Assembly (NCBI GenBank): GCA_007136405.1 | Contig: SLHA01000044.1 | Location: forward strand, 1-64,000 | DNA from: Candidatus Latescibacterota bacterium | GTDB taxonomy: Bacteria > Latescibacterota > UBA2968 > UBA8231 | Direction of reading: 5' to 3' | Length of the DNA stretch: 64,000 bases | Part shown: one piece after another, positions 1 to 64,000 of the stretch | How the letters are laid out: the number at the start of each line of letters is the position of its first letter | Position numbering within the stretch: position 1 is the stretch's first letter | The notes under the pieces: model-generated | The model's database searches: none | Told to the model about the DNA's origin: nothing | Seen by the model: only the letters and a program-made list of their open reading frames with translations | Made by a program: the position numbers and the translations under genes

Positions 1-1182
1 GATGCGCAGGAGACACAGCCTCCTGCAGACTCAGGCGCGCGTGAAGACGAGCCTCCCCAGGCACAGAGCAAGACCTGGTATCCCTATGTCACCAAAACCC
101 AGTTCGAGAAGTTTCTGTCCCGCCTGGAGAATCAGGTGCCGGATCAGATAGACCGGGACTACGTCCGCGCCATCATTCGAACCCCCTCCATGATATACCG
201 GTTCCTGCGCGGCATAGAGGCCATGCGTCTGATAGACCGTGAACAGGCACCTACCGAACGCCTGTACCGTCTGGTGGACACGGACTATCGGCCATACGCT
301 ATCGCGGAGATCCTCCGCGACCTGTATGGAGATCTGGTGAAGCAGTGGCAGGATTCAGGGGAAACGCTCAGCGATGACCACATGGTTGACTTCTTCCGGG
401 AACGTACCGGGATGGGGCGGGACTCGGCCAACAAGATGAAGATGTTTTTCAAGTATCTGCTCAACGAGGCTGATTTCGGCGAGGCTCCGGTGTTCGTTGC
501 CAAGCCACGGCCGCCGCAAGCGCCTGTCGACCAGCCGCCACCGCCGGCGCCGGAGGCTGTCTCGAGCGACACCCCGTCATCGCCGGCACCGGAACGCCGC
601 TCCCAGGACACCGAAGCCGCTGCTGACGCCTCCTCGGATGAACCGGCGGCGGCTCCTTCGGACTCACCGCCGCAAGACACGGCCGTGCAACCGCCGCCAC
701 AAGACAAGACGGCAGAGCCGGTGCGCGAGCAGCCCCCGGAGCCTCAGCGCAACAACCAGCAGCAGCGCCGCGAGGCCCCTCCGCAGCGCCCGCAGGGGCG
801 CGAGGGGCGAGAGGGTCAGGGGCGCGACGGAAATCATGACCGATCGCGGGGACGGGATGGCAAAGACAGCCGCAACGGCGGGCGGGAGGTTACCGGGAGC
901 CGCGACACAGCAGGCGGACGGGAAGCGAACGCCGGCAGGGATCAGCGCAGTCCCCAGCCGCAGCGTGATGCGGGACAGCGTGATGCGGGACAGCGCCCGG
1001 AGCCGGCCCCCGCGCCGGACGAGCAACCGGAGGCACAAACGCTCAACGAGGTCCAGCGGGCCTATCTGCAGACGCTGCAGTCCATCGTCCGGGTCAACGT
1101 GGACGGTGACTGGGATGAGGACATGATCAAGACCGTCTTCGAGCGGTTGGAGCGGCTGTTCGACCGCATCCGTCGCAACTGA
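1..1182 (+). CDS. DUF5343-like protein with long disordered tail (5' partial)
   Basis: The reading frame is open from the first base of the window, so the GTG listed by the ORF track at 136 is probably not the true start and the gene begins upstream. The N-terminal half visible here (YPYVT, then PTERLYRL, then a helix ending in NEADF) matches my memory of the DUF5343 family, which has no assigned function. It is followed by about 180 residues very rich in Pro, Arg, Gln and Asp, including a tandem QRDAG repeat, and then a predicted C-terminal helix (LNEVQRAYLQTLQSIV to the end). The linker looks intrinsically disordered. No catalytic motif is visible. The family call rests on recall of the pattern and is moderately sure. 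Confidence 0.65.
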   Translation, partial: DAQETQPPADSGAREDEPPQAQSKTWYPYVTKTQFEKFLSRLENQVPDQIDRDYVRAIIRTPSMIYRFLRGIEAMRLIDREQAPTERLYRLVDTDYRPYAIAEILRDLYGDLVKQWQDSGETLSDDHMVDFFRERTGMGRDSANKMKMFFKYLLNEADFGEAPVFVAKPRPPQAPVDQPPPPAPEAVSSDTPSSPAPERRSQDTEAAADASSDEPAAAPSDSPPQDTAVQPPPQDKTAEPVREQPPEPQRNNQQQRREAPPQRPQGREGREGQGRDGNHDRSRGRDGKDSRNGGREVTGSRDTAGGREANAGRDQRSPQPQRDAGQRDAGQRPEPAPAPDEQPEAQTLNEVQRAYLQTLQSIVRVNVDGDWDEDMIKTVFERLERLFDRIRRN

Positions 1183-1226
1183 CATCGCCTGCACGCCATT
1201 GTTGGTCAGCAGGCCCAGAAATCCAC

Positions 1227-1254
1227 GGCGCCCGTGTCCAGCGACACGGGCGCC
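1227..1254. terminator. Bidirectional hairpin between convergent genes
   Basis: A perfect 12-bp inverted repeat (GGCGCCCGTGTC, 4-nt loop, GACACGGGCGCC) lies between the DUF5343-like gene and accA, which converge on it. On the plus strand it is followed by GTTTCC, so the U-tract is short. Position and stem strength suggest termination from both sides. Confidence 0.65.
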
Positions 1255-1300
1255 GTTTCCATCAACAGCGGCCGTCCATTGCCTGCCTGCCGGTATGGCG

Positions 1301-2263
1301 CTAGTCTGAATATGCGCCCATGGCGCAGTATTTCTCCACCCGGTTGCGCACCAGTTCCTCGGCTGACAGCAGCCGCAGTTCGGCCAGTGCCTCGGTGACT
1401 CTACGCTTGAGAAGCGCCGCCGCCTCGTCCCAGTCCCGGTGCGCTCCCCCAAACGGCTCCGGCACTATCTGATCGATGATTTTCTGCTCGTGCAGATCCG
1501 ATGCGGTCAGTTTCAACGCGTCCGCCGCCTCCTCCTTCCGCTCGCGGGTCTTGAACAGGATGGTCGAACAAGCTTCCGGAGCGATCACACCGTACCAGGC
1601 GTTCTCCAGCATCAGTATGCGGTCACCCACGCCCAGAGCGATCGCGCCGCCGCTGCCCCCCTGAGAGAGAATCACCACCACCACGGGTACCGGCAGGTGC
1701 GACATTTCGTACATGCACCGGGCAATCGCTTCAGCCTGCCCCCGGTACTCGGCTTCCACGCCAGGATACGCCGCCGAAGTGTCCACCAGGCTGAGAACCG
1801 GCAGTCCGAACCTGGCGCCCAGATGCATGATCCGCAATGCCTTGCGATACCCTTCCGGGTGCGGCATGCCGAAGTTGCGGCGCTGACGCTCGGCCACATT
1901 CCGTCCGCTCTGCATGCCCACCACCATGATGGGCTCGCCGTCCAGGCGTGCGGCGCCGCCGACCACGGCGGCATCGTCCCCGTAGGCGCGGTCTCCGTGC
2001 AGCTCGACAAAATCACTCGTCATCCGGGTGAGGTAGTCCAGCGTGTACGGACGTTGCGGATGCCGGCTCAGTTGCACACGCTGCCAGGGAGTCAGATCGC
2101 GGTACACCCTCTGGCGCAGATCCTCGGCCCGTTCCTCCAGCCGGCCGATCTCCTCGCTCAGATCCAGGCCGTCCGATTCAGCTTGTTGGGACAACTCGGC
2201 GATGCGCTTTTCCAGGGCGATCACCGGTTGCTCGAAATCCAGGTGGAAGGCATTTTCCGCCAT
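1301..2263 (-). CDS. accA: Acetyl-CoA carboxylase carboxyltransferase subunit alpha
   Basis: Alpha subunit of the biotin-dependent carboxyltransferase that moves CO2 from carboxybiotin to acetyl-CoA, the first committed step of fatty-acid synthesis; it acts with AccD in the cytosol. The family signature GGSGGAIALGVGDRILMLEN and the N-terminal LTPWQRVQLSRHPQRP block are present. The track start is too early: the second ATG of an ATGATG pair sits 6 nt after GGAGG and gives 320 residues, matching the usual 319. It is the last gene of the minus-strand amino-acid block, 141 nt after aspC. accD, accB and accC are not in the window. Confidence 0.95.
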   Translation of the reverse strand: MAENAFHLDFEQPVIALEKRIAELSQQAESDGLDLSEEIGRLEERAEDLRQRVYRDLTPWQRVQLSRHPQRPYTLDYLTRMTSDFVELHGDRAYGDDAAVVGGAARLDGEPIMVVGMQSGRNVAERQRRNFGMPHPEGYRKALRIMHLGARFGLPVLSLVDTSAAYPGVEAEYRGQAEAIARCMYEMSHLPVPVVVVILSQGGSGGAIALGVGDRILMLENAWYGVIAPEACSTILFKTRERKEEAADALKLTASDLHEQKIIDQIVPEPFGGAHRDWDEAAALLKRRVTEALAELRLLSAEELVRNRVEKYCAMGAYSD

Positions 2264-2404
2264 CATTCGCCTCCGGTGTGAGCGGCTCCAGGCAGTCTTG
2301 AACGGATACCGGCGGACTGCCACAGGCGGTTGGATGGTCACGGATGAAGGCACCGGCCCGCCTGATAGAACAGACACCAACACGCCACACTTTGTTCGGC
2401 AGGC

Positions 2405-3601
2405 TCAACGCAGCCGCTCCACGGCATGTTGAATGCGGTCCATCGCCGTCTCGATGTTCTGCATGGAAGTTGCGTAGGACAGGCGGATGTGCGCCCGTGT
2501 GCCGAAGCCCGCACCGGGTACGCACGCGACCCAGGCCTCGTCCAAAAGGTATGCGCACAGATCGACCGAGTCCTCGATGCGACGGTCCCCCACCCGGGAT
2601 CCGTACAGCTCATGCACCTCCGGATAGGCATAGAAGGCACCCTGCGGCATGGTGCAGCGGACGCCGTCCAGCGCGTTGAGCCGGTCCACCATGTAGCGCC
2701 GGCGCTGGTCGAAGGCGGTGCGCATTTCCTCGATGGATCCCTGCGGTCCGGTCAGCGCTTCTACCGCAGCTTTCTGCGAGATGGAGGCCGGGTGGGACAC
2801 CTCGTGGTTCTGGATTCGGTTCATGCCGTCCACCACTTCCGCCGTGGCGCCGGCATAACCGATGCGCCAACCGGTCATGGCGTAGGCCTTGGAAACGCCG
2901 TTGACCACGATGGTGAGATCCCGGATCGACGGTCCGAGCGCCGCGATGGACACATGTTCAGCGTCATCGTACACCAGTTTCTCGTAGATCTCATCACTCA
3001 GCACGTAGATGCCGTGCTCTACCGCCACCTCGGCCAGAGCTTCCAGTTCCGCCCGGGTGTACAGCATGCCGCTTGGATTGGAGGGTGTATTGAGATAGAG
3101 CATCCGCGTGCGCGGCGTGATGGCCTTCCTGAACGCGTCCGCGGTCAGTTTGAGGCCGTCATCCGCCGACGTCTCCACGACGACGGGTTCGGCTCCTACC
3201 AGTCGCGGTTGCTCCAGGTAAGTCACCCAGTACGGTGTGGGAATGATCACTTCCTCGCCGGGATTGACCAGGGCAGCCACGGCCAGGTACAGGCAGTGCT
3301 TGGCACCATTGTTGACGATGATCTCCTCTGTGGCGTAATGCAGCCCGTTGTCCGCGGCGAACTTGGCGGCTATGGCTTCCTTCAGTTCGATGATGCCGGA
3401 ACTCGGCATGGTATATTTGGTGAATCCGGCGGCGATGGCACGCACCGCCGCATCCTTGATGTTCTGCGGGGTATCGAAATCAGGTTCGCCGGCCGAAAGG
3501 GCGATGACGTCGACGCCGTCCCGGCGCATGGCCGCTGCCCTGGCCGAAATAGCCATGGTGGCCGACGGCTGCACGCGCTGAACGTTGTGAGCGAGCGGCA
3601 T
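2405..3601 (-). CDS. aspC: Class I aspartate aminotransferase
   Basis: PLP-dependent fold-type I transaminase of the aspartate aminotransferase (AspB/AspC) group, 398 residues. The PLP lysine lies in NGVSKAYAMTGWRIGY, the NPSNPSG-type cofactor loop is TPSNPSG, and SDEIYEKLVYD is the aspartate loop that binds the pyridine nitrogen. AGAGGAG stands 6 nt before the ATG. It starts 15 nt after argJ, so both are probably on one transcript; in this context it could supply aspartate, or act on other 2-oxo acids of the pathway. Exact substrate is inferred only. A second, divergent class I aminotransferase lies at 55122. Confidence 0.9.
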   Translation of the reverse strand: MPLAHNVQRVQPSATMAISARAAAMRRDGVDVIALSAGEPDFDTPQNIKDAAVRAIAAGFTKYTMPSSGIIELKEAIAAKFAADNGLHYATEEIIVNNGAKHCLYLAVAALVNPGEEVIIPTPYWVTYLEQPRLVGAEPVVVETSADDGLKLTADAFRKAITPRTRMLYLNTPSNPSGMLYTRAELEALAEVAVEHGIYVLSDEIYEKLVYDDAEHVSIAALGPSIRDLTIVVNGVSKAYAMTGWRIGYAGATAEVVDGMNRIQNHEVSHPASISQKAAVEALTGPQGSIEEMRTAFDQRRRYMVDRLNALDGVRCTMPQGAFYAYPEVHELYGSRVGDRRIEDSVDLCAYLLDEAWVACVPGAGFGTRAHIRLSYATSMQNIETAMDRIQHAVERLR

Positions 3602-3616
3602 CCTAATCTCCTCTGG

Positions 3617-4831
3617 TCAGGTGGTATACTCTGCGTTGATGCGGACGTACTCGTAACTCAGGTCGCAGGTGAAGATCGTCGCTCCGCCACCGCCGGCGAC
3701 GCCCAGATCGATGCCGATGGACACTTCCTTGCCCGCCATGGCGGCACTCAACGCCTGGGCATCGAAGGGCTGTCCGGCGCCGCCGCCGTAGATGCGCACA
3801 CCACACAAGGTCACCGTGGCTGCGCCGGGATCGAAGGCGACGCCGGCATATCCCATGGCGCAGAGGATCCGTCCCCAGTTGGGGTCGTTACCGAATATCG
3901 CCGTCTTCACCAGCATGGAGTTGGCCACCGCCAGACCGACCTGTCGTGCCGCCATCTCGTCCACGGCGCCCTGGACATCGACGCTCACCAGCTTGGTAGC
4001 GCCTTCACCATCGCGGGCGATCTGCCTGGCCAGATTGCAGCACACGGCCTCCAGCCCGGCATACAGACGTCCGACCGCCGGATCGTCGCCAGAGGTCAGC
4101 CGGGGAGCGCCGCTGGCGCCGTTGGCCAGGAGGATGACCGTGTCGTTGGTGCTCATGTCGCCATCGACGGTGACGCAGTTGAAGGAGCGGCGCACCGCCC
4201 GACCGAGCAGTTCCTGGAGCAACTCAGGCTCCACAGCCGCGTCCGTGGTGATCGCCGCCAGCATGGTGGCCATGTTCGGGGCAATCATGCCCGAACCCTT
4301 GGCCATACCACCGAGGCGCACTGCCGATCCCTGGCAGTCCAGTTCCACGGCGCACGTCTTGGGCACGGTGTCCGTGGTCATGATGGCTCGGGCTGCATCG
4401 GCACCACCTTGCGCCGACAGAACCGTTGCCGCCGCCTTGACTCCGGCTGTGATCCGGTCCATGGGCATGGGTACCCCGATAACCCCGGTGGAACAAACCA
4501 GCACCGTGGCGGCATCCAGACCCAGGGCAGCCCCGGCAATGGCACACATCGCCTCGGCGTCCCGCCTGCCCTGCTCTCCTGTACAGGCATTGGCATTGCC
4601 GCTGTTGAGCACCACAGCACGGGCGCAGCCGTCCTGCAGATGCTCGCGGTCCACATGGATAGGGGCCGCCTGGACGCGGTTGGTGGTAAACACCGCCGCG
4701 GCGCTGGCCGGGGCGGTGCTGACCACGAGGGCCACATCCTTCCTGTTCGTACCCGGTTTGATGCCCGCCGACACACCGGCAGCCAGATAACCCGCCGGTG
4801 TCGTCACCGTACCCCCGTCGATCCAGTTCAC
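3617..4831 (-). CDS. argJ: Glutamate N-acetyltransferase (ornithine acetyltransferase)
   Basis: ArgJ transfers acetyl from N-acetylornithine to glutamate in the cyclic arginine pathway, and in bifunctional forms also uses acetyl-CoA. The 404-residue length is normal. The self-cleavage site is visible as KGSGMIAPNMATML, where the precursor is split before the Thr that becomes the N-terminal nucleophile. The C-terminal FGNDPNWGRI block is also typical. Its ATG overlaps the cimA stop (ATGA), so translation is likely coupled. No other arg gene is nearby. Whether it is mono- or bifunctional cannot be read from the sequence. Confidence 0.93.
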   Translation of the reverse strand: MNWIDGGTVTTPAGYLAAGVSAGIKPGTNRKDVALVVSTAPASAAAVFTTNRVQAAPIHVDREHLQDGCARAVVLNSGNANACTGEQGRRDAEAMCAIAGAALGLDAATVLVCSTGVIGVPMPMDRITAGVKAAATVLSAQGGADAARAIMTTDTVPKTCAVELDCQGSAVRLGGMAKGSGMIAPNMATMLAAITTDAAVEPELLQELLGRAVRRSFNCVTVDGDMSTNDTVILLANGASGAPRLTSGDDPAVGRLYAGLEAVCCNLARQIARDGEGATKLVSVDVQGAVDEMAARQVGLAVANSMLVKTAIFGNDPNWGRILCAMGYAGVAFDPGAATVTLCGVRIYGGGAGQPFDAQALSAAMAGKEVSIGIDLGVAGGGGATIFTCDLSYEYVRINAEYTT

Positions 4832-6486
4832 CGCGTCATCCCCTCTTGTTGGCTGTCAATCATGGCCGCAGCCGCAGTGCCCGCGCCGTTGCTGGCCGCG
4901 GCCGCCGGCAGGATTCCCGCGTCTTTCATCAGTTTGTAATGCAGACTGTCCGCCAGGGCGATCCAGCTCGCGTCGATGATGTTTTCCGACACTCCTACCG
5001 TACCCCATACATCGCGACCGTCGGTGGATTCGATCAGCACGCGAACCTTGGCGGCGGTGCCATCGCGGCTGGACAGCACTCGCACCTTGTAGTCCTCCAG
5101 GTGGACCTCACGAATGGAGGGAAAATCTATTTCCAGACCTTTGCGCAAGGCCTGGTCCAGCGCGTTCACCGGCCCGTCACCTTCGGCCACGGTGTGGTGT
5201 ACGCGACCGTCCACCCGGATTTTGACGATGGCTTCCGATTCCTCGTCCTGGTCCCCGGTTTTACGGTTGATCGTCCGGAAACTGACCAGCGAGAAGCGAT
5301 CCTTGTATCTGCCCTGGACGCGTTGCGCCATCAACACGAACGAACCCTCTGCCGCCTCGTACTGGTAGCCTTCGTGCTCCAGCCGCTTCACCCTTTCCAG
5401 CAGACGCCTGACACTCGGATCGCGCTTGTCGAGTCCCGGACACAGGCGTTCGAGCTTGCTGACGATGGTACTGGTGCCGGCCTGGTCCGAAAGCAGGTAG
5501 CGCCGGTTGTTGCCGACCACTCCGGGATCGCAGTGCTCGTAGGCTGCCTGTGCCTTCATCATGGCGTCCACGTGAACGCCCCCCTTGTGGGCGAAAGCGC
5601 TCTCGCCCACATACGGCTGGTTGTGATCGTGGGCCACATTAGCCACTTCGCTGAGGAACCGCGAGGCGTCCATCAAGCCGCGCAGCCGTTCGCTGCCGAT
5701 GGTATGCCGTCCTAGCTTGAGCTCCAGATTGGGCAGGAGCGCGCACAGATTCGCATTGCCGCAGCGTTCACCGTACCCGTTGATGGTTCCCTGGATGTGA
5801 ACCGCTCCGGCCTCGACGGCCAGGAGAGTATTGGCCACGGCCACACCGGTATCATCATGCGTGTGTATGCCCAGAGGCACGCCGAGACGGTCGCGCATCT
5901 GCCCGGTGATCCGGAATACCTCCGACGGCATGGCGCCGCCGTTGGTGTCGCAGAGCACGACGATGCGGGCGCCGCCGCGCTCGGCAGCCAGCAGGGTACT
6001 CAGCGCATATTCCGGATCCGCGCCATATCCGTCGAAAAAGTGCTCGGCGTCATAGATCACCTCGCGTCCGCGCGCCACCAGGTAGGCCACGGAATCCTCG
6101 ATCAAAGCCAGGTTCTGTTCCAGACTGCAGCGCAGCACCTGCTGCACATGCAGTTTCCAGCTCTTGCCGAAGATGGTCACGGTTTCCGTCTCGGCGCGCA
6201 GCAGGGTATCCAGCGTGGGATCCTGAGCCGGACTCAAACCGGCGCGGCGCGTACTGCCGAAGGCGGTGACGCGGGAGCGCAGGGGTAGCCGGCGCACTTC
6301 GCGAAAAAAAGCCAGGTCTTTCGGATTGGTGGGGTTCGGCCAGCCGCCCTCGATGAAGTGCACGCCAAGGTCGTCAAGCCGCTGCGCGATGATCAGCTTG
6401 TCATCCAGGGAATAGGCGATCCCCTCCGTCTGGGCGCCATCGCGCAGCGTCGAATCATAGATCTCTATCTGTGATGGCGTGGACAT
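4828..6486 (-). CDS. cimA: (R)-citramalate synthase
   Basis: Condenses pyruvate with acetyl-CoA to (R)-citramalate, feeding 2-oxobutyrate for isoleucine through LeuCD and LeuB. The HMGL-like TIM barrel begins IEIYDSTLRDGAQTEG, the metal-binding HTHDD motif is present, and a C-terminal LeuA-dimer regulatory domain follows (about residues 400-540). The long CimA-specific N-terminal region (VHFIEGGWPNPTNPKD) separates it from LeuA. I placed the start at the ATG 6 nt after GGGAG; the track start lies 22 codons upstream with no support. 552 residues. It lies between leuB and argJ, with a 4-bp overlap to argJ. Confidence 0.93.
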   Translation of the reverse strand: MSTPSQIEIYDSTLRDGAQTEGIAYSLDDKLIIAQRLDDLGVHFIEGGWPNPTNPKDLAFFREVRRLPLRSRVTAFGSTRRAGLSPAQDPTLDTLLRAETETVTIFGKSWKLHVQQVLRCSLEQNLALIEDSVAYLVARGREVIYDAEHFFDGYGADPEYALSTLLAAERGGARIVVLCDTNGGAMPSEVFRITGQMRDRLGVPLGIHTHDDTGVAVANTLLAVEAGAVHIQGTINGYGERCGNANLCALLPNLELKLGRHTIGSERLRGLMDASRFLSEVANVAHDHNQPYVGESAFAHKGGVHVDAMMKAQAAYEHCDPGVVGNNRRYLLSDQAGTSTIVSKLERLCPGLDKRDPSVRRLLERVKRLEHEGYQYEAAEGSFVLMAQRVQGRYKDRFSLVSFRTINRKTGDQDEESEAIVKIRVDGRVHHTVAEGDGPVNALDQALRKGLEIDFPSIREVHLEDYKVRVLSSRDGTAAKVRVLIESTDGRDVWGTVGVSENIIDASWIALADSLHYKLMKDAGILPAAAASNGAGTAAAAMIDSQQEGMTR

Positions 6487-6615
6487 ACACAGCTCCCGCT
6501 GTTGGCCTGTTACAGTGGAACACGGCCCGCGCGCCGAACGCCGGTGACGCAACCGTCATCCTCTGCAGGCCTGCCTGCCGCACACGGTTGCGAACGTGCG
6601 GCTCTTACGCCGCGT

Positions 6616-7677
6616 TCACGTCGCTTTGGCGACCGCCTCGGCCACCATGTCGCCCACCTCCGAGGTGCTGTATCCCATGCGTCCTGCACCCAGATCGTCG
6701 ATCCGTGTGAGCGCATGGGCGATAGCCTGCTCCACCCGGCTGGCCGCCCTGTCCTCGCCCAACGTTGCCAGCATGAGCTGACAGGCGCCGATGGCAGCCA
6801 TCGGGTTGATGACATTCTGCCCGGTGTACTTGGGCGCCGACCCCCCGATAGGCTCGAACATGGAGACGCCTTCCGGGTTGATATTGCCTCCAGCCGCGAT
6901 TCCCATGCCGCCCTGGATCATGGCGCCCAGATCGGTGATGATGTCTCCGAACATGTTGTCCGTGACGATGACGTCGAACCATTCCGGGTTCTTCACCATC
7001 CACATGCAGGTGGCATCCACGTGGGCGTATTCACGTTTGATATCCGGGTACTCCGCCGCGCCCAGCTCGTGGAAGACGCGCTCCCACAGGTCGAACGCAT
7101 AAGTCAACACATTGGTCTTGCCGCAGAGCGTCAGCGTCATGTCTTGGTGGCGCTTGCGGGTGTATTCGAACGCATAACGCAGGCAGCGTTCGACACCCTT
7201 GCGGGTGTTGATGGATTCCTGGACCGCGACCTCGTCCGGCGTACCGCGTTTGAGACAGCCGCCGGCGCCGGCGTACAGACCCTCGGTGTTTTCCCGCACG
7301 ACGACGAAGTCGATATCCTCCGGTCCCTTGTCCCGCAGCGGCGTGGGAACGTTGGGATACAGTTTGACCGGTCGCAGGTTGATATACTGATCCAGCTCGA
7401 AACGCAGACGCAGCAGGATGCCCTTTTCCAGGATTCCGGGCTTGACGCCGGGATGACCGATGGCGCCCAGGTAAATGGCGTCGAAGGCACGCAACTCCTC
7501 GACAGCAGAATCCGGCAGGATCTCGCCCGTGCTCAGGTAACGTTCGCCGCCGAAGTCGAACTCCTGGGTCTGATAGCGAAACCCCTCTGCTCCGGCTGCC
7601 GCTTCCAGCACCTTCAGTCCCTCTCGGACCACTTCCGGTCCCGTGCCATCGCCAGGTATGACCGCGATTGTATACAA
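6616..7677 (-). CDS. leuB: 3-isopropylmalate dehydrogenase
   Basis: NAD-dependent decarboxylating dehydrogenase of the isocitrate/isopropylmalate family, 353 residues. Visible marks are [10 protein letters not shown] at the N-terminus, the [11 protein letters not shown] loop, the metal-binding [13 protein letters not shown] segment, and [13 protein letters not shown] near the C-terminus. The start is TTG, placed about 6 nt after GGGAGG. It follows leuD by 68 nt and so completes the leuACDB set; the same enzyme would also process the citramalate-derived intermediate. The sequence resembles the group that also contains tartrate/isocitrate-type dehydrogenases, so specificity rests largely on context. 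Confidence 0.9.
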
Positions 7678-7745
7678 AACACCCTCCCTGTTGTGCTGCG
7701 GCGGAAGCCGCCCCGTGCGGCAGCCACAGCGTGATCATGTTGAAG

Positions 7746-8342
7746 TCAGCCGAACGCGCCATCGATGTATGGCAGTCTGGCCGCCGCTGCCTCGATCTGC
7801 GCCCCGGCTTCCAGCAGTTGTCCCAGTGAATCCCACCTGCCCGTGACCAGTTGCTCACGCGCCCCCTCCGGTATGCCGATCGGCAGCGTCAGGGAGCCGC
7901 AGGTTACGGTGAGCTGGGTGAGATTCAAGGATACGATGAGCGCCGGATCCGCCTCCACCATGTCCTGCAGCCGCGCCACGTCCGACGGCGGCAGCACGAC
8001 ACACGGCAGACCGTTGGCCACACAATTACCGAAGAAAATTTCCGCATAGGACTCGCCGATGAAAGCGCGTATGCCGGAGCGCATGAGCGCCTGGGGGGCG
8101 TGCTCCCGGGACGAGCCGCAACCGAAATTGGCGTTGGTGATCAGTATGGAAGCACCCTGGTAGCGCGGATCGTCGAATGGATGCCCGCCGCCGGCACGGT
8201 CGTCTTCGAAGGCGTGCCCGCCCAGTTCGTCAAACGTCACCGTGCGCAGGAAACGGGCCGGGATGATGCGGTCCGTGTCGATGTCTGCACCCCGCAGTGG
8301 CAAGGCCCGTCCGTGTATATTGGTCACATGACTGTCGTTCAT
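7746..8342 (-). CDS. leuD: 3-isopropylmalate dehydratase small subunit
   Basis: Small (swivel-domain) subunit of isopropylmalate isomerase. The characteristic DTDRIIPARFL and NFGCGSSREHAPQAL motifs are present. The ATG chosen lies 6 nt after a strong GGAGGAG and gives 198 residues, close to the usual 200; the track start is 12 codons upstream. It begins 13 nt after leuC, and the Shine-Dalgarno lies in the gap between the two genes, as expected for subunits made together. Confidence 0.95.
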   Translation of the reverse strand: MNDSHVTNIHGRALPLRGADIDTDRIIPARFLRTVTFDELGGHAFEDDRAGGGHPFDDPRYQGASILITNANFGCGSSREHAPQALMRSGIRAFIGESYAEIFFGNCVANGLPCVVLPPSDVARLQDMVEADPALIVSLNLTQLTVTCGSLTLPIGIPEGAREQLVTGRWDSLGQLLEAGAQIEAAAARLPYIDGAFG

Positions 8343-8355
8343 TCCAGCTCCTCCC

Positions 8356-9759
8356 TCAACCGAGTACCGCGCGGACATCCACGACCGCGCCCTCCAGCGC
8401 CGCAGCCGCCACCATGGCCGGGCTCATCAACAGGGTCCTGCCGGTGGCGCTGCCCTGACGGCCTTTGAAGTTGCGATTGCTGGACGAGGCGCATACCTGG
8501 CGCCCCTGCAGCTTGTCCGGGTTCATGGCCAGACACATAGAGCATCCGGCGTGGCGCCATTGGAATCCCGCTTCGGTAAAAATCTTGTCCAGTCCCTCGG
8601 CTTCCGCGGCGGCGCGCACCTGACGCGAACCGGGCACCACGATGGCGGTGACGTGCGGCGCCACTTTGCCCTTGCAGGCGATGCCGGCGGCTTCCCGCAG
8701 ATCCGACAGACGGCCGTTGGTGCATGAGCCGATAAAAGCGACATCGATGCTCGTGCCCGCGAGCCGCTGGCCGGGACGGAAGCCCATGTAGTCCAGGGCC
8801 TCGCGCGCACTGCTGCGGGCCTCCGCCGGCATGCGCTCCGGATCCGGAATGGTCGCACCCACCCCTGCCGACTGGCCCGGGGTGATGCCCCAGGTCACGG
8901 TGGGCTCGATGGCGGCCGCATCGACCATGACCTGGTCGTCGTATGCCGCGTCAGCATCGGAAGCCATGCACTGCCACCAGTCCACGGCTCGCGTGAACGC
9001 CTCATCCGCGGGAGCATAAGGCCTGCCCCGCAGATAGTCGAAAGTGGTGGTGTCCGGATTCACGTACCCGGCGCGCGCGCCACCCTCGATGGACATGTTG
9101 CACACGGTCATGCGCTCCTCCATGGACATGGCGTCCACAGTGGTGCCGGCGTATTCATACGCGAACCCCACGCCGCCGTTCACGCCCAAACGGTTGATGA
9201 TATGCAGAATGACGTCCTTGGCGTATACGCCTGGCGGCAGCGTGCCATCCACCTGGATCCGCCGCACCTTCAGCGGCGCCATGGCCAGACACTGGGTGGC
9301 CAGCACATCCCGGACCTGGCTGGTTCCGATACCGAATGCCACCGCTCCGAAGGCGCCGTGCGTGGCGGTGTGGCTGTCGCCGCAGGCCACGGTCATGCCG
9401 GGTTGCGTGAGACCGAGTTCGGGGCCGATGATGTGGACGATGCCCTGGCGTTCGTCGTCCGTGTTGAACAACGGCAGAGCGAAGTCGCCGGCATTCTGTT
9501 CTATGGCCTGCAGCATCCGTTCCGCCAGGACATCCTGATACGGCCGCTGCAGTCGATCCGTCGGCACGATGTGGTCCACGGTGGCGAACGTGCGTTGCGG
9601 GAAGCGCACCTCCAGACCGCGCTCCCGAAGCATCTGGAAGGCCTGTGGACTGGTCACTTCATGCACCAGGTGGAGTCCGACGAACAGCTGCGTCTGTCCA
9701 CCCGGCAAGGTGCGCACCGTGTGCGCGTCCCAGACTTTGTGCAGTAACGTCCTGCCCAT
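8356..9759 (-). CDS. leuC: 3-isopropylmalate dehydratase large subunit
   Basis: Aconitase-superfamily large subunit, 467 residues, which binds the [4Fe-4S] cluster and isomerises 2- to 3-isopropylmalate together with LeuD; it would also act on citramalate. The three cluster ligands are visible in the GSCTNGR and [13 protein letters not shown] motifs. [13 protein letters not shown] is the conserved N-terminal substrate loop. It starts 14 nt after leuA behind a GGGGGG tract and runs directly into leuD. Confidence 0.96.
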
Positions 9760-9773
9760 GTTGTGTCCCCCCG

Positions 9774-11315
9774 CTATACGGTTTCGGTCTGCTGCTGACT
9801 GCGTTCGATGCGCATCTCCAGACGGTTGAGCGCGTCGACATAGGCTTTGGAGCTGGCCTCGATCACGTCTGTGGAGATTCCCCGTCCCTTGGAGTTCACC
9901 CCGTTCTTCGACACCCGGACCATCACTTCGCCCAGCGCCTGGCTGCCACTCGTCACAGCGCGAATGGAATACTCCTCCACCTTCACCCCGGCTTTGGCTG
10001 CCTGGTCTATGGCCATGTACGCGGCGTCCACCGGACCGTCGCCACAGGCGCTTTCCAGCACCTCCCGGCCGTCTACCCGCAGACGCACCGTGGCCGAAGG
10101 AACCGTGCCTGTGCCGCTGATGGCGTGCAGGTATTCGAGCACGTACTTCTGTGGCACCTGGCGGATCTCATCTCCGGCGATGGCCAGCAGGTCATCGTCG
10201 TAGACCTCCTTTTTCTTGTCGGCAATCTCCAGAAAACGTTCGTACGCCTTGTTTAGATCCGCCCCGGACAAGTGGTATCCCAGCTCCCCCAGACGGTGCT
10301 GCAGGGCATGGCGCCCCGAACGGGCAGTGAGAACGATCTCCGTGTCATCCAGGCCGACGTCCTCCGGCGCCATGATCTCGAACGTGTTGCGCGTCTTCAA
10401 CACGCCATCCTGGTGAATGCCCGAACTGTGCGCGAAGGCGTTGCCACCGACGATGGCTTTGTTGGGCGCTACGGCAATTCCCATCAACCGGCTTACCAGC
10501 CGGCTGGTGGCAATCAATTCCCGGGAGGTTACACCGACCTGGAGTCCGAAATAATCCTGGCGTGTCTTGACCGCCATGACCACCTCCTCCAGAGAGGCAT
10601 TGCCCGCCCGTTCTCCCAGGGCGTTGATCGTGCATTCCACCTGGCGCGCTCCGTGGCGCAGGGCAGCCAGAGAGTTGGCGGTGGCCATGCCCAGATCGTC
10701 ATGACAATGGACGCTGATGACCGCCTGATGGATGTTGGGTACGCGCTCCAGCAGTGCGGCGATCATGGCACCGAACTGCTCCGGAACAGCGTAGCCGACG
10801 GTATCCGGTATGTTGATCGTGCTCGCTCCAGCGGCGATGGCCGCCTCCACCACTTCGTAGAGGTAGGCCGGATCCGTGCGCGTGGCGTCCATGGGCGAAA
10901 ACTCGACGTCCTCACAGAAACCGCGTGCCTGCTCCACGGCGGTCACCGCCATCCGCAGAACTTCGTCCGCGGTTTTTCTCAACTGGCCCCGCAGGTGAAT
11001 TGCCGACGTGCCGACAAAAGTGTGAATGCGCGCGCGCGCCGCTCCGGCCAGCGCTGCAGCGGCCCGCTCCACATCCTGCGGTAAGGCCCGGGCCAGGCCG
11101 CAGATCGCCGGACCGTTCACCTCGTTGGCGATACGCCGCACGGCTTCGAAGTCCTCGTGGGAGGAAATGGGGAATCCGGCCTCGATGACATCCACCCGAA
11201 GGCGCGCCAGCTGCTGGGCGATCTCCAGTTTCTCACGCACTGTCAGCGAAGCCCCCGGGGTCTGCTCCGCATCGCGCAGTGTGGTGTCGAAGATGATCAG
11301 GCTTTTTGCGTCCAT
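9774..11315 (-). CDS. leuA: 2-isopropylmalate synthase
   Basis: Condenses acetyl-CoA with 2-oxoisovalerate, the first step committed to leucine. [13 protein letters not shown] opens the HMGL-like barrel, [13 protein letters not shown] is the metal and catalytic motif, [13 protein letters not shown] follows, and a C-terminal regulatory (leucine-binding) domain occupies about residues 390-510. The track start is GTG (11324), but GGGAG is better spaced for the in-frame ATG at 11315, which gives 513 residues. A 460-nt leader with two short ORFs lies in front of it and is probably the regulatory point of the whole leuACDB-cimA block. Confidence 0.95.
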
Positions 11316-11333
11316 GTCGCTCACTCTCCCGTA

Positions 11334-11447
11334 TCACGTCTGCCGGATGTGGGAATGCGGGCAGGTGGAGCCGTCCGGCCAGCGACTCCCCTGCCTGTCA
11401 AGGTCGAGGTCACTGGTACCGGCATTGCTGTCGAGGCTGAGCTCCAT
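11334..11447 (-). CDS. Small ORF directly upstream of leuA (37 aa)
   Basis: A 37-codon ORF below the ORF-track cutoff, starting MELSLDSNAGTSDLDLDRQG and ending 18 nt before the leuA ATG. GGAG stands 9 nt before its ATG. Four of its first 16 codons are leucine (CTC, CTC, CTC, CTT), interleaved with Ser and Asp. The Shine-Dalgarno can be drawn into a stem (CCTTTCA with TGAAAAAGG). It could be a second leader peptide or a coupling ORF for leuA translation. I know of no protein family for it, and its translation is not proven. Confidence 0.4.
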   Translation of the reverse strand: MELSLDSNAGTSDLDLDRQGSRWPDGSTCPHSHIRQT

Positions 11448-11464
11448 CCGCGAATTCTCCTTTT

Positions 11465-11525
11465 TCAGGCTGCAGTGAAAGGCCCTTTGGGTATGATGCA
11501 CGAACACACCTGGATCACTGCCTGA
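11465..11525 (-). promoter_or_regulatory. Long stem in front of the second leader ORF
   Basis: On the minus strand TCAGGC-AGTGA pairs with TCACT-gca-GCCTGA across about 36 nt. The distal arm overlaps an alternative hairpin, CCTTTCA-ctgcagcc-TGAAAAAGG, that would hide the Shine-Dalgarno of the 37-aa ORF. Only one of the two can form, so this could be a translational switch. Structure is drawn by eye and no energies were calculated. Confidence 0.35.
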
Positions 11526-11536
11526 GGTATTCTGCC

Positions 11537-11605
11537 AAGGCTTCGTTTCGTTTTCGGTTGTCGGCGGAGGCGAAAGGAAGCGAAGCCTTACAGGTAAATA
11601 AGGCT
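11537..11605 (-). promoter_or_regulatory. leuA leader alternative hairpins (attenuator-like)
   Basis: Two mutually exclusive stems share the segment around the leader stop codon. Stem one is AGCCTTA-8 nt-TAAGGCT and contains the last Leu/Ile/Tyr/Leu codons of the leader ORF. Stem two pairs AAGGCTTCG with CGAAGCCTT, plus an internal TTTCG/CGAAA helix. A ribosome stalled on the leucine codons would block stem one and free stem two. This is the layout of amino-acid attenuators, but no U-tract terminator follows, so the output could be Rho-dependent or translational. Confidence 0.6.
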
Positions 11606-11731
11606 GCTAATAAGAATCAGGCTAAGCAGTATGAACGGAACCGCAGGAAGGGAGACCGGAACCGTCACAGGATGACGGCGTGCGGCCGGGAAACACGGGG
11701 AATGGACGATGGTATATTCCTGAGCGTGCAT
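11588..11731 (-). CDS. Leu/Ile-rich leader peptide of the leuA operon (47 aa)
   Basis: A 47-codon ORF missed by the ORF track because of its length. It begins about 40 nt after the predicted transcription start and ends in the run FILLSLILISSLIYL, where 10 of 15 codons are Leu or Ile, immediately followed by TAA. The last codons and the stop lie inside the alternative hairpins described for 11537-11605. AGGA stands 4 nt and GGAG 12 nt before the ATG, so initiation would be modest. Composition, position and overlap with the hairpins fit an ilv/leu attenuator leader. Alternative: a small membrane protein, since the tail is also hydrophobic. Confidence 0.65.
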   Translation of the reverse strand: MHAQEYTIVHSPCFPAARRHPVTVPVSLPAVPFILLSLILISSLIYL

Positions 11732-11778
11732 GGAGTCCTGCGTCTCCGGATTCGTCTAGCGAAGAGGTACAATTACGC

Positions 11779-11807
11779 AATATAGCCGGGATGCCCCGGC
11801 CTGTCAA
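11779..11807 (-). promoter_or_regulatory. Sigma70-type promoter of the leuA operon
   Basis: Minus-strand TTGACA and TATATT boxes separated by exactly 17 nt. The spacer is itself a near-perfect palindrome, GCCGGG-GCAT-CCCGGC, which could be an operator or, alternatively, the end-hairpin of an ilvC transcript. The predicted start point near 11772 gives a leader of about 455 nt before leuA. Confidence 0.7.
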
Positions 11808-11913
11808 CACGATGTGGACGGCGTACCCGTGTGCCGCAGGAACCGGCGGAGGCGATAGACACGGGCACGCCGCCTTGGATCAGTATGTCCGAAGCAATGT
11901 CCGCAGCGAGCGT

Positions 11914-11950
11914 GGGGCGGCGCCTAGCCGCTCAGTTGGCGCCGCGCCCC
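11914..11950 (-). terminator. GC-rich hairpin at the ilvC stop codon
   Basis: GGGGCGGCGCC pairs with GGCGCCGCgCCCC (one bulged G) around the ilvC stop codon. There is no U-tract, so it is either a weak or factor-dependent terminator or a 3'-end stabilising stem separating ilvC from the leuA promoter just downstream. Confidence 0.4.
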
Positions 11951-13032
11951 CCAACCCCCTTGGTGTCCGCGTTGATGGCCCGGGCCTCCTCATGTGGCCG
12001 CAGATCGCGCGTGGCCCGGCCGGCGCGCCACATCTCCGAGTTGCGCATCTCCGCCAGTTCAGCCGCCAGCTTGTCCTGGTAGTCCGGTGCGCCGCAGACT
12101 TCGATGACGCGCTTTGTTTCGGCGCCGCTTTTGACCCGTTCGTACAGTTCCTCGAAGACCGGCAGCACCGCTTCCCTGAACCGCGGTTTCCAGTCCAGCG
12201 CACCACGCTGCGCCGTGGCCGAGCAGTTGGAGTACATCCAGTCCATACCATTCTCATCGACCAGGCGGATGAGGCTTTGCGTGAGTTCTTCCACGGTCTC
12301 GTTGAAGGCCTCGCTGGGGCTGTGACCGTTGGCTCGGAGTACCTGGTACTGGGCCTCCATAACGCCTGCCAGGGCGCCCATCAACACTCCCCGCTCGCCC
12401 GTCAGGTCGCTGTATACCTCGCCGGCGAATGTGGTCGGGAACAGGTAACCGGAGCCGACGGCGATGCCCAGCGCCAGCGCCCGTTCACGCGCCCGGCCGG
12501 TGTAGTCCTGTTCCACGGCGAAGCTCGAGTTGATGCCGGCACCGGAAAGGAAGTTGCGCCGCACGGACGTACCCGAGCCCTTTGGAGCCACCAGGATCAC
12601 GTCCACATGGTCAGGCGGAATGACGCCGGTGAGATCCTTGTAAGTGATGGAGAACCCGTGCGAGAAATACAGTGCATCCCCCGGATTCAGGCATTCCTTC
12701 AGCGACGGCCACAAAGCTTTCTGGGCCGCGTCCGAGACGAGGAACTGCACCACGGTTCCCCTGCTGGCCGCCTCTTCCACCTCGAACAAGGTCTCGCCCG
12801 GCACCCAGCCATCACCCACAGCACGGTCCCAGTCGCTTTTGAAGCGGCTTGCCTGCCCGATGATGACATCCAGGCCGTTGTCCTGCATGTTGAGGGCCTG
12901 GGCCGGTCCCTGGACGCCGTAACCGATGACCGCAATGCGCTCCTTGGCAAGCACATTGCGTGCCTTGTCCAGGGAGAACTCCTCGCGCGTGATCACTTCC
13001 TCCTGAACTCCTCCGAAATCGATGATCGCCAT
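11932..13032 (-). CDS. ilvC: Ketol-acid reductoisomerase
   Basis: NADPH- and Mg-dependent KARI, shared by valine, leucine and isoleucine synthesis. 366 residues. GYGVQGPAQALN is the dinucleotide-binding loop, GLDVIIGQASRFKSDW the cofactor-specificity region, and NCSATAQRGALDW with the Glu-rich helices the C-terminal knotted domain. The ATG is preceded at 6 nt by AAGGAG. The sequence is of the Bacteroidota/eukaryote-like type (FGGVQEEVITREEF start), one reason to place this organism near the FCB group. It stands alone in front of the leuA promoter; ilvB, ilvH and ilvD are not in the window. Confidence 0.96.
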   Translation of the reverse strand: MAIIDFGGVQEEVITREEFSLDKARNVLAKERIAVIGYGVQGPAQALNMQDNGLDVIIGQASRFKSDWDRAVGDGWVPGETLFEVEEAASRGTVVQFLVSDAAQKALWPSLKECLNPGDALYFSHGFSITYKDLTGVIPPDHVDVILVAPKGSGTSVRRNFLSGAGINSSFAVEQDYTGRARERALALGIAVGSGYLFPTTFAGEVYSDLTGERGVLMGALAGVMEAQYQVLRANGHSPSEAFNETVEELTQSLIRLVDENGMDWMYSNCSATAQRGALDWKPRFREAVLPVFEELYERVKSGAETKRVIEVCGAPDYQDKLAAELAEMRNSEMWRAGRATRDLRPHEEARAINADTKGVGGRGAN

Positions 13033-13251
13033 GTCTTGCTCCTTCTGACGGTAAACTGGCCGGGTGCGGTCCAGTGATGGTTCCTGGTTCGGTAAACCTC
13101 AAAACTTAACCTTCCGAGTCAAACCGGCAAGCGTCGACCCCAACCTGCCCCTCTGCACCTCACGTTGGATAGAGACCGGCAAGCCCTCTTGGCGCCACCT
13201 GTCCGGTAGCTTTACTTAGGCTTGCATAGCCTTGACCTGGTGAACACACCC

Positions 13252-14250
13252 ATGCCGGACCAATACACTGTGGAAGAAGTTGCGGACCATGCCGAATGGG
13301 ACGCCTTCCTGGCCACCGCACGGGGCGGGAACCTGTTCTCCTCCAGCCGCTGGCTGGCTTGCGCCCAGGCCGCACTGCCCGGCAGGGTCGTGCTGCTGGG
13401 CTGCCGCCGCAACGGCCGCCTGGTGGCCGGGGTTTCCGGACTGGATCGACCCAGCCGTTTCGGGCGCCGCTTCGCAACCCCTGACCTGACCCCGCACGGC
13501 GGCATCCTGTGCGCCCCGGTGGCCGGTAAAGGTCCTGCCAGGGCCGAAGCGGAATACCACCGCGCCGCCGGTCTGCTGGCCGACCACCTGACGCGGCACT
13601 ACGGCCATGTGCATCTGACTCACACACCGGCCGTAGGCGATACCCGGCCCTTTCTGTGGGCTGGCTGGAACGTATACCCCCGGTACACCTACTGGCTGGA
13701 TCGGCGCGATCTGAAGGCGCTGTGGGAGAGGGTGGAAAGACGCACCCGTACAGCCATCCGCAAAGCGGAACGCGCCGGCTATCACCTGCACACCGTTTCC
13801 GACCTCAGCCTGCTCGAGGCGCTGTACGAGCGCGTCTACCAGCGCCAGCAAGGCGGACCACCCGTCGGCGCCGCTACGCTGCGCCGCTTTGCCTCTCATG
13901 TGCTGGAAAACGGGCTGGGCGAAGCCTGGGCCACCTCTGCACCGGATGGCCGGCCGGCGGCCGTCGTGGTCTTCGTGAGGGAGGGCGACACCGTGTATGC
14001 CTGGGTGGCCGGAGCAGATCCGGAACAGGCCTCCAGCGGTGCCGCTCCCTATTTGTACTGGAGCTTTCTGCGGCAAACCGAATGCACTCGGTTCGATTTC
14101 GTCGGTGCCAACATGCCGGGTATCGCCATGTTCAAGCGCGGCTTCGGCGGGGACCTGGTGCCGTATTATGCCACCGAAGGCTTCGGCTCGGTTTTTCTGC
14201 GGGCCGTCTGCGCGGTTCGCACCCTCGGACGCCAGCTGCGGGGCTGCTGA
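13252..14250 (+). CDS. GNAT / FemAB-like acyltransferase (BioF2-like)
   Basis: A 332-residue protein of the GNAT_6 (BioF2-like) or FemAB-related group, in which two GNAT folds act as one enzyme transferring an acyl or aminoacyl group. The diagnostic part is the central basic helix ERRTRTAIRKAERAG, followed by a C-terminal GNAT half with YLYWSFLRQTECTRFDFVGAN. I preferred the ATG at 13252 to the TTG at 13222; neither has a clear Shine-Dalgarno. It diverges from ilvC and no polysaccharide or peptidoglycan genes are adjacent, so the substrate is unknown. Confidence 0.7.
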   Translation: MPDQYTVEEVADHAEWDAFLATARGGNLFSSSRWLACAQAALPGRVVLLGCRRNGRLVAGVSGLDRPSRFGRRFATPDLTPHGGILCAPVAGKGPARAEAEYHRAAGLLADHLTRHYGHVHLTHTPAVGDTRPFLWAGWNVYPRYTYWLDRRDLKALWERVERRTRTAIRKAERAGYHLHTVSDLSLLEALYERVYQRQQGGPPVGAATLRRFASHVLENGLGEAWATSAPDGRPAAVVVFVREGDTVYAWVAGADPEQASSGAAPYLYWSFLRQTECTRFDFVGANMPGIAMFKRGFGGDLVPYYATEGFGSVFLRAVCAVRTLGRQLRGC

Positions 14251-14470
14251 CGCCCCTGGCGCCACGACTCCCTTGAGCTGCGCGGTGATGCGCGCCATAT
14301 TCATGAGCCCGGGCAGTCCCGCGGAGCTGGCCGGCGAGTATGCGCCTCAGACGTCAGCCGTCATCTTGTTCAGGCCGGTCACACCCGCTGGTTCCGGCAC
14401 CTATCCCGGCCGGAACGGAGACACCGAAGCAAGCCGTACGATGCAGTCTACCCGAAAATGGAGGGATCTC

Positions 14471-15421
14471 GTGAAAGCAATGGAAGCCTTGGGGGGCAGG
14501 CGGCCGCTGGAGGCCGAACAGTTCGCCGAAAGAGCGTATGCCTATGCGCTCAACCCCCTGCGCAACCCGCTCAAGGAAATCATGGACAAGTGCCCGTCCG
14601 TCGAAGAGACGCCGCCCGTACTCGGCATCTTCAACGATATTCCCTGGCATCGTTTCCGTGAGTCCGAGGCCCACGCCTGGGCCAAGGCGGGCTTTCTGTG
14701 GATCGTCAACGATGCCGAGCATTCCCAGTGGGAAGGCAACTATGGCCGTGAACAGAACGCGGCCGAGGGACGCCTGGGCCTGCTGTCCGTGCAACGGCTG
14801 CACCGTGAGGCGCTGAGCGCGTATGGCGACGCGTACCAGTTGGGCGCGCGCGCCACGCTGCGTCCGTACGGCACCACATACGAGGACGCGGAACGCTATC
14901 TGCGCTCTGTCAACTTCCCGGTTCCCGGTCAGGCCACACCATATGATCGTGGTGGCTATCCGGTACGCACCGGTGACCGGACCATGATGTTCACTCCGGA
15001 TGATCTGCGCGGGGCGGAAACAGAAGTCCAGGGCTGGGTCCAGTTCGAGACCAAGGAGTACATCGTGGACCGCAAGCTACGGGACCAGATCCTGGATCTC
15101 ATGGTTCAGCAAGGGCGGAACAAGTCCTGTGGCTTCGTGGGACCATTCGACGCCATCTTGCGCGAGGGGGATCTGCCGGAAATCAATGATGCGGTCAACG
15201 AACTGTTCAGGGCAGCGGCCAAGGTGGGTATTCATACAGGGCGCGTCGTCGGCTCTGGCTCCATGGAGGATCCCAAGGACATAGAGGACGCCATGGTCGT
15301 CGCCATCGAGAACGGCGCCCGGCTCATCTCGGTTCATCCGCTGACCAGCGATATGACCTATCGTGGCGCCGCCGCCATGGCGGAGCCGTTTTTCCGGGCC
15401 TGCGAACGCTGCGGGTTCTGA
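14471..15421 (+). CDS. HpcH/HpaI aldolase-like TIM-barrel protein
   Basis: 316 residues. The segment GIFNDIPWHRFRESE and then VNDAEHSQWEGNY resembles the start of HpcH/HpaI aldolases (GLFNDIP, DAEH), metal-dependent class II enzymes that cleave 2-oxo-3-deoxy acids to pyruvate and an aldehyde. GFVGPFDAIL and ENGARLISVHP fit later barrel strands. The track ORF is far too long; GTG at 14471 sits 5 nt after GGAGGG and is the best start, although ATG at 14441 is possible. A long 170-residue central region is more divergent than in typical members. Family call is moderate and substrate unknown. Confidence 0.6.
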   Translation: MKAMEALGGRRPLEAEQFAERAYAYALNPLRNPLKEIMDKCPSVEETPPVLGIFNDIPWHRFRESEAHAWAKAGFLWIVNDAEHSQWEGNYGREQNAAEGRLGLLSVQRLHREALSAYGDAYQLGARATLRPYGTTYEDAERYLRSVNFPVPGQATPYDRGGYPVRTGDRTMMFTPDDLRGAETEVQGWVQFETKEYIVDRKLRDQILDLMVQQGRNKSCGFVGPFDAILREGDLPEINDAVNELFRAAAKVGIHTGRVVGSGSMEDPKDIEDAMVVAIENGARLISVHPLTSDMTYRGAAAMAEPFFRACERCGF

Positions 15422-15490
15422 GGTTCCGCAGGAAGCCGGGCAGACACGTCGGGGCGCGGGTTGTCGCCCCCGCCTGCGTCCCGACGGCAG

Positions 15491-16039
15491 CTAGCGATCG
15501 GCCGGTCCCCGGTCGTCTGGATCCGGGAAGTCGACGCGCACACCATCTACGATCCAGTAACCGCTGAGGCCATCCTCGCCCATTCCGGCCTCGCCTTCCA
15601 CCGCACCGGAGTAGGCGCCGGAGATCAGCAGATCCACCGTATAAGAATAATGGGTGGCGTCCCGGAACAGGTATTCTGCCATACCGTTCAACCATATAAG
15701 ACCGTCGTTGGAGTAGTTTTCGAAATACATGGTGTACAGAGTTCCCACCCGGGGAGGTTCTTCTTCCAGTACCTCCAGGATCACTGTGCCGCTGTGCTCG
15801 CCTGGATACGTACCCGCATCATCGGCCATCGCTTCAGACAGAATCGTGGTCAGCTCGAGATGAACCTGGTCGATGTTCTCCGGAGTGATCTCGTCGCCCG
15901 CGGGGGCGTCGTTTCCCGGGCCGATGGGACTGGTGTCGTTCGCCGGATCATCATCATCGCCGCAGCCGGTGACCACAACGCAGCCGAGGCCCAACACAAC
16001 AGACAGCATCAAGCGCCTGGTGGCGGTCAAGGTTATCAT
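15491..16039 (-). CDS. Putative lipoprotein, unknown function
   Basis: 182 residues starting at the ATG 9 nt after AGGAGG; the track start is 55 codons too early. A basic start, a hydrophobic stretch and the lipobox VVTGC (lipidated Cys about residue 26) followed by DDDD make it a lipoprotein. Acidic residues after the Cys are consistent with no simple sorting rule outside the enterics. The mature part is acidic and has no motif I recognise. It is monocistronic, downstream of and facing the aldolase-like gene. Confidence 0.6.
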   Translation of the reverse strand: MITLTATRRLMLSVVLGLGCVVVTGCGDDDDPANDTSPIGPGNDAPAGDEITPENIDQVHLELTTILSEAMADDAGTYPGEHSGTVILEVLEEEPPRVGTLYTMYFENYSNDGLIWLNGMAEYLFRDATHYSYTVDLLISGAYSGAVEGEAGMGEDGLSGYWIVDGVRVDFPDPDDRGPADR

Positions 16040-16396
16040 GACGGTACACCTCCTGTTGAAATCAGGCAGAGACAAAAGTGCGACCCCATGAGGGAACCTC
16101 GTGATGGCTGTATACCTGTCAACAACCGGTTCCGCCATCCAGAACAGCCGACAGCATAGGAGCATGTTCAAACGGGGCATCGCCTCCTGGCGGCTGTTTC
16201 CCATGCCGGATGAGTACCAGAACCCCTGCCTTGCACACCGCCAGACTCGAACTTATCTTGCCTGCACGATGACTCGCATCACGCATACACCCGGTCATCG
16301 TGGGTGCAGCCAGTCGGCCAGCCCCGCAGGAACGCACAGTCCGGGTAGACGCTGAGATATCCGCTGCGGAGCCCATCCATAACGGAGGCAATTATC
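16040..16396. other. Intergenic region between divergent envelope genes
   Basis: 357 nt separating a minus-strand lipoprotein gene and a plus-strand outer-membrane protein gene. Apart from the candidate plus promoter at 16231-16259, I see an isolated TTGACA on the minus strand at 16122-16117 without a good -10 box. No RNA gene or repeat was recognised. Confidence 0.5.
16231..16259 (+). promoter_or_regulatory. Candidate promoter of the outer-membrane protein gene
   Basis: TTGCAC and TATCTT separated by 17 nt, about 130 nt before the ATG at 16397. Each box differs from consensus at two or three positions, so the call is tentative. Confidence 0.35.
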
Positions 16397-17119
16397 ATGA
16401 ACCGAATCGTTACGCTGTTGGGGTTGGTCATCATGGCCAGCGTGGCACAACCTGCGGACGCGACCATATCCTCTCCATTGTTCTATGAGCCCTACGCCGT
16501 ATTGCCGGGCATAGGCGGCGGATTGGGAATCAACGCGGGCCTGACATCAGCCGACTTCAGCAGTATCGGCGATGCCAGCGACACCTACCTGATGGCCAAA
16601 TACTCCATCACAGACCAGCTTGAGGCTGGCATGCGTATCACCTCCGGATGGCTGCACGACCACCGGGACTCGTTTTCGGATGTGGTTATCGGGGTCAAGC
16701 ACGGCCTCACCATGATGAGCGCCGTGACGGCCGGTATGGCGGTGTACAACGAGCACGACAAGATCGGCGTATCAGCCGGTTACCTGCACGCCATGCGGGC
16801 AGGGGGCATGAACATCAACAGCCACTTTCAGGCAGGGTTTATGAGAGGTTACGCCCCTGATGGCGTGGTCATCAGCCTGAACGTTGAACCCCGGCTCGAA
16901 CTGGGCGACCGGCTCATAGGCTACATGGATGTACTGCTGCGGACCAACACGGACCATTTGCGGAATAATTGGGCCTTCGACATCTGGCCCAACATCGATG
17001 TGCTGATCATGGACTCGCTGATCATCAACGGCGGCATCACGCTGGGCATAGGCGGCAAGATGAAGCAGCAAGACCCGGGTATCCACCTGGCCGCTCTGTT
17101 CGTAGCACCGCTGCACTGA
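16397..17119 (+). CDS. Putative outer-membrane beta-barrel protein
   Basis: 240 residues with a Sec signal peptide (MNRIVTLLGLVIMASVAQPADA) and a mature part of alternating short Gly-rich amphipathic strands, as in small porin-like barrels. GGAGG precedes the ATG. There is no C-terminal Phe; the protein ends LAALFVAPLH. No homologous family could be named. It faces divergently from a lipoprotein gene, so both may be envelope components, but no functional link is visible. Confidence 0.55.
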   Translation: MNRIVTLLGLVIMASVAQPADATISSPLFYEPYAVLPGIGGGLGINAGLTSADFSSIGDASDTYLMAKYSITDQLEAGMRITSGWLHDHRDSFSDVVIGVKHGLTMMSAVTAGMAVYNEHDKIGVSAGYLHAMRAGGMNINSHFQAGFMRGYAPDGVVISLNVEPRLELGDRLIGYMDVLLRTNTDHLRNNWAFDIWPNIDVLIMDSLIINGGITLGIGGKMKQQDPGIHLAALFVAPLH

Positions 17120-17175
17120 CCTTCCGGCGCGGCATCACCTGCCAAGTCGGCACTCTGGGGCCGTGAGCGTCTTGT

Positions 17176-18459
17176 TCAGCCGCGCGTGTAGCACGGGCGT
17201 CCGAAACCATCGTTGGTCACGTGACTTCTGGCCGGAACCTCGGCGTAGTCCGGGATGACCAGATCCAGCCGCGAGCTGTTTTCCACTATGGTTCCCGCGC
17301 CCACGCGCACTCCTTCTCCCAGACGTATGCGGCCGGGCATGGCGTCGCCCGATTTGATCGTACCGATGAACGCGGACGCGCCGATGCGGCAGGTCGAGCC
17401 GACTTCAACATTGCCATGGATCTCCGTGTTGGGCCCGACGACCGCGTCATCACCGATGCGCACGGAACCGAAAAGTCCTACGTCTGTGCCGACAAACACG
17501 TAGTTGCCTACCAGGGGATGACGCTGTTGCACCTTTTCGCTCAAACCTCCCATGGTGCACGGTAGCAGATGACAACCGCTGCCGATCACTCCGGTCTGCC
17601 CCGTGGTGACGCCGTGATGGGTATGGTCGAGGAAGTTGGCGTCCCCGATGCGGGTCTCCGGATGCAGGTCTGCCTGGTAATACCGTCCGCCAAGCTCGGA
17701 AACAGCCCGCGGCAGGAACGGAACCGGCGTTCTCTCCAGTTCGGAATTACCCGTGACCGGGCCCCTGTGCGTGAGGGCGTGGGCGGCATCGTGGTAGAGC
17801 AACACGCGCCATCCGGGATAGGTGCACATGACCAGCTGGAGCTGATAGTCGACCGCGGCCTCACAACCCAGATCGTGCATGAACCGCCGGTAGTGGTCCA
17901 TGTCCCGGCTGCGAATGGACCGCTCGAGTTCGGCGGCGAAATCGACGGCGGCCAGCCCGGCCGAATGCTGCGGACAATTGTGCATCAGGTACGCATCCCA
18001 GACCGCCGGATCGCGCAGCGACGCGAACCGGTTCCACAACGCCCGCTGCTTCAGGTGCGGCAGCTCGTACAGCAATCCGAAGGCGTTGTGCAGAGCCCTC
18101 TCCTCCATGTCGCCGCTTTCACCGGCTGCCAGCAGCGACTGGGCGATCATCGCGTACAACTGGTCGGCCAACTCTCGGAGACCGTGCCGCAACGGTTCGC
18201 ACCGGCTGTCCGGCATGCGGGCGTTGTGCGAGCCCGGAGCCACGCACTCGAGCAGGTTCCCCAACACCGTTTCCAGAATATCGCGATTCACGAACCCGCG
18301 TCCTGAACGCTGTGCCAGCAATTCCGGATCTACGGATTCGATCCGCATCGCCGCTTCTTCCTCCGCTACATAGGTGCCCCGGATATAGATCAGCAGCTCA
18401 TCGAGCAGCGCGTTCCGGTGCCGCGCATACCGACTATCGAACAACGTGGATGAAGACAT
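17176..18459 (-). CDS. Serine O-acetyltransferase-like hexapeptide-repeat protein
   Basis: 427 residues. The C-terminal 180 residues form a left-handed beta helix with the CysE/EpsC arrangement: an aspartate-histidine pair in LDHTHHGVTTGQTGVIG, then CTMGGL, NYVFVGTDVGLFGSVRIGDDAVVGPNTEI. SAT makes O-acetylserine for cysteine synthesis. The N-terminal helical domain is much longer (about 240 residues) than in short CysE (about 160). The track start is 42 codons too early; the ATG used has no clear Shine-Dalgarno. No cysK is nearby, so acetylation of another substrate is possible. Confidence 0.65.
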   Translation of the reverse strand: MSSSTLFDSRYARHRNALLDELLIYIRGTYVAEEEAAMRIESVDPELLAQRSGRGFVNRDILETVLGNLLECVAPGSHNARMPDSRCEPLRHGLRELADQLYAMIAQSLLAAGESGDMEERALHNAFGLLYELPHLKQRALWNRFASLRDPAVWDAYLMHNCPQHSAGLAAVDFAAELERSIRSRDMDHYRRFMHDLGCEAAVDYQLQLVMCTYPGWRVLLYHDAAHALTHRGPVTGNSELERTPVPFLPRAVSELGGRYYQADLHPETRIGDANFLDHTHHGVTTGQTGVIGSGCHLLPCTMGGLSEKVQQRHPLVGNYVFVGTDVGLFGSVRIGDDAVVGPNTEIHGNVEVGSTCRIGASAFIGTIKSGDAMPGRIRLGEGVRVGAGTIVENSSRLDLVIPDYAEVPARSHVTNDGFGRPCYTRG

Positions 18460-18921
18460 ATCGCCGCCGCTTTGACTGGGTTGGTATTGGTATCGATGAA
18501 CAGCCGCCTGACCCGCCAGCGTCGATGGCCTGGCATCTGGGCGGCAAGGAACCGCGAACGCACCGACACGGCAAACGGGTCGCAAGCAGACTCACCGCCA
18601 GGTATGCCGCCACGTTTCAACGGCCGGCGGACGTCCCATGGTTCCGGGCGCCTGATAGTATCAACCCGGGAGGCCGGGCAGGCAATGGCTTACGGTGCTT
18701 TCAGGGCCGCAGCGGGCTGGCTGCAGGAGTGCCGGCCGTCCGGCACCGGAACCGCGCCGGCGTCCCGTCTGGCCAGACTCACCCGCTGACCAGAGTCGCT
18801 TCCCGGCGCGGGCCGCTAGCGGCACGGCGGCAGCCGGCCAGCGCTTGCGTGTCCCCTGAACCGGCTTACCTTTGCCGGCAGACAGGCATCCCATGCATCT
18901 ATACTAAACGGAGCCATAGGC
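18460..18921. other. Intergenic region between divergent genes
   Basis: 462 nt between the SAT-like gene and the UlaG-like gene. Six-frame ORFs here have no recognisable motif. I found no tRNA, repeat array or convincing promoter; composition is as in neighbouring DNA. Confidence 0.4.
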
Positions 18922-19719
18922 ATGCATCCATTCGAGGACCTGCAGGTCGCCGACGACCAGGCAGGCATACACTGGTTCGGCCAGAGCAGCTATGCCATCA
19001 AGGACTCTCAGGGAACCATCGTCCAGGTGGATCCCTACTTTCCGCGCGAACGCCCGCCGGACCGGTTCGTCCATGCGCGCTCGCCCCTTGATGAAGCCAC
19101 CCTGCCCACGGACTTCATCCTGTTGACCCATCACCACGGTGATCACACCTGCATCGAATCGATCCTGCGGATACAGGCGGCCTATCCGGAGGTGTGCTGC
19201 ATCGGTCCGAAGGAGAGCGTACAAGCCGTGCAGGAAGCAGGCATTCCGGTGGCACAGACACAGACGCTGACCGCAGGTCAGAGCGCTGCCATGAACGGCA
19301 TGACGGCGCATGCCGTCTGGTCCAAACCGCCGGGAGGCATACCGGCCGAGAGCATCGATCCGCCCGGTGTGGAGCACCTGGGGTACGTGATCGACACGGG
19401 CGCGGCTCGCATCTACCTCTCCGGTGATCCGGTCCATTCGTTCGCCGAGCACGAGGAACTGGTGGCACCGGTCCGGGCGCTGCAGCCGGATATCGGTTTT
19501 CTGACCACGCATCCGTCGGAAGGCGAGTTCCCCTTCCTGGAGGGAGCCGCCAGGTTGGCCAGGAAAATCGGCCTGAAAACCGCCGTGCCTTCGCACTATC
19601 AGTGCTTCGTCCGGCGCGACTACGATCCTCAGGAGTTTATTCGGGCGCTGCACGGTGCCGGTGGGGTCCAGGGGCTGATCATCGCCTATAACCAGTCGGT
19701 CCTGTACAGCCCGCGGTGA
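18922..19719 (+). CDS. UlaG-like metallo-beta-lactamase-fold hydrolase
   Basis: 265 residues, MBL fold. The metal motif is THHHGDHT, with further ligands in YLSGDPVHS and in the C-terminal histidines (PSHYQCF). The N-terminal start GIHWFGQSSYAIKDSQGTIVQVDPYF is like L-ascorbate-6-phosphate lactonase UlaG and related uncharacterised enzymes. GGAG stands 8 nt before the ATG. No sugar-uptake genes are adjacent, so I assign only the fold and a probable metal-dependent hydrolase role in the cytosol. Confidence 0.75.
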   Translation: MHPFEDLQVADDQAGIHWFGQSSYAIKDSQGTIVQVDPYFPRERPPDRFVHARSPLDEATLPTDFILLTHHHGDHTCIESILRIQAAYPEVCCIGPKESVQAVQEAGIPVAQTQTLTAGQSAAMNGMTAHAVWSKPPGGIPAESIDPPGVEHLGYVIDTGAARIYLSGDPVHSFAEHEELVAPVRALQPDIGFLTTHPSEGEFPFLEGAARLARKIGLKTAVPSHYQCFVRRDYDPQEFIRALHGAGGVQGLIIAYNQSVLYSPR

Positions 19720-19769
19720 AGGCGGCAGACATCGACGTTGCTGCGTGAGACTCCTGTGAGTAGCATGAC

Positions 19770-19806
19770 GCGCTGGATGCCGGACGGAGACCCCGGCGTC
19801 CAGCGC
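19770..19806. terminator. Hairpin between convergent UlaG-like gene and nadK
   Basis: GCGCTGGA-t-GCCGG pairs with CCGGC-g-TCCAGCGC in the 114-nt gap between converging genes. There is no U-tract on either side, so it is only a possible bidirectional terminator. Confidence 0.4.
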
Positions 19807-19833
19807 GAATATCAGATTGCATCCAACAGGAAT

Positions 19834-20631
19834 TCACCACCCCAGCTTGGATGACAGATTGCGAAAAAAGTAGTTCCTATCCAGGTAGAGCAACTTGGCC
19901 GTATACGGCGCCTGGGTCAGGCTTACATGCTGTCCCGGTTCCAGTTCACAGACCTTGCGTCCGTCACTGATCAGACGGATGTCACAGTCCCTTGAATCCT
20001 GGGCAAGGTGCAGCCGGATCGTCGCATCCGGTGTCAGTATCAGAGCCCGGGAAGAGAAGTTGTACTCGTTGATTCCGTCCAGCACCAGACAACGCACGTC
20101 CGGCATGACGATAGGCGCTCCCGTCGACAGCAGCAACGCGGTGCTGCCTGTGGGCGTCCCGACCACGACCCCATCACCGCGAATGGTGCGGATCTTGGTA
20201 TCATCCACGAATACGTCCACGTGGATCAGATGGTAGCTGGTGCCGACGATGACTTCGTTGACCGACCGCACCGAACCACCCGGATACTCACACTGCAGCA
20301 CCAGGCGTTCGCTGATGATGTAATCTCCCGCCAGTACCTGCCGGATGATCCGGTCCATATCATTGCGGTCTCCGGCGGTGAGAAAACCCACGGTACCGAA
20401 GTTGATCGCCAGCACCGGACACCGGTAGAACAAGTCCAGCGCGCGCAGTACCGTGCCATCTCCGCCCATGGCGATGACCAGGTCCAGCTCGTTGACCGCT
20501 TGGGTATTCCCGTTCAGGAGAACCAGGGATATCCCCAGTTTGGCGAGCAAGTCCCCCAGTTCCCGCACCGGATACCGCTCACTCGGATCCCGCAGGAACA
20601 AACCTACCCGTTTCAGTTCGAGATGGCCCAT
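19834..20631 (-). CDS. nadK: NAD kinase
   Basis: ATP-dependent phosphorylation of NAD to NADP in the cytosol. 265 residues. The GGDGT motif (MGGDGTVLRA), the NFGTVGFLTA segment, SVNEVIVG and RGDGVVVGTPTGSTALLLS are the standard conserved blocks. It starts 18 nt after the Fe-ADH gene and is probably co-transcribed with it, which is an unusual pairing; NADP supply to a dehydrogenase would be a simple but unproven reason. Confidence 0.92.
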   Translation of the reverse strand: MGHLELKRVGLFLRDPSERYPVRELGDLLAKLGISLVLLNGNTQAVNELDLVIAMGGDGTVLRALDLFYRCPVLAINFGTVGFLTAGDRNDMDRIIRQVLAGDYIISERLVLQCEYPGGSVRSVNEVIVGTSYHLIHVDVFVDDTKIRTIRGDGVVVGTPTGSTALLLSTGAPIVMPDVRCLVLDGINEYNFSSRALILTPDATIRLHLAQDSRDCDIRLISDGRKVCELEPGQHVSLTQAPYTAKLLYLDRNYFFRNLSSKLGW

Positions 20632-20649
20632 AGCTCCGGCACGCGCGCT

Positions 20650-21918
20650 CTAAACATTCTTGATAAGCTGCAGATCACCCGTGCGGGCGGCTTCCAGCAC
20701 AGGTCCCATGTATTCATCCACGGTTTCGGCTGTCAGTTTGATCGGCATGTTCTCCAGCTTCATGCGCAGCTGGGGGTTTTTCGCAGCCTGCAGAGCCCGG
20801 TCGATATGATCCGGTGAAAAACCAGGCACTTCGTCCAGGGTGGCCGGCGATCCGATGCGTCGTTCGAACGCGATCATGGCTTCGGCTACCGCGAGTCCAA
20901 GCGCCCGGCCGCTGAGCGATTCCACGTCCTGCCTGGCGTACCCCGCATCGGCGAATATACGGCCGACCATACGCAGCGGCTCCTCCACCGCCGGAGCGAA
21001 GAACACGGTATAATACGGGTTCATGATGGCACACGCGCGTCCATGGCTCAGAATGTCCACCAGGGAGAAGCTGGTCAGGTGGGCGCCGTTGGTGCCACCC
21101 AGCATGATGGCGTAACCGCCCAGGTCCGTAGCCAGACCCAGGGCTTCGCGACCTTCGCCGTCCGCGGGATTGTCCATCACCTGAGGCAGGTACTCGACCA
21201 CCAGCCTGATGCCGGTACCGGCCACAACCTGCATCTGCTTCTGGTACGGTTTGCCCACCGAGTCGTAGAGCACCTCCAGACAGTGGGCGATGCCGTCCAA
21301 CGCACCGTCCGCGGTCAACTCCGGCGGTGCCCCCAGCGTGACCGCATAGTCGAAGACCGGCAGCTCCGGCACGATGGCCTCGTCCACGATGAGTTTCTTC
21401 TGCCCGGTATGGATATCGGTGATGTTGGAGTACTTGGTCAGGTGCGCCCCGGAGCTGGCGGCCGTCTGTATGGCGACGAACGGCGTGAGCTGCTTGTCGG
21501 ATCCCTCGAGTGTCTGGGTAACCAGACCGGCGCCGAAGTAGTCTTCGATTTCTCCGCCGAGTACCTGCAGCGCATCCGCGGCCTTGATCGCATCCAGTGT
21601 GCTGCCTCCCCCGAACCCCACCAGCACATCCGCCTGCAGCCGTTTCAGGGCAGCGGTGATGCGCTCCAGGTCTTCACGCGGAGCGTTGGGCCTGGCACCG
21701 GGCTCCTCAGCGGCGATCTGCACTCCGGCGGACCGCAGCGACGTGCGCAGTGTATGGAGGTAGCCTTCAGCACCCGGAAAGTCGTCAACGATCAGCGCCG
21801 CCCGGGTTCCAAGGCCGGCGGCGGCCGGTCCCGCCTGGGGCAGAACTCCTGACCCGTGGATGTACCGATCTCCCTTGAATTCACTCAACAACGCGCGCGC
21901 CTGCGTAAATCCACTCAT
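20650..21918 (-). CDS. Iron-containing alcohol dehydrogenase
   Basis: 422 residues of the Fe-ADH (group III) family. FGGGSTLDAIKAADAL is the NAD-binding loop; metal ligands are expected in DGALDGIAHCLE and SHGRACAIMNPYY. The track start lies 36 codons upstream; the ATG used is 7 nt after GGAGG, while the ATG two codons earlier is too close. It follows a tandem 15-bp repeat (21937-21966) and is the first gene of a unit with nadK. Neighbouring beta-hydroxyacid dehydrogenases suggest a hydroxy-acid or semialdehyde pathway, but the substrate is not readable. Confidence 0.82.
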   Translation of the reverse strand: MSGFTQARALLSEFKGDRYIHGSGVLPQAGPAAAGLGTRAALIVDDFPGAEGYLHTLRTSLRSAGVQIAAEEPGARPNAPREDLERITAALKRLQADVLVGFGGGSTLDAIKAADALQVLGGEIEDYFGAGLVTQTLEGSDKQLTPFVAIQTAASSGAHLTKYSNITDIHTGQKKLIVDEAIVPELPVFDYAVTLGAPPELTADGALDGIAHCLEVLYDSVGKPYQKQMQVVAGTGIRLVVEYLPQVMDNPADGEGREALGLATDLGGYAIMLGGTNGAHLTSFSLVDILSHGRACAIMNPYYTVFFAPAVEEPLRMVGRIFADAGYARQDVESLSGRALGLAVAEAMIAFERRIGSPATLDEVPGFSPDHIDRALQAAKNPQLRMKLENMPIKLTAETVDEYMGPVLEAARTGDLQLIKNV

Positions 21919-21936
21919 TCTCATACCTCCCGAATG

Positions 21937-21966
21937 TCTGGGTACAACATATCTGGGTGTAACATA
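21937..21966 (-). repeat. Tandem 15-bp direct repeat before Fe-ADH
   Basis: On the plus strand TCTGGGTACAACATA is followed directly by TCTGGGTGTAACATA (13 of 15 identical). The pair lies just before the Fe-ADH Shine-Dalgarno and downstream of the candidate promoter, where a repressor or RNA-binding regulator could act. Confidence 0.55.
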
Positions 21967-22024
21967 GGAACGCCGGGGCGCAGGAACGCTCTGGCGCTCA
22001 TACCTCCATGTGTCCGACCGCGAC

Positions 22025-22053
22025 AATATGCGGTCTATTCCGCATCACAGCAA
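22025..22053 (-). promoter_or_regulatory. Candidate promoter of Fe-ADH/nadK
   Basis: Minus-strand TTGCTG and CATATT with a 17-nt spacer, about 110 nt before the Fe-ADH start and just downstream of the terminator of the preceding unit. The boxes are imperfect. Confidence 0.4.
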
Positions 22054-22073
22054 TCAGCTTGTGTCCGATTGGC

Positions 22074-22111
22074 AAAAAAAAGGCCGGACTGGAGCATACT
22101 CCGGTCCGGCC
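22074..22111 (-). terminator. Rho-independent terminator ending the fab-to-ppiD unit
   Basis: On the minus strand GGCCGGAC-c-GGAG, a 4-nt loop, CTCC-a-GTCCGGCC is followed by an uninterrupted run of T. It lies 20 nt after the stop of the dehydrogenase at 22131 and is the clearest intrinsic terminator in the window. Confidence 0.92.
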
Positions 22112-22130
22112 CCCCGCTTGAACGCGACCT

Positions 22131-23030
22131 TCAGGCCGATGTGCGCGCCTCCTTGCCGGCCAGATCCTCCAGTACCGTCAGCAGCCCGGAATGATCCAGC
22201 TCTCCCCGGTCCTTACTCATAGCCGTGTTGAACAGTTCATGAACGATACCGGTAACCGGCAGCGGGACCTGAAAGTCGTTGCCGGTCTGCATGACGATAT
22301 TGAGGTCCTTGTAATGCAGGCGGATACGGAAACCTGGATCGAAATCTCCGTTCACCATGCGCTCTCCCCGGTTTTCCAGAATTCCGCACCGGGCCAATCC
22401 GCCGCCCAGCACCTGGACGATCTTCTGAGGATCGACTCCGGCCTTGGCCCCCAGCACCAGAGCCTCGCTGACGCCGGCAATGGTCACCGCCACGAGCACC
22501 TGGTTGCAGGCCTTGACCGTCTGTCCGGCCCCGGACGGACCACACAACACGATGTTCTTGCCCATGATCTGGAAGACGGGCAGCACCTCGTCAAAGGTCT
22601 CCTGTTCCCCGCCCACCATGATGGACAGGGTGGCATTCCTGGCGCCGACATCACCCCCGCTGACCGGTGCGTCCAGGCACTTCACCCCCTTCTCAGCCAG
22701 GGCCTGGCTCACCTTGACCGCGACGCTGGGCGCGATGGTGCTCATGTCCACGTGAATATCGCCGGCGCTCACCCCGGCGATGATCCCGTCCTCGCCCAGG
22801 GCGACAGCTTCCACGTCCGGAGAATCCGGCAGCATGGTGATGATCAGCGACGTTTTCCGGGCGACTTCGCCCGGGGAGTGCGCCTCCGCGGCGCCGGCTC
22901 CGACGATTTCGGCCACGGCGTTCCGGTCCACATCGTGAACGACGAGCTCGTACCCCGCCTCCAATAGATGCCGGGCCATGGGACGCCCCATGATCCCCAG
23001 ACCGATGAAACCGATCGTGTGCTTTGCCAT
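22131..23030 (-). CDS. Beta-hydroxyacid dehydrogenase (tartronate semialdehyde reductase-like)
   Basis: 299 residues. GFIGLGIMGRPMARHLLEAGY is the Rossmann start, DAPVSGGDVGARNATLSIMVGG the substrate-binding block, and KACNQVLVAVTIAG carries the catalytic lysine (GAGQTVKACNQ). It belongs to the 3-hydroxyisobutyrate/tartronate-semialdehyde/6-phosphogluconate-like family; closest in feel to GarR/GlxR. It is the last gene before a strong terminator, 51 nt after a paralogue of the same family. The two may act on different semialdehydes, or one may be a recent functional split; substrate is unknown. Confidence 0.85.
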   Translation of the reverse strand: MAKHTIGFIGLGIMGRPMARHLLEAGYELVVHDVDRNAVAEIVGAGAAEAHSPGEVARKTSLIITMLPDSPDVEAVALGEDGIIAGVSAGDIHVDMSTIAPSVAVKVSQALAEKGVKCLDAPVSGGDVGARNATLSIMVGGEQETFDEVLPVFQIMGKNIVLCGPSGAGQTVKACNQVLVAVTIAGVSEALVLGAKAGVDPQKIVQVLGGGLARCGILENRGERMVNGDFDPGFRIRLHYKDLNIVMQTGNDFQVPLPVTGIVHELFNTAMSKDRGELDHSGLLTVLEDLAGKEARTSA

Positions 23031-23081
23031 ATGGTAACACTCCCTTGTTTCGGGTGAAACGGGCCTATATGGTTGGGCGAC

Positions 23082-23993
23082 TCAGCGCTTACGAGCCTGA
23101 AGGCCGTGCTGCAGTTCGTAGGCCTTGATCAGCGCCTGTGTCCCCTCCTGCCCGAGTCCGGCGTGCTGCACCGCATTCAGGCATTGATGCGCCAGACAGA
23201 GCCCCGGCATGGATACTCCCAGTTCATTGGCTGCCTGCAGGACCAGCCGCAGATCCTTCTGCTGCAGATCCACCATGAACCCCGGAGCGAAATCGCCTGA
23301 CAGTATTCTAGGGGCGAGATTGCTCATCATCCACGAGCCGGCGGCTCCACCGCTGATGGCTGCCAGGACCTTCTCCAGATCCAGTCCTGCAGCCGCAGCC
23401 AGCATGAGCGACTCCGCGACCGCCAGGTTGTTGAGTGCACCGGCCACCTGGTTGCACAGCTTGGTGGTCTGTCCGGCGCCGTGGCCGCCGATGAGGTTGA
23501 TGCTGGAGCCCAGCACCTCGAGTATCGGCAGGCATTCCTGGAAAACATCGGAATCACCGCCAACCATGATCGACAACGTTCCGTTCCGGGCACCAACGTC
23601 TCCACCACTCACCGGTGCGTCCAGCATGTCGATCTCAGCCTCGCCCAGTCTGGCGGCGATGTCGCGCGTGACCCGGGGCGATATGGTGCTCATGTCGATG
23701 ACCACCGTACCGGGTGGCGCGTCATGAATGATGCCGCCGGATCCCAGCACGACCTGCTCCACATCCGGGGAGTCATTTACCATGGTGATGACGACATGGG
23801 TATCCGTCGCGGTTTCGCCCGGAGTGGCCACCCGCTGACCGCCGGCATCCACCACTTCCTGGACACGCGGGCGATCCGTTCGGTTGTACACTTTGACTTC
23901 ATAGCCGGCTTCGATCAGGTTGATGGCCATGGGCGCCCCCATGATGCCCAGACCTACGAAGCCCACTCGCGTCTTTTCAGGTGTGACTGGCAT
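23082..23993 (-). CDS. Beta-hydroxyacid dehydrogenase paralogue
   Basis: 303 residues from the ATG after AGGAGG (the track start is 11 codons upstream). Rossmann motif GFVGLGIMGAPMA, substrate block DAPVSGGDVGARNGTLSIMVGG, catalytic lysine in GAGQTTKLCNQ. It shares long identical stretches with the gene at 22131, so they are tandem paralogues, but the Rossmann and C-terminal parts diverge. It begins 60 nt after ppiD and probably rides on the same transcript. Candidate activities are tartronate semialdehyde or 3-hydroxyisobutyrate oxidoreduction. Confidence 0.85.
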   Translation of the reverse strand: MPVTPEKTRVGFVGLGIMGAPMAINLIEAGYEVKVYNRTDRPRVQEVVDAGGQRVATPGETATDTHVVITMVNDSPDVEQVVLGSGGIIHDAPPGTVVIDMSTISPRVTRDIAARLGEAEIDMLDAPVSGGDVGARNGTLSIMVGGDSDVFQECLPILEVLGSSINLIGGHGAGQTTKLCNQVAGALNNLAVAESLMLAAAAGLDLEKVLAAISGGAAGSWMMSNLAPRILSGDFAPGFMVDLQQKDLRLVLQAANELGVSMPGLCLAHQCLNAVQHAGLGQEGTQALIKAYELQHGLQARKR

Positions 23994-24053
23994 CCGTCCT
24001 CCTGCCGTGGAGCGGTGGGTGTGCAACGTCCCCGCGCGATGCGAGGATCGGTG

Positions 24054-25871
24054 TCAGTAGATCAGGTTGAATTCGTGGCGATAATCTTCGATGTCCGCCG
24101 CATCGAAGACCGCTACGAACCAGTTCTGCACGACCTGCTCGCGCTTGCGGGCCAGGAGTTCATCGTGCAGCTGCTGATGTTGGGCCGCAAGAGCCTCTGC
24201 GTCAATCTCGGACCGATCGAGGACCTTGATCAGGTAGGCGCCACGCGGCGACATCTCTACCACCTCACTTACCTCGCCTGGTGGCGTGCGGAACGCGACC
24301 CCCGTGAAGGCGGTTTCCCTGCCGACGCCCGGAACCGCCTCCGCGCGCCGGAAAGGCTCCGGAGTTCTCACCGTCAACTCCGCCTGGTCCGCGGCCGCGG
24401 CCAGACCCTCGGTAACGGCCATGCGGCGAACCTCCTCCAACCGCTGCGCGGCCAGCGCCGTCTCTTTCTGCTGGGTCAACGCTCGCGTCACCGTATCGCG
24501 CACCTCCTCCAGCGGAGCCACTCCGGCGTCGCGGCGCCTGGCCAGCTGAGCGATCCATAGACCGTCATCGTTGCCGGATACCGGTGTCAACGCGCCAGGT
24601 GAGCGTGTGAACATCATGTTGACCATCCAGGCCGTACCCTCGCCGAGGGCGGGGATGGACGCATCACGTGGTAGAAAGCCGGTATCTCTGATTTCCATCC
24701 CCGCAGCCCGAGCCGCCGCGGCCAGCCCCTGCTCTTCGGCCTGGGCGTGAAGCTGCTCGGCCCGCTCGCGCAACCGATCCGCCGTACGGCGCGAAGGACG
24801 GTGCTGCAACAGGATATGCCGAGCCCGGACCTTCTCCTCGCCGTCTTCCTCGAAGCGTTCTTCCAGCTTGATGAGGTGCCAGCCAAAACGTGTCTCCACC
24901 GGCTCGGAAACCTCCCCCTCCTCAAGCGCAAAGACCACTTCATCGAATTGAGGCACCATGCGACCGCGACCGAAGCTGCCCAGATCGCCACCGCGTGGCG
25001 CCGAGCCCGGGTCCTCGGAAACCTGCCGGGCCAGGGTGGCGAAATCCGTGCCGGCATCGATCTCCTGCGCCAGCATGTCGATCTCCCGGGCGACCGCTGC
25101 CGAGTCTTCAGCAGTCGGTACCTTGGGGAAATAGACGTAATCCATACGCACCTGCTCCGGGTGCTCGTATTCCTGCCGGTTGCGCTGGTAGTATGCGACG
25201 ATCTCCTCTTCCGTAATCCCGAGACCTGCCTCCTCGAGCCGGACGGGGCGAGCGTGGACATACTCCACGGTGACCGTCTGATGCTGCTCGGCAAAGTACT
25301 CCCGCACCTCGCCGGGGGTCACATGTACGCTCTCCATGAGCAGACGTTGCAGTTTGTAGTTGCGCAATTGCTCGCGCATCATGCTTTCGATCTGCATCAC
25401 GAAAGCCTGGTTGGCGGGGTCGCTCAGGGCGGCCGGGTCCGTGATGAACTGCTCGTACTTTACCGGATCGAACTCGCCATCGGTCTGGAAAGCTTGGAGG
25501 TTCCGCACCGCCTGAGGTGGAAATCTGCGGGTGTATTCCGCCACCTCCTCATCGGTGACCGTGATGTCCAGCTTCTCCATCTCCTGACGTAGAACGATGT
25601 CGCGGACGAAATACTCCCACGTCTCCTGAACCAGCTCCGCCTGATCCGGACGCCGCTCTTCCCTGGCGCGACTCTGGGCGGCGCTGCGCAGGACATCCTG
25701 GAACACGTTGAAGGATATCTCTTCACCGTTGACCACTCCGACATTGACCCCTCTTCCACCCCTGCCGACACGCGAAAAGTCTGCGCCCCATTCGACCACG
25801 ATCAAGCCGACAAAGGCGAAGATCACCAGCCACAGGATAATCGCGGTTCGTTCCCGCAGTTTGGTCATCAT
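24054..25871 (-). CDS. PpiD-like periplasmic peptidyl-prolyl isomerase
   Basis: 605 residues, membrane-anchored chaperone of the SurA/PpiD group that helps exported proteins leave the Sec translocon. One N-terminal transmembrane segment (about residues 9-28, [18 protein letters not shown]), a SurA-N-like helical domain with [15 protein letters not shown], then a parvulin domain around residues 225-330 ([42 protein letters not shown]). A second, degenerate parvulin-like part may follow. Start at ATG overlapping the oppF stop (ATGATGA), so the two are coupled. The track start is 60 codons too early. Confidence 0.85.
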
Positions 25872-26914
25872 GGCTCGTCGTTCTCCTGCTGTTTGCTGTC
25901 CTCTGCTGGAATACTGGCGGCCGGTGCGTCTGCACCGTGCGAATACCGAAGCAAGCATCCGGTCATATGACCATCGCCCAGATCGGTCAGTTCCGGCACG
26001 ACGCGCCGGCAGACATCCTGGCATTCCGGACAGCGCGGGTGAAAGGGACATCCGGCTGGCACCGCCGACGGGTTTGGCACATCGCCGCTCAGAATGGCCC
26101 GTCGCCGCGCTTGTCGTGGATCCGGTACGGGTACGGCCGCCAGCAATGCTCTGGTGTACGGATGCGAAGGGTCACGGTAAAGCTGGTCGCGTGTTGCCAG
26201 CTCCACGATGCGTCCCAGATACATCACGGCCACCCGATCCGATATGTGGCGTACCACGCTGAGATCATGAGCGATGAACAAGTAGGTCAGATTGAGCTGT
26301 TGCTGCAAGTCCTGCAACAGGTTGATGATCTGTGCCTGAATGGAGACATCCAGCGCCGAGACGGGTTCGTCGGCAACGATGAAATCCGGGTGGACAGCCA
26401 ATGCCCGGGCTATTCCAATGCGCTGCCGCTGACCGCCGCTGAACTCATGGGGATAACGCCGCGCGTACGCCGGCGAGAGCCCGACCATGTCCAGCAATTC
26501 GCCAACCCGTGCATCGATGTTGCGCCGCTCCGTGAGCCGATGGATCCGCAGCGCTTCCCCGATGATACCGCCCACGGTCATGCGCGGGTTCAGCGAGCTG
26601 TACGGATCCTGAAAGATGATCTGCATTCTACGGCGCTGTCGACGCATGGCCTTCGTATCGAGGCTCATGAGGTCCACCCCATCGAAAAGCACCGTCCCCG
26701 ACGTCGCCGTGATGAGCCGCAACAGCAACCGGCCCAGGGTGGTCTTGCCGCAGCCGCTCTCCCCTACGACTCCCAGAGTCTCCCCCTGCCGGATGCGCAG
26801 ATCCACGCCGTCGACAGCCTTGACATAGCCGCGCACCTTGCCCCACAGTCCCGCGGTGATCGGATAGTGCTTGCGGAGACCTTCCGCCTGGACAAGGGGA
26901 CGGCTATTGCGCAT
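25868..26914 (-). CDS. Oligopeptide/dipeptide ABC transporter ATP-binding protein (OppF type)
   Basis: 348 residues. Walker [14 protein letters not shown]-loop [12 protein letters not shown], signature [15 protein letters not shown], Walker [14 protein letters not shown]-loop FIAHDLSVV, and the C-terminal oligo_HPY cysteine segment ([14 protein letters not shown]). This is the F subunit that pairs with the D subunit encoded just upstream (11-nt overlap). No permease (OppB/OppC) or substrate-binding protein occurs in the window, so the pair must serve components encoded elsewhere, or is a left-over of a full operon. Confidence 0.9.
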
Positions 26915-27962
26915 GGCCGCTGACCCTGGCCTGGTCCGCCTGGTCGTCCTTGCCGGTCATACCGGCGTACCAACACGCGGCCGCGTGACCCTCGGTGAGT
27001 TCACGCAGCACGGGCTCCTGCTGCCGGCAACGTTCATCCGCCATGGCGCAACGAGGCGCGAAGCGGCAGCCTGCCGGGAAGGCCCGGGAGTCGGGCACCA
27101 TGCCCGGAATGATTTCAAGCCTGTCGCGGTACTGATCCAATCTGGGTACCGAAGCCATCAGTCCGCGCGTGTAGGGATGAGCATACTCAGTGAACAAGGT
27201 GAGAGTATCCGCCTCCTCCACGATCTTACCGGCGTACATTACCGCTACCCGGTCCGCCATCTCCGCGATGACGCCCAGATCATGGGTGATGAGCAGGACG
27301 GCCATGCGAAACTCGTCCTGCAACTGGCGCAGCAGGTCCAGAATCTGCGCCTGGATGGTCACGTCCAGCGCAGTCGTCGGCTCATCCGCGATGAGCAGCA
27401 GTGGATTGCAGACGAGTGCCATGGCAATCATGACCCGTTGCCGCATGCCACCACTGAGCTGGTGCGGGTATTCGTTGATCCTCTGTTCCGGAGCCGGGAT
27501 ACCCACGCGCCGCAGCATGTCCAAGGCCCGCTCGCGCGCCTCACTGCGACTGACGCGCTGGTGCAGCCGCACGGCTTCCATGATCTGGAACCCGCACGTG
27601 AGTACCGGGTTCAGACTGGTCATGGGCTCCTGGAAGATCATGGCAATCTCGTCACCGCGGATCCGGCACATCTCTCCTTCATCCAGATCCAGCAGCGACC
27701 TGCCTTTCAGCTGGATGGACCCCGTCTCAATCCGGCCCGGCGGCTGCGGAATCAGGCGCATGACCGACAGGGCGGTAACGCTTTTACCGCAGCCGCTTTC
27801 GCCTACCAGGCCCAAAGTTTCGCCCCGGTCCACGTGAAAGGAAACGCCGTCGACGGCCAGCCCCGTACCCTCCTCGGAGTGGAAATACGTCCGCAGGTCG
27901 CGGACCTCGAGCAAAGGTTCACGCTGACGCGCGGGTTGGATCGTGTCGGCAATCCTGGGCAT
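26904..27962 (-). CDS. Oligopeptide/dipeptide ABC transporter ATP-binding protein (OppD type)
   Basis: 352 residues. Walker [18 protein letters not shown]-loop [12 protein letters not shown], signature [15 protein letters not shown], Walker [14 protein letters not shown]-loop LITHDLGVI, and a C-terminal oligo_HPY segment ([17 protein letters not shown]), whose Cys residues in some Dpp/Opp ATPases bind an Fe-S cluster. It starts 3 nt after the lipM-like stop and overlaps oppF by 11 nt. Peptide or nickel uptake is the usual role; substrate here is unknown. Confidence 0.9.
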
Positions 27963-27965
27963 GAT

Positions 27966-28847
27966 TCAACAGACAGCCGCGACAGGCTGTGTTTCGGGTG
28001 GCGTCAGCGGAGCACGGGCGCTCCGGTCGGCGCGAAGCCTCTCTGCATGCCGGTAGCGGCTTTCGACCAGTTCGGCGGCCTGCAGGGCCTCGGTTTGGGC
28101 CAGACCGTCCGGCTCCAGAACCGCGGGTAAAACGGCGGCGAAACCCTGTGCCAGAGCGTCGACCAACCGCGGCCATGCCGGGATGCCGGGGCAGCATTCA
28201 TCGAGCTGGATACTGCCCCGCATCAACCGGTCCAGCCACTCCTGGCGCTGGCTGCCGGACAAACCCGGGATCAGTTCCACCAGCCGCCTGTGGGCCGGAC
28301 CGGTCAGCAATGAGCCGTGCTGCAGGATGACGCCGCGCATGCGGCGCTGAGCGCTACCGACCAGCTTGCGCCCCGCACAGGTCACTTCCGCGCGCGAAGC
28401 ACTGGAAAAGCACGGCAAGGTAGCCGCCGGTCCCCGGGAACGCTGCCCCTGCCTGCCGGCGCGTTCCAGTTCCGCGGGTACGCCCGCCCGCTGCAATCCG
28501 GCAACCAGGCATGCACCGATCCGTCTGGTGGTGACCTCCACGGACCCGCCCACCTGTGGATCATCGACGGCGCAGACCACGCTGTAGGTCAACTCCTCCC
28601 AGTGCAGGACGGCGCGCCCGCCGGTGGGCCGGCGCACGATATCTATACCTGCGGCCCGACAACGCTCCGGATCCAGCTCACGCTGCAGATCCTGTCCATA
28701 ACCCAACGATACGGCCGGAGGATCCCAGCGGTAAAACCGCAGGACGGGTCGCCCGCCGCCGGCAACAGACTGGATCAGAGCTTCGTCCACAGCCATGTTG
28801 CAGGCCCCGCTGGCCGGGCCGGTGTCGAGCCGGCGCCAGGACCGCAT
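27966..28847 (-). CDS. Octanoyltransferase LipM-like / lipoate-protein ligase A family
   Basis: 293 residues of the biotin/lipoate A/B ligase fold. RRPTGGRAVLHWEELTYS is the lipoyl-binding block, and GRKLVGSAQRRMRGVILQHGSLL is the family core. LPCFSSAS carries a cysteine in the position used as acyl carrier in LipM-type octanoyltransferases, so I lean to LipM (octanoyl-ACP to GcvH or E2) over ATP-dependent LplA; the neighbouring fab genes, which make octanoyl-ACP, support this. Its ATG shares one base with the rnc stop (TAATG). Confidence 0.8.
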   Translation of the reverse strand: MRSWRRLDTGPASGACNMAVDEALIQSVAGGGRPVLRFYRWDPPAVSLGYGQDLQRELDPERCRAAGIDIVRRPTGGRAVLHWEELTYSVVCAVDDPQVGGSVEVTTRRIGACLVAGLQRAGVPAELERAGRQGQRSRGPAATLPCFSSASRAEVTCAGRKLVGSAQRRMRGVILQHGSLLTGPAHRRLVELIPGLSGSQRQEWLDRLMRGSIQLDECCPGIPAWPRLVDALAQGFAAVLPAVLEPDGLAQTEALQAAELVESRYRHAERLRADRSARAPLTPPETQPVAAVC

Positions 28848-29599
28848 TACAGGACACCCAGCCGCTGCAGCGCATCTCGCGCCGCCATCTGTTGCGCATT
28901 CTTCTTGCTGCGGCCCTCGCCTCTTCCCAGAATCCGGCCGTTCACGCTCACCTCCACGCTGAAAACCTTGCAGTGGTCGGGTCCCGCTTCGGCATGCACC
29001 AGATAGCGGGGATGTCCGTCTCCGGTACTCTGGGCGTGTTCGAGCAGTTTGCTCTTGTAGTTGGTGTAATCCTCCCGCTCGATCAGTTCACCGAAGTCGT
29101 CCAGGATGAGTTCGTCCACCAGGCGACGCGCGGCCCCCAGGCCTCCATCGAGGTATACCGCGCCGATGATGGCCTCCAGAACATCGCCCAGGATGGAAGG
29201 CTGTCGCGCGCCTCCCGCCTGGCGTTCTTCCGGGCTCAGCAGCACATATGCATCCAGCTCTGCGGCCTCCGCCTTGCGCGCCAGCACGGTGCGGCTGACC
29301 ACCAGCGACTTCATCTCGGTCAGATCCCCCTCCCGCCGGTTCGGGTAACGCCGATAGAGGAAATCCGCCACGATCAGATCCAACACAGCGTCGCCGAGAA
29401 ATTCGAGCCGCTCGTTGGAATCTATCCCGTGCCCGAAATTCGCGTACACGTACGACCGGTGCTTGAGCGCCCGAATCAACAATTCGTCGTCTCTAAAGCG
29501 GTAATGCAGCCGCTTCTCCAGTTGCCGCCTGAGACCGCGTTCCGTACCGGAACCCGTTCGTTTCAGGCGATCAAGTATGAATGTGCGAAACAATCCCAT
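28847..29599 (-). CDS. rnc: Ribonuclease III
   Basis: Double-strand-specific endoribonuclease for rRNA and mRNA processing, 250 residues. The signature NERLEFLGDAVLDL holds the catalytic acidic residues, with the second set in LGDVLEAIIGAVYLDGG; a C-terminal dsRNA-binding domain (about residues 180-250) ends KKNAQQMAARDALQRL. I used the second ATG (MGLFRTF); the first, 11 codons upstream, is equally weakly supported. A perfect 12-bp stem lies upstream (29685-29743). Gene order acpP-fabF-rnc is common in bacteria. Confidence 0.95.
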   Translation of the reverse strand: MGLFRTFILDRLKRTGSGTERGLRRQLEKRLHYRFRDDELLIRALKHRSYVYANFGHGIDSNERLEFLGDAVLDLIVADFLYRRYPNRREGDLTEMKSLVVSRTVLARKAEAAELDAYVLLSPEERQAGGARQPSILGDVLEAIIGAVYLDGGLGAARRLVDELILDDFGELIEREDYTNYKSKLLEHAQSTGDGHPRYLVHAEAGPDHCKVFSVEVSVNGRILGRGEGRSKKNAQQMAARDALQRLGVL

Positions 29600-29684
29600 G
29601 GATACCGCACCCGGGGTGTGCTGGGCCTGCATGCGTCTTCACGTTGAACCGGCACCGGGATACTCCGGCGCCCGCCCATGGGTA

Positions 29685-29743
29685 CCGGGTGTCACGTCCT
29701 GACTGCCGCGTGTACACGGACAATAGAGGTGCGTGACACCCGG
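29685..29743 (-). promoter_or_regulatory. Perfect 12-bp stem in the rnc leader
   Basis: CCGGGTGTCACG and CGTGACACCCGG flank a 35-nt loop that itself contains the palindrome CGTGTACACG. It lies in the 185-nt gap between fabF and rnc. Such a stem could be an RNase III cleavage site for autoregulation, as known for rnc in E. coli, or a processing or attenuation point. There is no U-tract. Confidence 0.5.
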
Positions 29744-29784
29744 AATGCCAGGTGGCTCCGGCGCAGGCGGCGGAGAAGGCGGGA

Positions 29785-31029
29785 TTATCCGGCAAACCGG
29801 CCGAAAACCAGGACTGCGTTGTGCCCGCCGAAACCGAATGAAGTGTTGATCGCGTAACGCACCGGCATGCGACGGCAGATGTTGGGCACGTAATCCAGAT
29901 CACACTCGGGATCCGGGTCTTCGAGGTTGATCGTCGGCGGGATGACACCGTGCCGGAGGGACAACACGCAGGCTACGCTTTCCACCGCCGCCGTTGCACC
30001 CAGCAGATGGCCGGTCATGGACTTGGTGGAACTCACTGCCAGCCGGCCGGCATGCGCCCCGAAAACGGCCTTCAACGCCGCGGTTTCCTGCACGTCGCCC
30101 AGCAGTGTCGACGTGCCGTGGGCGTTGACATAGTCGATCGCATCAGGCGCCAGCCCGGCATCGCGCAACGCCGCGCGAATGGCCCGTGCCCCGCCCTCTC
30201 CGCCCGGAGCCATCGCCGTCTGATGATAGGCGTCCGCCGTGTACCCTACGCCCAACACCTCCGCCAATATGTCCGCGCCACGCTTCCGGGCGTGCTCCAT
30301 GTCTTCCAGAATCAGTGCCGCCGCGCCTTCACTGAGGACGAAGCCGTCCCGTCCCCGGTCGAACGGGCGACTGGCCCTGGTCGGTTCATCGTTGCGCGTG
30401 GACAGGGCCCTGGCGGCGGCGAAACCGGCGATGGAGATGGGTGTCACCGCAGCCTCCGAACCGCCCCCGACCATCACCTCGGCCTCGCCGTACTGGATCT
30501 TGCGGGTGGCTTCCCCGATGGCGTGAGCCGCCGAAGCACACGCCGAAACCGCGGCGTAGTTGGGTCCTTTGGCGCCCAGTTTCATGGAGATCATCCCAGC
30601 CGCCATGTCACAGATCATCATCGGGACGTACATGGGGCTGATGCGGGCAGGCCCCTTTTCCATGAGCACCGTGTGCTGCTGCTCATGGGTTCCGATGCCA
30701 CCGATCCCCGATCCCCAGATGACTCCGATCCGTTCCGGATCCTCGCGTTCCAGGTCCAGGCCGCTGTGCCGCACGGCCCGGCTGGCGACCGCCACCGCGT
30801 AATGCGTGAACGCATCGTTGCGGCGGATCTCCTTGCGATCCAGTTCGGGAGAGGGATCGAAATCCTTGAGTTCCCCCGCGATGCGCACGTCATGAGACCG
30901 CGCATCGAAACGCGTGATCGGACCGATGCCGGAGCGCCCGTTCTGCAAGGCGTCCCAGAACGATGTCAGGTCTCCGCCGTTGGGGGCCACTACCTCCATA
31001 CCGGTGATGGCCACACGTCGCTTGGTCAA
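29785..31029 (-). CDS. fabF: Beta-ketoacyl-ACP synthase II
   Basis: Elongating condensing enzyme of type II fatty-acid synthesis, 414 residues. The catalytic triad is visible: Cys in SACASAAHA, His in NAHGTSTLLGD and His in KSMTGHLLGA. The ORF track uses a GTG 11 codons upstream; a TTG start 8 nt after AGGAG gives MTKRRVAITG, which aligns with the usual FabF start (MSKRRVVVTG) and the usual 413-residue length. It follows acpP by 84 nt. Confidence 0.96.
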   Translation of the reverse strand: MTKRRVAITGMEVVAPNGGDLTSFWDALQNGRSGIGPITRFDARSHDVRIAGELKDFDPSPELDRKEIRRNDAFTHYAVAVASRAVRHSGLDLEREDPERIGVIWGSGIGGIGTHEQQHTVLMEKGPARISPMYVPMMICDMAAGMISMKLGAKGPNYAAVSACASAAHAIGEATRKIQYGEAEVMVGGGSEAAVTPISIAGFAAARALSTRNDEPTRASRPFDRGRDGFVLSEGAAALILEDMEHARKRGADILAEVLGVGYTADAYHQTAMAPGGEGGARAIRAALRDAGLAPDAIDYVNAHGTSTLLGDVQETAALKAVFGAHAGRLAVSSTKSMTGHLLGATAAVESVACVLSLRHGVIPPTINLEDPDPECDLDYVPNICRRMPVRYAINTSFGFGGHNAVLVFGRFAG

Positions 31030-31113
31030 AGTTTCACTCCTGATCCAAGGCGGTGCGGGCACGGTGCAACCGCGAGCCGGCGCCCGCCACGAGACTACGG
31101 CCTGCGGTCCGCC

Positions 31114-31353
31114 TCAGGTCCGGCTATTTTCGTCCAGATACTTGATCGCGTCAGCCACCGAGGTGATCTTCTCCGCATCTTCGTCCGGAATGTCGATTCC
31201 GAACTCTTCCTCGAACGCCATCACGAGTTCCACCGTGTCCAGCGAATCCGCACCCAGATCATCGATGAACGAAGCCTCGGGTTTGACCTGATCAGCGTTA
31301 ACCCCGAGCTGCTCGACGATGAGCTCACGCACTCTGTCTTCAATGGAAGCCAT
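31114..31353 (-). CDS. acpP: Acyl carrier protein
   Basis: 79-residue acidic carrier; the 4'-phosphopantetheine is attached to Ser37 in [15 protein letters not shown] stands 5 nt before the ATG, the best Shine-Dalgarno of the cluster, as expected for a very abundant protein. It sits between fabZ and fabF. Confidence 0.98.
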
Positions 31354-31451
31354 GGGATCCTCCCTGTGGTATGGTTTTATGGCTCAGTTTCCGGACTCAA
31401 TGACGGAAATGAAGGCTTCGAATAACGACTACTGCACCTGCATCGGCAAGC

Positions 31452-31907
31452 TTACACGCGGTCAGCGAGCACGGCCATGATCTCCGCCTCGGCGGCAATC
31501 TGACCATCGACGACCGCCTGGCCGCGCAACTTGCAGGTTGCCCGGCGCGCTCTGGTGACATCCACTTCCAGTATCAGCCGGTCTCCCGGCACTACCTGCT
31601 TGCGAAACCGGACACGATCCATGCCGGCGAAAAAAGGAATCTTGCTGCCGGGATCCTCCATGGCCGAGAGCATCATGATGGCCCCCGCCTGTGCCATGGC
31701 TTCCACGATCAGTACGCCCGGCATCACGGCATATCCGGGAAAGTGTCCCTGGAAGAACGGCTCATCGGCACTGACATTTTTTACTGCTACGATGCGCTCG
31801 GCAGGGATCAACTCCGTCACGCGATCGATGTACAGAAAGGGGTACCGGTGCGGTAAAAGCGCTTTGATGGACTCGATGTCCATGATCTGTGAAGACTGTT
31901 TTGCCAT
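31452..31907 (-). CDS. fabZ: 3-hydroxyacyl-ACP dehydratase
   Basis: Hot-dog-fold dehydratase, 151 residues. LLPHRYPFLYIDRV is the N-terminal block; the catalytic His lies in GHFPGYAVMPGVLIVEAMAQ, with the acidic partner in the same helix. Three in-frame ATGs are possible; I used the one 4-5 nt after AGGA (MAKQSSQ). It stands between fabG and acpP, a place where fabZ is not usual in the proteobacterial order. Confidence 0.95.
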   Translation of the reverse strand: MAKQSSQIMDIESIKALLPHRYPFLYIDRVTELIPAERIVAVKNVSADEPFFQGHFPGYAVMPGVLIVEAMAQAGAIMMLSAMEDPGSKIPFFAGMDRVRFRKQVVPGDRLILEVDVTRARRATCKLRGQAVVDGQIAAEAEIMAVLADRV

Positions 31908-31975
31908 ACGGTCCTGCATTCCTGGTGAGGCTGCCCCGAAACAGGCAAGCCGGGTGCGCTCCGAACCGGCATGGA

Positions 31976-32728
31976 TTACATGGCCATTCCGCCGTTGACC
32001 GCCAGTACCTGTCCGGTGATGTAGGAGGCGTCCTCCGAGGCAAGAAAGACCACTGCCCGGGCCACGTCTTGCGGCGTACCGGGACGCCCCAGAGGTACCT
32101 GCGACAGCATGGCCTGGCGGGCCCCTTCCGGCAGTTTGTCCGTCATCTCCGTGGCGATGAATCCGGGCGCGACGGCGTTGACCGTGATGTTGCGGCCGGC
32201 CAGCTCCCGCGCCAGTGAACGGGTCAGGCCCAGAATGCCGGCTTTTGAGGCGGCATAGTTGGCCTGGCCGGGATTGCCGTTGGTGCCCACCACCGAGGAT
32301 ATGCTGATGATGCGTCCGCGGCGTGCCTTGATCATGGGCCGGACGGCAGCCTTGCAGCAGTTGAAGACCCCTTTCAGGTTGATATCGAGCACGGCATCCC
32401 AGTCATCTTCGCTCATGCGCATGAGCAATCCGTCACGGGTGATGCCCGCATTGTTGACCAGAATGTCGATGCGGCCCAGCCGCTCCACCGTTCGCTCCAC
32501 GCCCTCCTGCACGGATACGGGGCGCGAAACATCCATCTGAACGGAAATACTGCCGTTCGGCAGCTCGTCAGCGACCTCTTGAGCCGCCACAACGTCGATG
32601 TCCGCCACCGCCAGCCGCGCTCCTGCCGCCGCCAGAGCCTCTGATATGGCCCGGCCGATGCCTCGGCCTCCGCCGGTCACCAGGGCGACACTGTCGCGCA
32701 GACGGCGATCACTCAGGATCTGTTCCAT
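31976..32728 (-). CDS. fabG: 3-oxoacyl-ACP reductase
   Basis: NADPH-dependent short-chain dehydrogenase, 250 residues. TGGGRGIGRAI binds the cofactor, NNAGITRDGLLMRM and the catalytic Ser-Tyr-Lys (SISSVVG, NYAASKAG) are present, and PGFIATEMTDKLP is typical of FabG. Lies between fabH and fabZ. Confidence 0.95.
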   Translation of the reverse strand: MEQILSDRRLRDSVALVTGGGRGIGRAISEALAAAGARLAVADIDVVAAQEVADELPNGSISVQMDVSRPVSVQEGVERTVERLGRIDILVNNAGITRDGLLMRMSEDDWDAVLDINLKGVFNCCKAAVRPMIKARRGRIISISSVVGTNGNPGQANYAASKAGILGLTRSLARELAGRNITVNAVAPGFIATEMTDKLPEGARQAMLSQVPLGRPGTPQDVARAVVFLASEDASYITGQVLAVNGGMAM

Positions 32729-32782
32729 ACGAGAAGGTTACCTCCGATGTAACTTCCCGAACCGCATGTACGTCCGGGATCG

Positions 32783-33808
32783 CTATGTATTTCCGGGATC
32801 GCTCCGGTTTTCCCACCGCAGCAGTACGCTGCCCCATGTATAACCCCCGCCCACCCCGGCCAGCAGAACCAGATCCCCCGATTCCAGACGTTCCTGCTGG
32901 AAGGCCTCTGACAGGGCGATCGGGACGGTAGCCGCCGTGGTGTTGGCGAAGCGATCGATGTTGACCATGACTTTTTCGGCAGGCAGCTTCAGCCGCTGCG
33001 CCGCTGCCTGGATGATGCGGTAATTCGCCTGATGCGGCACGAACAGCTTGAGATCCGCGCCGGTGAGTCCGTTGCGCTCGAGCACCGTGGCGCAGACCTC
33101 GGCCATGCGCGCCACGGCGAACTTGAACACCGACCGTCCGTCCTGTTGCACGTAGTGCAGGCGCTGGTCCACCGTTTCATGGGATGCCGGCATCATACTG
33201 CCTCCCGCGGGCACGGACAGACAGCCGGCGCCGGCTCCATCTGCGCGCAGCTCGAAATCCAGCAGTCCCGCGTTGGCCGTCTGAGCGGGTTCCAGCAACA
33301 CGCCACCGGCTCCGTCCCCGAAAAGGATGCACGTGGAGCGGTCGGTAAAATCCGTGATGGCACTCATCTTGTCCGCACCGATGACCAGCACCTTCCGATG
33401 CGCACCGGTCTGGATGAACTGAGCGCCGGCCACCAACGCGTAGATGAAACCGGTGCAGGCGGCAGACAGATCATAGGCCCATGCACGAGTGGCGCGTACG
33501 GCATGCTGGACCAGACAGGCAGTGGAAGGGAAAAGCATGTCCGGCGTGGCGGTAGCCACTATGATGAGATCGATCTCGGCAGGATCCAGATCACGGGCCG
33601 CGATGATCCTCTCAGCCACCTTGATGGCCATGTACGAGGTGGGCTGCCCGTCCAGGATATGGCGCTCGACGACCCCGGTCCGCTCCCGGATCCACTCATC
33701 CGATGTATCGACGAGTTTCTCCAGATCATGGTTGGTCAGAACTCTGTCCGGCAGGTACCGCTCCACCGCGGTAATGATGGCGCCATGTTGACCGGTGCGT
33801 TGTCCCAC
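32783..33808 (-). CDS. fabH: Beta-ketoacyl-ACP synthase III
   Basis: Initiates fatty-acid synthesis by condensing acetyl-CoA (or another short acyl-CoA) with malonyl-ACP. The triad is Cys in LSAACTGFIYAL, His in VPHQANYRI and Asn in NIDRFANTTAATVP. The track starts at a TTG; I prefer the GTG at 33808 behind GAGGGG, giving 341 residues, still longer than the usual 317. No ATG is available before the conserved GAIITAVERYLP. plsX is missing from its usual place in front. Confidence 0.93.
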   Translation of the reverse strand: MGQRTGQHGAIITAVERYLPDRVLTNHDLEKLVDTSDEWIRERTGVVERHILDGQPTSYMAIKVAERIIAARDLDPAEIDLIIVATATPDMLFPSTACLVQHAVRATRAWAYDLSAACTGFIYALVAGAQFIQTGAHRKVLVIGADKMSAITDFTDRSTCILFGDGAGGVLLEPAQTANAGLLDFELRADGAGAGCLSVPAGGSMMPASHETVDQRLHYVQQDGRSVFKFAVARMAEVCATVLERNGLTGADLKLFVPHQANYRIIQAAAQRLKLPAEKVMVNIDRFANTTAATVPIALSEAFQQERLESGDLVLLAGVGGGYTWGSVLLRWENRSDPGNT

Positions 33809-33977
33809 ACCCCCTCGCTTCCCCTGAGACGAGTCCAATAGGCAATGACCGTTTTTCAGACCCTAACCGTCCCGGTGACGCCGGCTCCCGGCATGCAGCT
33901 GTTGCGCGTCACACTACCGGCTCCGGTGCGGCCTGGTGCCCGCAGAGCCGCCCGCCCTGAAGAACCGCATTACGGAT

Positions 33978-34160
33978 TCAGACTTCGGGCTCGACGTAAC
34001 TTCGCCCCCGGTAGAAGCCACAGCTGGGGCAGACCCGGTGAGGAGCGCTCGGTTGACCGCAGTGAGCGCAGGAATTCACCGTGGGTATGGCAGCCTTCCA
34101 ATGAGTCCGCCGCTTGTCACGGCGCGTGCGCGATATTCTCCTTTTAGGTACAGCGGCCAC
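33978..34160 (-). CDS. rpmF: 50S ribosomal protein L32
   Basis: 60 residues. VPKRRISRTRRDKRRTHWKA and two Cys pairs (CAHCG, CPSCG) forming a zinc ribbon identify the C+ form of L32. The start is GTG, 7 nt after GGAG. Neighbourhood yceD-rpmF-fab is conserved in many bacteria. Confidence 0.95.
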   Translation of the reverse strand: MAAVPKRRISRTRRDKRRTHWKAAIPTVNSCAHCGQPSAPHRVCPSCGFYRGRSYVEPEV

Positions 34161-34215
34161 AGGGCATCTCCTTTGTGATTACAGCCGTGCCGGCATTGCC
34201 GCGAGCACGAACGAT

Positions 34216-34761
34216 CTACCTGAACTTGATATTCTTCAGCGCCTCCCAGCGCGGATCCTGCTCCCGGCCGACACACTGACAGTTGTCCCGATTGAGGTCC
34301 GTACCGCAATGCGAACACAGACCCCGGCAATCTTTGCGGCAGTAAACCCGCACGGGCAGTTCCAGCAATACACCGTCATGCACATGCTCGGCCAGGTTCA
34401 GCTCGCGCGTGCCGGGCCGCAGAATGACCAGTCCGCCATCCTCGGCCGCAGCCTCCAGCTCGTCAGGGGTGGCGTTTTTGAGCTGAAACAGGACCTGCAA
34501 CTCAGCCCTTACCGGAACCTCCACGGGAACCAGGCAGCGGCAGCACTCGCCGCGTGCGATGGTCCGTACGGTTCCCGTCAGGGTAAAAGTCTCCATGATA
34601 CGATGTAGTTGCAGGTGCACGTGAATGACGCCAGGGAAGGCGTAATAGGCATCCTGCAGGTCCAGACCCGCGGCCGTCACGTCCAGTACGTATTCCGACG
34701 CGCCTTCCTGGATCTCGTCCACCGGAAGCACCAGCGGATCCTGGCGATCGGTCCTTTTCAT
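34216..34761 (-). CDS. YceD/DUF177 family protein
   Basis: 181 residues. The C-terminal block CRKDCRGLCSHCGTDLNRD followed by DPRWEALKNIK is diagnostic of DUF177 (YceD), a protein linked in plants and bacteria to 23S rRNA accumulation and nearly always encoded before rpmF. The ATG lacks a good Shine-Dalgarno but overlaps the stop of the ndk remnant (ATGA), so it is probably translated by coupling. The track start is 26 codons upstream. Confidence 0.9.
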   Translation of the reverse strand: MKRTDRQDPLVLPVDEIQEGASEYVLDVTAAGLDLQDAYYAFPGVIHVHLQLHRIMETFTLTGTVRTIARGECCRCLVPVEVPVRAELQVLFQLKNATPDELEAAAEDGGLVILRPGTRELNLAEHVHDGVLLELPVRVYCRKDCRGLCSHCGTDLNRDNCQCVGREQDPRWEALKNIKFR

Positions 34762-34982
34762 GATGCTGCAGCCCCGAAAAAAAACGCAACTCCAGCCAGA
34801 GCGCTCCGCGGTGCGTCCAAGGCGCGCCGCGCCGTGCATTGCGGATCCGCGCCGAAGTCACTGCGGACGATGCCGGGTTCCGCCGTGGCGCTTGCAGCTT
34901 CCACCCGGGCAAGGCTCGGACCGATGTTGCTGCTGCCGACACAATCCGGCTTGATCATCATCAGTGTGCATCCCAGCTCCAT
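34758..34982 (-). pseudogene. Internally deleted nucleoside diphosphate kinase remnant
   Basis: A 74-codon ORF whose two halves both look like Ndk. The start, MELGCTLMMIKPDCVGSSNIG, resembles the first strand and helix (TLxMIKPDxV...NIG). From SATAEPGIVRSDFGAD to VAFFFG it resembles the C-terminus (AxPGTIRxDFG...HASDS...xFF). About 60 middle residues are missing, and the catalytic-histidine loop (NxxHxSDS) has become TARRALDAP, so it cannot be an active kinase. It is the first ORF after the fab promoter and overlaps yceD by ATGA, so it may persist as a coupling ORF. The homology is by eye. Confidence 0.6.
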
Positions 34983-35003
34983 GAGTGTTTGCCGCTTTGT
35001 ATA

Positions 35004-35024
35004 CGGTTCCGGCTGCCGGAACCG
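35004..35024 (-). promoter_or_regulatory. Perfect 9-bp palindrome at the 5' end of the fab transcript
   Basis: CGGTTCCGG-cag-CCGGAACCG lies about 10 nt after the predicted start point. It could protect the 5' end of the mRNA or be an operator for a fatty-acid regulator; it does not look like the known FapR or FabR sites. Confidence 0.4.
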
Positions 35025-35037
35025 GCACAAAAAGATT

Positions 35038-35066
35038 AAGCTACAGACGCCATGCCTTTGTGTCAA
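35038..35066 (-). promoter_or_regulatory. Promoter of the yceD-rpmF-fab unit
   Basis: Perfect TTGACA with TAGCTT 17 nt downstream on the minus strand, about 50 nt before the ndk-remnant ATG. No comparable promoter was seen further in, so it may drive the 13-kb unit down to the terminator at 22074. Confidence 0.6.
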
Positions 35067-35134
35067 CCTTTCCACACACCTTCCGGCCCTGCCTAACTGG
35101 CGTTCTCAGAATGGGTTCGGCCCGGCCGGCGCGC

Positions 35135-35163
35135 TTGACAGCCGATACCGGCGAACGTACTGT
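35135..35163 (+). promoter_or_regulatory. Candidate promoter of the HD-domain gene
   Basis: TTGACA and TACTGT separated by 17 nt; the -10 box is poor. A start point 6-7 nt downstream would fall almost on the ATG at 35172, implying a nearly leaderless mRNA, in line with the absence of a Shine-Dalgarno there. Confidence 0.3.
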
Positions 35164-35171
35164 TGGACGCC

Positions 35172-36524
35172 ATGGAACCCATGCTCCTGGTAGACGACGG
35201 AAAAGCCATTCGGGATCCGGTCTGGGGGTACATTCACACGCCTCCTCCCGTCCTCAGTCTTATCGACACCGCGGAGTTCCAGCGTCTGCGTGGCATCACC
35301 CAGCTCGGGCATGTCCACCTGGTCTACCCCGGAGCCCGCCACAGCCGTTTCGAGCATTCCCTGGGTGTCTACCATCTGGCCAAGCAGTTCCTCCACCGCC
35401 TGCTGCGCTCTGACTCGGGTCTCCACCTGACCGACGAGGATGTCCGTGTTTTCATCGCCGCAACGCTGCTGCACGATATCGGCCATTACCCGTTCTCCCA
35501 CACCCTCGAGGAACTGCGGCCGTTTTTCGTATCCCACGAAACCCGGGCCCGGGAGATCATCGAACACTCGTCCGGGGCCATTCGCGCGGTACTGGAGAAT
35601 GAGTTTCGGGTCGATCCCGCACGCGTCGCCAATGTGATCGACTGCAACCCTGCCGCACCCACACCATTGGACCGGGACGCACTCCTGGCCGGCATCCTGA
35701 GCGGCACGCTGGACCCGGACAAGATCGACTACCTGCTGCGGGACGCCATGTTCTGCGGGGTGCCCTTCGGTGAAAGCGTCAACCGCGACCGGCTCATCGC
35801 GTCGATCACGTTCGACGCCGAAAACCAGCGACTGGCCATCAGCAGTAAAGGGGTTTCTGCCGTGGAGGCCCTGGTTTTCACCAACTACCTGATGTACCGC
35901 AACGTTTACTGGCATCACGCCGTGCGCGCCGCGACGGCCATGCTCAAGCGGGCGGTGCAGGACATCCTGCTGCACCCGGAGTGCCGGCTCCAGCCGTCAC
36001 GCTTCCACGGCCTGACGGAAGGAGAACTGCTCATGCTGCTGCAACAGGAACAGCAACGGCTCGATCTGCACGGATCATCCTGTCTGCTGGCCGGCACCAT
36101 GCAGCGGAGGTTGCACAAGGTGGGTGCAGTGATCCATCCCGAGGAACGTTCGGAAACCCTGATGCGGCTCCTCAGCGAGCTGTATACGGACCCGCGACGG
36201 CGGCGCACCCTGGAGATCGAACTCTGTCGCATGGTCGGCCGCCGCCTGGGCCGGAAGTTGCACGGTCATGAGATCCTCATCGATATTCCGGCCTTCTCCA
36301 AAAGCCCGGAAGTGGATCTGCGCGTTTTCTACGGTACCGATATCCCGGAGCACCGGTCCAATCCGCTGTCCCTGGATGATCCGGCCGTATCCCACCTGCG
36401 CGATTCCCTGTTGCTCAATTTCGAGGATCAGGCCAAGGTTTTCCGCATATACTGCATCGATGACGCGGACATCCGAAGCACCGTGCGGGCCCACGCCAAG
36501 CAGTATCTCATTGCCGGTGCCTGA
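35172..36524 (+). CDS. HD-domain phosphohydrolase (SAMHD1/dGTPase-like)
   Basis: 450 residues. The metal-binding HD motif is spread over HSRFEHSLGVYHLA, LLHDIGHYPFSH and the later DPDKIDYLLRDA. This is the layout of the COG1078 family, dNTP triphosphohydrolase-like enzymes related to SAMHD1. The QRLRGITQLGHVHLVYPGA segment before the first His is typical. I use the ATG at 35172 over the TTG at 35163. It is divergent from the fab operon. Substrate (dNTP or other nucleotide) is inferred from the family. Confidence 0.85.
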   Translation: MEPMLLVDDGKAIRDPVWGYIHTPPPVLSLIDTAEFQRLRGITQLGHVHLVYPGARHSRFEHSLGVYHLAKQFLHRLLRSDSGLHLTDEDVRVFIAATLLHDIGHYPFSHTLEELRPFFVSHETRAREIIEHSSGAIRAVLENEFRVDPARVANVIDCNPAAPTPLDRDALLAGILSGTLDPDKIDYLLRDAMFCGVPFGESVNRDRLIASITFDAENQRLAISSKGVSAVEALVFTNYLMYRNVYWHHAVRAATAMLKRAVQDILLHPECRLQPSRFHGLTEGELLMLLQQEQQRLDLHGSSCLLAGTMQRRLHKVGAVIHPEERSETLMRLLSELYTDPRRRRTLEIELCRMVGRRLGRKLHGHEILIDIPAFSKSPEVDLRVFYGTDIPEHRSNPLSLDDPAVSHLRDSLLLNFEDQAKVFRIYCIDDADIRSTVRAHAKQYLIAGA

Positions 36525-36622
36525 AACGCCGGTGGTTCCCGGGCGTCTACCCGGCGGTACCCGAACGGTCCTTTCCGTCAACGCATCCGTCCACGCAATT
36601 CATACGGCTCCATGAGGTCACC

Positions 36623-37846
36623 ATGTTCATCCGCCCGCTGATCCTCTTGATCGGGCTGGTCGGTCTGGCTGGTTTGCGGCCCGCCGCCGCCGGTAGCGAA
36701 GGATTCCCGGCTCCGCTGCGCGTCGCCGTGGTACCCGCCGAACCGGCGACCGGCCGTCCCGCCGGAATGGCGGCCTTCGCCCGTGGCACGCTGTCGCGCG
36801 AACTGGCACGCAGCGGCAGCTTCGTGCTGGTGGAACGCGAGCGCGTCGACCGGCTGCTGGAGGAAACAGGGCTGGCACAGTCCGGGATTACCCGCGGTAC
36901 GACGGAGGCCCGCCTGGGGCTTCTGCTGGATGTTGAAAAACTTCTGTTCGTCGACGTCCAGTTCATTTTTCCCCACTACAGTCTCACAGTGCGCATCGTC
37001 GATGTGAAAACCGGACAGGTGCAACGGGTGGAGAGTACCAGGTTGGGCCTGCGCACGGATCAGGCGCAGGAACCGCTGGAGCGTCTGGCCCGCCGGCTGG
37101 CCGCGCTCGCCCCGGTACTGGCACCGCCAGCCATGGTTCTCATACCCGCCGGTGTCGGCAGGATGGGTTCGAGCACCGGTCTGGCCGACGAGCAGCCGGT
37201 CCACACGGTGCGTTTGGATTCATTTTATCTGGACCGCTTCGAAGTGACCCGTATCGAGTATCACGAATGGCTGGTGGCTGCCGGAAAACGCCGGATCGGT
37301 GATATCAGCGATCCCTTCAAACCAGCCACCGGTATGACCTGGCACCAGGCCGCAGCCTACTGCCGGGCGCAGGGCCGCCGCCTCCCCACGGAAGCGGAAT
37401 GGGAGTTCGCTGCCCGGGGACCGGATGGCCACCCCTATCCGTGGGGTCATGAGCAACCGGATGACACGCGTGCATGCTTCGCCCGCACGGCGCACCGCCC
37501 GCTGCAGGTGCACACGCTTGCCGCCGGCACCACACCGCTGGGCGTGCACCACATGGCCGGCAACGTGGCCGAGTGGGTGCACGACTGGTGGGCACCGGAT
37601 TATTACACCAACAACCCCCGTGACAATCCCCGCGGTCCCGCCTACGGTGACTACAAAGCGGTACGCGGCGGCGCGTACAACAGCCCGATCACGGAGCTGC
37701 GCGCCACCGCCCGCAGCTACCACAATCCGGAGCGCGGCGCGGCGCACATAGGGTTCCGATGTGCCCGGGACGTTGACCCCATAATCCACGGGAACCGGGT
37801 CCACCGTCCACCGCCCGGCCGCATGGCGGTACAGCCCTCCCATTGA
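36623..37846 (+). CDS. CsgG-like domain fused to SUMF1/FGE-like domain, exported
   Basis: 407 residues with a signal peptide (LILLIGLVGLAGLRPAAAG). Residues about 30-165 resemble the CsgG-type or curli-like 'FlgO/CsgG' fold (RVAVVP, LSRELARSGSFVLVERERVDRLL), usually an outer-membrane-linked sensor or assembly module. Residues about 170-390 are a formylglycine-generating-enzyme (SUMF1) domain: MVLIPAG, RLPTEAEWEFAARG, GNVAEWVHDWW, VRGGAYN, GFRCAR. The copper-binding Cys pair of true FGE is not present, so it probably binds rather than oxidises. An AGGT stands before the ATG. The role is unknown. Confidence 0.75.
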   Translation: MFIRPLILLIGLVGLAGLRPAAAGSEGFPAPLRVAVVPAEPATGRPAGMAAFARGTLSRELARSGSFVLVERERVDRLLEETGLAQSGITRGTTEARLGLLLDVEKLLFVDVQFIFPHYSLTVRIVDVKTGQVQRVESTRLGLRTDQAQEPLERLARRLAALAPVLAPPAMVLIPAGVGRMGSSTGLADEQPVHTVRLDSFYLDRFEVTRIEYHEWLVAAGKRRIGDISDPFKPATGMTWHQAAAYCRAQGRRLPTEAEWEFAARGPDGHPYPWGHEQPDDTRACFARTAHRPLQVHTLAAGTTPLGVHHMAGNVAEWVHDWWAPDYYTNNPRDNPRGPAYGDYKAVRGGAYNSPITELRATARSYHNPERGAAHIGFRCARDVDPIIHGNRVHRPPPGRMAVQPSH

Positions 37847-37933
37847 CCGTGGCGAAAGACACCGTAGTATCGTCCTCTCAACACCGGTGACCGGTGTTGA
37901 CCCGGCAACCCCTATCGACAGCGGCCGATCTCC

Positions 37934-39139
37934 ATGTCCACTCCCTCGTACCCCCAACTGCACCTGAAGAAGGCGACCGAGCGTGCCTTGCTCAACGGTC
38001 ACCCCTGGGTATTCAGCGGCGCCGTGGCTCACTCTCCGCAGGTCGAAGCCGGCAGCGTGGTCGATGTCGTGGACCATCGCGGCCGATTCATCATGCGCGG
38101 CTCGTTCAATCCACACGCCGCCATCTGCGTCAGACGTTTGACCCGCAACCGGCAGACTGGCATCGATCGCGCGTTCTTCCAGGCGGCACTCGGCACGGCC
38201 TTCAGGCTGCGCGCCCGTTCCGGTCTGGCGGCCTCCACCAACGCCATGCGCCTGGTCCACGGCGAGAGCGACGGCCTTCCGGGCCTGGTGGCAGACGACT
38301 ACGCCGGTCATGTCGTGGTGCAATTCCACAGCGCCGGCATGGAGACCTTTCGCGCGGACATTCTCGATGCAATCTGGGATCTGCGCCGGCCCCTGGGGAT
38401 CTTCGAGCGCAGTGACGTGGGCACCCGCCGGGCGGAAAGACTGCTTGACCGTCCCACGGGTCTGCTGCGCGGCGCCGCCCCACCCGAACTGGTGCAGGTG
38501 CTCGAACACGGCACGCTCCTGGCCGTGGATCTGTACCATGGCCAGAAGACCGGGTTGTTCCTGGACCAGCGGCAGAACCGTCTGCTGGTCCAGGAACAGG
38601 CCGCCGGGGCAAGCGTGTTGAACTGTTTCGCATACACCAGTGCTTTCTCGGCGCACGCCTTGAGAGGCGGCGCTCGGCGGACGCTCGATGTGGAAATCAC
38701 GGCTCCGGCGGCACGTGCGGCGCAGATGAACCTGTCCGCCAACCAGGGTCCCGGGGCCCATTGGGATATCGTGCGGGCCAATGTGTTCCAGTTTCTGGAT
38801 GATCTGGCTCTCCAGGGTCCCCGGTTCGACCTGGTCATACTCGATCCGCCCTCGCTCCTGCGCAAACGCGAGCAGCTGTCGCAAGCCATGGGCGTGTATA
38901 CCAAACTGAACCGCAATGCGCTGCGCCTGGTGCGCAGCGGCGGTCTGCTGGTTACCGCCTCCTGCTCGTCCAGAGTCAGTCACGAAGACTTTTTCCAGGT
39001 TGTGCGTCGAGCCGCTGCCGGGGCAGGGGTCCAGCTGCGCATTCAATCCATGCACCTGCAGCCTGCCGACCATCCCGTCGATCCCGCCTTTCCGGAAGGA
39101 CGCTACCTCAAGTGTATCAATGCCAGAGTGGTGCGCTGA
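37934..39139 (+). CDS. 23S rRNA (cytosine-C5) methyltransferase, RlmI family
   Basis: 401 residues. An N-terminal PUA-like domain (LHLKKATERALLNGHPWVFSGAV) is followed by the Rossmann methyltransferase with GLFLDQRQNR, VLNCFAYTSAFS (SAM loop) and VILDPPSLLRK, then TASCSS, the arrangement of RlmI/YccW enzymes that make m5C in 23S rRNA. Substrate base is by family analogy. Its stop codon lies inside the first unit of a 41-bp tandem repeat (39133-39240). Confidence 0.88.
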   Translation: MSTPSYPQLHLKKATERALLNGHPWVFSGAVAHSPQVEAGSVVDVVDHRGRFIMRGSFNPHAAICVRRLTRNRQTGIDRAFFQAALGTAFRLRARSGLAASTNAMRLVHGESDGLPGLVADDYAGHVVVQFHSAGMETFRADILDAIWDLRRPLGIFERSDVGTRRAERLLDRPTGLLRGAAPPELVQVLEHGTLLAVDLYHGQKTGLFLDQRQNRLLVQEQAAGASVLNCFAYTSAFSAHALRGGARRTLDVEITAPAARAAQMNLSANQGPGAHWDIVRANVFQFLDDLALQGPRFDLVILDPPSLLRKREQLSQAMGVYTKLNRNALRLVRSGGLLVTASCSSRVSHEDFFQVVRRAAAGAGVQLRIQSMHLQPADHPVDPAFPEGRYLKCINARVVR

Positions 39140-39240
39140 GTCCGGGCGCCCGTGTATCTGTACCCACACGACGCGCTGAGTCCGGGTGCCTGTGTATCCC
39201 GGGCCCGCATGGCGCGCTGAGTCCGGGCGCCTGGGGTCAT
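39133..39240. repeat. Tandem repeat of about 41 bp, three copies
   Basis: Units start with GCGCTGAGTCCGGGYGCC at 39133, 39173 and 39214. The first two continue with TGTGTATC-like sequence; the third is cut after about 27 bp. The rlmI stop codon (TGA) is inside unit one, so the array could have grown from the gene end. No coding or RNA function is visible. Confidence 0.75.
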
Positions 39241-39411
39241 GCCGCGGGGCCAGGCACCGCTCCCGAATCCAACCTCGGGTAGTATGTAGCCTGTGCCTGC
39301 ATTGGGCCCTGCGTGCGCCAAACGGACCTGGCGCAAGCCGGACTTGCTTGACACCCCGTCACCGGCAAACTATCGTCCAGAAACACCCCCCGCGGCACCG
39401 GGCAAGTGAAA

Positions 39412-40542
39412 ATGACCACAACAACCGCAGGCGCGAGCCTTCGGAGCACGCTGGACAGGCTCCCGGATCGCCCCGGGGTGTACATGATGAAGGGGCGGCA
39501 GGGAACCGCGATCTACGTGGGCAAAGCCAAAAACCTGAGACAGCGTGTCCGCGCCTACTTCCAGCCCGGGCAACGCGATGGGCGGCGGCAGTTCCGTGCA
39601 TTGCTGCGCAGCGTACGCAGCATTGACTTCATCATGACAGCCTCGGAACAGGAAGCGCTGTTGCTGGAAGCCATTCAGATCCGCGCCCTGCGCCCCCGGT
39701 ACAACGTGTCGCTGAAAGAGAACAGGGAATATCCCTATATCCGGCTCACCAGGCAGCACTATCCGCGCCTGCTGGCTACCCACGCCTTTGTGGACGACGG
39801 CTCGCGGTATTTCGGACCATTCAGCGATATCAGGGCCATGTACCAGACCCTCGAGCTGGTGGTCAGGCAGTTCGGCCTACGCACCTGCCGGCACCGCCTG
39901 CCGGCCGCAAACCGTGTTCCCTGCCTTGAATACCATCTGCATCGCTGCAGCGCGCCGTGCTCAGGGGGGCTGTCGGAAGCGGACTACGACTTGGCCGTCC
40001 AGCGAGCCATCAGCCTGATCGAAGGGCGCGACAGCGCCTACCTGGAATGCCTGCGCGCCCGCATGGCCGCCGCCGCGGTCAGCCGGAACTACGAGCAGGC
40101 GGCCCGCCTCCGGGACCAGCTACGAGCGCTCGAATTCATGCGCAACCGCCAGAAAGTCTGGCTGGATGAGCCGCTGAACCGTGATGTGGTGGGATGCGCC
40201 CGGCATGGCTGCCGGGCCGGCTGCTGTCTGCTGGTTTTCCGCGACGGTCACCTGCGGGCCAGCCGGCACCAGGTATTGACCGGCTGTCCGGCGGACACGG
40301 ACACGCACATCGTCCTCGACTTCCTGCGCCGGCAGTACGGCCCGGTTGACCCGGAATACCCGTTCCCGGACGAAATCCAGACCACGGCGGCACAACCCGG
40401 CCTGCCCGAACTCCGCCGCCTGGCCGGGCCCAACCGGCCAGCGCCGGTGTGGATTGTGCCAGAAGCTCATCCTGTCATCCAGGATCTGGCCGCGCGGAAC
40501 GCCCGCTATCTGCTGGAGATCAAACCACCGGACCGGCCATGA
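39412..40542 (+). CDS. UvrC N-terminal half (Cho-like excision endonuclease)
   Basis: 376 residues against about 610 for UvrC. The GIY-YIG nuclease domain (PGVYMM, IYVGKAKNLRQRV) is complete, the four cysteines of the UvrC Fe-S region are present (RTC, PCLEY, RCSAPC), the UVR helix pair follows (AAVSRNYEQAARLRDQL) and the protein stops after LAARNARYLLE, just before the RNase H endonuclease and helix-hairpin-helix domains. It should make only the 3' incision, like Cho. The next gene overlaps its stop, so this is not a sequencing break. A full uvrC may lie elsewhere. Confidence 0.82.
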   Translation: MTTTTAGASLRSTLDRLPDRPGVYMMKGRQGTAIYVGKAKNLRQRVRAYFQPGQRDGRRQFRALLRSVRSIDFIMTASEQEALLLEAIQIRALRPRYNVSLKENREYPYIRLTRQHYPRLLATHAFVDDGSRYFGPFSDIRAMYQTLELVVRQFGLRTCRHRLPAANRVPCLEYHLHRCSAPCSGGLSEADYDLAVQRAISLIEGRDSAYLECLRARMAAAAVSRNYEQAARLRDQLRALEFMRNRQKVWLDEPLNRDVVGCARHGCRAGCCLLVFRDGHLRASRHQVLTGCPADTDTHIVLDFLRRQYGPVDPEYPFPDEIQTTAAQPGLPELRRLAGPNRPAPVWIVPEAHPVIQDLAARNARYLLEIKPPDRP

Positions 40543-41090
40543 ATGCGCTCGACAGCAGCCACCGTGAAACCGCTTCATTGACGGATATTGCGACACCCTT
40601 CGGCATGGTGCGGCTGGTCTGGCAGGACGAGAACATCGTCAAGGTGGCGCTCGGTCCCTATCAGCCGGAATCCATCCTTCCGGTCGTGCTCCTGGGCCTG
40701 CCGTCCCATGCCCGGGGCCGGCGCCTGGTCGCCGCCTTTCTGGCCTATTTCCGGGGAGAACAGGTGGTGTTTCCGTGTCCCCTGCCGGAATCGGAGGGAA
40801 CGGAATTTCAGCGCACGGTGTGGCGCGCCTTGGCCCGCATCCCGTACGGTACCTGTCAGGGCTACGGCGAACTGGCCGGCGGGCTCGGTATGCCGTCAGG
40901 TTCGGCCCGGGCAGCAGGTTCTGCCTGCGCCCGGAATCCGCTGCCCGTCATCTACCCCTGTCATCGCGTCGTCGCCGCCACCGGAGCACTCACCGGATTC
41001 GGTGCGGGCCTGGCATGGAAAGCAGCACTACTGGAGCTGGAAGGCGTACCGCTGGATCGAGCTCGAATGCAAGTCACCAGGATGCGCTGA
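40539..41090 (+). CDS. Methylated-DNA--[protein]-cysteine S-methyltransferase
   Basis: 183 residues. The suicide cysteine is in IYPCHRVVAATG, the following TGFGAGLAWKAALLELEG is the usual C-terminus, and FQRTVWRALARIPYGTCQGYGELA is the DNA-binding helical part. Repairs O6-alkylguanine by irreversible transfer to Cys. The ATG overlaps the UvrC-like stop (ATGA) and its own stop is 1 nt before the Xer gene, so the three DNA-processing genes are tightly linked. Confidence 0.92.
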   Translation: MNALDSSHRETASLTDIATPFGMVRLVWQDENIVKVALGPYQPESILPVVLLGLPSHARGRRLVAAFLAYFRGEQVVFPCPLPESEGTEFQRTVWRALARIPYGTCQGYGELAGGLGMPSGSARAAGSACARNPLPVIYPCHRVVAATGALTGFGAGLAWKAALLELEGVPLDRARMQVTRMR

Positions 41091-41091
41091 T

Positions 41092-41958
41092 ATGGCCCTC
41101 TTGCCGGTTTCGCTGCAGCACACCTTGAACCGCTTTCTGACCGCCATGGAGCAGGACCGCGGTCTGACGTCCAATACGCTGGATGCGTACCGGCGGGATC
41201 TCACCCGGTACCTGTCCAGCCTGGTGCAACAGGACGTCGCAACTTTGGATGACGTGCGGTCGCGACATGTGCTCAGCTTCCTGCAGCAGCTGCATGACCG
41301 GGGAAGGCAGCCATCCACCCTGGCACGCAATATCACATCGTTGAAACGTTTTCACCGCTATCTGCTGCTCCAGGGCATCACCAGTCTGGATCCCGTAGCC
41401 GAAGTCGAGTCCCCGCGGCTCCAACGGCGGTCGCCGGCATGCCTTTCTGCGCTCGAAGTCGAACTGCTGCTTGATGCTCCGGATACGAGCAGTCCGCTGG
41501 GGCTGCGTGACAAAGCCATGCTGGAGCTGCTGTATGCCTCCGGTCTGCGGGTCTCGGAGCTGATCGGCCTCACCCTCCCATACCTGCAGCTCGACAGTGG
41601 ACTGCTCAGGGTTCGCGGACGCGGCAACCGGGAACGCGTCGTGCCCATGGGTAGCCAGGCCGTCAAGTACAACAAGGCATACCTGGACATCGCCAGACCC
41701 GCGCTGGTTGGTCCGGAGTCCGGGGCTGAAGTGTACCTGAATGCCCGCGGCAGCTCGCTCTCGCGCATGGCGGTCTGGAAGGCGATCAGGACAGCCGCGT
41801 CGCGCGCCGGCCTCGAACGCGACATCAGTCCGCATACGCTGCGACATTCCTTCGCCGCGCACCTGCTGCAGCGTGGCGTCAGCCTGCAGATCGTCCAGGA
41901 GTTGCTCGGTCATGCCGATATTTCCACTACGCAGGTGTACGCCCGTATCGACAGTTAG
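41092..41958 (+). pseudogene. XerC/XerD-like tyrosine recombinase, C-terminal frameshift
   Basis: 288 residues. N-terminal SAM-like core-binding domain, then the catalytic domain: Arg in GLRVSEL, HTLRHSFAAHLL, and Tyr in GHADISTTQVYARID. It ends three residues after ARI, about 12-15 short of family length. One frame over, starting at base 41955, reads LAGLHRRPPGLL, which looks like the missing Xer tail (xLxxLHRRxHPR). The catalytic lysine region GKGNKER is GRGNRER. The gene may be a frameshifted or decaying xer, or carries a one-base assembly error. The track ORF start at 40588 is in the preceding gene. Confidence 0.7.
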
Positions 41959-42282
41959 CGGGGCTCCACCGCAGACCGCCCGGACTTTTATGAGCAGTAC
42001 CCGCGGAACCGTGACGCACAGGCAACGCCACCGGCGCCGCACGCCGGCCGGAACCGCTGCGACGGGCACCGTCCCTGCCATCGGCATGCAGGCACTGTCC
42101 GTCCATCGTCCGCACCGTCCGGGGCTCTCCGGTCAGCCACGCGTCCGTCATATCGAAACGCGACGTTCAACCGCCTGCATCGGGCGCCGCAGCCCCGGAG
42201 CGACCCCGGGCCCGGAAGCCGCTCCCCGCATGGACGGGAGCAGTGGCCACCGGAGGCGCCACACCTGTCAAGGCAGCCAACC
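41959..42282. other. Intergenic region between xer and ecfT
   Basis: 324 nt. Bases 41955-41993 could encode the lost Xer C-terminus. The rest is GC-rich with no ORF, riboswitch motif, tRNA or repeat that I recognise; no B12- or thiamine-riboswitch core was found ahead of ecfT. Confidence 0.4.
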
Positions 42283-43098
42283 ATGCCGGCACTCCGGAAC
42301 CTGACCCTCGGCCGCTATGTGCCCACCGCATCTGTGGTGCACGGCCTGGATCCGCGCACCAAGCTGCTCGCCAGCATCGGTCTGATGGTGTCCGTGCTGG
42401 CCACCCCGAACCTCCCGGTTCTGGGCTTGTATTTCGGCTTTCTGGCGGTGAGCACCCGGGCCTCCCGGCTGCCTGCTGCCATGCTGCTGCGCAACCTGCA
42501 GGCATTCACCTGGCTCTTCCTGTTCACCATCATCATGCACGCCCTGATGACTCCGGGAACGGTCTTGCTGGCATTTCCATGGTGGAACCTGACCGTAACC
42601 CGTGAAGGTGCCCATGGCGGCCTGTTCTACGGCCTGCGTCTGGCTGCGGTCATCGTCACCGCGTCCCTGTTGACCCTGACCACGGCTCCTCTCGAACTGA
42701 CCGGAGGACTGGAGCGTCTGCTCGGACCGCTTCGGCGCATCGGTGTACCGGCGCACGATCTGGCCCTGATGATCACCATCGCGCTTCGCTTCATACCCGT
42801 GCTGATCGACGAAGCCGAGCGCCTGCGCAAGGCGCAGCTCGCTCGGGGGGCGGATTTCGGCGGCGGCCCCTTGCGGCGCGCACGCCAGATGATCCCTCTG
42901 CTGGCACCGCTGTTCATCTCTGCCTTTGACCGGGCCGACCGTCTGGCCCTGGCCATGGAGAGCCGTTGTTACCGTGGCGGCGAAGGGCGCACCAGCTACC
43001 ACGAGCTCCGGTTTCGGCGCCACGACCTGCTGGCTGCCCTGATCGCGACCATGATCGGGCTGGGCATCACCATCGTACCGCGCCTGCTGCACCGCTGA
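42283..43098 (+). CDS. Energy-coupling factor transporter transmembrane protein EcfT
   Basis: 271 residues, six or so membrane segments. The CbiQ/EcfT signature is visible: HGLDPRTKLLASIGLMV at the N-terminus and two Ala/Arg-Gly coupling motifs in LRKAQLARGADF and MESRCYRGGEGRTSY, which dock onto the ABC ATPases. EcfT forms the vitamin-uptake module with EcfA1/A2 and an S component; none of these is in the window, so it is an orphan here. The Shine-Dalgarno is weak. Confidence 0.88.
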   Translation: MPALRNLTLGRYVPTASVVHGLDPRTKLLASIGLMVSVLATPNLPVLGLYFGFLAVSTRASRLPAAMLLRNLQAFTWLFLFTIIMHALMTPGTVLLAFPWWNLTVTREGAHGGLFYGLRLAAVIVTASLLTLTTAPLELTGGLERLLGPLRRIGVPAHDLALMITIALRFIPVLIDEAERLRKAQLARGADFGGGPLRRARQMIPLLAPLFISAFDRADRLALAMESRCYRGGEGRTSYHELRFRRHDLLAALIATMIGLGITIVPRLLHR

Positions 43099-43192
43099 CG
43101 GTTCGCTCGTGAAGCGAGCGACCGGTCAGGACGCCAGGAGCGGTTCAACCGCGTTGACCCAGCGTCCGCACTCAGAGAGCCATGGAGGCCGT

Positions 43193-44008
43193 ATGGCAGA
43201 AGCACAACGCAATATCGGTCTGCTGCTTGAATACGACGGCTCAGCTTTCCAGGGCTGGCAGATACAGGCTGCAGGACGGACGGTGCAGGGGGAGCTGGCG
43301 CGGGCTCTTGGCGTGCTCATCGGCGAGTCCGTCTGTCCGACCGGCTCAGGGCGCACCGACGCCGGCACGCACGCTCTGGGCCAGGTGGCCAATTTCCGCA
43401 CTGGCAGTGCCATGCCGCTGGAACGCATCCGGCGCGGTCTCAACGGCCTGTTGCCGCCGGATCTCGCCGTTCGTGCGGTCGTGTCCGTTCCCATGGATTT
43501 TCACGCCCGGTACAGTGCCTGCAGCAAGAGATATCGTTATCGCATCCGCAGGGGCAAAGCCGCCATGGAGCGTCAGCATGTATGGTCGGTGTTCGAACCG
43601 CTGGACATCGACGCCATGCGGCTGGCTGCCGCCTCGATGCCGGGCTCTCACGGCTTCGCTGCCTTCTGCAAGCAGGATCCCGTACCGTCCAGCTTCATAT
43701 GCCGGGTGAGCGATGCGGGGCTGACGGAACAAGGCCCGGAGATCGTCTTCGAGATCCAGGCTGACCGTTTCCTGCGTCACATGGTTCGCATCCTGACAGG
43801 GACGTTGGTCGAGGTGGGATGCGGGCGACGGCCGGTCGACGACGTGGCGCAGCTGCTCTCCAGCGGCGAACGCCGGCTGGCCGGACCCACCGCGCCGGCT
43901 CGCGGTCTATGCCTGCTGCATGTGCACTATCCGCCTGAAACCGGCCTCTACCAGACCATCGGAACACCGGATCGTGCCGGAGCATCTGCACAACGTTTCC
44001 CGGGCTGA
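43193..44008 (+). CDS. truA: tRNA pseudouridine(38-40) synthase
   Basis: 271 residues. The catalytic aspartate lies in GSGRTDAGTHALGQVANF, and RHMVRILTGTLVEVG is the typical C-terminal motif. Makes pseudouridine in the tRNA anticodon stem-loop. The ATG used is about 5 nt after GGAGG; the track start is 28 codons upstream. Confidence 0.95.
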   Translation: MAEAQRNIGLLLEYDGSAFQGWQIQAAGRTVQGELARALGVLIGESVCPTGSGRTDAGTHALGQVANFRTGSAMPLERIRRGLNGLLPPDLAVRAVVSVPMDFHARYSACSKRYRYRIRRGKAAMERQHVWSVFEPLDIDAMRLAAASMPGSHGFAAFCKQDPVPSSFICRVSDAGLTEQGPEIVFEIQADRFLRHMVRILTGTLVEVGCGRRPVDDVAQLLSSGERRLAGPTAPARGLCLLHVHYPPETGLYQTIGTPDRAGASAQRFPG

Positions 44009-44021
44009 TACACTCCCGCGC

Positions 44022-44050
44022 TTGACAAGCCGGGTATACTTGTTTGTTAT
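44022..44050 (+). promoter_or_regulatory. Promoter of the HtrA gene
   Basis: TTGACA and TGTTAT with a 17-nt spacer. An inverted repeat (GGTATA...TATACC) spans the spacer and the -10 box and could be an operator. Confidence 0.5.
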
Positions 44051-44063
44051 ACCGGTCATTGGC

Positions 44064-44096
44064 GTATCGATGGTGCATCGATGACGCATCGATGGC
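44064..44096 (+). repeat. Three 11-bp iterons before the HtrA gene
   Basis: ATCGATG occurs at 44066, 44077 and 44088, exactly 11 bp apart, embedded in GCATCGATGNC units. One helical turn per unit would place three sites on the same DNA face. They lie between the promoter and the start codon. Confidence 0.6.
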
Positions 44097-44155
44097 GCCT
44101 CGAACGCGCACTCGCCACCGTCTCCGGACGATCAACGTGGCAGAACGTACAGGGT

Positions 44156-45292
44156 ATGATCACATCGCGTAGACGTTTTGCCGGCAGATGCCCGTTCGCC
44201 GTTACGGTTGCTCTCCTGCTGTTGTATGCGGGCCCGCTTATGGCCGTAGACGCCATCAGCGCATCCCGCCGCACAGCGGTGGTTCAGGCCATCGAACGGG
44301 TCCAGCCGGCAGTGGTCAGCGTGCATGTGACCTACCGTGAAAGGGTTCTGGTCAGGCGCTTCCGGCAGGACCCGTTCTTCGATCTGTTTGCCCCGTTCAT
44401 GGTCCCCGGCGAACGGGACCGGACGTCGACCGGATCGGGCTTCATCGTGGACCAGGCGGGGCACATTCTCACCAATGCCCACGTGGTCGGGGATCCGGAA
44501 AGGCTGCTGCGGATCGACATCGCTCTGCCCGACGGCCGCAGCCTCGAGGCTCGCCACGTGGCCTCGGATCATGCCTTCGACCTGGCAGTACTTCAGGTGG
44601 GGGCCCAGGATCTTCCGGTTGCGCCTCTAGGTGATTCCAGCGATATTCTCATTGGCGAATGGGCCATAGCCATCGGCAACCCCTTTGATCTGGGCCCTAC
44701 CGCGAGCATCGGTCTGGTGAGTGCGTTGAACCGCAATTTCACCAAGCCCCAAAACGGGTACTATTACCGCAATATGATTCAGACCGATGCCGCCATCAAT
44801 CCTGGCAACAGCGGCGGCGCGCTCGTCAATGCAGCAGGGGAAGTCATCGGGGTCAACAGCTTCATCTATACGGGCGGGGATTACAGCATCGGCTCCATCG
44901 GCATTGGGTTTGCCATCCCCATCAATGCGGCTCGCAGTTTTCTTGTGGAGGTAGAGCAGCATGGCCAACCGCGACAGCCCTGGACTGGGATACTGTATCT
45001 TCAGGATCTGACCCGCGTTCTGGCCGAGCAACTGTCGCTGGCATCCACCGATGGCGCTCTCGTGGTTCAGATTACCCCTGACAGCCCGGCCGATGAGGCG
45101 GGCTTGGAACGCGGTGACGTCATCCTGGCCGTCAACCAGGAGCGGGTGCGCAACGTGGACGACGCCATCGCCATGTTGAAGGGCTTCAGGGTGGACGAGG
45201 AATGCTATTTGGACGTCATTCGTTTCGGTGAAGCGATACGGCTCCGGCTGCGTCTGGCCGAGATGCCGCAGTCCAGAAGGCGCTGGAACTGA
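44156..45292 (+). CDS. HtrA/DegP-like periplasmic serine protease
   Basis: 378 residues from the ATG preceded by AGGG (the track start is 25 codons earlier). N-terminal signal or anchor (FAVTVALLLLYAGPLMA), trypsin-like domain with His in LTNAHVVG, Asp in DHAFDLAVLQ and Ser in NPGNSGGAL, then one PDZ domain (about residues 285-370, DSPADEAGLERGDVILAVN). One PDZ and this length resemble DegS-like forms, so it could be a protease for envelope stress or a signal-cleaving enzyme. Three iterons lie in its leader. Confidence 0.88.
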   Translation: MITSRRRFAGRCPFAVTVALLLLYAGPLMAVDAISASRRTAVVQAIERVQPAVVSVHVTYRERVLVRRFRQDPFFDLFAPFMVPGERDRTSTGSGFIVDQAGHILTNAHVVGDPERLLRIDIALPDGRSLEARHVASDHAFDLAVLQVGAQDLPVAPLGDSSDILIGEWAIAIGNPFDLGPTASIGLVSALNRNFTKPQNGYYYRNMIQTDAAINPGNSGGALVNAAGEVIGVNSFIYTGGDYSIGSIGIGFAIPINAARSFLVEVEQHGQPRQPWTGILYLQDLTRVLAEQLSLASTDGALVVQITPDSPADEAGLERGDVILAVNQERVRNVDDAIAMLKGFRVDEECYLDVIRFGEAIRLRLRLAEMPQSRRRWN

Positions 45293-45357
45293 CCAGGGAT
45301 ACTGGCGGCCACGCGCCTGCAGTCCCACGCCCTGCAACGTCTGTCGGAGATCAGCTT

Positions 45358-46062
45358 ATGCACCGGAGCTACGTACCTCACATCTTCACCTTGGGGAACC
45401 TGTTCTGCGGGTTTCTGGCTCTGCATTACGTCTTCCAGCACTCGTTCGTGCCGGCCGCATGGCTCATCGTCCTGGGGGCCGTGCTGGACAAAATGGACGG
45501 TTTGATCGCCCGCAGGATCGGCACTGGCTCCCCCTTCGGCGTGGAGCTGGATTCCATCGTCGATGTGTGTACTTTCGGTGTGGCTCCGGCGGTGATGATC
45601 TATCAGCGCCACTTGTCATCGCCCTGGGGACTGGGCCTGGCGTTTGTCTATCTGGTGTGTGGCGCCCTGCGTCTGGCCCGGTTCAACGTCATCAGCCTGT
45701 ATGCCAAAAAGGGTGACTACTACATGGGGCTTCCCATACCCATGGCCGCCATCGCCCTGACCCAGTTCATCGTGTACACGGACAGCAGATGGCAGCCGGC
45801 CCAGGAAACCATGCTGGCCGCTTCCGTCGTGATCCTTCTGGCAGCGCTCATGGTCAGTCCCTTCGACTACGACTCCTTGCCGGATATGCGGGCCTCCGGC
45901 CGGTGCGAACGGGCCAAACAGAGTTTCCTGGTTCTCGGCATCCTTATGGTACTGTACGACGCCGAACGTTTCCTTTTTCCCCTAATTGTGGCCTACATCA
46001 TTTCCGGCATCTACCGGTGGATAGCGGGTCTGCTTCATGATGAAGTCACTCAACACGCCTGA
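45358..46062 (+). CDS. pssA: CDP-diacylglycerol--serine O-phosphatidyltransferase
   Basis: 234 residues, membrane protein. The CDP-alcohol phosphotransferase motif is complete: LDKMDGLIARR, then FGVELDSIVD (DGxxAR-8-GxxxDxxxD). HIFTLGNLFCGFLAL at the N-terminus and the position of the motif are those of type II (Bacillus-like) PssA. Makes phosphatidylserine for phosphatidylethanolamine synthesis; psd is not adjacent. Confidence 0.92.
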   Translation: MHRSYVPHIFTLGNLFCGFLALHYVFQHSFVPAAWLIVLGAVLDKMDGLIARRIGTGSPFGVELDSIVDVCTFGVAPAVMIYQRHLSSPWGLGLAFVYLVCGALRLARFNVISLYAKKGDYYMGLPIPMAAIALTQFIVYTDSRWQPAQETMLAASVVILLAALMVSPFDYDSLPDMRASGRCERAKQSFLVLGILMVLYDAERFLFPLIVAYIISGIYRWIAGLLHDEVTQHA

Positions 46063-46077
46063 CCACCTCCGGTGCCG

Positions 46078-46359
46078 ATGCCGAAAGACAAACCTGTAAG
46101 CCATCTCATCCTGGTGCTCTTCACCAGCGTCATCGGTGCCAACGTAATCGGTGAAGCACTCCGGGCGGTGTTGCATTTCGTCGGCGGCCCGGACACCATC
46201 GTCGAGCGCGCGTTGCTGCAGTACGTGTCGTGGTCCATCGGCCCGCACATGTTCAACCTCATCATCCTGTCGTTTTCATTCGACCTGTCACTGCGCTTCA
46301 ACGTTGTCACCCTCCTGGGGGTGGTCGTAGGCTGGTACTATTTCCGCTACAGCTATTGA
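46078..46359 (+). CDS. DUF4321 membrane protein
   Basis: 93 residues, two to three hydrophobic segments with the DUF4321 ending FNLIILSFSFDLSLRFNVVTLLGVVVGWYYF. The family is of unknown function and is often near Tat or cell-division genes. No Shine-Dalgarno; it begins 15 nt after pssA and may be translated by coupling. GTG at 46072 is an alternative start. Confidence 0.75.
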   Translation: MPKDKPVSHLILVLFTSVIGANVIGEALRAVLHFVGGPDTIVERALLQYVSWSIGPHMFNLIILSFSFDLSLRFNVVTLLGVVVGWYYFRYSY

Positions 46360-46392
46360 TCGCGCCCCGGAGTCTCAGACGGAGACCTTATC

Positions 46393-46713
46393 ATGTTTGG
46401 CATGGGCCAATGGGAACTGCTCATCATCTTTCTGGTCGTTCTGCTGGTGTTCGGCGCCAAGCGAATTCCTGAAATGGCCCAGGGTCTGGGCAGAGGCATC
46501 AAGGAGTTCCGCAAAGCCGTACATGAAGTCCAGGAAGAGATCCAGGTGAACGAACCTGCCAACCGCCAGCAAGCCAGTCAGATCAACCCGCCATCGCAGG
46601 ATGAGTCCCGTCAGGACAGTGCTCAGTCCGGAACTGCCGAAACAGCCCGGTCCGGGGACAGCGGTGAGGACGCCGGTCACAACTCGCAGTCGTCCACCCG
46701 CTCAACCACCTGA
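46393..46713 (+). CDS. tatA: Sec-independent translocase subunit TatA
   Basis: 106 residues. WELLIIFLVVLLVFGAKRIPEMAQGLGRGIKEFRKA is the TatA/E membrane helix, FGA hinge and amphipathic helix; the tail is Gln/Ser-rich and disordered. Forms the pore of the twin-arginine pathway. GGAG precedes the ATG. The gene for its partner tatC lies 6 kb downstream (52956). It is followed by gatA after 5 nt. Confidence 0.9.
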   Translation: MFGMGQWELLIIFLVVLLVFGAKRIPEMAQGLGRGIKEFRKAVHEVQEEIQVNEPANRQQASQINPPSQDESRQDSAQSGTAETARSGDSGEDAGHNSQSSTRSTT

Positions 46714-46718
46714 ATCTC

Positions 46719-48170
46719 ATGGCGCTCAATGAACTGACGGCACACGAGCTCAAAACCTTGCTGGATCGGGGTGAGGTTTCAGCACATGAGGCTACTACCG
46801 CGGTCCTCGAACGCATAGAAGCCACGGATGACACCCTGAACGCGTTCATCTCAGTAGATGCCGAGGGCGCGCTCTCCCAGGCCGCTGCCGCAGACCGGCG
46901 GCGCGCCGCCGGCGAAGACCCGGGCATGCTGGGTGGCGTGCCGGTGGCGCTCAAGGATCTGCTGTGCGTAGCCGGGGGACATACCACCTGCGGATCCCGC
47001 ATGCTGGAGAACTACATCGCTCCGTACGATGCCACGGTCGTCTCCCGGCTGCGCCAGGCGGGTGCTGTGATCATCGGCAAGACGAACCTGGACGAATTTG
47101 CCATGGGGTCGTCCACAGAAAGCTCGTATTACGGAGTAACCCGCAACCCGCATGACAACTCTCGCGTGGCCGGGGGCAGCAGCGGCGGGTCGGCCGCGGC
47201 GGTGGCCGCCGATCAGACCATCCTGGCCATAGGCTCGGATACCGGCGGCTCGGTGCGTCAGCCGGCCGCCTATTGCGGCGTCGTCGGACTCAAACCCACA
47301 TACGGACGCGTATCCCGCTACGGACTGACCGCCTATGCCTCCTCCCTGGACCAGATCGGCCCGCTGACCAAAGATGTGCAAGACGCGGCATGGACGCTGG
47401 AAGCCATCGCCGGTCATGACCGATTCGATTCCACCTCCATACAGGCCCAGGTACCCGCGTATTCGCAGAGCTTCAACCGGGGCATCAAGGGTATGCGCAT
47501 CGGCCTGGCCCGTGAACACCTGCCTCCGGAGCTGGATGACCGGATCGCTGCGGTCACCCGGCAGGCTGCCCTGAGCCTGGAGCATTGCGGCGCGGAGCTG
47601 GTGGATCTGGAGCTTCCCGTAGCCGGACGGGGAGAGTATTGCCTGAGCTCCTTTTACCTGATCGCCATGGGAGAGTCCTCGGCCAATCTGGCCCGGTACG
47701 ACGGGGTGAAATACGGCCACCGGGCCCACGGCGCGACGGACCTGCAGTCCATGTACCAGAATACGCGCAATCAGGGGTTCGGGGATGAAGTCAAGCGTCG
47801 GATCATCCTCGGAACCTATGTGCTCAGCGCTGGTTATTACGACGCGTATTACCTGAAAGCGCAGCAGGTACGGACACTCATACGCCGTGACTTCGAACAG
47901 GCTTTCGCCCGCTGTGACGCCTTGCTGGCTCCGGTTACTCCCGGGCCGGCGTTCCGTATCGGCGAAAAAACGGACGACCCGTTGCAGATGTACCTGACCG
48001 ACATCTACACGGTGGCCGTGAATCTGGCCGGCATTCCCGCCATCTCGGTTCCGTGCGGTCTGTCCGCAGAAGGTTTACCCATCAGTGTGCAGCTACTGGG
48101 GCCGCCTCTGCAGGAGGAAAAGCTGCTGCAGCTGGGTCATGCCCTGGAATGCAGCGCCAGGCCTTGCTGA
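46719..48170 (+). CDS. gatA: Glutamyl-tRNA(Gln) amidotransferase subunit A
   Basis: 483 residues of the amidase-signature family. The catalytic Lys lies in GVPVALKDLL and the Ser-cisSer pair in RVAGGSSGGSAAAVAADQ / GSDTGGSVRQPAAYCG. GVTRNPHDN and GLKPTYGRVSRYG are GatA-typical. Supplies ammonia to amidate Glu-tRNA(Gln), with GatB and GatC. Neither gatB nor gatC is adjacent. The start is 5 nt after tatA with no Shine-Dalgarno, so coupling is likely. Confidence 0.94.
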   Translation: MALNELTAHELKTLLDRGEVSAHEATTAVLERIEATDDTLNAFISVDAEGALSQAAAADRRRAAGEDPGMLGGVPVALKDLLCVAGGHTTCGSRMLENYIAPYDATVVSRLRQAGAVIIGKTNLDEFAMGSSTESSYYGVTRNPHDNSRVAGGSSGGSAAAVAADQTILAIGSDTGGSVRQPAAYCGVVGLKPTYGRVSRYGLTAYASSLDQIGPLTKDVQDAAWTLEAIAGHDRFDSTSIQAQVPAYSQSFNRGIKGMRIGLAREHLPPELDDRIAAVTRQAALSLEHCGAELVDLELPVAGRGEYCLSSFYLIAMGESSANLARYDGVKYGHRAHGATDLQSMYQNTRNQGFGDEVKRRIILGTYVLSAGYYDAYYLKAQQVRTLIRRDFEQAFARCDALLAPVTPGPAFRIGEKTDDPLQMYLTDIYTVAVNLAGIPAISVPCGLSAEGLPISVQLLGPPLQEEKLLQLGHALECSARPC

Positions 48171-48171
48171 T

Positions 48172-48258
48172 GCGTTTGCCTGAACAGCCGGTGCACACCG
48201 GTCTGGGAACGGATGATCCGCGATCGAGTAGAATTGCCGAAGCGTTTGCCTGAACAGC
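48172..48258 (+). repeat. 17-bp direct repeat flanking the gatA-PorV gap
   Basis: GCGTTTGCCTGAACAGC occurs at 48172 and 48242, exactly 70 bp apart. The TGA of gatA lies just before the first copy. The purpose is unknown; it may be a small duplication with divergence between. Confidence 0.6.
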
Positions 48259-48394
48259 GGCTTCACACAGTTCACCGCCGCGCCTGAAGCCCTTTTCCGC
48301 CGCTGCCGGAACGGCCCTGAACGTGCGGAACCTGCAACCTTGGGTATGGATCTCGCAGGCGCGCGGCGTACATCAGACATACCGGAGCCCGATC

Positions 48395-49324
48395 ATGCAC
48401 CTGTCCCTGATATCGATGATGGCCCTGCTGCTGACCTTCGCGGCGCAATCCGCGGCCACACACGACAGCGCCGGTACCACGGGGTTCAACTTCCTCAAGA
48501 TCGGCATGGGAGCCCGTCCTACGGCCATGGGCGGGGCCTTTACCGCCGTGCCCGCGGACACAGAAGCAGCGTTCTGGAATCCGGCTGGGCTGCACGGCAT
48601 ATCCCAACGCACCGGAGTACTGGCGCTGAACAGCTATCTCGTTGACACGCAGGCAGGAGCGGCCAGCATAGCGTTGCCAGCCGCAAATCGCACCTGGGGC
48701 CTGACCATCCAGTACGTGACCTATGGAGACATGCAGCGGAGAGACGCCAGTGGATTGGATCAGGGGACCTTCGGAGCCGCGGACATGGCAGCCTACCTGA
48801 CCGTGGCGCAACCGGTCTGGCAGGACCGGCTGATCGCCGGAGTGAACCTGAAAGCCGTTCACTCGTCCATCGACAACTACTCGTCGGATGCCTACATGGT
48901 GGATCTTGGATTGCTGCTGCACGGACCTGTGGACGGTATGGTTCTGGGAGCTGCGCTGCTGAACCTGGGCGGTGTACGCAGCGGCTACGCCGGGAATCAC
49001 AAGGAGTCCCTGCCGGTCAGTGTACGGCTTGGACTGTCCCACCGTCCAGCTCACATGCCGGTTCCCGTGATTCTCCTGGCCGACCTCATCATTCCCAATG
49101 ACGCCGACGCATACCTGGCATTCGGGGCGGAAGTGAGCCTGCCCGGCGGATTCCATATACGGCCGGGTTACAGCGCCCAGCAGACCGGATCCGGAGGCGA
49201 TCAAGCTGTGGGTATCACCGGTGGCATCGGCTTTACCGCCTCAGCCTACGGTCTGGACTATGCCTACGCTTCCTATCCTGATCTGGGCGATGTCCACCGC
49301 GTGTCCATCTCCGGATCCTTCTGA
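48395..49324 (+). CDS. PorV/PorQ-family outer-membrane protein
   Basis: 309 residues with a signal peptide. GFNFLKIGMGARPTAMGGAFTAV and then AAFWNPAGL are the signature of the PorV/PorQ (UPF0164-like) barrel family, common in Bacteroidota and allied phyla, where PorV helps type IX secretion. GGAG stands 7 nt before the ATG, and the track start is 24 codons upstream. Other T9SS genes are not in the window, so I would not claim that pathway. Confidence 0.85.
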   Translation: MHLSLISMMALLLTFAAQSAATHDSAGTTGFNFLKIGMGARPTAMGGAFTAVPADTEAAFWNPAGLHGISQRTGVLALNSYLVDTQAGAASIALPAANRTWGLTIQYVTYGDMQRRDASGLDQGTFGAADMAAYLTVAQPVWQDRLIAGVNLKAVHSSIDNYSSDAYMVDLGLLLHGPVDGMVLGAALLNLGGVRSGYAGNHKESLPVSVRLGLSHRPAHMPVPVILLADLIIPNDADAYLAFGAEVSLPGGFHIRPGYSAQQTGSGGDQAVGITGGIGFTASAYGLDYAYASYPDLGDVHRVSISGSF

Positions 49325-49376
49325 ACTACCGGTAACCAGGCTGGTATGACCGGGTGGCGCTGCAGATTCCACCAAT

Positions 49377-50066
49377 TCACCCCCCCAGCTCGCGGATCCG
49401 GTCCCGCACCCGTGCCGCCTCCTCGTACGCCTCTTCGGCAATGAGCCGGGCCAACTGGACGTTCAACTTTTCCAGGTTGGTCAGAGTATCCGCAGCCGGT
49501 TCCGCCGCCGACTCCCCGGTATCCTGTTCACCAGACTCCTCTCCCCCGGTTTCCGGCGAGGCAGCCGGGGATTCGGCCGAAGCCTCCTCCACTGCTTCTG
49601 CCTCCTGCACAGCCCCCCCGGGTTCAACCTCCAGCTCCCGGCCGGCTTCGTTCAGGACCTCCGGACTCATGAACACCGGCGCGCCCAGCAGTGTGGCCAG
49701 AATCATGCCGTCACTGGGCCGGCAGTCCAGATAGAAGACATCGTCATCCGTCCTGATGAGCAGATGGGCGTGGAAAACATCGTCTTTCAGCGTATGGATC
49801 ACCAGTTTGTGCACCTTGGCGTTCATTCGCTCCAGAAGACTCTGTATGAGATTATGCGGCAGCGGGCGCGGAAGAGGGATCTTTCGCAGTGCCATCACCA
49901 GCGCCTGCCCCTCGAAGTGACCGATGGTGATGGGTACGACCTTGCTGGTCTCTCCCTTGAGAAATACCAGAAAGTTCTGTATGCCACCCACGCCTTGCGC
50001 CGTATCGGAGTAGGGGTATATGTTGAATATTCTTACCGGAAGCAGATGGTCGTTTTCACCAGCCAT
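49377..50066 (-). CDS. Bifunctional nuclease family protein (DUF151) with UVR motif
   Basis: 229 residues. The N-terminal part (LPVRIFNIYPYSDT to PVFMSPEVLNEAG) is the DUF151 bifunctional nuclease domain with SDGMILATLLGAPVFMS; RPSD is the conserved acidic motif. An acidic linker (about residues 145-190) leads to a C-terminal UVR helix pair (LARLIAEEAYEEAARVRDRIREL), which in UvrB/UvrC binds the partner. The ATG used is 10 nt after AGGGG; the track start is 7 codons upstream. It likely acts on DNA or RNA in the cytosol. Confidence 0.85.
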   Translation of the reverse strand: MAGENDHLLPVRIFNIYPYSDTAQGVGGIQNFLVFLKGETSKVVPITIGHFEGQALVMALRKIPLPRPLPHNLIQSLLERMNAKVHKLVIHTLKDDVFHAHLLIRTDDDVFYLDCRPSDGMILATLLGAPVFMSPEVLNEAGRELEVEPGGAVQEAEAVEEASAESPAASPETGGEESGEQDTGESAAEPAADTLTNLEKLNVQLARLIAEEAYEEAARVRDRIRELGG

Positions 50067-50132
50067 GGTGCATAGCCCCTTGTGCATCGCCCGCGTGCAG
50101 CGGACACCCGGTTCGGCTCTTGACTATTCTCA

Positions 50133-50160
50133 AATATACTGGCCGCCAGTGGTTTTTCAA
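50133..50160 (-). promoter_or_regulatory. Promoter of the bifunctional nuclease gene
   Basis: Minus-strand TTGAAA and TATATT with a 16-nt spacer, giving a start point about 60 nt before the ATG at 50066. Confidence 0.6.
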
Positions 50161-50167
50161 GCCAGGG

Positions 50168-50899
50168 TCACAGCACCCCGCGTTCTTTCAGACTCAGATA
50201 GTCCATGGCACTGATGATCACGTGGTCCAGAACCTCGATGCCCATGAGCTGTCCGGCATCGCGGAGCCGCCGGGTCAACTGGACATCATCCTGACTGGGG
50301 CTGACGTCTCCGGATGGATGGTTGTGCGCCAGGATGACACTGGCAGCCGTGCGTTCCACGGCGATGCGAAACACCTCCCGCGGATGGACGATGGAGGCCG
50401 ACAGGCTGCCGATGGATACCACTTCCTTGTGGATCAACTGGTTGCGGGCGTTCAGATAAAGGCACAGAAAGAACTCCTTGTGCTGGTCCCGGATATCCGC
50501 CAGCAGAGGAATGACATCAGCAGGTGCAGACAGCACCGGCCGCGTGCCCAGCTCGCGGCGCAACGCCCGGCGTCCCAATTCGAACGCCGCCACGATCAGG
50601 CAAGCCTTGGCACGACCCACACCTTTTACCCGGCTCAGTTGCACCCAGTCCATTGCCGCCAGCTCGTCCCGGGTGTGGGTTTTGAGTATTCCCTGTGCCA
50701 CGAGCTGCACCGACTCACCCCTGTACCCCGTCCCCAGCATGATGGCCAGGAGCTCTTCGTCCCGCAGCGCCTCGCACCCATACCGCATCAGACGTTCGCG
50801 AGGCAGGGCTGCCTGCACCGATTCGATGGCGGACAGCAATGGCTGAGATGCCGTTTGCGGCCGGGGTGAACCATTGCCAGCAGGCCTGCACAGCTCCAT
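50168..50899 (-). CDS. radC: RadC-family JAB/MPN domain protein
   Basis: 243 residues. The metal motif LAHNHPSGDVSPSQDD with upstream GSLSASIVHPREVF is diagnostic of RadC; an N-terminal helix-hairpin-helix-like segment (RVKGVGRAKACLIVAAFELG) is present. The exact biochemical role of RadC is still not settled. The ATG used lies 5 nt after GGGAGG; the track start is 51 codons upstream. Confidence 0.93.
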   Translation of the reverse strand: MELCRPAGNGSPRPQTASQPLLSAIESVQAALPRERLMRYGCEALRDEELLAIMLGTGYRGESVQLVAQGILKTHTRDELAAMDWVQLSRVKGVGRAKACLIVAAFELGRRALRRELGTRPVLSAPADVIPLLADIRDQHKEFFLCLYLNARNQLIHKEVVSIGSLSASIVHPREVFRIAVERTAASVILAHNHPSGDVSPSQDDVQLTRRLRDAGQLMGIEVLDHVIISAMDYLSLKERGVL

Positions 50900-51349
50900 A
50901 TCATCCTCCCTCGTTGGTACATCCGGTTTACTGACCGCATGCGCATGATGTGGGTTCGATGGCCCCTGAGCCTCTCCCCGGACGGAGCGGCGATAGCCTC
51001 TCTCGAACCGCGCCCGGACGCTGCGCGGCCTTTGCCCTGTCCCCATCTTCACACAGCCTGTGCTGTATTTGCCCTATGGTGACGCACCCATGGAAGCCCG
51101 GTCTCGCCCCCGAAAGTACATTTATCTGCAGCGTTGTCCGCTTGGGGGCCAGATAGCCGCGGTGGCGGCCTCCGTCTGTGCCCGTTCATCAAGCATTAAC
51201 CATGCCACCTTGTTCACGCGCATCAGGAAAGCTATATTCTGCCCCTGCCGAAGGCCTGGACGTCGCTGTAGCCGGATGCTGCAGGGTTGAGGACTGGGCC
51301 TGGGTGATCTCATTCCATCCCATCCGCCCTTCTCGCTGAACGCCGAGTG
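50900..51349. other. Intergenic region between radC and lnt
   Basis: 450 nt between divergent genes. The only clear element is the lnt promoter at 51210-51238. I saw no ORF with motifs, no tRNA and no repeat. Confidence 0.45.
51210..51238 (+). promoter_or_regulatory. Promoter of lnt-tatC
   Basis: TTGTTC and TATATT with a 17-nt spacer; start point near 51245, about 105 nt before the lnt ATG. Confidence 0.5.
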
Positions 51350-52954
51350 ATGCTCCCTGCCTTGATCGCCGCCCCGTCACTGACATTGCGCATCGCCACG
51401 CGGCGCGATCAACCGCCCCCCTGGTTGTTGGCCCTTCTGGCTGGCATCATGCTCAGTCTCGCCTTTCCGTGCCATCCCGGCCATCCGCTGGCCTTCCTGT
51501 ACCACCCGGTGTGGGCCTGGATCGGCCTGGTGCCGTTGTTCGCGGCCCTGCGTGTTCCGGCCACCATGCATCCCTTCCAGTCCGGCCTGCTCACCGGCAC
51601 CACCATGGCCCTGCTGTCCCTGTACTGGGTCGCGCATACCTATGGAGGCGGTCTTGCGGTAGTCGGGGGAACGCTGTTGCTGGCGCTCTACCTGGGGATG
51701 TACGTAGGCCTGTATGCGCTGGCGCAACATTTCCTGCTGTGCCGTTGGGGTGACCGGGCGTTGTTGGCCGCTCCCATCCTGTGGACCAGTGGTGAATACC
51801 TGCTCTCTCTGGGCGAACTGGGATTTCCCTGGCTGCTGCTGGGACACAGTCAGGCGGCAATGCCGCGTTTCATCCAGCCGGCCGCCCTGACAGGTGTATA
51901 TGGCGTATCGTTCTGGGTCGTGAGCCTCAATGTTTTCTGCGCCCTGGCATTAGCCGGTAAACGACGGGCCCGGCAGGCCATATGGCTCCTGATCATCATG
52001 ATATCGCTGATTGCGCCGGTGTTGTACGCTGCCACGGTGGTACCGTCGAATGACCCTGCGGCCTCGTCCATTCGGGTCAGCGTCATCCAGCACGGTTTCA
52101 CACAAGCGGATCTGCAGACCCCGGGAGGGCCTGCAACCATGCTTCGGCGGCTGGAGGATCTGTCGCGCCAGGCCGCCATCGACAATCCAGACCTGCTGGT
52201 ATGGCCGGAAACCGCGGCACCCTGCCATCTTCGCATCCGTCCGCATTGCCGGAACCGCGTCCAGGCTCTGGTGGACGAATTGCAGATCCCCCTGTTGACC
52301 GGTGCCTCGGATTACGATCGCGAACGGGACGCACCCTTCAACGCCGCCTTCATGCTGCTCCCCGGCCAGTCGATCCTGCCGAGATACGCCAAAATGCACC
52401 TGGTTCCTTTCGGAGAACGCACGCCGTACCGTGACCGCATACCGTGGCTGCGCAGAATCGACTGGTCCCTGATCACCGGAGACCTGGGGCCGGCGGAGTT
52501 TGCCCCCGGCACGGAGCGCACGCTGTTCGCACACCCCCAGGCCCCCATCGTGATGCTGATATGTTTCGAGGCCGTATTCCCGGATTTCACCCGGCGCGGC
52601 GTTCAGTTGGGCGGTCGACTGCTGGTCAACATCACCAATGACTCGTGGTTCGGAGACACGGCCGGACCTTACCAGCATGCCAGTCTCGCCGCCATGCGGG
52701 CTGTGGAGAACCGTACTGCCATGGCACGTTCCGCGTCCACCGGGCTCTCCCTGTTCGTGGATCCCTACGGGCGCATACACCAGCAGACTTCCCTGGGGGG
52801 CGCGGACGTTCGTACGCGCGACTTGCCCGTAGCGGAACGGACGACTCTGTACAGTCGTCATGGGGACTGGTTCCCCCGAATAGTCCTGCTGGGTGCCATG
52901 GCTCTGCTCTGTCTGGCCCTGGCACTGCCTGCGGCCCGAGCGATGAGACCCTGA
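51350..52954 (+). CDS. lnt: Apolipoprotein N-acyltransferase
   Basis: 534 residues, inner membrane. Several N-terminal transmembrane segments, then the nitrilase domain with catalytic Glu in VWPETAAP, Lys in YAKMHLVPFGE and Cys in LICFEAVFPD; NDSWFGDTAGPYQHASLAAMRAVE is a further conserved block. It adds the third acyl chain to lipoproteins, which implies a diderm envelope. GTG/ATG starts at 51347 and 51350 are adjacent; I chose ATG. tatC starts 1 nt after its stop. Confidence 0.93.
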   Translation: MLPALIAAPSLTLRIATRRDQPPPWLLALLAGIMLSLAFPCHPGHPLAFLYHPVWAWIGLVPLFAALRVPATMHPFQSGLLTGTTMALLSLYWVAHTYGGGLAVVGGTLLLALYLGMYVGLYALAQHFLLCRWGDRALLAAPILWTSGEYLLSLGELGFPWLLLGHSQAAMPRFIQPAALTGVYGVSFWVVSLNVFCALALAGKRRARQAIWLLIIMISLIAPVLYAATVVPSNDPAASSIRVSVIQHGFTQADLQTPGGPATMLRRLEDLSRQAAIDNPDLLVWPETAAPCHLRIRPHCRNRVQALVDELQIPLLTGASDYDRERDAPFNAAFMLLPGQSILPRYAKMHLVPFGERTPYRDRIPWLRRIDWSLITGDLGPAEFAPGTERTLFAHPQAPIVMLICFEAVFPDFTRRGVQLGGRLLVNITNDSWFGDTAGPYQHASLAAMRAVENRTAMARSASTGLSLFVDPYGRIHQQTSLGGADVRTRDLPVAERTTLYSRHGDWFPRIVLLGAMALLCLALALPAARAMRP

Positions 52955-52955
52955 T

Positions 52956-54005
52956 ATGACGCACGACGCTAGCCCAACCCCCGGTTCACCGGACCCGGAT
53001 CGGGAAGCTCAGCCAGATGCCCCGCGCGACCAGTCCTCCCAGACGGACAGGCCTGCCCCGTATGACCCGAATGGTACCATGCCCCCGCCTGCCACTGAGG
53101 ATACCTCGCCCGTTGAGCGGAACGACACCCAACCGTCCCAGACGGCTTCGAAAGGGTCTTCGGGATCGGGCGATATGCCTTTCCTGGACCATCTGGAGGA
53201 ACTCCGCTGGCGTCTCCTCAAGGTCATCGCAGCCGTGCTCGTCGGAGCGATTGTCAGCTTCGTGTTCTCGGATCACCTGATGAAACTGCTGACCTATCCG
53301 TATGAGGTGGCGGTCTTCAGTCTTGAAGAGCAACGGGCATCAGGGCCTGTGCAGGCGGTAAGGCAACTGCTGGGCGAATGGTTCGGAGGCGATCCGCCGT
53401 TAAGACGGGAAACCACCGAAATAGCCCGTGAATTGCCCGTCGGCCGTAGACTGCAGGCATTGAAACCGATGACCTACTTTTTCCTGAATCTGCAGATCTC
53501 CTTGCTGGGGGGCGTGACACTGGCTCTTCCAGTCCTGTTCTACCAGACCTGGAGGTTCCTGGCCCCGGGACTGTTGCAGCGTGAGCGAAGGTTGCTGGTG
53601 CCTATCGTCCTGCTCAGCGTGTTGTGCTTTGCCACAGGCGCCCTCGTCGCATACTGGATCGTGCTACCGCTGGGGCTGCGCTTCTTCCTGGCCCTGGAGC
53701 CGCCGGACATGACCTCCCAGTGGGCGGTGGACGAATACCTGAGTTTCGTCATGCGCCTGCTGCTGGGTTTCGGACTGGTGTTCGAGATGCCCGTGCTCGC
53801 GTTCTTCCTGGCGCGCCTCGGTCTGATCACCGCTGCTTTCCTGCGTCAGATCCGGCGTTACGCGGTCATCGGCATCTTCGTCGTAGGCGCCATCTTCACC
53901 CCTCCCGATCCCATCTCGCAGATGTTCATGGCCATGCCCCTGCTGTTGCTGTACGAAATCAGCGTCTGGGTGGCGCGCCTGTCGGAACGCAAGCTCGAAC
54001 CGTGA
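52956..54005 (+). CDS. tatC: Sec-independent translocase subunit TatC, extended
   Basis: 349 residues against about 250. The conserved core starts only at residue 74 (MPFLDHLEELRWRLLK), preceded by a Pro/Asp/Ser-rich disordered tail. Six transmembrane segments follow, and the FYQTWRFLAPGL and AIFTPPDPISQ motifs are in place. The first periplasmic loop (about YPYEVA to KPMTYFF) is roughly 45 residues longer than in E. coli. TatC is the twin-arginine signal receptor. The long loop may bind cargo or partners. Confidence 0.93.
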   Translation: MTHDASPTPGSPDPDREAQPDAPRDQSSQTDRPAPYDPNGTMPPPATEDTSPVERNDTQPSQTASKGSSGSGDMPFLDHLEELRWRLLKVIAAVLVGAIVSFVFSDHLMKLLTYPYEVAVFSLEEQRASGPVQAVRQLLGEWFGGDPPLRRETTEIARELPVGRRLQALKPMTYFFLNLQISLLGGVTLALPVLFYQTWRFLAPGLLQRERRLLVPIVLLSVLCFATGALVAYWIVLPLGLRFFLALEPPDMTSQWAVDEYLSFVMRLLLGFGLVFEMPVLAFFLARLGLITAAFLRQIRRYAVIGIFVVGAIFTPPDPISQMFMAMPLLLLYEISVWVARLSERKLEP

Positions 54006-54318
54006 ACCCGGGCAGACCAGACGCATAAGCGGCACCTGCCCACCCCCAGGCAGGCACCTGACATCGATCAGCTCAGCGAAATCCGAGACCGGCTCGTAAG
54101 CGGCCCCGGCAAGCCGATCATGACAGCCGGTAAGGATCGTCCACCGGTGCGTCCGCCGCCGCAACTGTGCACATTTTCAGCCACGAATTATATTATGTTC
54201 CCCCGTCGTGCAGCGGGACACCGCCGCATCCAGACTCGCCCCAGGCATGGCCGGAATGCACCACCGCAGTGTACGCCATATCGGCGACATGACCTCATCA
54301 TCAATCAGGAGCCCTTGT
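54006..54318. other. Intergenic region between tatC and aspartate dehydrogenase
   Basis: 313 nt. Holds the promoter at 54168-54196; otherwise GC-rich DNA without ORF motifs, repeats or a clear terminator after tatC. Confidence 0.45.
54168..54196 (+). promoter_or_regulatory. Promoter of the aspartate dehydrogenase operon
   Basis: TGCACA and TATTAT with a 17-nt spacer, set in a local AT-rich patch; start point about 115 nt before the ATG. Confidence 0.45.
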
Positions 54319-55116
54319 ATGAAGCATAAAACGACCCGTATCGGACTGGTGGGATATGGACAGATTGGTCAGGCGGTGCACCGCATGATCGAAGCCGACA
54401 CCCAGAACGGCATGGAGGTGGTCTTCATCCATGACCGGTGTCCGGATGCTCAGGCCCAGGCGCCACCGCAACTCGCGCTCGAGGATCTGGGCGATTTCAC
54501 GCAAAGCAATCCGGACCTGGTCGTCGAAATGGCCCATCCTGACGTCTCCCGTGAATGGGGCTGTGCCATACTCGAAAAGACGGACTACCTGCTCGTATCG
54601 GTCACGGCCATGGCGGATGCACAGCTGGAGAAGCAACTGCTGGAGGCCGCCTCGCGCCACGGCACCCGGCTGTTCCTGCCCCACGGAGGTGTCGTCGGCA
54701 TGGATGCCCTGTATGAGAACCGCGATATATGGGATTCCGTCGAGGTCGTCATGAAAAAGCCGCCCGCCAACGTGGACTGCGCCGCGGCAGGCATGGACCC
54801 GGATCAGATCAAAGAGGAGACCGTCCTGTATGACGGTCCAACCCGGGGTATCTGCCCCATGTTCCCGCGTAATGTCAACACCCATGCCATCATCGCCCTG
54901 GCTGGCATTGGTTTCGACCGCACCCGCTCCGTGCTGGTCGTGGATCCAGCCTGGAACGTGGCCACCGTGGAAATCCAGGCCTCGGGTGGCGGGATTCAAC
55001 TCCATACGGAGCGCGTCGAGGGCATCACCGGCGTAACGGGCGCCAGCACGCCGGCGTCAATTTACAACAGCATCCAGATGGTCGGGTCCACCAGGCCTGG
55101 CATTCACCTGCGCTAG
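54319..55116 (+). CDS. L-aspartate dehydrogenase-like protein
   Basis: 265 residues. RIGLVGYGQIGQAVHRMI is the Rossmann motif; LPHGGVVGMDAL and FPRNVNTHAIIALAGIGFDRT are the catalytic-domain blocks of the aspartate dehydrogenase (NadX) family, in which a His in the latter block acts as catalyst. Converts aspartate to iminoaspartate, either for NAD synthesis or for aspartate use. AGGAG is 7 nt before the ATG; the track start is 37 codons upstream. It is in an operon with the following aminotransferase (5 nt apart). No nadA or nadC is adjacent. Confidence 0.82.
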   Translation: MKHKTTRIGLVGYGQIGQAVHRMIEADTQNGMEVVFIHDRCPDAQAQAPPQLALEDLGDFTQSNPDLVVEMAHPDVSREWGCAILEKTDYLLVSVTAMADAQLEKQLLEAASRHGTRLFLPHGGVVGMDALYENRDIWDSVEVVMKKPPANVDCAAAGMDPDQIKEETVLYDGPTRGICPMFPRNVNTHAIIALAGIGFDRTRSVLVVDPAWNVATVEIQASGGGIQLHTERVEGITGVTGASTPASIYNSIQMVGSTRPGIHLR

Positions 55117-55121
55117 CTCGC

Positions 55122-56294
55122 ATGAAACCATTTGCTACCATTGCCGCACAGATTCCGCGCTCCGGCATCCGCGAGGTCATGGATCTGGCCTGGGAGGCGG
55201 AAAAAGAAGGAACGGTCATTCACCTGGAGGTCGGACAACCGGATTTTGACACTCCGGATCACATCGTGGAAGCCACGTGTCGATATGCCCGGGAAGGCCA
55301 CACCCGGTACGTACCCAATGCCGGAATGCCGGCCTTGAGGGAAGCCGCGGCCCGTTATTTCGAGCACAAGACGGGAGTCGCCACCAGTCCCAACCATATC
55401 CTCATCACACCCGGCGCAGTCATGAGCGTGGCTACTGCGTTCCTGGCCCTCCTGGAAGTCGGTGACGAGGTGCTGCTGCCGGATCCGGGCTGGCCGAACT
55501 ACACCATGGCCGTGGCGCTGACCCATGGCAAACCCGTGTACTACAGTCTGCTTCCGGACAACGAATATCTGCCGGACCTGGAGGACCTGCAGAGACTCGT
55601 CACCCCGAAGACCAAAATCCTGTTGCTGTGCTCGCCGTCCAATCCCACCGGCCAGGTTTATTCGGCGGACACCATGCGCGAGCTCATGGCATTTGCACGC
55701 GAGCACGATCTCTGGGTTCTTGCGGATGAAATCTACGGTGAAATCGTGTTCGACCGGCCCCATGTCAGCGCGCTGCCATTCGATGCGGACGGCAGATCGC
55801 TGATCGTATCGGGCATGTCCAAAAGCTACGCCATGACCGGGTTCCGGGTCGGGTTCACGCGGGCGTCACCCGCATATATCGAGGTTGGCGCCAAGCTGCA
55901 GGAGCCTTTCGTGTCCTGCGGATCGGGATTCTCCCAGCTGGCATCTGTCGAAGCCCTGGACGGACCGCAGGAATGCGTGTCCCGGATGTGCGCCGAGTAT
56001 CACCGGCGCCGCGACGCCGCGCTGGAGGTCCTGCGGGAATACGGCATGTACCAATACACCCCCGGAGGCGCGTTCTATCTGTTGATCGACATCTCGGCCA
56101 GCGGCATGGATTCGCGTGATTTCACCTACGAACTGATTCGACAGAAACGAGTCGCGGTAGCCCCGGGCAGCACTTTCGGCCGGGTTACCAACAACCATGT
56201 ACGCATCTCCATCGCCTCGTCCGAAACCAACATACGCGACGGAGTACGCCGTATATGTGAACTGGTTCAGGAAAGAGGCGCAGCGCGGACGTAG
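55122..56294 (+). CDS. Class I/II aminotransferase
   Basis: 390 residues, PLP fold type I. LEVGQPDFDTPDHI, SPSNPTGQVY, LADEIYGEIVFD and the PLP lysine in SGMSKSYAMTGFRVGFT are present. It is clearly separate from the aspC at 2405. It follows the dehydrogenase by 5 nt, which suggests both work on aspartate or on the same 2-oxo acid. Substrate is not readable from sequence. Confidence 0.88.
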   Translation: MKPFATIAAQIPRSGIREVMDLAWEAEKEGTVIHLEVGQPDFDTPDHIVEATCRYAREGHTRYVPNAGMPALREAAARYFEHKTGVATSPNHILITPGAVMSVATAFLALLEVGDEVLLPDPGWPNYTMAVALTHGKPVYYSLLPDNEYLPDLEDLQRLVTPKTKILLLCSPSNPTGQVYSADTMRELMAFAREHDLWVLADEIYGEIVFDRPHVSALPFDADGRSLIVSGMSKSYAMTGFRVGFTRASPAYIEVGAKLQEPFVSCGSGFSQLASVEALDGPQECVSRMCAEYHRRRDAALEVLREYGMYQYTPGGAFYLLIDISASGMDSRDFTYELIRQKRVAVAPGSTFGRVTNNHVRISIASSETNIRDGVRRICELVQERGAART

Positions 56295-56298
56295 AAGA

Positions 56299-56332
56299 CG
56301 GGCCGGGGGCAGCATGTCCCGGCCCGCCTTTT
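56299..56332 (+). terminator. Intrinsic terminator after the aminotransferase
   Basis: C-GGGCCGGG pairs with CCCGGCCC-G around a short loop and is followed by CCTTTTATC. It is placed directly after the stop codon. Confidence 0.85.
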
Positions 56333-56493
56333 ATCACTCCCTGCCGCGCCGGAACAGCGCGTAGCCGGCAGACCGGCGCCGGTTCACCGGTCACGTGATG
56401 GCGCTGGGCAACTGCAGGTTCAGCTGCAGCAGCTGGCGGAATGGCTCGGTCCGCAACCTGGATCAGGCGCATGAAGCCATCCCGTTCAGGCCG

Positions 56494-57537
56494 TCAGTCT
56501 GCAACCTGCTCAGGAAGGCCTGCCGAGGCGATGAGGTACGTGCACCCGGCCGGATCCGCAGGCTCTACGGCGAACTCCCTCCGGCTGGGCACCAGCAGCG
56601 TAGAGCCCGCCGGCATATCGCAGCTGGTGCGTGTGATCGTCGAACGGCTTCCGGACACGGTGGCAGCCCCCTCGACGACGGTGAGTGCCAGGAAGGAATC
56701 CCCTGCGGCGTGCCGTACGGTTCCTGTCCGAACCTGATACAGATTGAGCCGAAAATGATCACAGTCCACCAGCAGCGCCCGATCCGATTGGGCCCATGGC
56801 AATTCCTGCCACGGACGCGGACCGGGCAGACTGGCGGCGAAATCGATCACCTGCAGCGCCTGCTCGATGTGCAGTTCGCGGGGTACGCCATCTGTACTGT
56901 TTTCCGGGATATCGTAGATCCGGAAGGTCAGATCGCTGGACTGCTGCACCTCGTACACCACCAGACCGCGACCCAGCGCATGCACAGTACCCGGCGGGAC
57001 ATACACCACATCACCGGGACGCACCGCATGCCAGCGTACCACCTCATCCACAGCTCCACGGGCGAGAGCCTGCCTGAACGCGGGAGGATCCACACCCGGC
57101 CGCAGCCCGTAGGCCACCCGGCCGCTGTCAGACCGTAGGACGAACCATGCTTCCGCCTTGCCGCTGTCCTGGACGCCGTGGCGGCGGGTGTAGTCGTCGT
57201 CCGGATGGACCTGGATCGACAGGTCCCGCTGGGCATCCAGCAACTTGACCAGCAGCGGGAAGCGGCCGCCATACCGGTCCCATATCCGGGCACCGAGCAA
57301 CTCGGCCCCGTACTCCCGCATCAGCTCCTGCAGGGTTAGTCCTTCCAGCACCCCTGCGGCCACGACACTCTGGCGTCCGGGATATACCGAAAGCTCGAAC
57401 GACTCACCGACCTGGGTTCCGCACGGAACCGCTTTTCCAAAGCACTCCGCCAGCCGGTGCCCCCCCCAGACCATCGGGCGAAGGTACGGGTTCATGGGCA
57501 GTAGATCAGGCAACACCGGAGAGCAGGTTTTTCTCAT
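56494..57537 (-). CDS. manA: Mannose-6-phosphate isomerase (type I)
   Basis: 347 residues. Zinc ligands are in QVHPDDDYTRRH, in KAEAWFVL and in VPPGTVHALG. The start LLPMNPYLRPMVWGGHRL is typical. Interconverts fructose- and mannose-6-phosphate for GDP-mannose or mannose use. The ATG at 57537 (MRKTCSP) agrees best with family length; earlier starts are possible. Confidence 0.92.
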   Translation of the reverse strand: MRKTCSPVLPDLLPMNPYLRPMVWGGHRLAECFGKAVPCGTQVGESFELSVYPGRQSVVAAGVLEGLTLQELMREYGAELLGARIWDRYGGRFPLLVKLLDAQRDLSIQVHPDDDYTRRHGVQDSGKAEAWFVLRSDSGRVAYGLRPGVDPPAFRQALARGAVDEVVRWHAVRPGDVVYVPPGTVHALGRGLVVYEVQQSSDLTFRIYDIPENSTDGVPRELHIEQALQVIDFAASLPGPRPWQELPWAQSDRALLVDCDHFRLNLYQVRTGTVRHAAGDSFLALTVVEGAATVSGSRSTITRTSCDMPAGSTLLVPSRREFAVEPADPAGCTYLIASAGLPEQVAD

Positions 57538-57612
57538 GCGCGTAGGCTCATTCCATGGCGGGAACATACCCGTGGCATTCGCTGGGGACACGTCATTGAG
57601 CCTCCAGGCAGT

Positions 57613-58632
57613 TCAGTGCCCCAGTTCCCGGGCCCTCGCTTCAGCCGCCTGAGCGTCCGTCAGGCGATCCATCCGAGCATAGATCAGGCTGAGATGACTC
57701 CATACAGCGCCGTTGTCCGGAGTCTGCCGCGTGAGTTCCTCCAGCAGGGGTAGCGCCGCCCGGTCCTCGCCCTGCTGCAGATAGGTCATGGCCAGGTTGA
57801 AGCGCGCCTCGGGAGCGGCGGGATGCAGGTCGACCGCCGCGCCATAGTGTTCCGCCGCGTCACCATAGCGTTCCTGATTCCAGTACAGATTTCCCAATCC
57901 GAAATGGGCGGTGTACAGATCCGGATTCAAGGCGAGCGCCCGCTGGTAGGCGTACTCGGCGTCCTCCACCTTGTCCAGCTGCTGCTGTACGATTCCCAGG
58001 TTGACCCAGGCCTCCGAATCCTCAGGCGTAAGCCGAACCAGCTGCTCCAGTGCGGCCGCCGCCAGGTCGTAACGAGATTGTTGCAGACACAGGGTCGCCA
58101 GACTGGCGACCGTTGCGGTGTCCTCAGGAGCATGCTCAACGGCGACTCCATACGTCTGTATGGCCGCATCCATTTCTCCGAGCTGGTAATACGTATAGCC
58201 CAAGTTGCGCCAGGCCGCCACTTCCCCTGGTGATATGGTGGTGGCTGCCTTGAACGCCTGGTTGGCCATGACATAATCCGGCGCGGGCGCGGTGGCCAGG
58301 GTAACCCCTGCGTTATACTGCTGGGTCCAGAAATGCCGGCGCACCTGGGTAATGTCTGCGGCGTACCGGGAACTCAACTCGAGCGAGCGCTCCAGCGATT
58401 CCGACATGGCTTTCCAGTCCTCTTCCATGCCGTACACCTTGCCCAGCAGATAGTGAACCTCAGGATTGTCAGGTGCCTCTTCACGCGCCCGCAGCAGTTG
58501 TTCCCGCGCGTGTTCCGGCTGATCCTCCTGCAGGTAAAGCTTGGCGGAGATCAGGGCCGGGCTCTGGCAACCGGTAATGAACATGGAGGCGCCGAGGACC
58601 GCGCCGCAGATGAATTTGGGTCTCAGACGCAT
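57613..58632 (-). CDS. TPR-repeat lipoprotein
   Basis: 339 residues. Signal peptide with the lipobox FITGC (Cys about 22), then 7-8 tetratricopeptide repeats (for example WRNLGYTYYQLGEMDAAIQTY, AWVNLGIVQQQLDKVEDAEYAYQRAL). A scaffold-type protein of the periplasmic face. Its Cys and repeats are clear; partners are unknown. It lies between HU and manA, all on the minus strand. Confidence 0.88.
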   Translation of the reverse strand: MRLRPKFICGAVLGASMFITGCQSPALISAKLYLQEDQPEHAREQLLRAREEAPDNPEVHYLLGKVYGMEEDWKAMSESLERSLELSSRYAADITQVRRHFWTQQYNAGVTLATAPAPDYVMANQAFKAATTISPGEVAAWRNLGYTYYQLGEMDAAIQTYGVAVEHAPEDTATVASLATLCLQQSRYDLAAAALEQLVRLTPEDSEAWVNLGIVQQQLDKVEDAEYAYQRALALNPDLYTAHFGLGNLYWNQERYGDAAEHYGAAVDLHPAAPEARFNLAMTYLQQGEDRAALPLLEELTRQTPDNGAVWSHLSLIYARMDRLTDAQAAEARARELGH

Positions 58633-58686
58633 CGCTGCCTCCGTCCAGTGGCCAAGGTAACCGGCGGCCCCGGCGCAGTCTGGCCG

Positions 58687-58980
58687 TCAGCCTGGATGCT
58701 GCCGGTCACGGTTGATGCGGTCACGAATTTCGCGCGAGGGCTTGAAGGTTGGAGCTTTGCGCGGCGGAATGTCGATGCGGGTTCCGGCCCGGGGATTGCG
58801 CCCCTTGCGAGCCGCCCGTTCCACCACCTTGAACGTGCCGAAGCCGCGGATTTCCACGTGCTCCCCCTGTTCCAGCGCCATGCTCACTGCTTCGATGAAA
58901 CCATCAACAGCGGCAGCCGTATCAGTCTGGGTCAGACCCGTCGCCTGGGCGATCTGATGGGCAATGTCAGCCTTCGTCAT
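58687..58980 (-). CDS. HU/IHF-family DNA-binding protein
   Basis: 97 residues from the ATG after GAGGAGG. MTKADIAHQIAQATGLT, GEHVEIRGFGTFKV and the beta-arm GRNPRAGTRIDIP, ending KPSREIRDRIN, are those of HU-type histone-like proteins. IHF-like and HU-like cannot be separated with certainty. A near-consensus promoter lies upstream, fitting an abundant product. The track ORF start is far upstream. Confidence 0.92.
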   Translation of the reverse strand: MTKADIAHQIAQATGLTQTDTAAAVDGFIEAVSMALEQGEHVEIRGFGTFKVVERAARKGRNPRAGTRIDIPPRKAPTFKPSREIRDRINRDRQHPG

Positions 58981-59106
58981 GCTGGCCTCCTCGTTAACCA
59001 TGTCAAACCGGAGCCGGACGGGCGACAAGGGACCACGAGCCGGTCCTGCGGTGCCGTGACGCTGGCGAGGTTGAGTGTCATGCGGGCATCTGGATAGACG
59101 CTGGGG

Positions 59107-59135
59107 AAAATAGCCCACCGTACATCCCCTGTCAA
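59107..59135 (-). promoter_or_regulatory. Promoter of the HU gene
   Basis: Minus-strand TTGACA and TATTTT with a 17-nt spacer, about 120 nt before the HU ATG. Confidence 0.7.
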
Positions 59136-59240
59136 AATCCGTGCTAACAGCCCTGGTCCGGCATTGGTGGCCGCTGCCGCAGTGTTCCGGCCTTGAACCC
59201 GACACCCCTGGAATGTACCTCACCACCAGTGATTGGTGTC

Positions 59241-59325
59241 GTTACGGCGACGCTGCCATTCCTGGCTCCGTTCCGGCAACGCTGCCGGCCTGGTGTGGTT
59301 TCGGCAACGCTGCCCGTCGTGGTGT
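59241..59325. repeat. Three tandem 28-29-bp units
   Basis: Units at 59241, 59270 and 59298 share GTTNCGGCRACGCTGCC, then diverge. They lie about 105 nt upstream of the HU promoter. Function unknown. Confidence 0.6.
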
Positions 59326-59385
59326 CGGACGACAGTTCGCACCTGACCGGCTAGCGCTCCGGCCGCCACCAGTCCGGCCGGCCGC

Positions 59386-59772
59386 TCATGCTGGTGTCCG
59401 CCGCCGATGTCTGTATATGACCAGCACGTACAAACCAAGGGTGTATATCAGCAGAGCAACGCCAAGCACATACTGCAACTCCCGTGTCAGCCAGTCGGGA
59501 TAGAGTATGGGCAACAGGAGGCGCTGGATGAAGCTGGACGCATCACCGGACCTGCCGGTGAGTTGGCGAAGATAGAGCTCTACTGGAGTCAGCGGACACA
59601 TCCAACCGCACAGCTCGAGCAACACTCCCCAGGTCACGGCTGGCAGATGGAGCAGGGCGATACGCCGCCACTTCAGAACCAGCCAGCCCCCCAGTATCAC
59701 GAATCCTACGAAACCGAAATGCAGCAAGACGATGAGATCAGCGAGCAGGGAGATCAGCGGTAGCATAGGCAT
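59386..59772 (-). CDS. DUF2784 membrane protein
   Basis: 128 residues, four hydrophobic segments. LLADLIVLLHFGFVGFVILGG, LHLPAVTWGVLLELCGWMCPLTPVE and ILYPDWLTRELQ fit DUF2784, a family without assigned function. ATG at 59772 or 59766. The Shine-Dalgarno is weak. Confidence 0.82.
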   Translation of the reverse strand: MPMLPLISLLADLIVLLHFGFVGFVILGGWLVLKWRRIALLHLPAVTWGVLLELCGWMCPLTPVELYLRQLTGRSGDASSFIQRLLLPILYPDWLTRELQYVLGVALLIYTLGLYVLVIYRHRRRTPA

Positions 59773-60065
59773 CAGTTGCGAGACATACAGGAGTCCGTCG
59801 TGCCGTCTCCACGGAGCAACCCGGGCTGTGGCCGGCAGGACAGCTTGACAAGGGAGCTACCGGTGCGCTTCATGCCCATGGTGACGGTGTGCCGCCCGCT
59901 GCCGCAACGGAACGCGAACACTCGCCGGCAGGTACCACGGCACCCGCGGACTGCAACCGCCGCAGCGTGTGCAGGAATCGAGACCGGCGTTGCCGCGGAT
60001 TCAGCGGACGCACGCCGCGCCGAACACGCCATGCTACCGCAACCTCCAGAGACGAGGCGCCTCTG

Positions 60066-61268
60066 ATGAACCATAGAGAACGAATGTTGGCCACCATCGA
60101 CGGCCGCCCCACGGACCGGCTGCCCTGGGCCCCCCGGCTGGACCTGTGGGCCCTGGCCCTGAATGCTCGCGGTACCCTGCCGGATGCGTACCGGGGCCTG
60201 GACACCGCCGGACTCGCCGATGCCATGGGCGTCGCCTGTCACGCCGTGCGCGGCGACTTCACCATACGCCGTGATCCCGCCGACCTGCTGCTGCGGGGTT
60301 TGGGTGTGGACAATCATCCGGATTTCCCCTACCGGGTCGAGCTGATGGACCTGGAAACGGAATTCGACACCGACGGCGAAAACCTGAGGACCACCATCCA
60401 TACGCCAGACGGCGATGTATGCACGCACCTGCAGATGACTGCCGCCATGCGGCGGGACGGCATTTCGCTGCCCTTTTTTCGTTCCCACGCCATCGAAGCC
60501 GTGGACGACCTGAACGCCGTGGCTCGTATCTTCGAGCACCTGCGCGTCATTCCTGCGCCGGAGCGATATGCCGGTTTCCGCCAGCGCATCGGCGATCGCG
60601 GCCTGGCCGTGGCCGCCGGACCCATTGCCGCATCTCCCGTGCACCTGATGCTCCACGAACTGATGCCCATGGACCGATTCTACTACCTGTATGCCGATGC
60701 CCGCGCCGCCCTTGAGGATCTGGCCGGACACATGGAACCGTTCTTTACGGCGCTGTTGGAGGCAGTGGCCCACAGCGATGCCGAGGTGGTGTTCTGGGGC
60801 GGTAACTACGATCACGATCTCACCTGGCCTCCGTTCTTTCAGGAGCAGATAATGCCCTGGCTACAGCGCGTCGCCGACCGTCTGCACCGTGCCGGCAAAC
60901 GCGTGCTCACCCACACGGATGGCGAAAACGAGGGGTTGTTGCCGTTGTACCCGGCCTGCCGCTTTGACGTGGCCGAAAGCGTCTGTCCGCAACCCATGAC
61001 CCGATGCTCGCTGCGCCAGGTGCGTAAGGCCCTCGACCCTGAAATCACCGTCTGGGGAGGCATACCCTCCGTCGCGCTGTTGCCGGAGTCCATGGATGAC
61101 GCGGCTTTCCAGGCCTACCTGGACGACGTCTTCTCCGGGCTGGGCACGGGCGACCACCTCATTCTGGGCGTCTCCGACAACGTGCCGCCGGACGCGGATC
61201 TGGATCGCCTGGCGGAGATCGGAGCGCGGGCCGCCGCCTTTGGGCCCGTGGTGCCACCCGCATCATGA
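60066..61268 (+). CDS. Uroporphyrinogen decarboxylase-like (UroD fold) protein
   Basis: 400 residues of the UroD-like superfamily. MNHRERMLATIDGRPTDRLPW opens like methylcobalamin:CoM methyltransferase and UroD-like proteins. WGGIPSVALLPESM and LGTGDHLILGVSDNVPPDAD are typical of the far strands. It lacks the clear start of true HemE and has no hem genes near, so a corrinoid-dependent methyl-transfer role is more likely. GAGG stands 8 nt before the ATG; the track start is 59 codons upstream. Confidence 0.75.
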   Translation: MNHRERMLATIDGRPTDRLPWAPRLDLWALALNARGTLPDAYRGLDTAGLADAMGVACHAVRGDFTIRRDPADLLLRGLGVDNHPDFPYRVELMDLETEFDTDGENLRTTIHTPDGDVCTHLQMTAAMRRDGISLPFFRSHAIEAVDDLNAVARIFEHLRVIPAPERYAGFRQRIGDRGLAVAAGPIAASPVHLMLHELMPMDRFYYLYADARAALEDLAGHMEPFFTALLEAVAHSDAEVVFWGGNYDHDLTWPPFFQEQIMPWLQRVADRLHRAGKRVLTHTDGENEGLLPLYPACRFDVAESVCPQPMTRCSLRQVRKALDPEITVWGGIPSVALLPESMDDAAFQAYLDDVFSGLGTGDHLILGVSDNVPPDADLDRLAEIGARAAAFGPVVPPAS

Positions 61269-61407
61269 GGCGGCGAAGATGCGAACGCTCCGGGCGACAG
61301 ATGGCCGGCAGCAACCTGGCCCGGCGCCCCTGACCCGCGCAGTCGGGGCGCGACGGGCGGAGCCATATGGCGGTCCGGCACCGCTCCGTTTGCGGATCCG
61401 CAAGACG

Positions 61408-62019
61408 CTACCGCTGCATGCCTGCAGTCTGGCGGCCCTGCAGCGTGGCCGCTAGACGGGCAACCGATGCCCCGATGCTCTGGGTCCGGCGGTGTAATTC
61501 CCGGTTGACCAGATGGCCCTGATCATCGAAGGCCTGCCCGGCATGCGCCACACCCACCTGGCCTGCCACCACGAGGAAGCCCAGATTGGCCAGATAGAGC
61601 CGGGTATGTTGCAGCGAACGGATGCCGCCGAGGGCTCCCGGCGACGCAGAGGCTATCCCCGCAGGCATGTTTTGGCAGTGGACCGTACCCGGACGACCGG
61701 AACCATCAGGCAAAGGCCGTGATACCCAGTCCAGCGTATTCTTGACCAACGGCGTGAAGAAACCGTTATACTCGGGTGATGCCAGCAGCAGACCCTGGTG
61801 ATCGGCAAACAGGATCTGGAGTGCCGCGGCGCCTGGCGGCAGGCCTCTATCAGCCTCCAGATCGCCCTCGTACAGCGGTAACGGATAGGCGCGCAGGTCG
61901 ACATGGGTAACTCGAGCTCCAGCCTCCTCCGCGCCGTGGGCCATGATGTGAAGGATTCTGCGGTTGATGGAACTGTCGCGCGTGCTTCCGCACAGGGCCA
62001 GCAGACAAGGTTTTCCCAT
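61408..62019 (-). CDS. NADPH-dependent FMN reductase
   Basis: 203 residues. CGSTRDSSINRRIL binds FMN, ASPEYNGFFTPLVKNTLDWVSR is the family core. Flavodoxin-like quinone or azo-dye/chromate-type reductase; substrate not readable. The ATG used is at MGKPCLL; the track start is 89 codons upstream in the divergent MFS gene. It is divergent from that gene with 61 nt between starts. Confidence 0.88.
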   Translation of the reverse strand: MGKPCLLALCGSTRDSSINRRILHIMAHGAEEAGARVTHVDLRAYPLPLYEGDLEADRGLPPGAAALQILFADHQGLLLASPEYNGFFTPLVKNTLDWVSRPLPDGSGRPGTVHCQNMPAGIASASPGALGGIRSLQHTRLYLANLGFLVVAGQVGVAHAGQAFDDQGHLVNRELHRRTQSIGASVARLAATLQGRQTAGMQR

Positions 62020-62080
62020 GAAGGTACTCTCGTCGAGCGGTGGACAGGGGTGCAGAGTCAGGAAAAGATACGAGGCAAAG

Positions 62081-63394
62081 ATGAATTTCCAAAATTGGCG
62101 CACCCGCTGGCGCCCGGGCGCGAATTCACCTGTTCCCGGGCGGCCCCCTGACCACGAGCGCGCCTCGGCGTCTCCGGCGGAAGCGAATGCCCCAACCCAC
62201 CCAGCCCCGGATGGCTCACCTCGTGGAGCGTTGCGATTCGTCGTGCTGTGCGCCAGCGTCGTCATGCTGGCCTTTCTGGGAACCAATCAGGCATGGAGTG
62301 TGTTCATCGCTCCCCTGCGGGACGCGTTCGCGTTCTCGGATTCGCAACTCCAGTTCGTGTTCACCACGGGTACACTGACGTTCTGCAGCGTCATCATCCT
62401 TGGAGGACGTCTCCACGACCGCTTTGGCGTAAGGCCGCTGGCCCTGGCCAGCGCGCTACTGATGGGTATCGGCTGGTGGTTGGCGTCTGCGGGAGGATCG
62501 CGCTACATCTGCCTCTGGCTGGGCATCGGCGTTCTGGTCAGCTCCGGATCGGCCATGGGATACGTATGCCCTCTGGCCACCGCCATCAAATGGTTCCCCC
62601 ACCGGGCCGGGCTGGTGGCCGGGCTTTCAGCGGCGGGTTTCGGTTCGGGACCGATACTGCTGTCCAACGTCGTCGAGGTACTGCTGAGAAACGGGTGGCC
62701 GGCATTGCGGATATTCGGCCTTGTCGGGGGCGTTTGGGCACCGGTCATCCTGGCCACCGGTCTTCTGCTCGTATCACCGCAAGGCCGCAATCCGGCACTC
62801 CGGGCATCCACCTTCAATCGGCGGGATCTGTGGGTCGACATACGCTTCTGGACGCTGTTCGCCGGCATGCTCTTCGGTACGCTGCCGTACCTGGTAGTCA
62901 TGGGCAGCGTCAAACCACTGGGTACGGCCTTCGGCATCGGCGCCGCCGCCGCCGCCGCAACCATCTCCGTGGTGGCCGGCGGCAATACGGTTGGTCGTAT
63001 CGCCTGGGGTGTGCTCGTGGACCGCCTGGGGCCGCGCCGGGCCATGCTGGCAGCACAATACGGCATGCTGGTATCCATCCTGTGCCTGCTCTTGACCGGT
63101 CGCGCCCATGCGGTGGCGTTCCTGGTAGCGGCATTCGGCGTCGGTTTCTGTTACGGCAGCAATTTCTCCATATATCCGGCCACCGTCTCCCGGCTGTACG
63201 GGGCCCACGTCATCGGCTCCGTCTATCCGTTCGTCATGGCGGCCCAGGGGATATCGTCTTTCGGTCCCACCCTGAACGGCATGCTGTTCGACCACACCGG
63301 ATCCTACCTTCCGGGTTTGAGCCTGGCGGCGGTCCTGGCCGCTGCGGGCATCTTCCTGACTCTGCGTCTGTCCAGGACCATGGCGACTACCTGA
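62081..63394 (+). CDS. MFS transporter (OxlT/oxalate-formate antiporter-like)
   Basis: 437 residues, 12 predicted transmembrane helices. GGRLHDRFGVRPLALAS is the MFS loop 2-3 motif, and GNTVGRIAWGVLVDRLGPRRAMLAA the loop 8-9 counterpart. NQAWSVFIAPLRDAF and FFP-type loops fit the OFA (oxalate:formate) subgroup. The ATG used follows AGG; about 85 N-terminal residues before the first helix are polar and Pro-rich. Substrate is not known. The track start is 39 codons upstream. Confidence 0.82.
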   Translation: MNFQNWRTRWRPGANSPVPGRPPDHERASASPAEANAPTHPAPDGSPRGALRFVVLCASVVMLAFLGTNQAWSVFIAPLRDAFAFSDSQLQFVFTTGTLTFCSVIILGGRLHDRFGVRPLALASALLMGIGWWLASAGGSRYICLWLGIGVLVSSGSAMGYVCPLATAIKWFPHRAGLVAGLSAAGFGSGPILLSNVVEVLLRNGWPALRIFGLVGGVWAPVILATGLLLVSPQGRNPALRASTFNRRDLWVDIRFWTLFAGMLFGTLPYLVVMGSVKPLGTAFGIGAAAAAATISVVAGGNTVGRIAWGVLVDRLGPRRAMLAAQYGMLVSILCLLLTGRAHAVAFLVAAFGVGFCYGSNFSIYPATVSRLYGAHVIGSVYPFVMAAQGISSFGPTLNGMLFDHTGSYLPGLSLAAVLAAAGIFLTLRLSRTMATT

Positions 63395-63456
63395 GCCGCG
63401 GCGGATCGGCGGATCGGCGGATCGCCACCAGACATCCGCTATTGTTGGGGTTGAGT

Positions 63457-63588
63457 GGCGGCCAGGAGCGGCGGCGAATCGGGGCAGGCGGCGCCCAGGA
63501 GCCGCGGCGGATCGAGGCGGGTGGCGCCCAGGAGCCGCGGCGGATCGAGGCGGGTGGCGCCCAGGAGCCGCGGCGGACCGGCGGATCG
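63457..63588. repeat. 33-bp minisatellite, four units
   Basis: GGCGCCCAGGAGCCGCGGCGGATCGAGGCGGGT is repeated at 63490 and 63523, with a partly diverged copy at 63556 and a more diverged one at 63457. The period is exactly 33 bp (11 codons), so ORFs through it encode repeating 11-mers, but no ORF has a proper start. Each unit contains the palindromes GGCGCC and CCGCGG. An upstream tract repeats GGATCGGC (63406-63425). It lies between convergent genes. Confidence 0.8.
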
Positions 63589-63639
63589 AAGCCATGCACC
63601 GCTACCAAGCGGGGCCCGTGGCGCCATTCTGACGCGAAA

Positions 63640-64000
63640 TCAGCGACGAATTTCGAGGTTGTGGACCAGCTCGGCCCCTATCAGGAAAATACTGGCGGCG
63701 AAAAACAGCCACATCAAAAACGTGATGATCGCGGTCAGCGACCCGTAGACCGCCCCCAGACGCGCCAGTTTGAAGGCCATGTACAGCGTGAAAAGATGCT
63801 TGGCCGCCTCCAGGAACAGAGACGCGAACAGGCTGCCCAGAACTGCATGGCGCAACGCGACAGACCGGCGCGGCAATAGCATGTACAGCGCCGTAGTGAC
63901 CATAAAAACGAGCAGGACGGGTATGGCGAAGCGCGACAGGAAGTGGGTGGCGGCGCTCACCTGCAGGTCCGGAAACAATTCCTGGAGCGGATGGAGCAGG
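63640..64000 (-). CDS. YihY/BrkB-family membrane protein (5' partial)
   Basis: The frame is open to the window edge (LLHPLQELFPDLQ), so the start is outside; the TTG at 63978 is not the start. 120 residues of the C-terminal part are visible: several transmembrane segments and AVYGSLTAIITFLMWLFFAASIFLIGAELVHNLE, the family's hallmark. YihY/BrkB (UPF0761) proteins were once called RNase BN in error; the function is unknown. The gene converges on the MFS gene. Confidence 0.85.
   Translation of the reverse strand, partial: LLHPLQELFPDLQVSAATHFLSRFAIPVLLVFMVTTALYMLLPRRSVALRHAVLGSLFASLFLEAAKHLFTLYMAFKLARLGAVYGSLTAIITFLMWLFFAASIFLIGAELVHNLEIRR

Follow-up and report, generated by a model that had tools for sequence, protein, structure and literature searches.

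The 74-codon open reading frame lying upstream of yceD in this Candidatus Latescibacterota genome is, with a probability of about 0.93, an ordinary unitary pseudogene of ndk, the gene for nucleoside diphosphate kinase (Ndk), which decayed at the ancestral ndk-yceD-rpmF locus. Together with its stop codon it occupies positions 34758..34982 on the minus strand of the window (the whole 64,000-nucleotide stretch of DNA that was analysed) and, read from 34982 down to 34758, it is MELGCTLMMIKPDCVGSSNIGPSLARVEAASATAEPGIVRSDFGADPQCTARRALDAPRSALAGVAFFFGAAAS. The frame comprises 74 codons when counted from ATG and 105 codons from an upstream GTG; a plus-strand reading of the region was ruled out by an in-frame stop. 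On the same strand it is followed by yceD (34216..34761; PF02620, E 1.2e-28) and by rpmF, encoding ribosomal protein L32 (33978..34160; PF01783, E 3e-25).

A profile search with the 74 amino acids matched the Pfam NDK family (PF00334) in two stretches, which correspond to the end pieces of the domain only, with E 9.4e-5 and a score of 22.7 bits that falls short of the curated cut-off of 27 bits. The NCBIfam Ndk models matched the remnant as well, the best E being 1.7e-6 for the C-terminal part; their best stretches placed residues 31-71 on profile positions 95-135, or residues 6-29 on positions 4-27. When aligned by MAFFT with the 24 intact Ndks of the family, the remnant showed one in-frame gap of about 64 codons (192 nt, alignment columns 30-93) and was gapless on either side of it. 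The Ndk N-terminus (codons 1-30, 34893..34982, minus strand) is thus joined to the C-terminus (codons 31-74 and the stop, 34758..34892, minus strand) without the middle of the protein, as the original prediction had proposed, and the deletion junction can be placed at 34890..34895 on the minus strand, its exact point being accurate to within a few codons. The prediction that the active-site HASDS loop had turned into RALDA was likewise borne out by the alignment, in which the catalytic His is replaced by Arg at codon 53 (34824-34826). Nearly all Ndks of the family have the motif FGTDVQCNAVHASDS, which in the remnant reads FGADPQCTARRALDA; the family signature QC of QCNAVHASDS is retained in its QCTARRALDA, and the conserved Asn has become Thr at codon 50. 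The IKPD and PG-x-x-R motifs are still present. The resemblance to Ndk therefore extends to both ends of the protein and to the family-specific residues preceding the active-site loop, whereas a whole-domain match above the cut-off, the catalytic His and the central fold, by which a working Ndk would be recognized, are all missing. Judged from its sequence, the product, if made, could not act as a nucleoside diphosphate kinase.

Comparison with relatives establishes where this ORF came from. Each of the family's 24 other genomes (24/24) has an intact ndk immediately upstream of its yceD, the two matches lying a few hundred bases apart on a shared contig and strand, and rpmF belongs to the locus in every one of them. 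Within the whole class, ndk was found in 46 of 47 genomes, the sole exception being the genome studied here. Since the same position is taken by an intact ndk in 24 relatives, the remnant is a decaying orthologous gene and not an unrelated ORF. It has diverged strongly: its identity to six relatives is 39-46%, and the best value to any is 49% (over 69 shared columns). For G001, a relative at a similar distance, the identity to its relatives is 67-78%, and for the YceD (33-43%) and RpmF (62-79%) of the remnant's own genome the divergence is normal. Eleven of 31 invariant columns are broken in the remnant, and 0-2 in every intact Ndk.

Loss of purifying selection, for which the original prediction had suggested a dN/dS test, was assessed by a custom two-ratio codon model, with one genome (G015) left out of the codon tests. 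The remnant branch gave an omega of 1.12, and the background an omega of 0.059; on the remnant branch omega=1 was not rejected (2dlnL 0.02) and the background value was (2dlnL 15.8). On the same branch omega=1 was rejected for both yceD (2dlnL 23.6) and rpmF (2dlnL 11.7), which are thus constrained in this lineage. Synonymous change on the branch and the branch lengths of the controls are near saturation, and these tests speak of constraint, not of dates. The GC content of the remnant is flat across codon positions (0.66/0.62/0.67) and close to that of the window (0.63); the corresponding values for the ndk of G001 are 0.59/0.46/0.77. The retained part of ndk evolves neutrally in this lineage. 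Retention of IKPD and PG-x-x-R might be taken to mean that the truncated Ndk has remained functional, as a small protein with a regulatory or partner role. We consider this extremely improbable, as the middle 64 codons are gone, the catalytic His and the conserved Asn are replaced, and an omega of about 1, the broken invariant columns and the lost coding GC pattern all speak against it.

Another possibility is that the deletion is a misjoin and that the real ndk is intact, since the genome (4.3 Mb, 86.7% completeness) is fragmented into 165 contigs. Both flanks of the junction nevertheless show neutral point decay, with the catalytic His among the residues affected, and a misjoin would not cause it; an artefact alone is therefore unlikely, and we give it hardly any weight. 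The pseudogene reading involves the following course of events. The ancestor of the family carried ndk-yceD-rpmF, followed in this genome by fatty-acid genes. In this lineage ndk presumably became dispensable; about 192 nt went missing in frame from its middle, and substitutions, among them that of Arg for the phosphate-carrying His, have since accumulated at the neutral rate. We infer this order of the deletion and the point changes. The original stop and the junction with yceD are inherited. In its in-frame deletion, neutral substitutions and lost coding composition, the remnant is like other unitary bacterial pseudogenes, with no essential difference.

The frame of the remnant runs open to the original stop and overlaps yceD by ATGA. 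The original prediction had read both as if kept for coupling, and the observations themselves were correct. In neutral simulations of substitutions alone, started from the sequences of four relatives at 0.93-1.03 substitutions per codon, the frame was stop-free in 38-53% of runs at the inferred divergence. A single deletion has a one in three chance of being in frame. In relatives whose ndk is intact, its stop already abuts or overlaps the start of yceD, as ATGA in G001 and as TGATG in a number of g4 genomes. With an open frame arising this often by chance and the tight junction being ancestral, neither needs selection, and the part of the prediction that invoked maintenance for coupling was not upheld; selection for an open frame was set aside as unnecessary. 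It may still be asked whether the remnant is selectively kept as a short leader ORF, the translation of which supplies yceD with ribosomes by way of the overlap. Inspection by eye showed no obvious strong Shine-Dalgarno sequence ahead of yceD, which would be in keeping with such a role. The simulations and the ancestral junctions argue against it, as does the lack of residue constraint, though a leader would require none, and we regard this explanation as very improbable.

Turning from the locus to the genome as a whole, no second ndk was found: apart from the remnant, nothing in the 165 contigs (86.7% complete) matched PF00334 at E<=0.001, in answer to the suggestion that an intact copy be sought. 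Loosening the threshold brought up the two pieces of the remnant and one further match, and nothing else. The further match, covering 30 positions on contig C48 with E 0.66, was attributed to chance, as its local translation has a stop and no Ndk context. Whole-genome loss of ndk is probable, although a further copy may have been missed in sequence absent from the assembly, as G001 has two. The second ndk of G001 lies away from yceD (L001:1501-1905 = G001:C52:4114-4518) and has a Pfam score above that of the copy at the locus.

As possible substitutes, the genome has two pyruvate kinases and two loci for PPK2. Phosphorylation of nucleoside diphosphates would presumably be carried out by pyruvate kinase, adenylate or other monophosphate kinases, PPK2, or the product of an ndk copy missing from the assembly. 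Gain of PPK2 as compensation was rejected: despite the two loci found here, PPK2 occurs in 23 of 25 genomes of the family and is not specific to this one. Being so common in the family, PPK2 was probably in place before ndk was lost. A more far-reaching proposal, in which this bacterium, despite a genome of 4.3 Mb, lives without any Ndk, makes its (d)NTPs by means of pyruvate kinase, monophosphate kinases or PPK2, and uses the leftover ORF as a translational leader of yceD, seems to us very improbable when taken as a whole.

A dead ndk remnant had been presented in the original prediction as something unfamiliar. Loss of ndk has already been described: the gene is missing from mycoplasmas and JCVI-syn3A (PMC6609329) and from Thermotoga maritima (PMC10248530), and glycolytic or monophosphate kinases were reported as substitutes in these bacteria (PMC6609329, PMC10248530). 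The genome studied here resembles them in having no detectable Ndk, and it has two pyruvate kinases; it differs in that the remnant is readable, the genome is a 4.3 Mb incomplete one, and all relatives keep ndk. A nucleotide enzyme that is nearly universal has here been caught being lost, with the remnant of its gene still legible, and this provides a small natural test of Ndk dispensability. The picture of the fatty-acid operon is left unchanged by it.

Neither a promoter nor a terminator accounting for retention of the remnant was detected above chance, and no Rfam family of structured RNA was found in the window. As to the neighbouring genes, within 33838-34160 fabH lies directly after rpmF with no plsX in between, and PlsX (PF02504) was not found in any of the family's 25 genomes, despite the presence of yceD and rpmF there. 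Between the ndk remnant and a divergent HD-domain gene, at 35004-35024, there is a perfect inverted repeat, CGGTTCCGGC-T-GCCGGAACCG, which occurs once in the whole genome when up to two mismatches (<=2) are allowed and could be a candidate operator.
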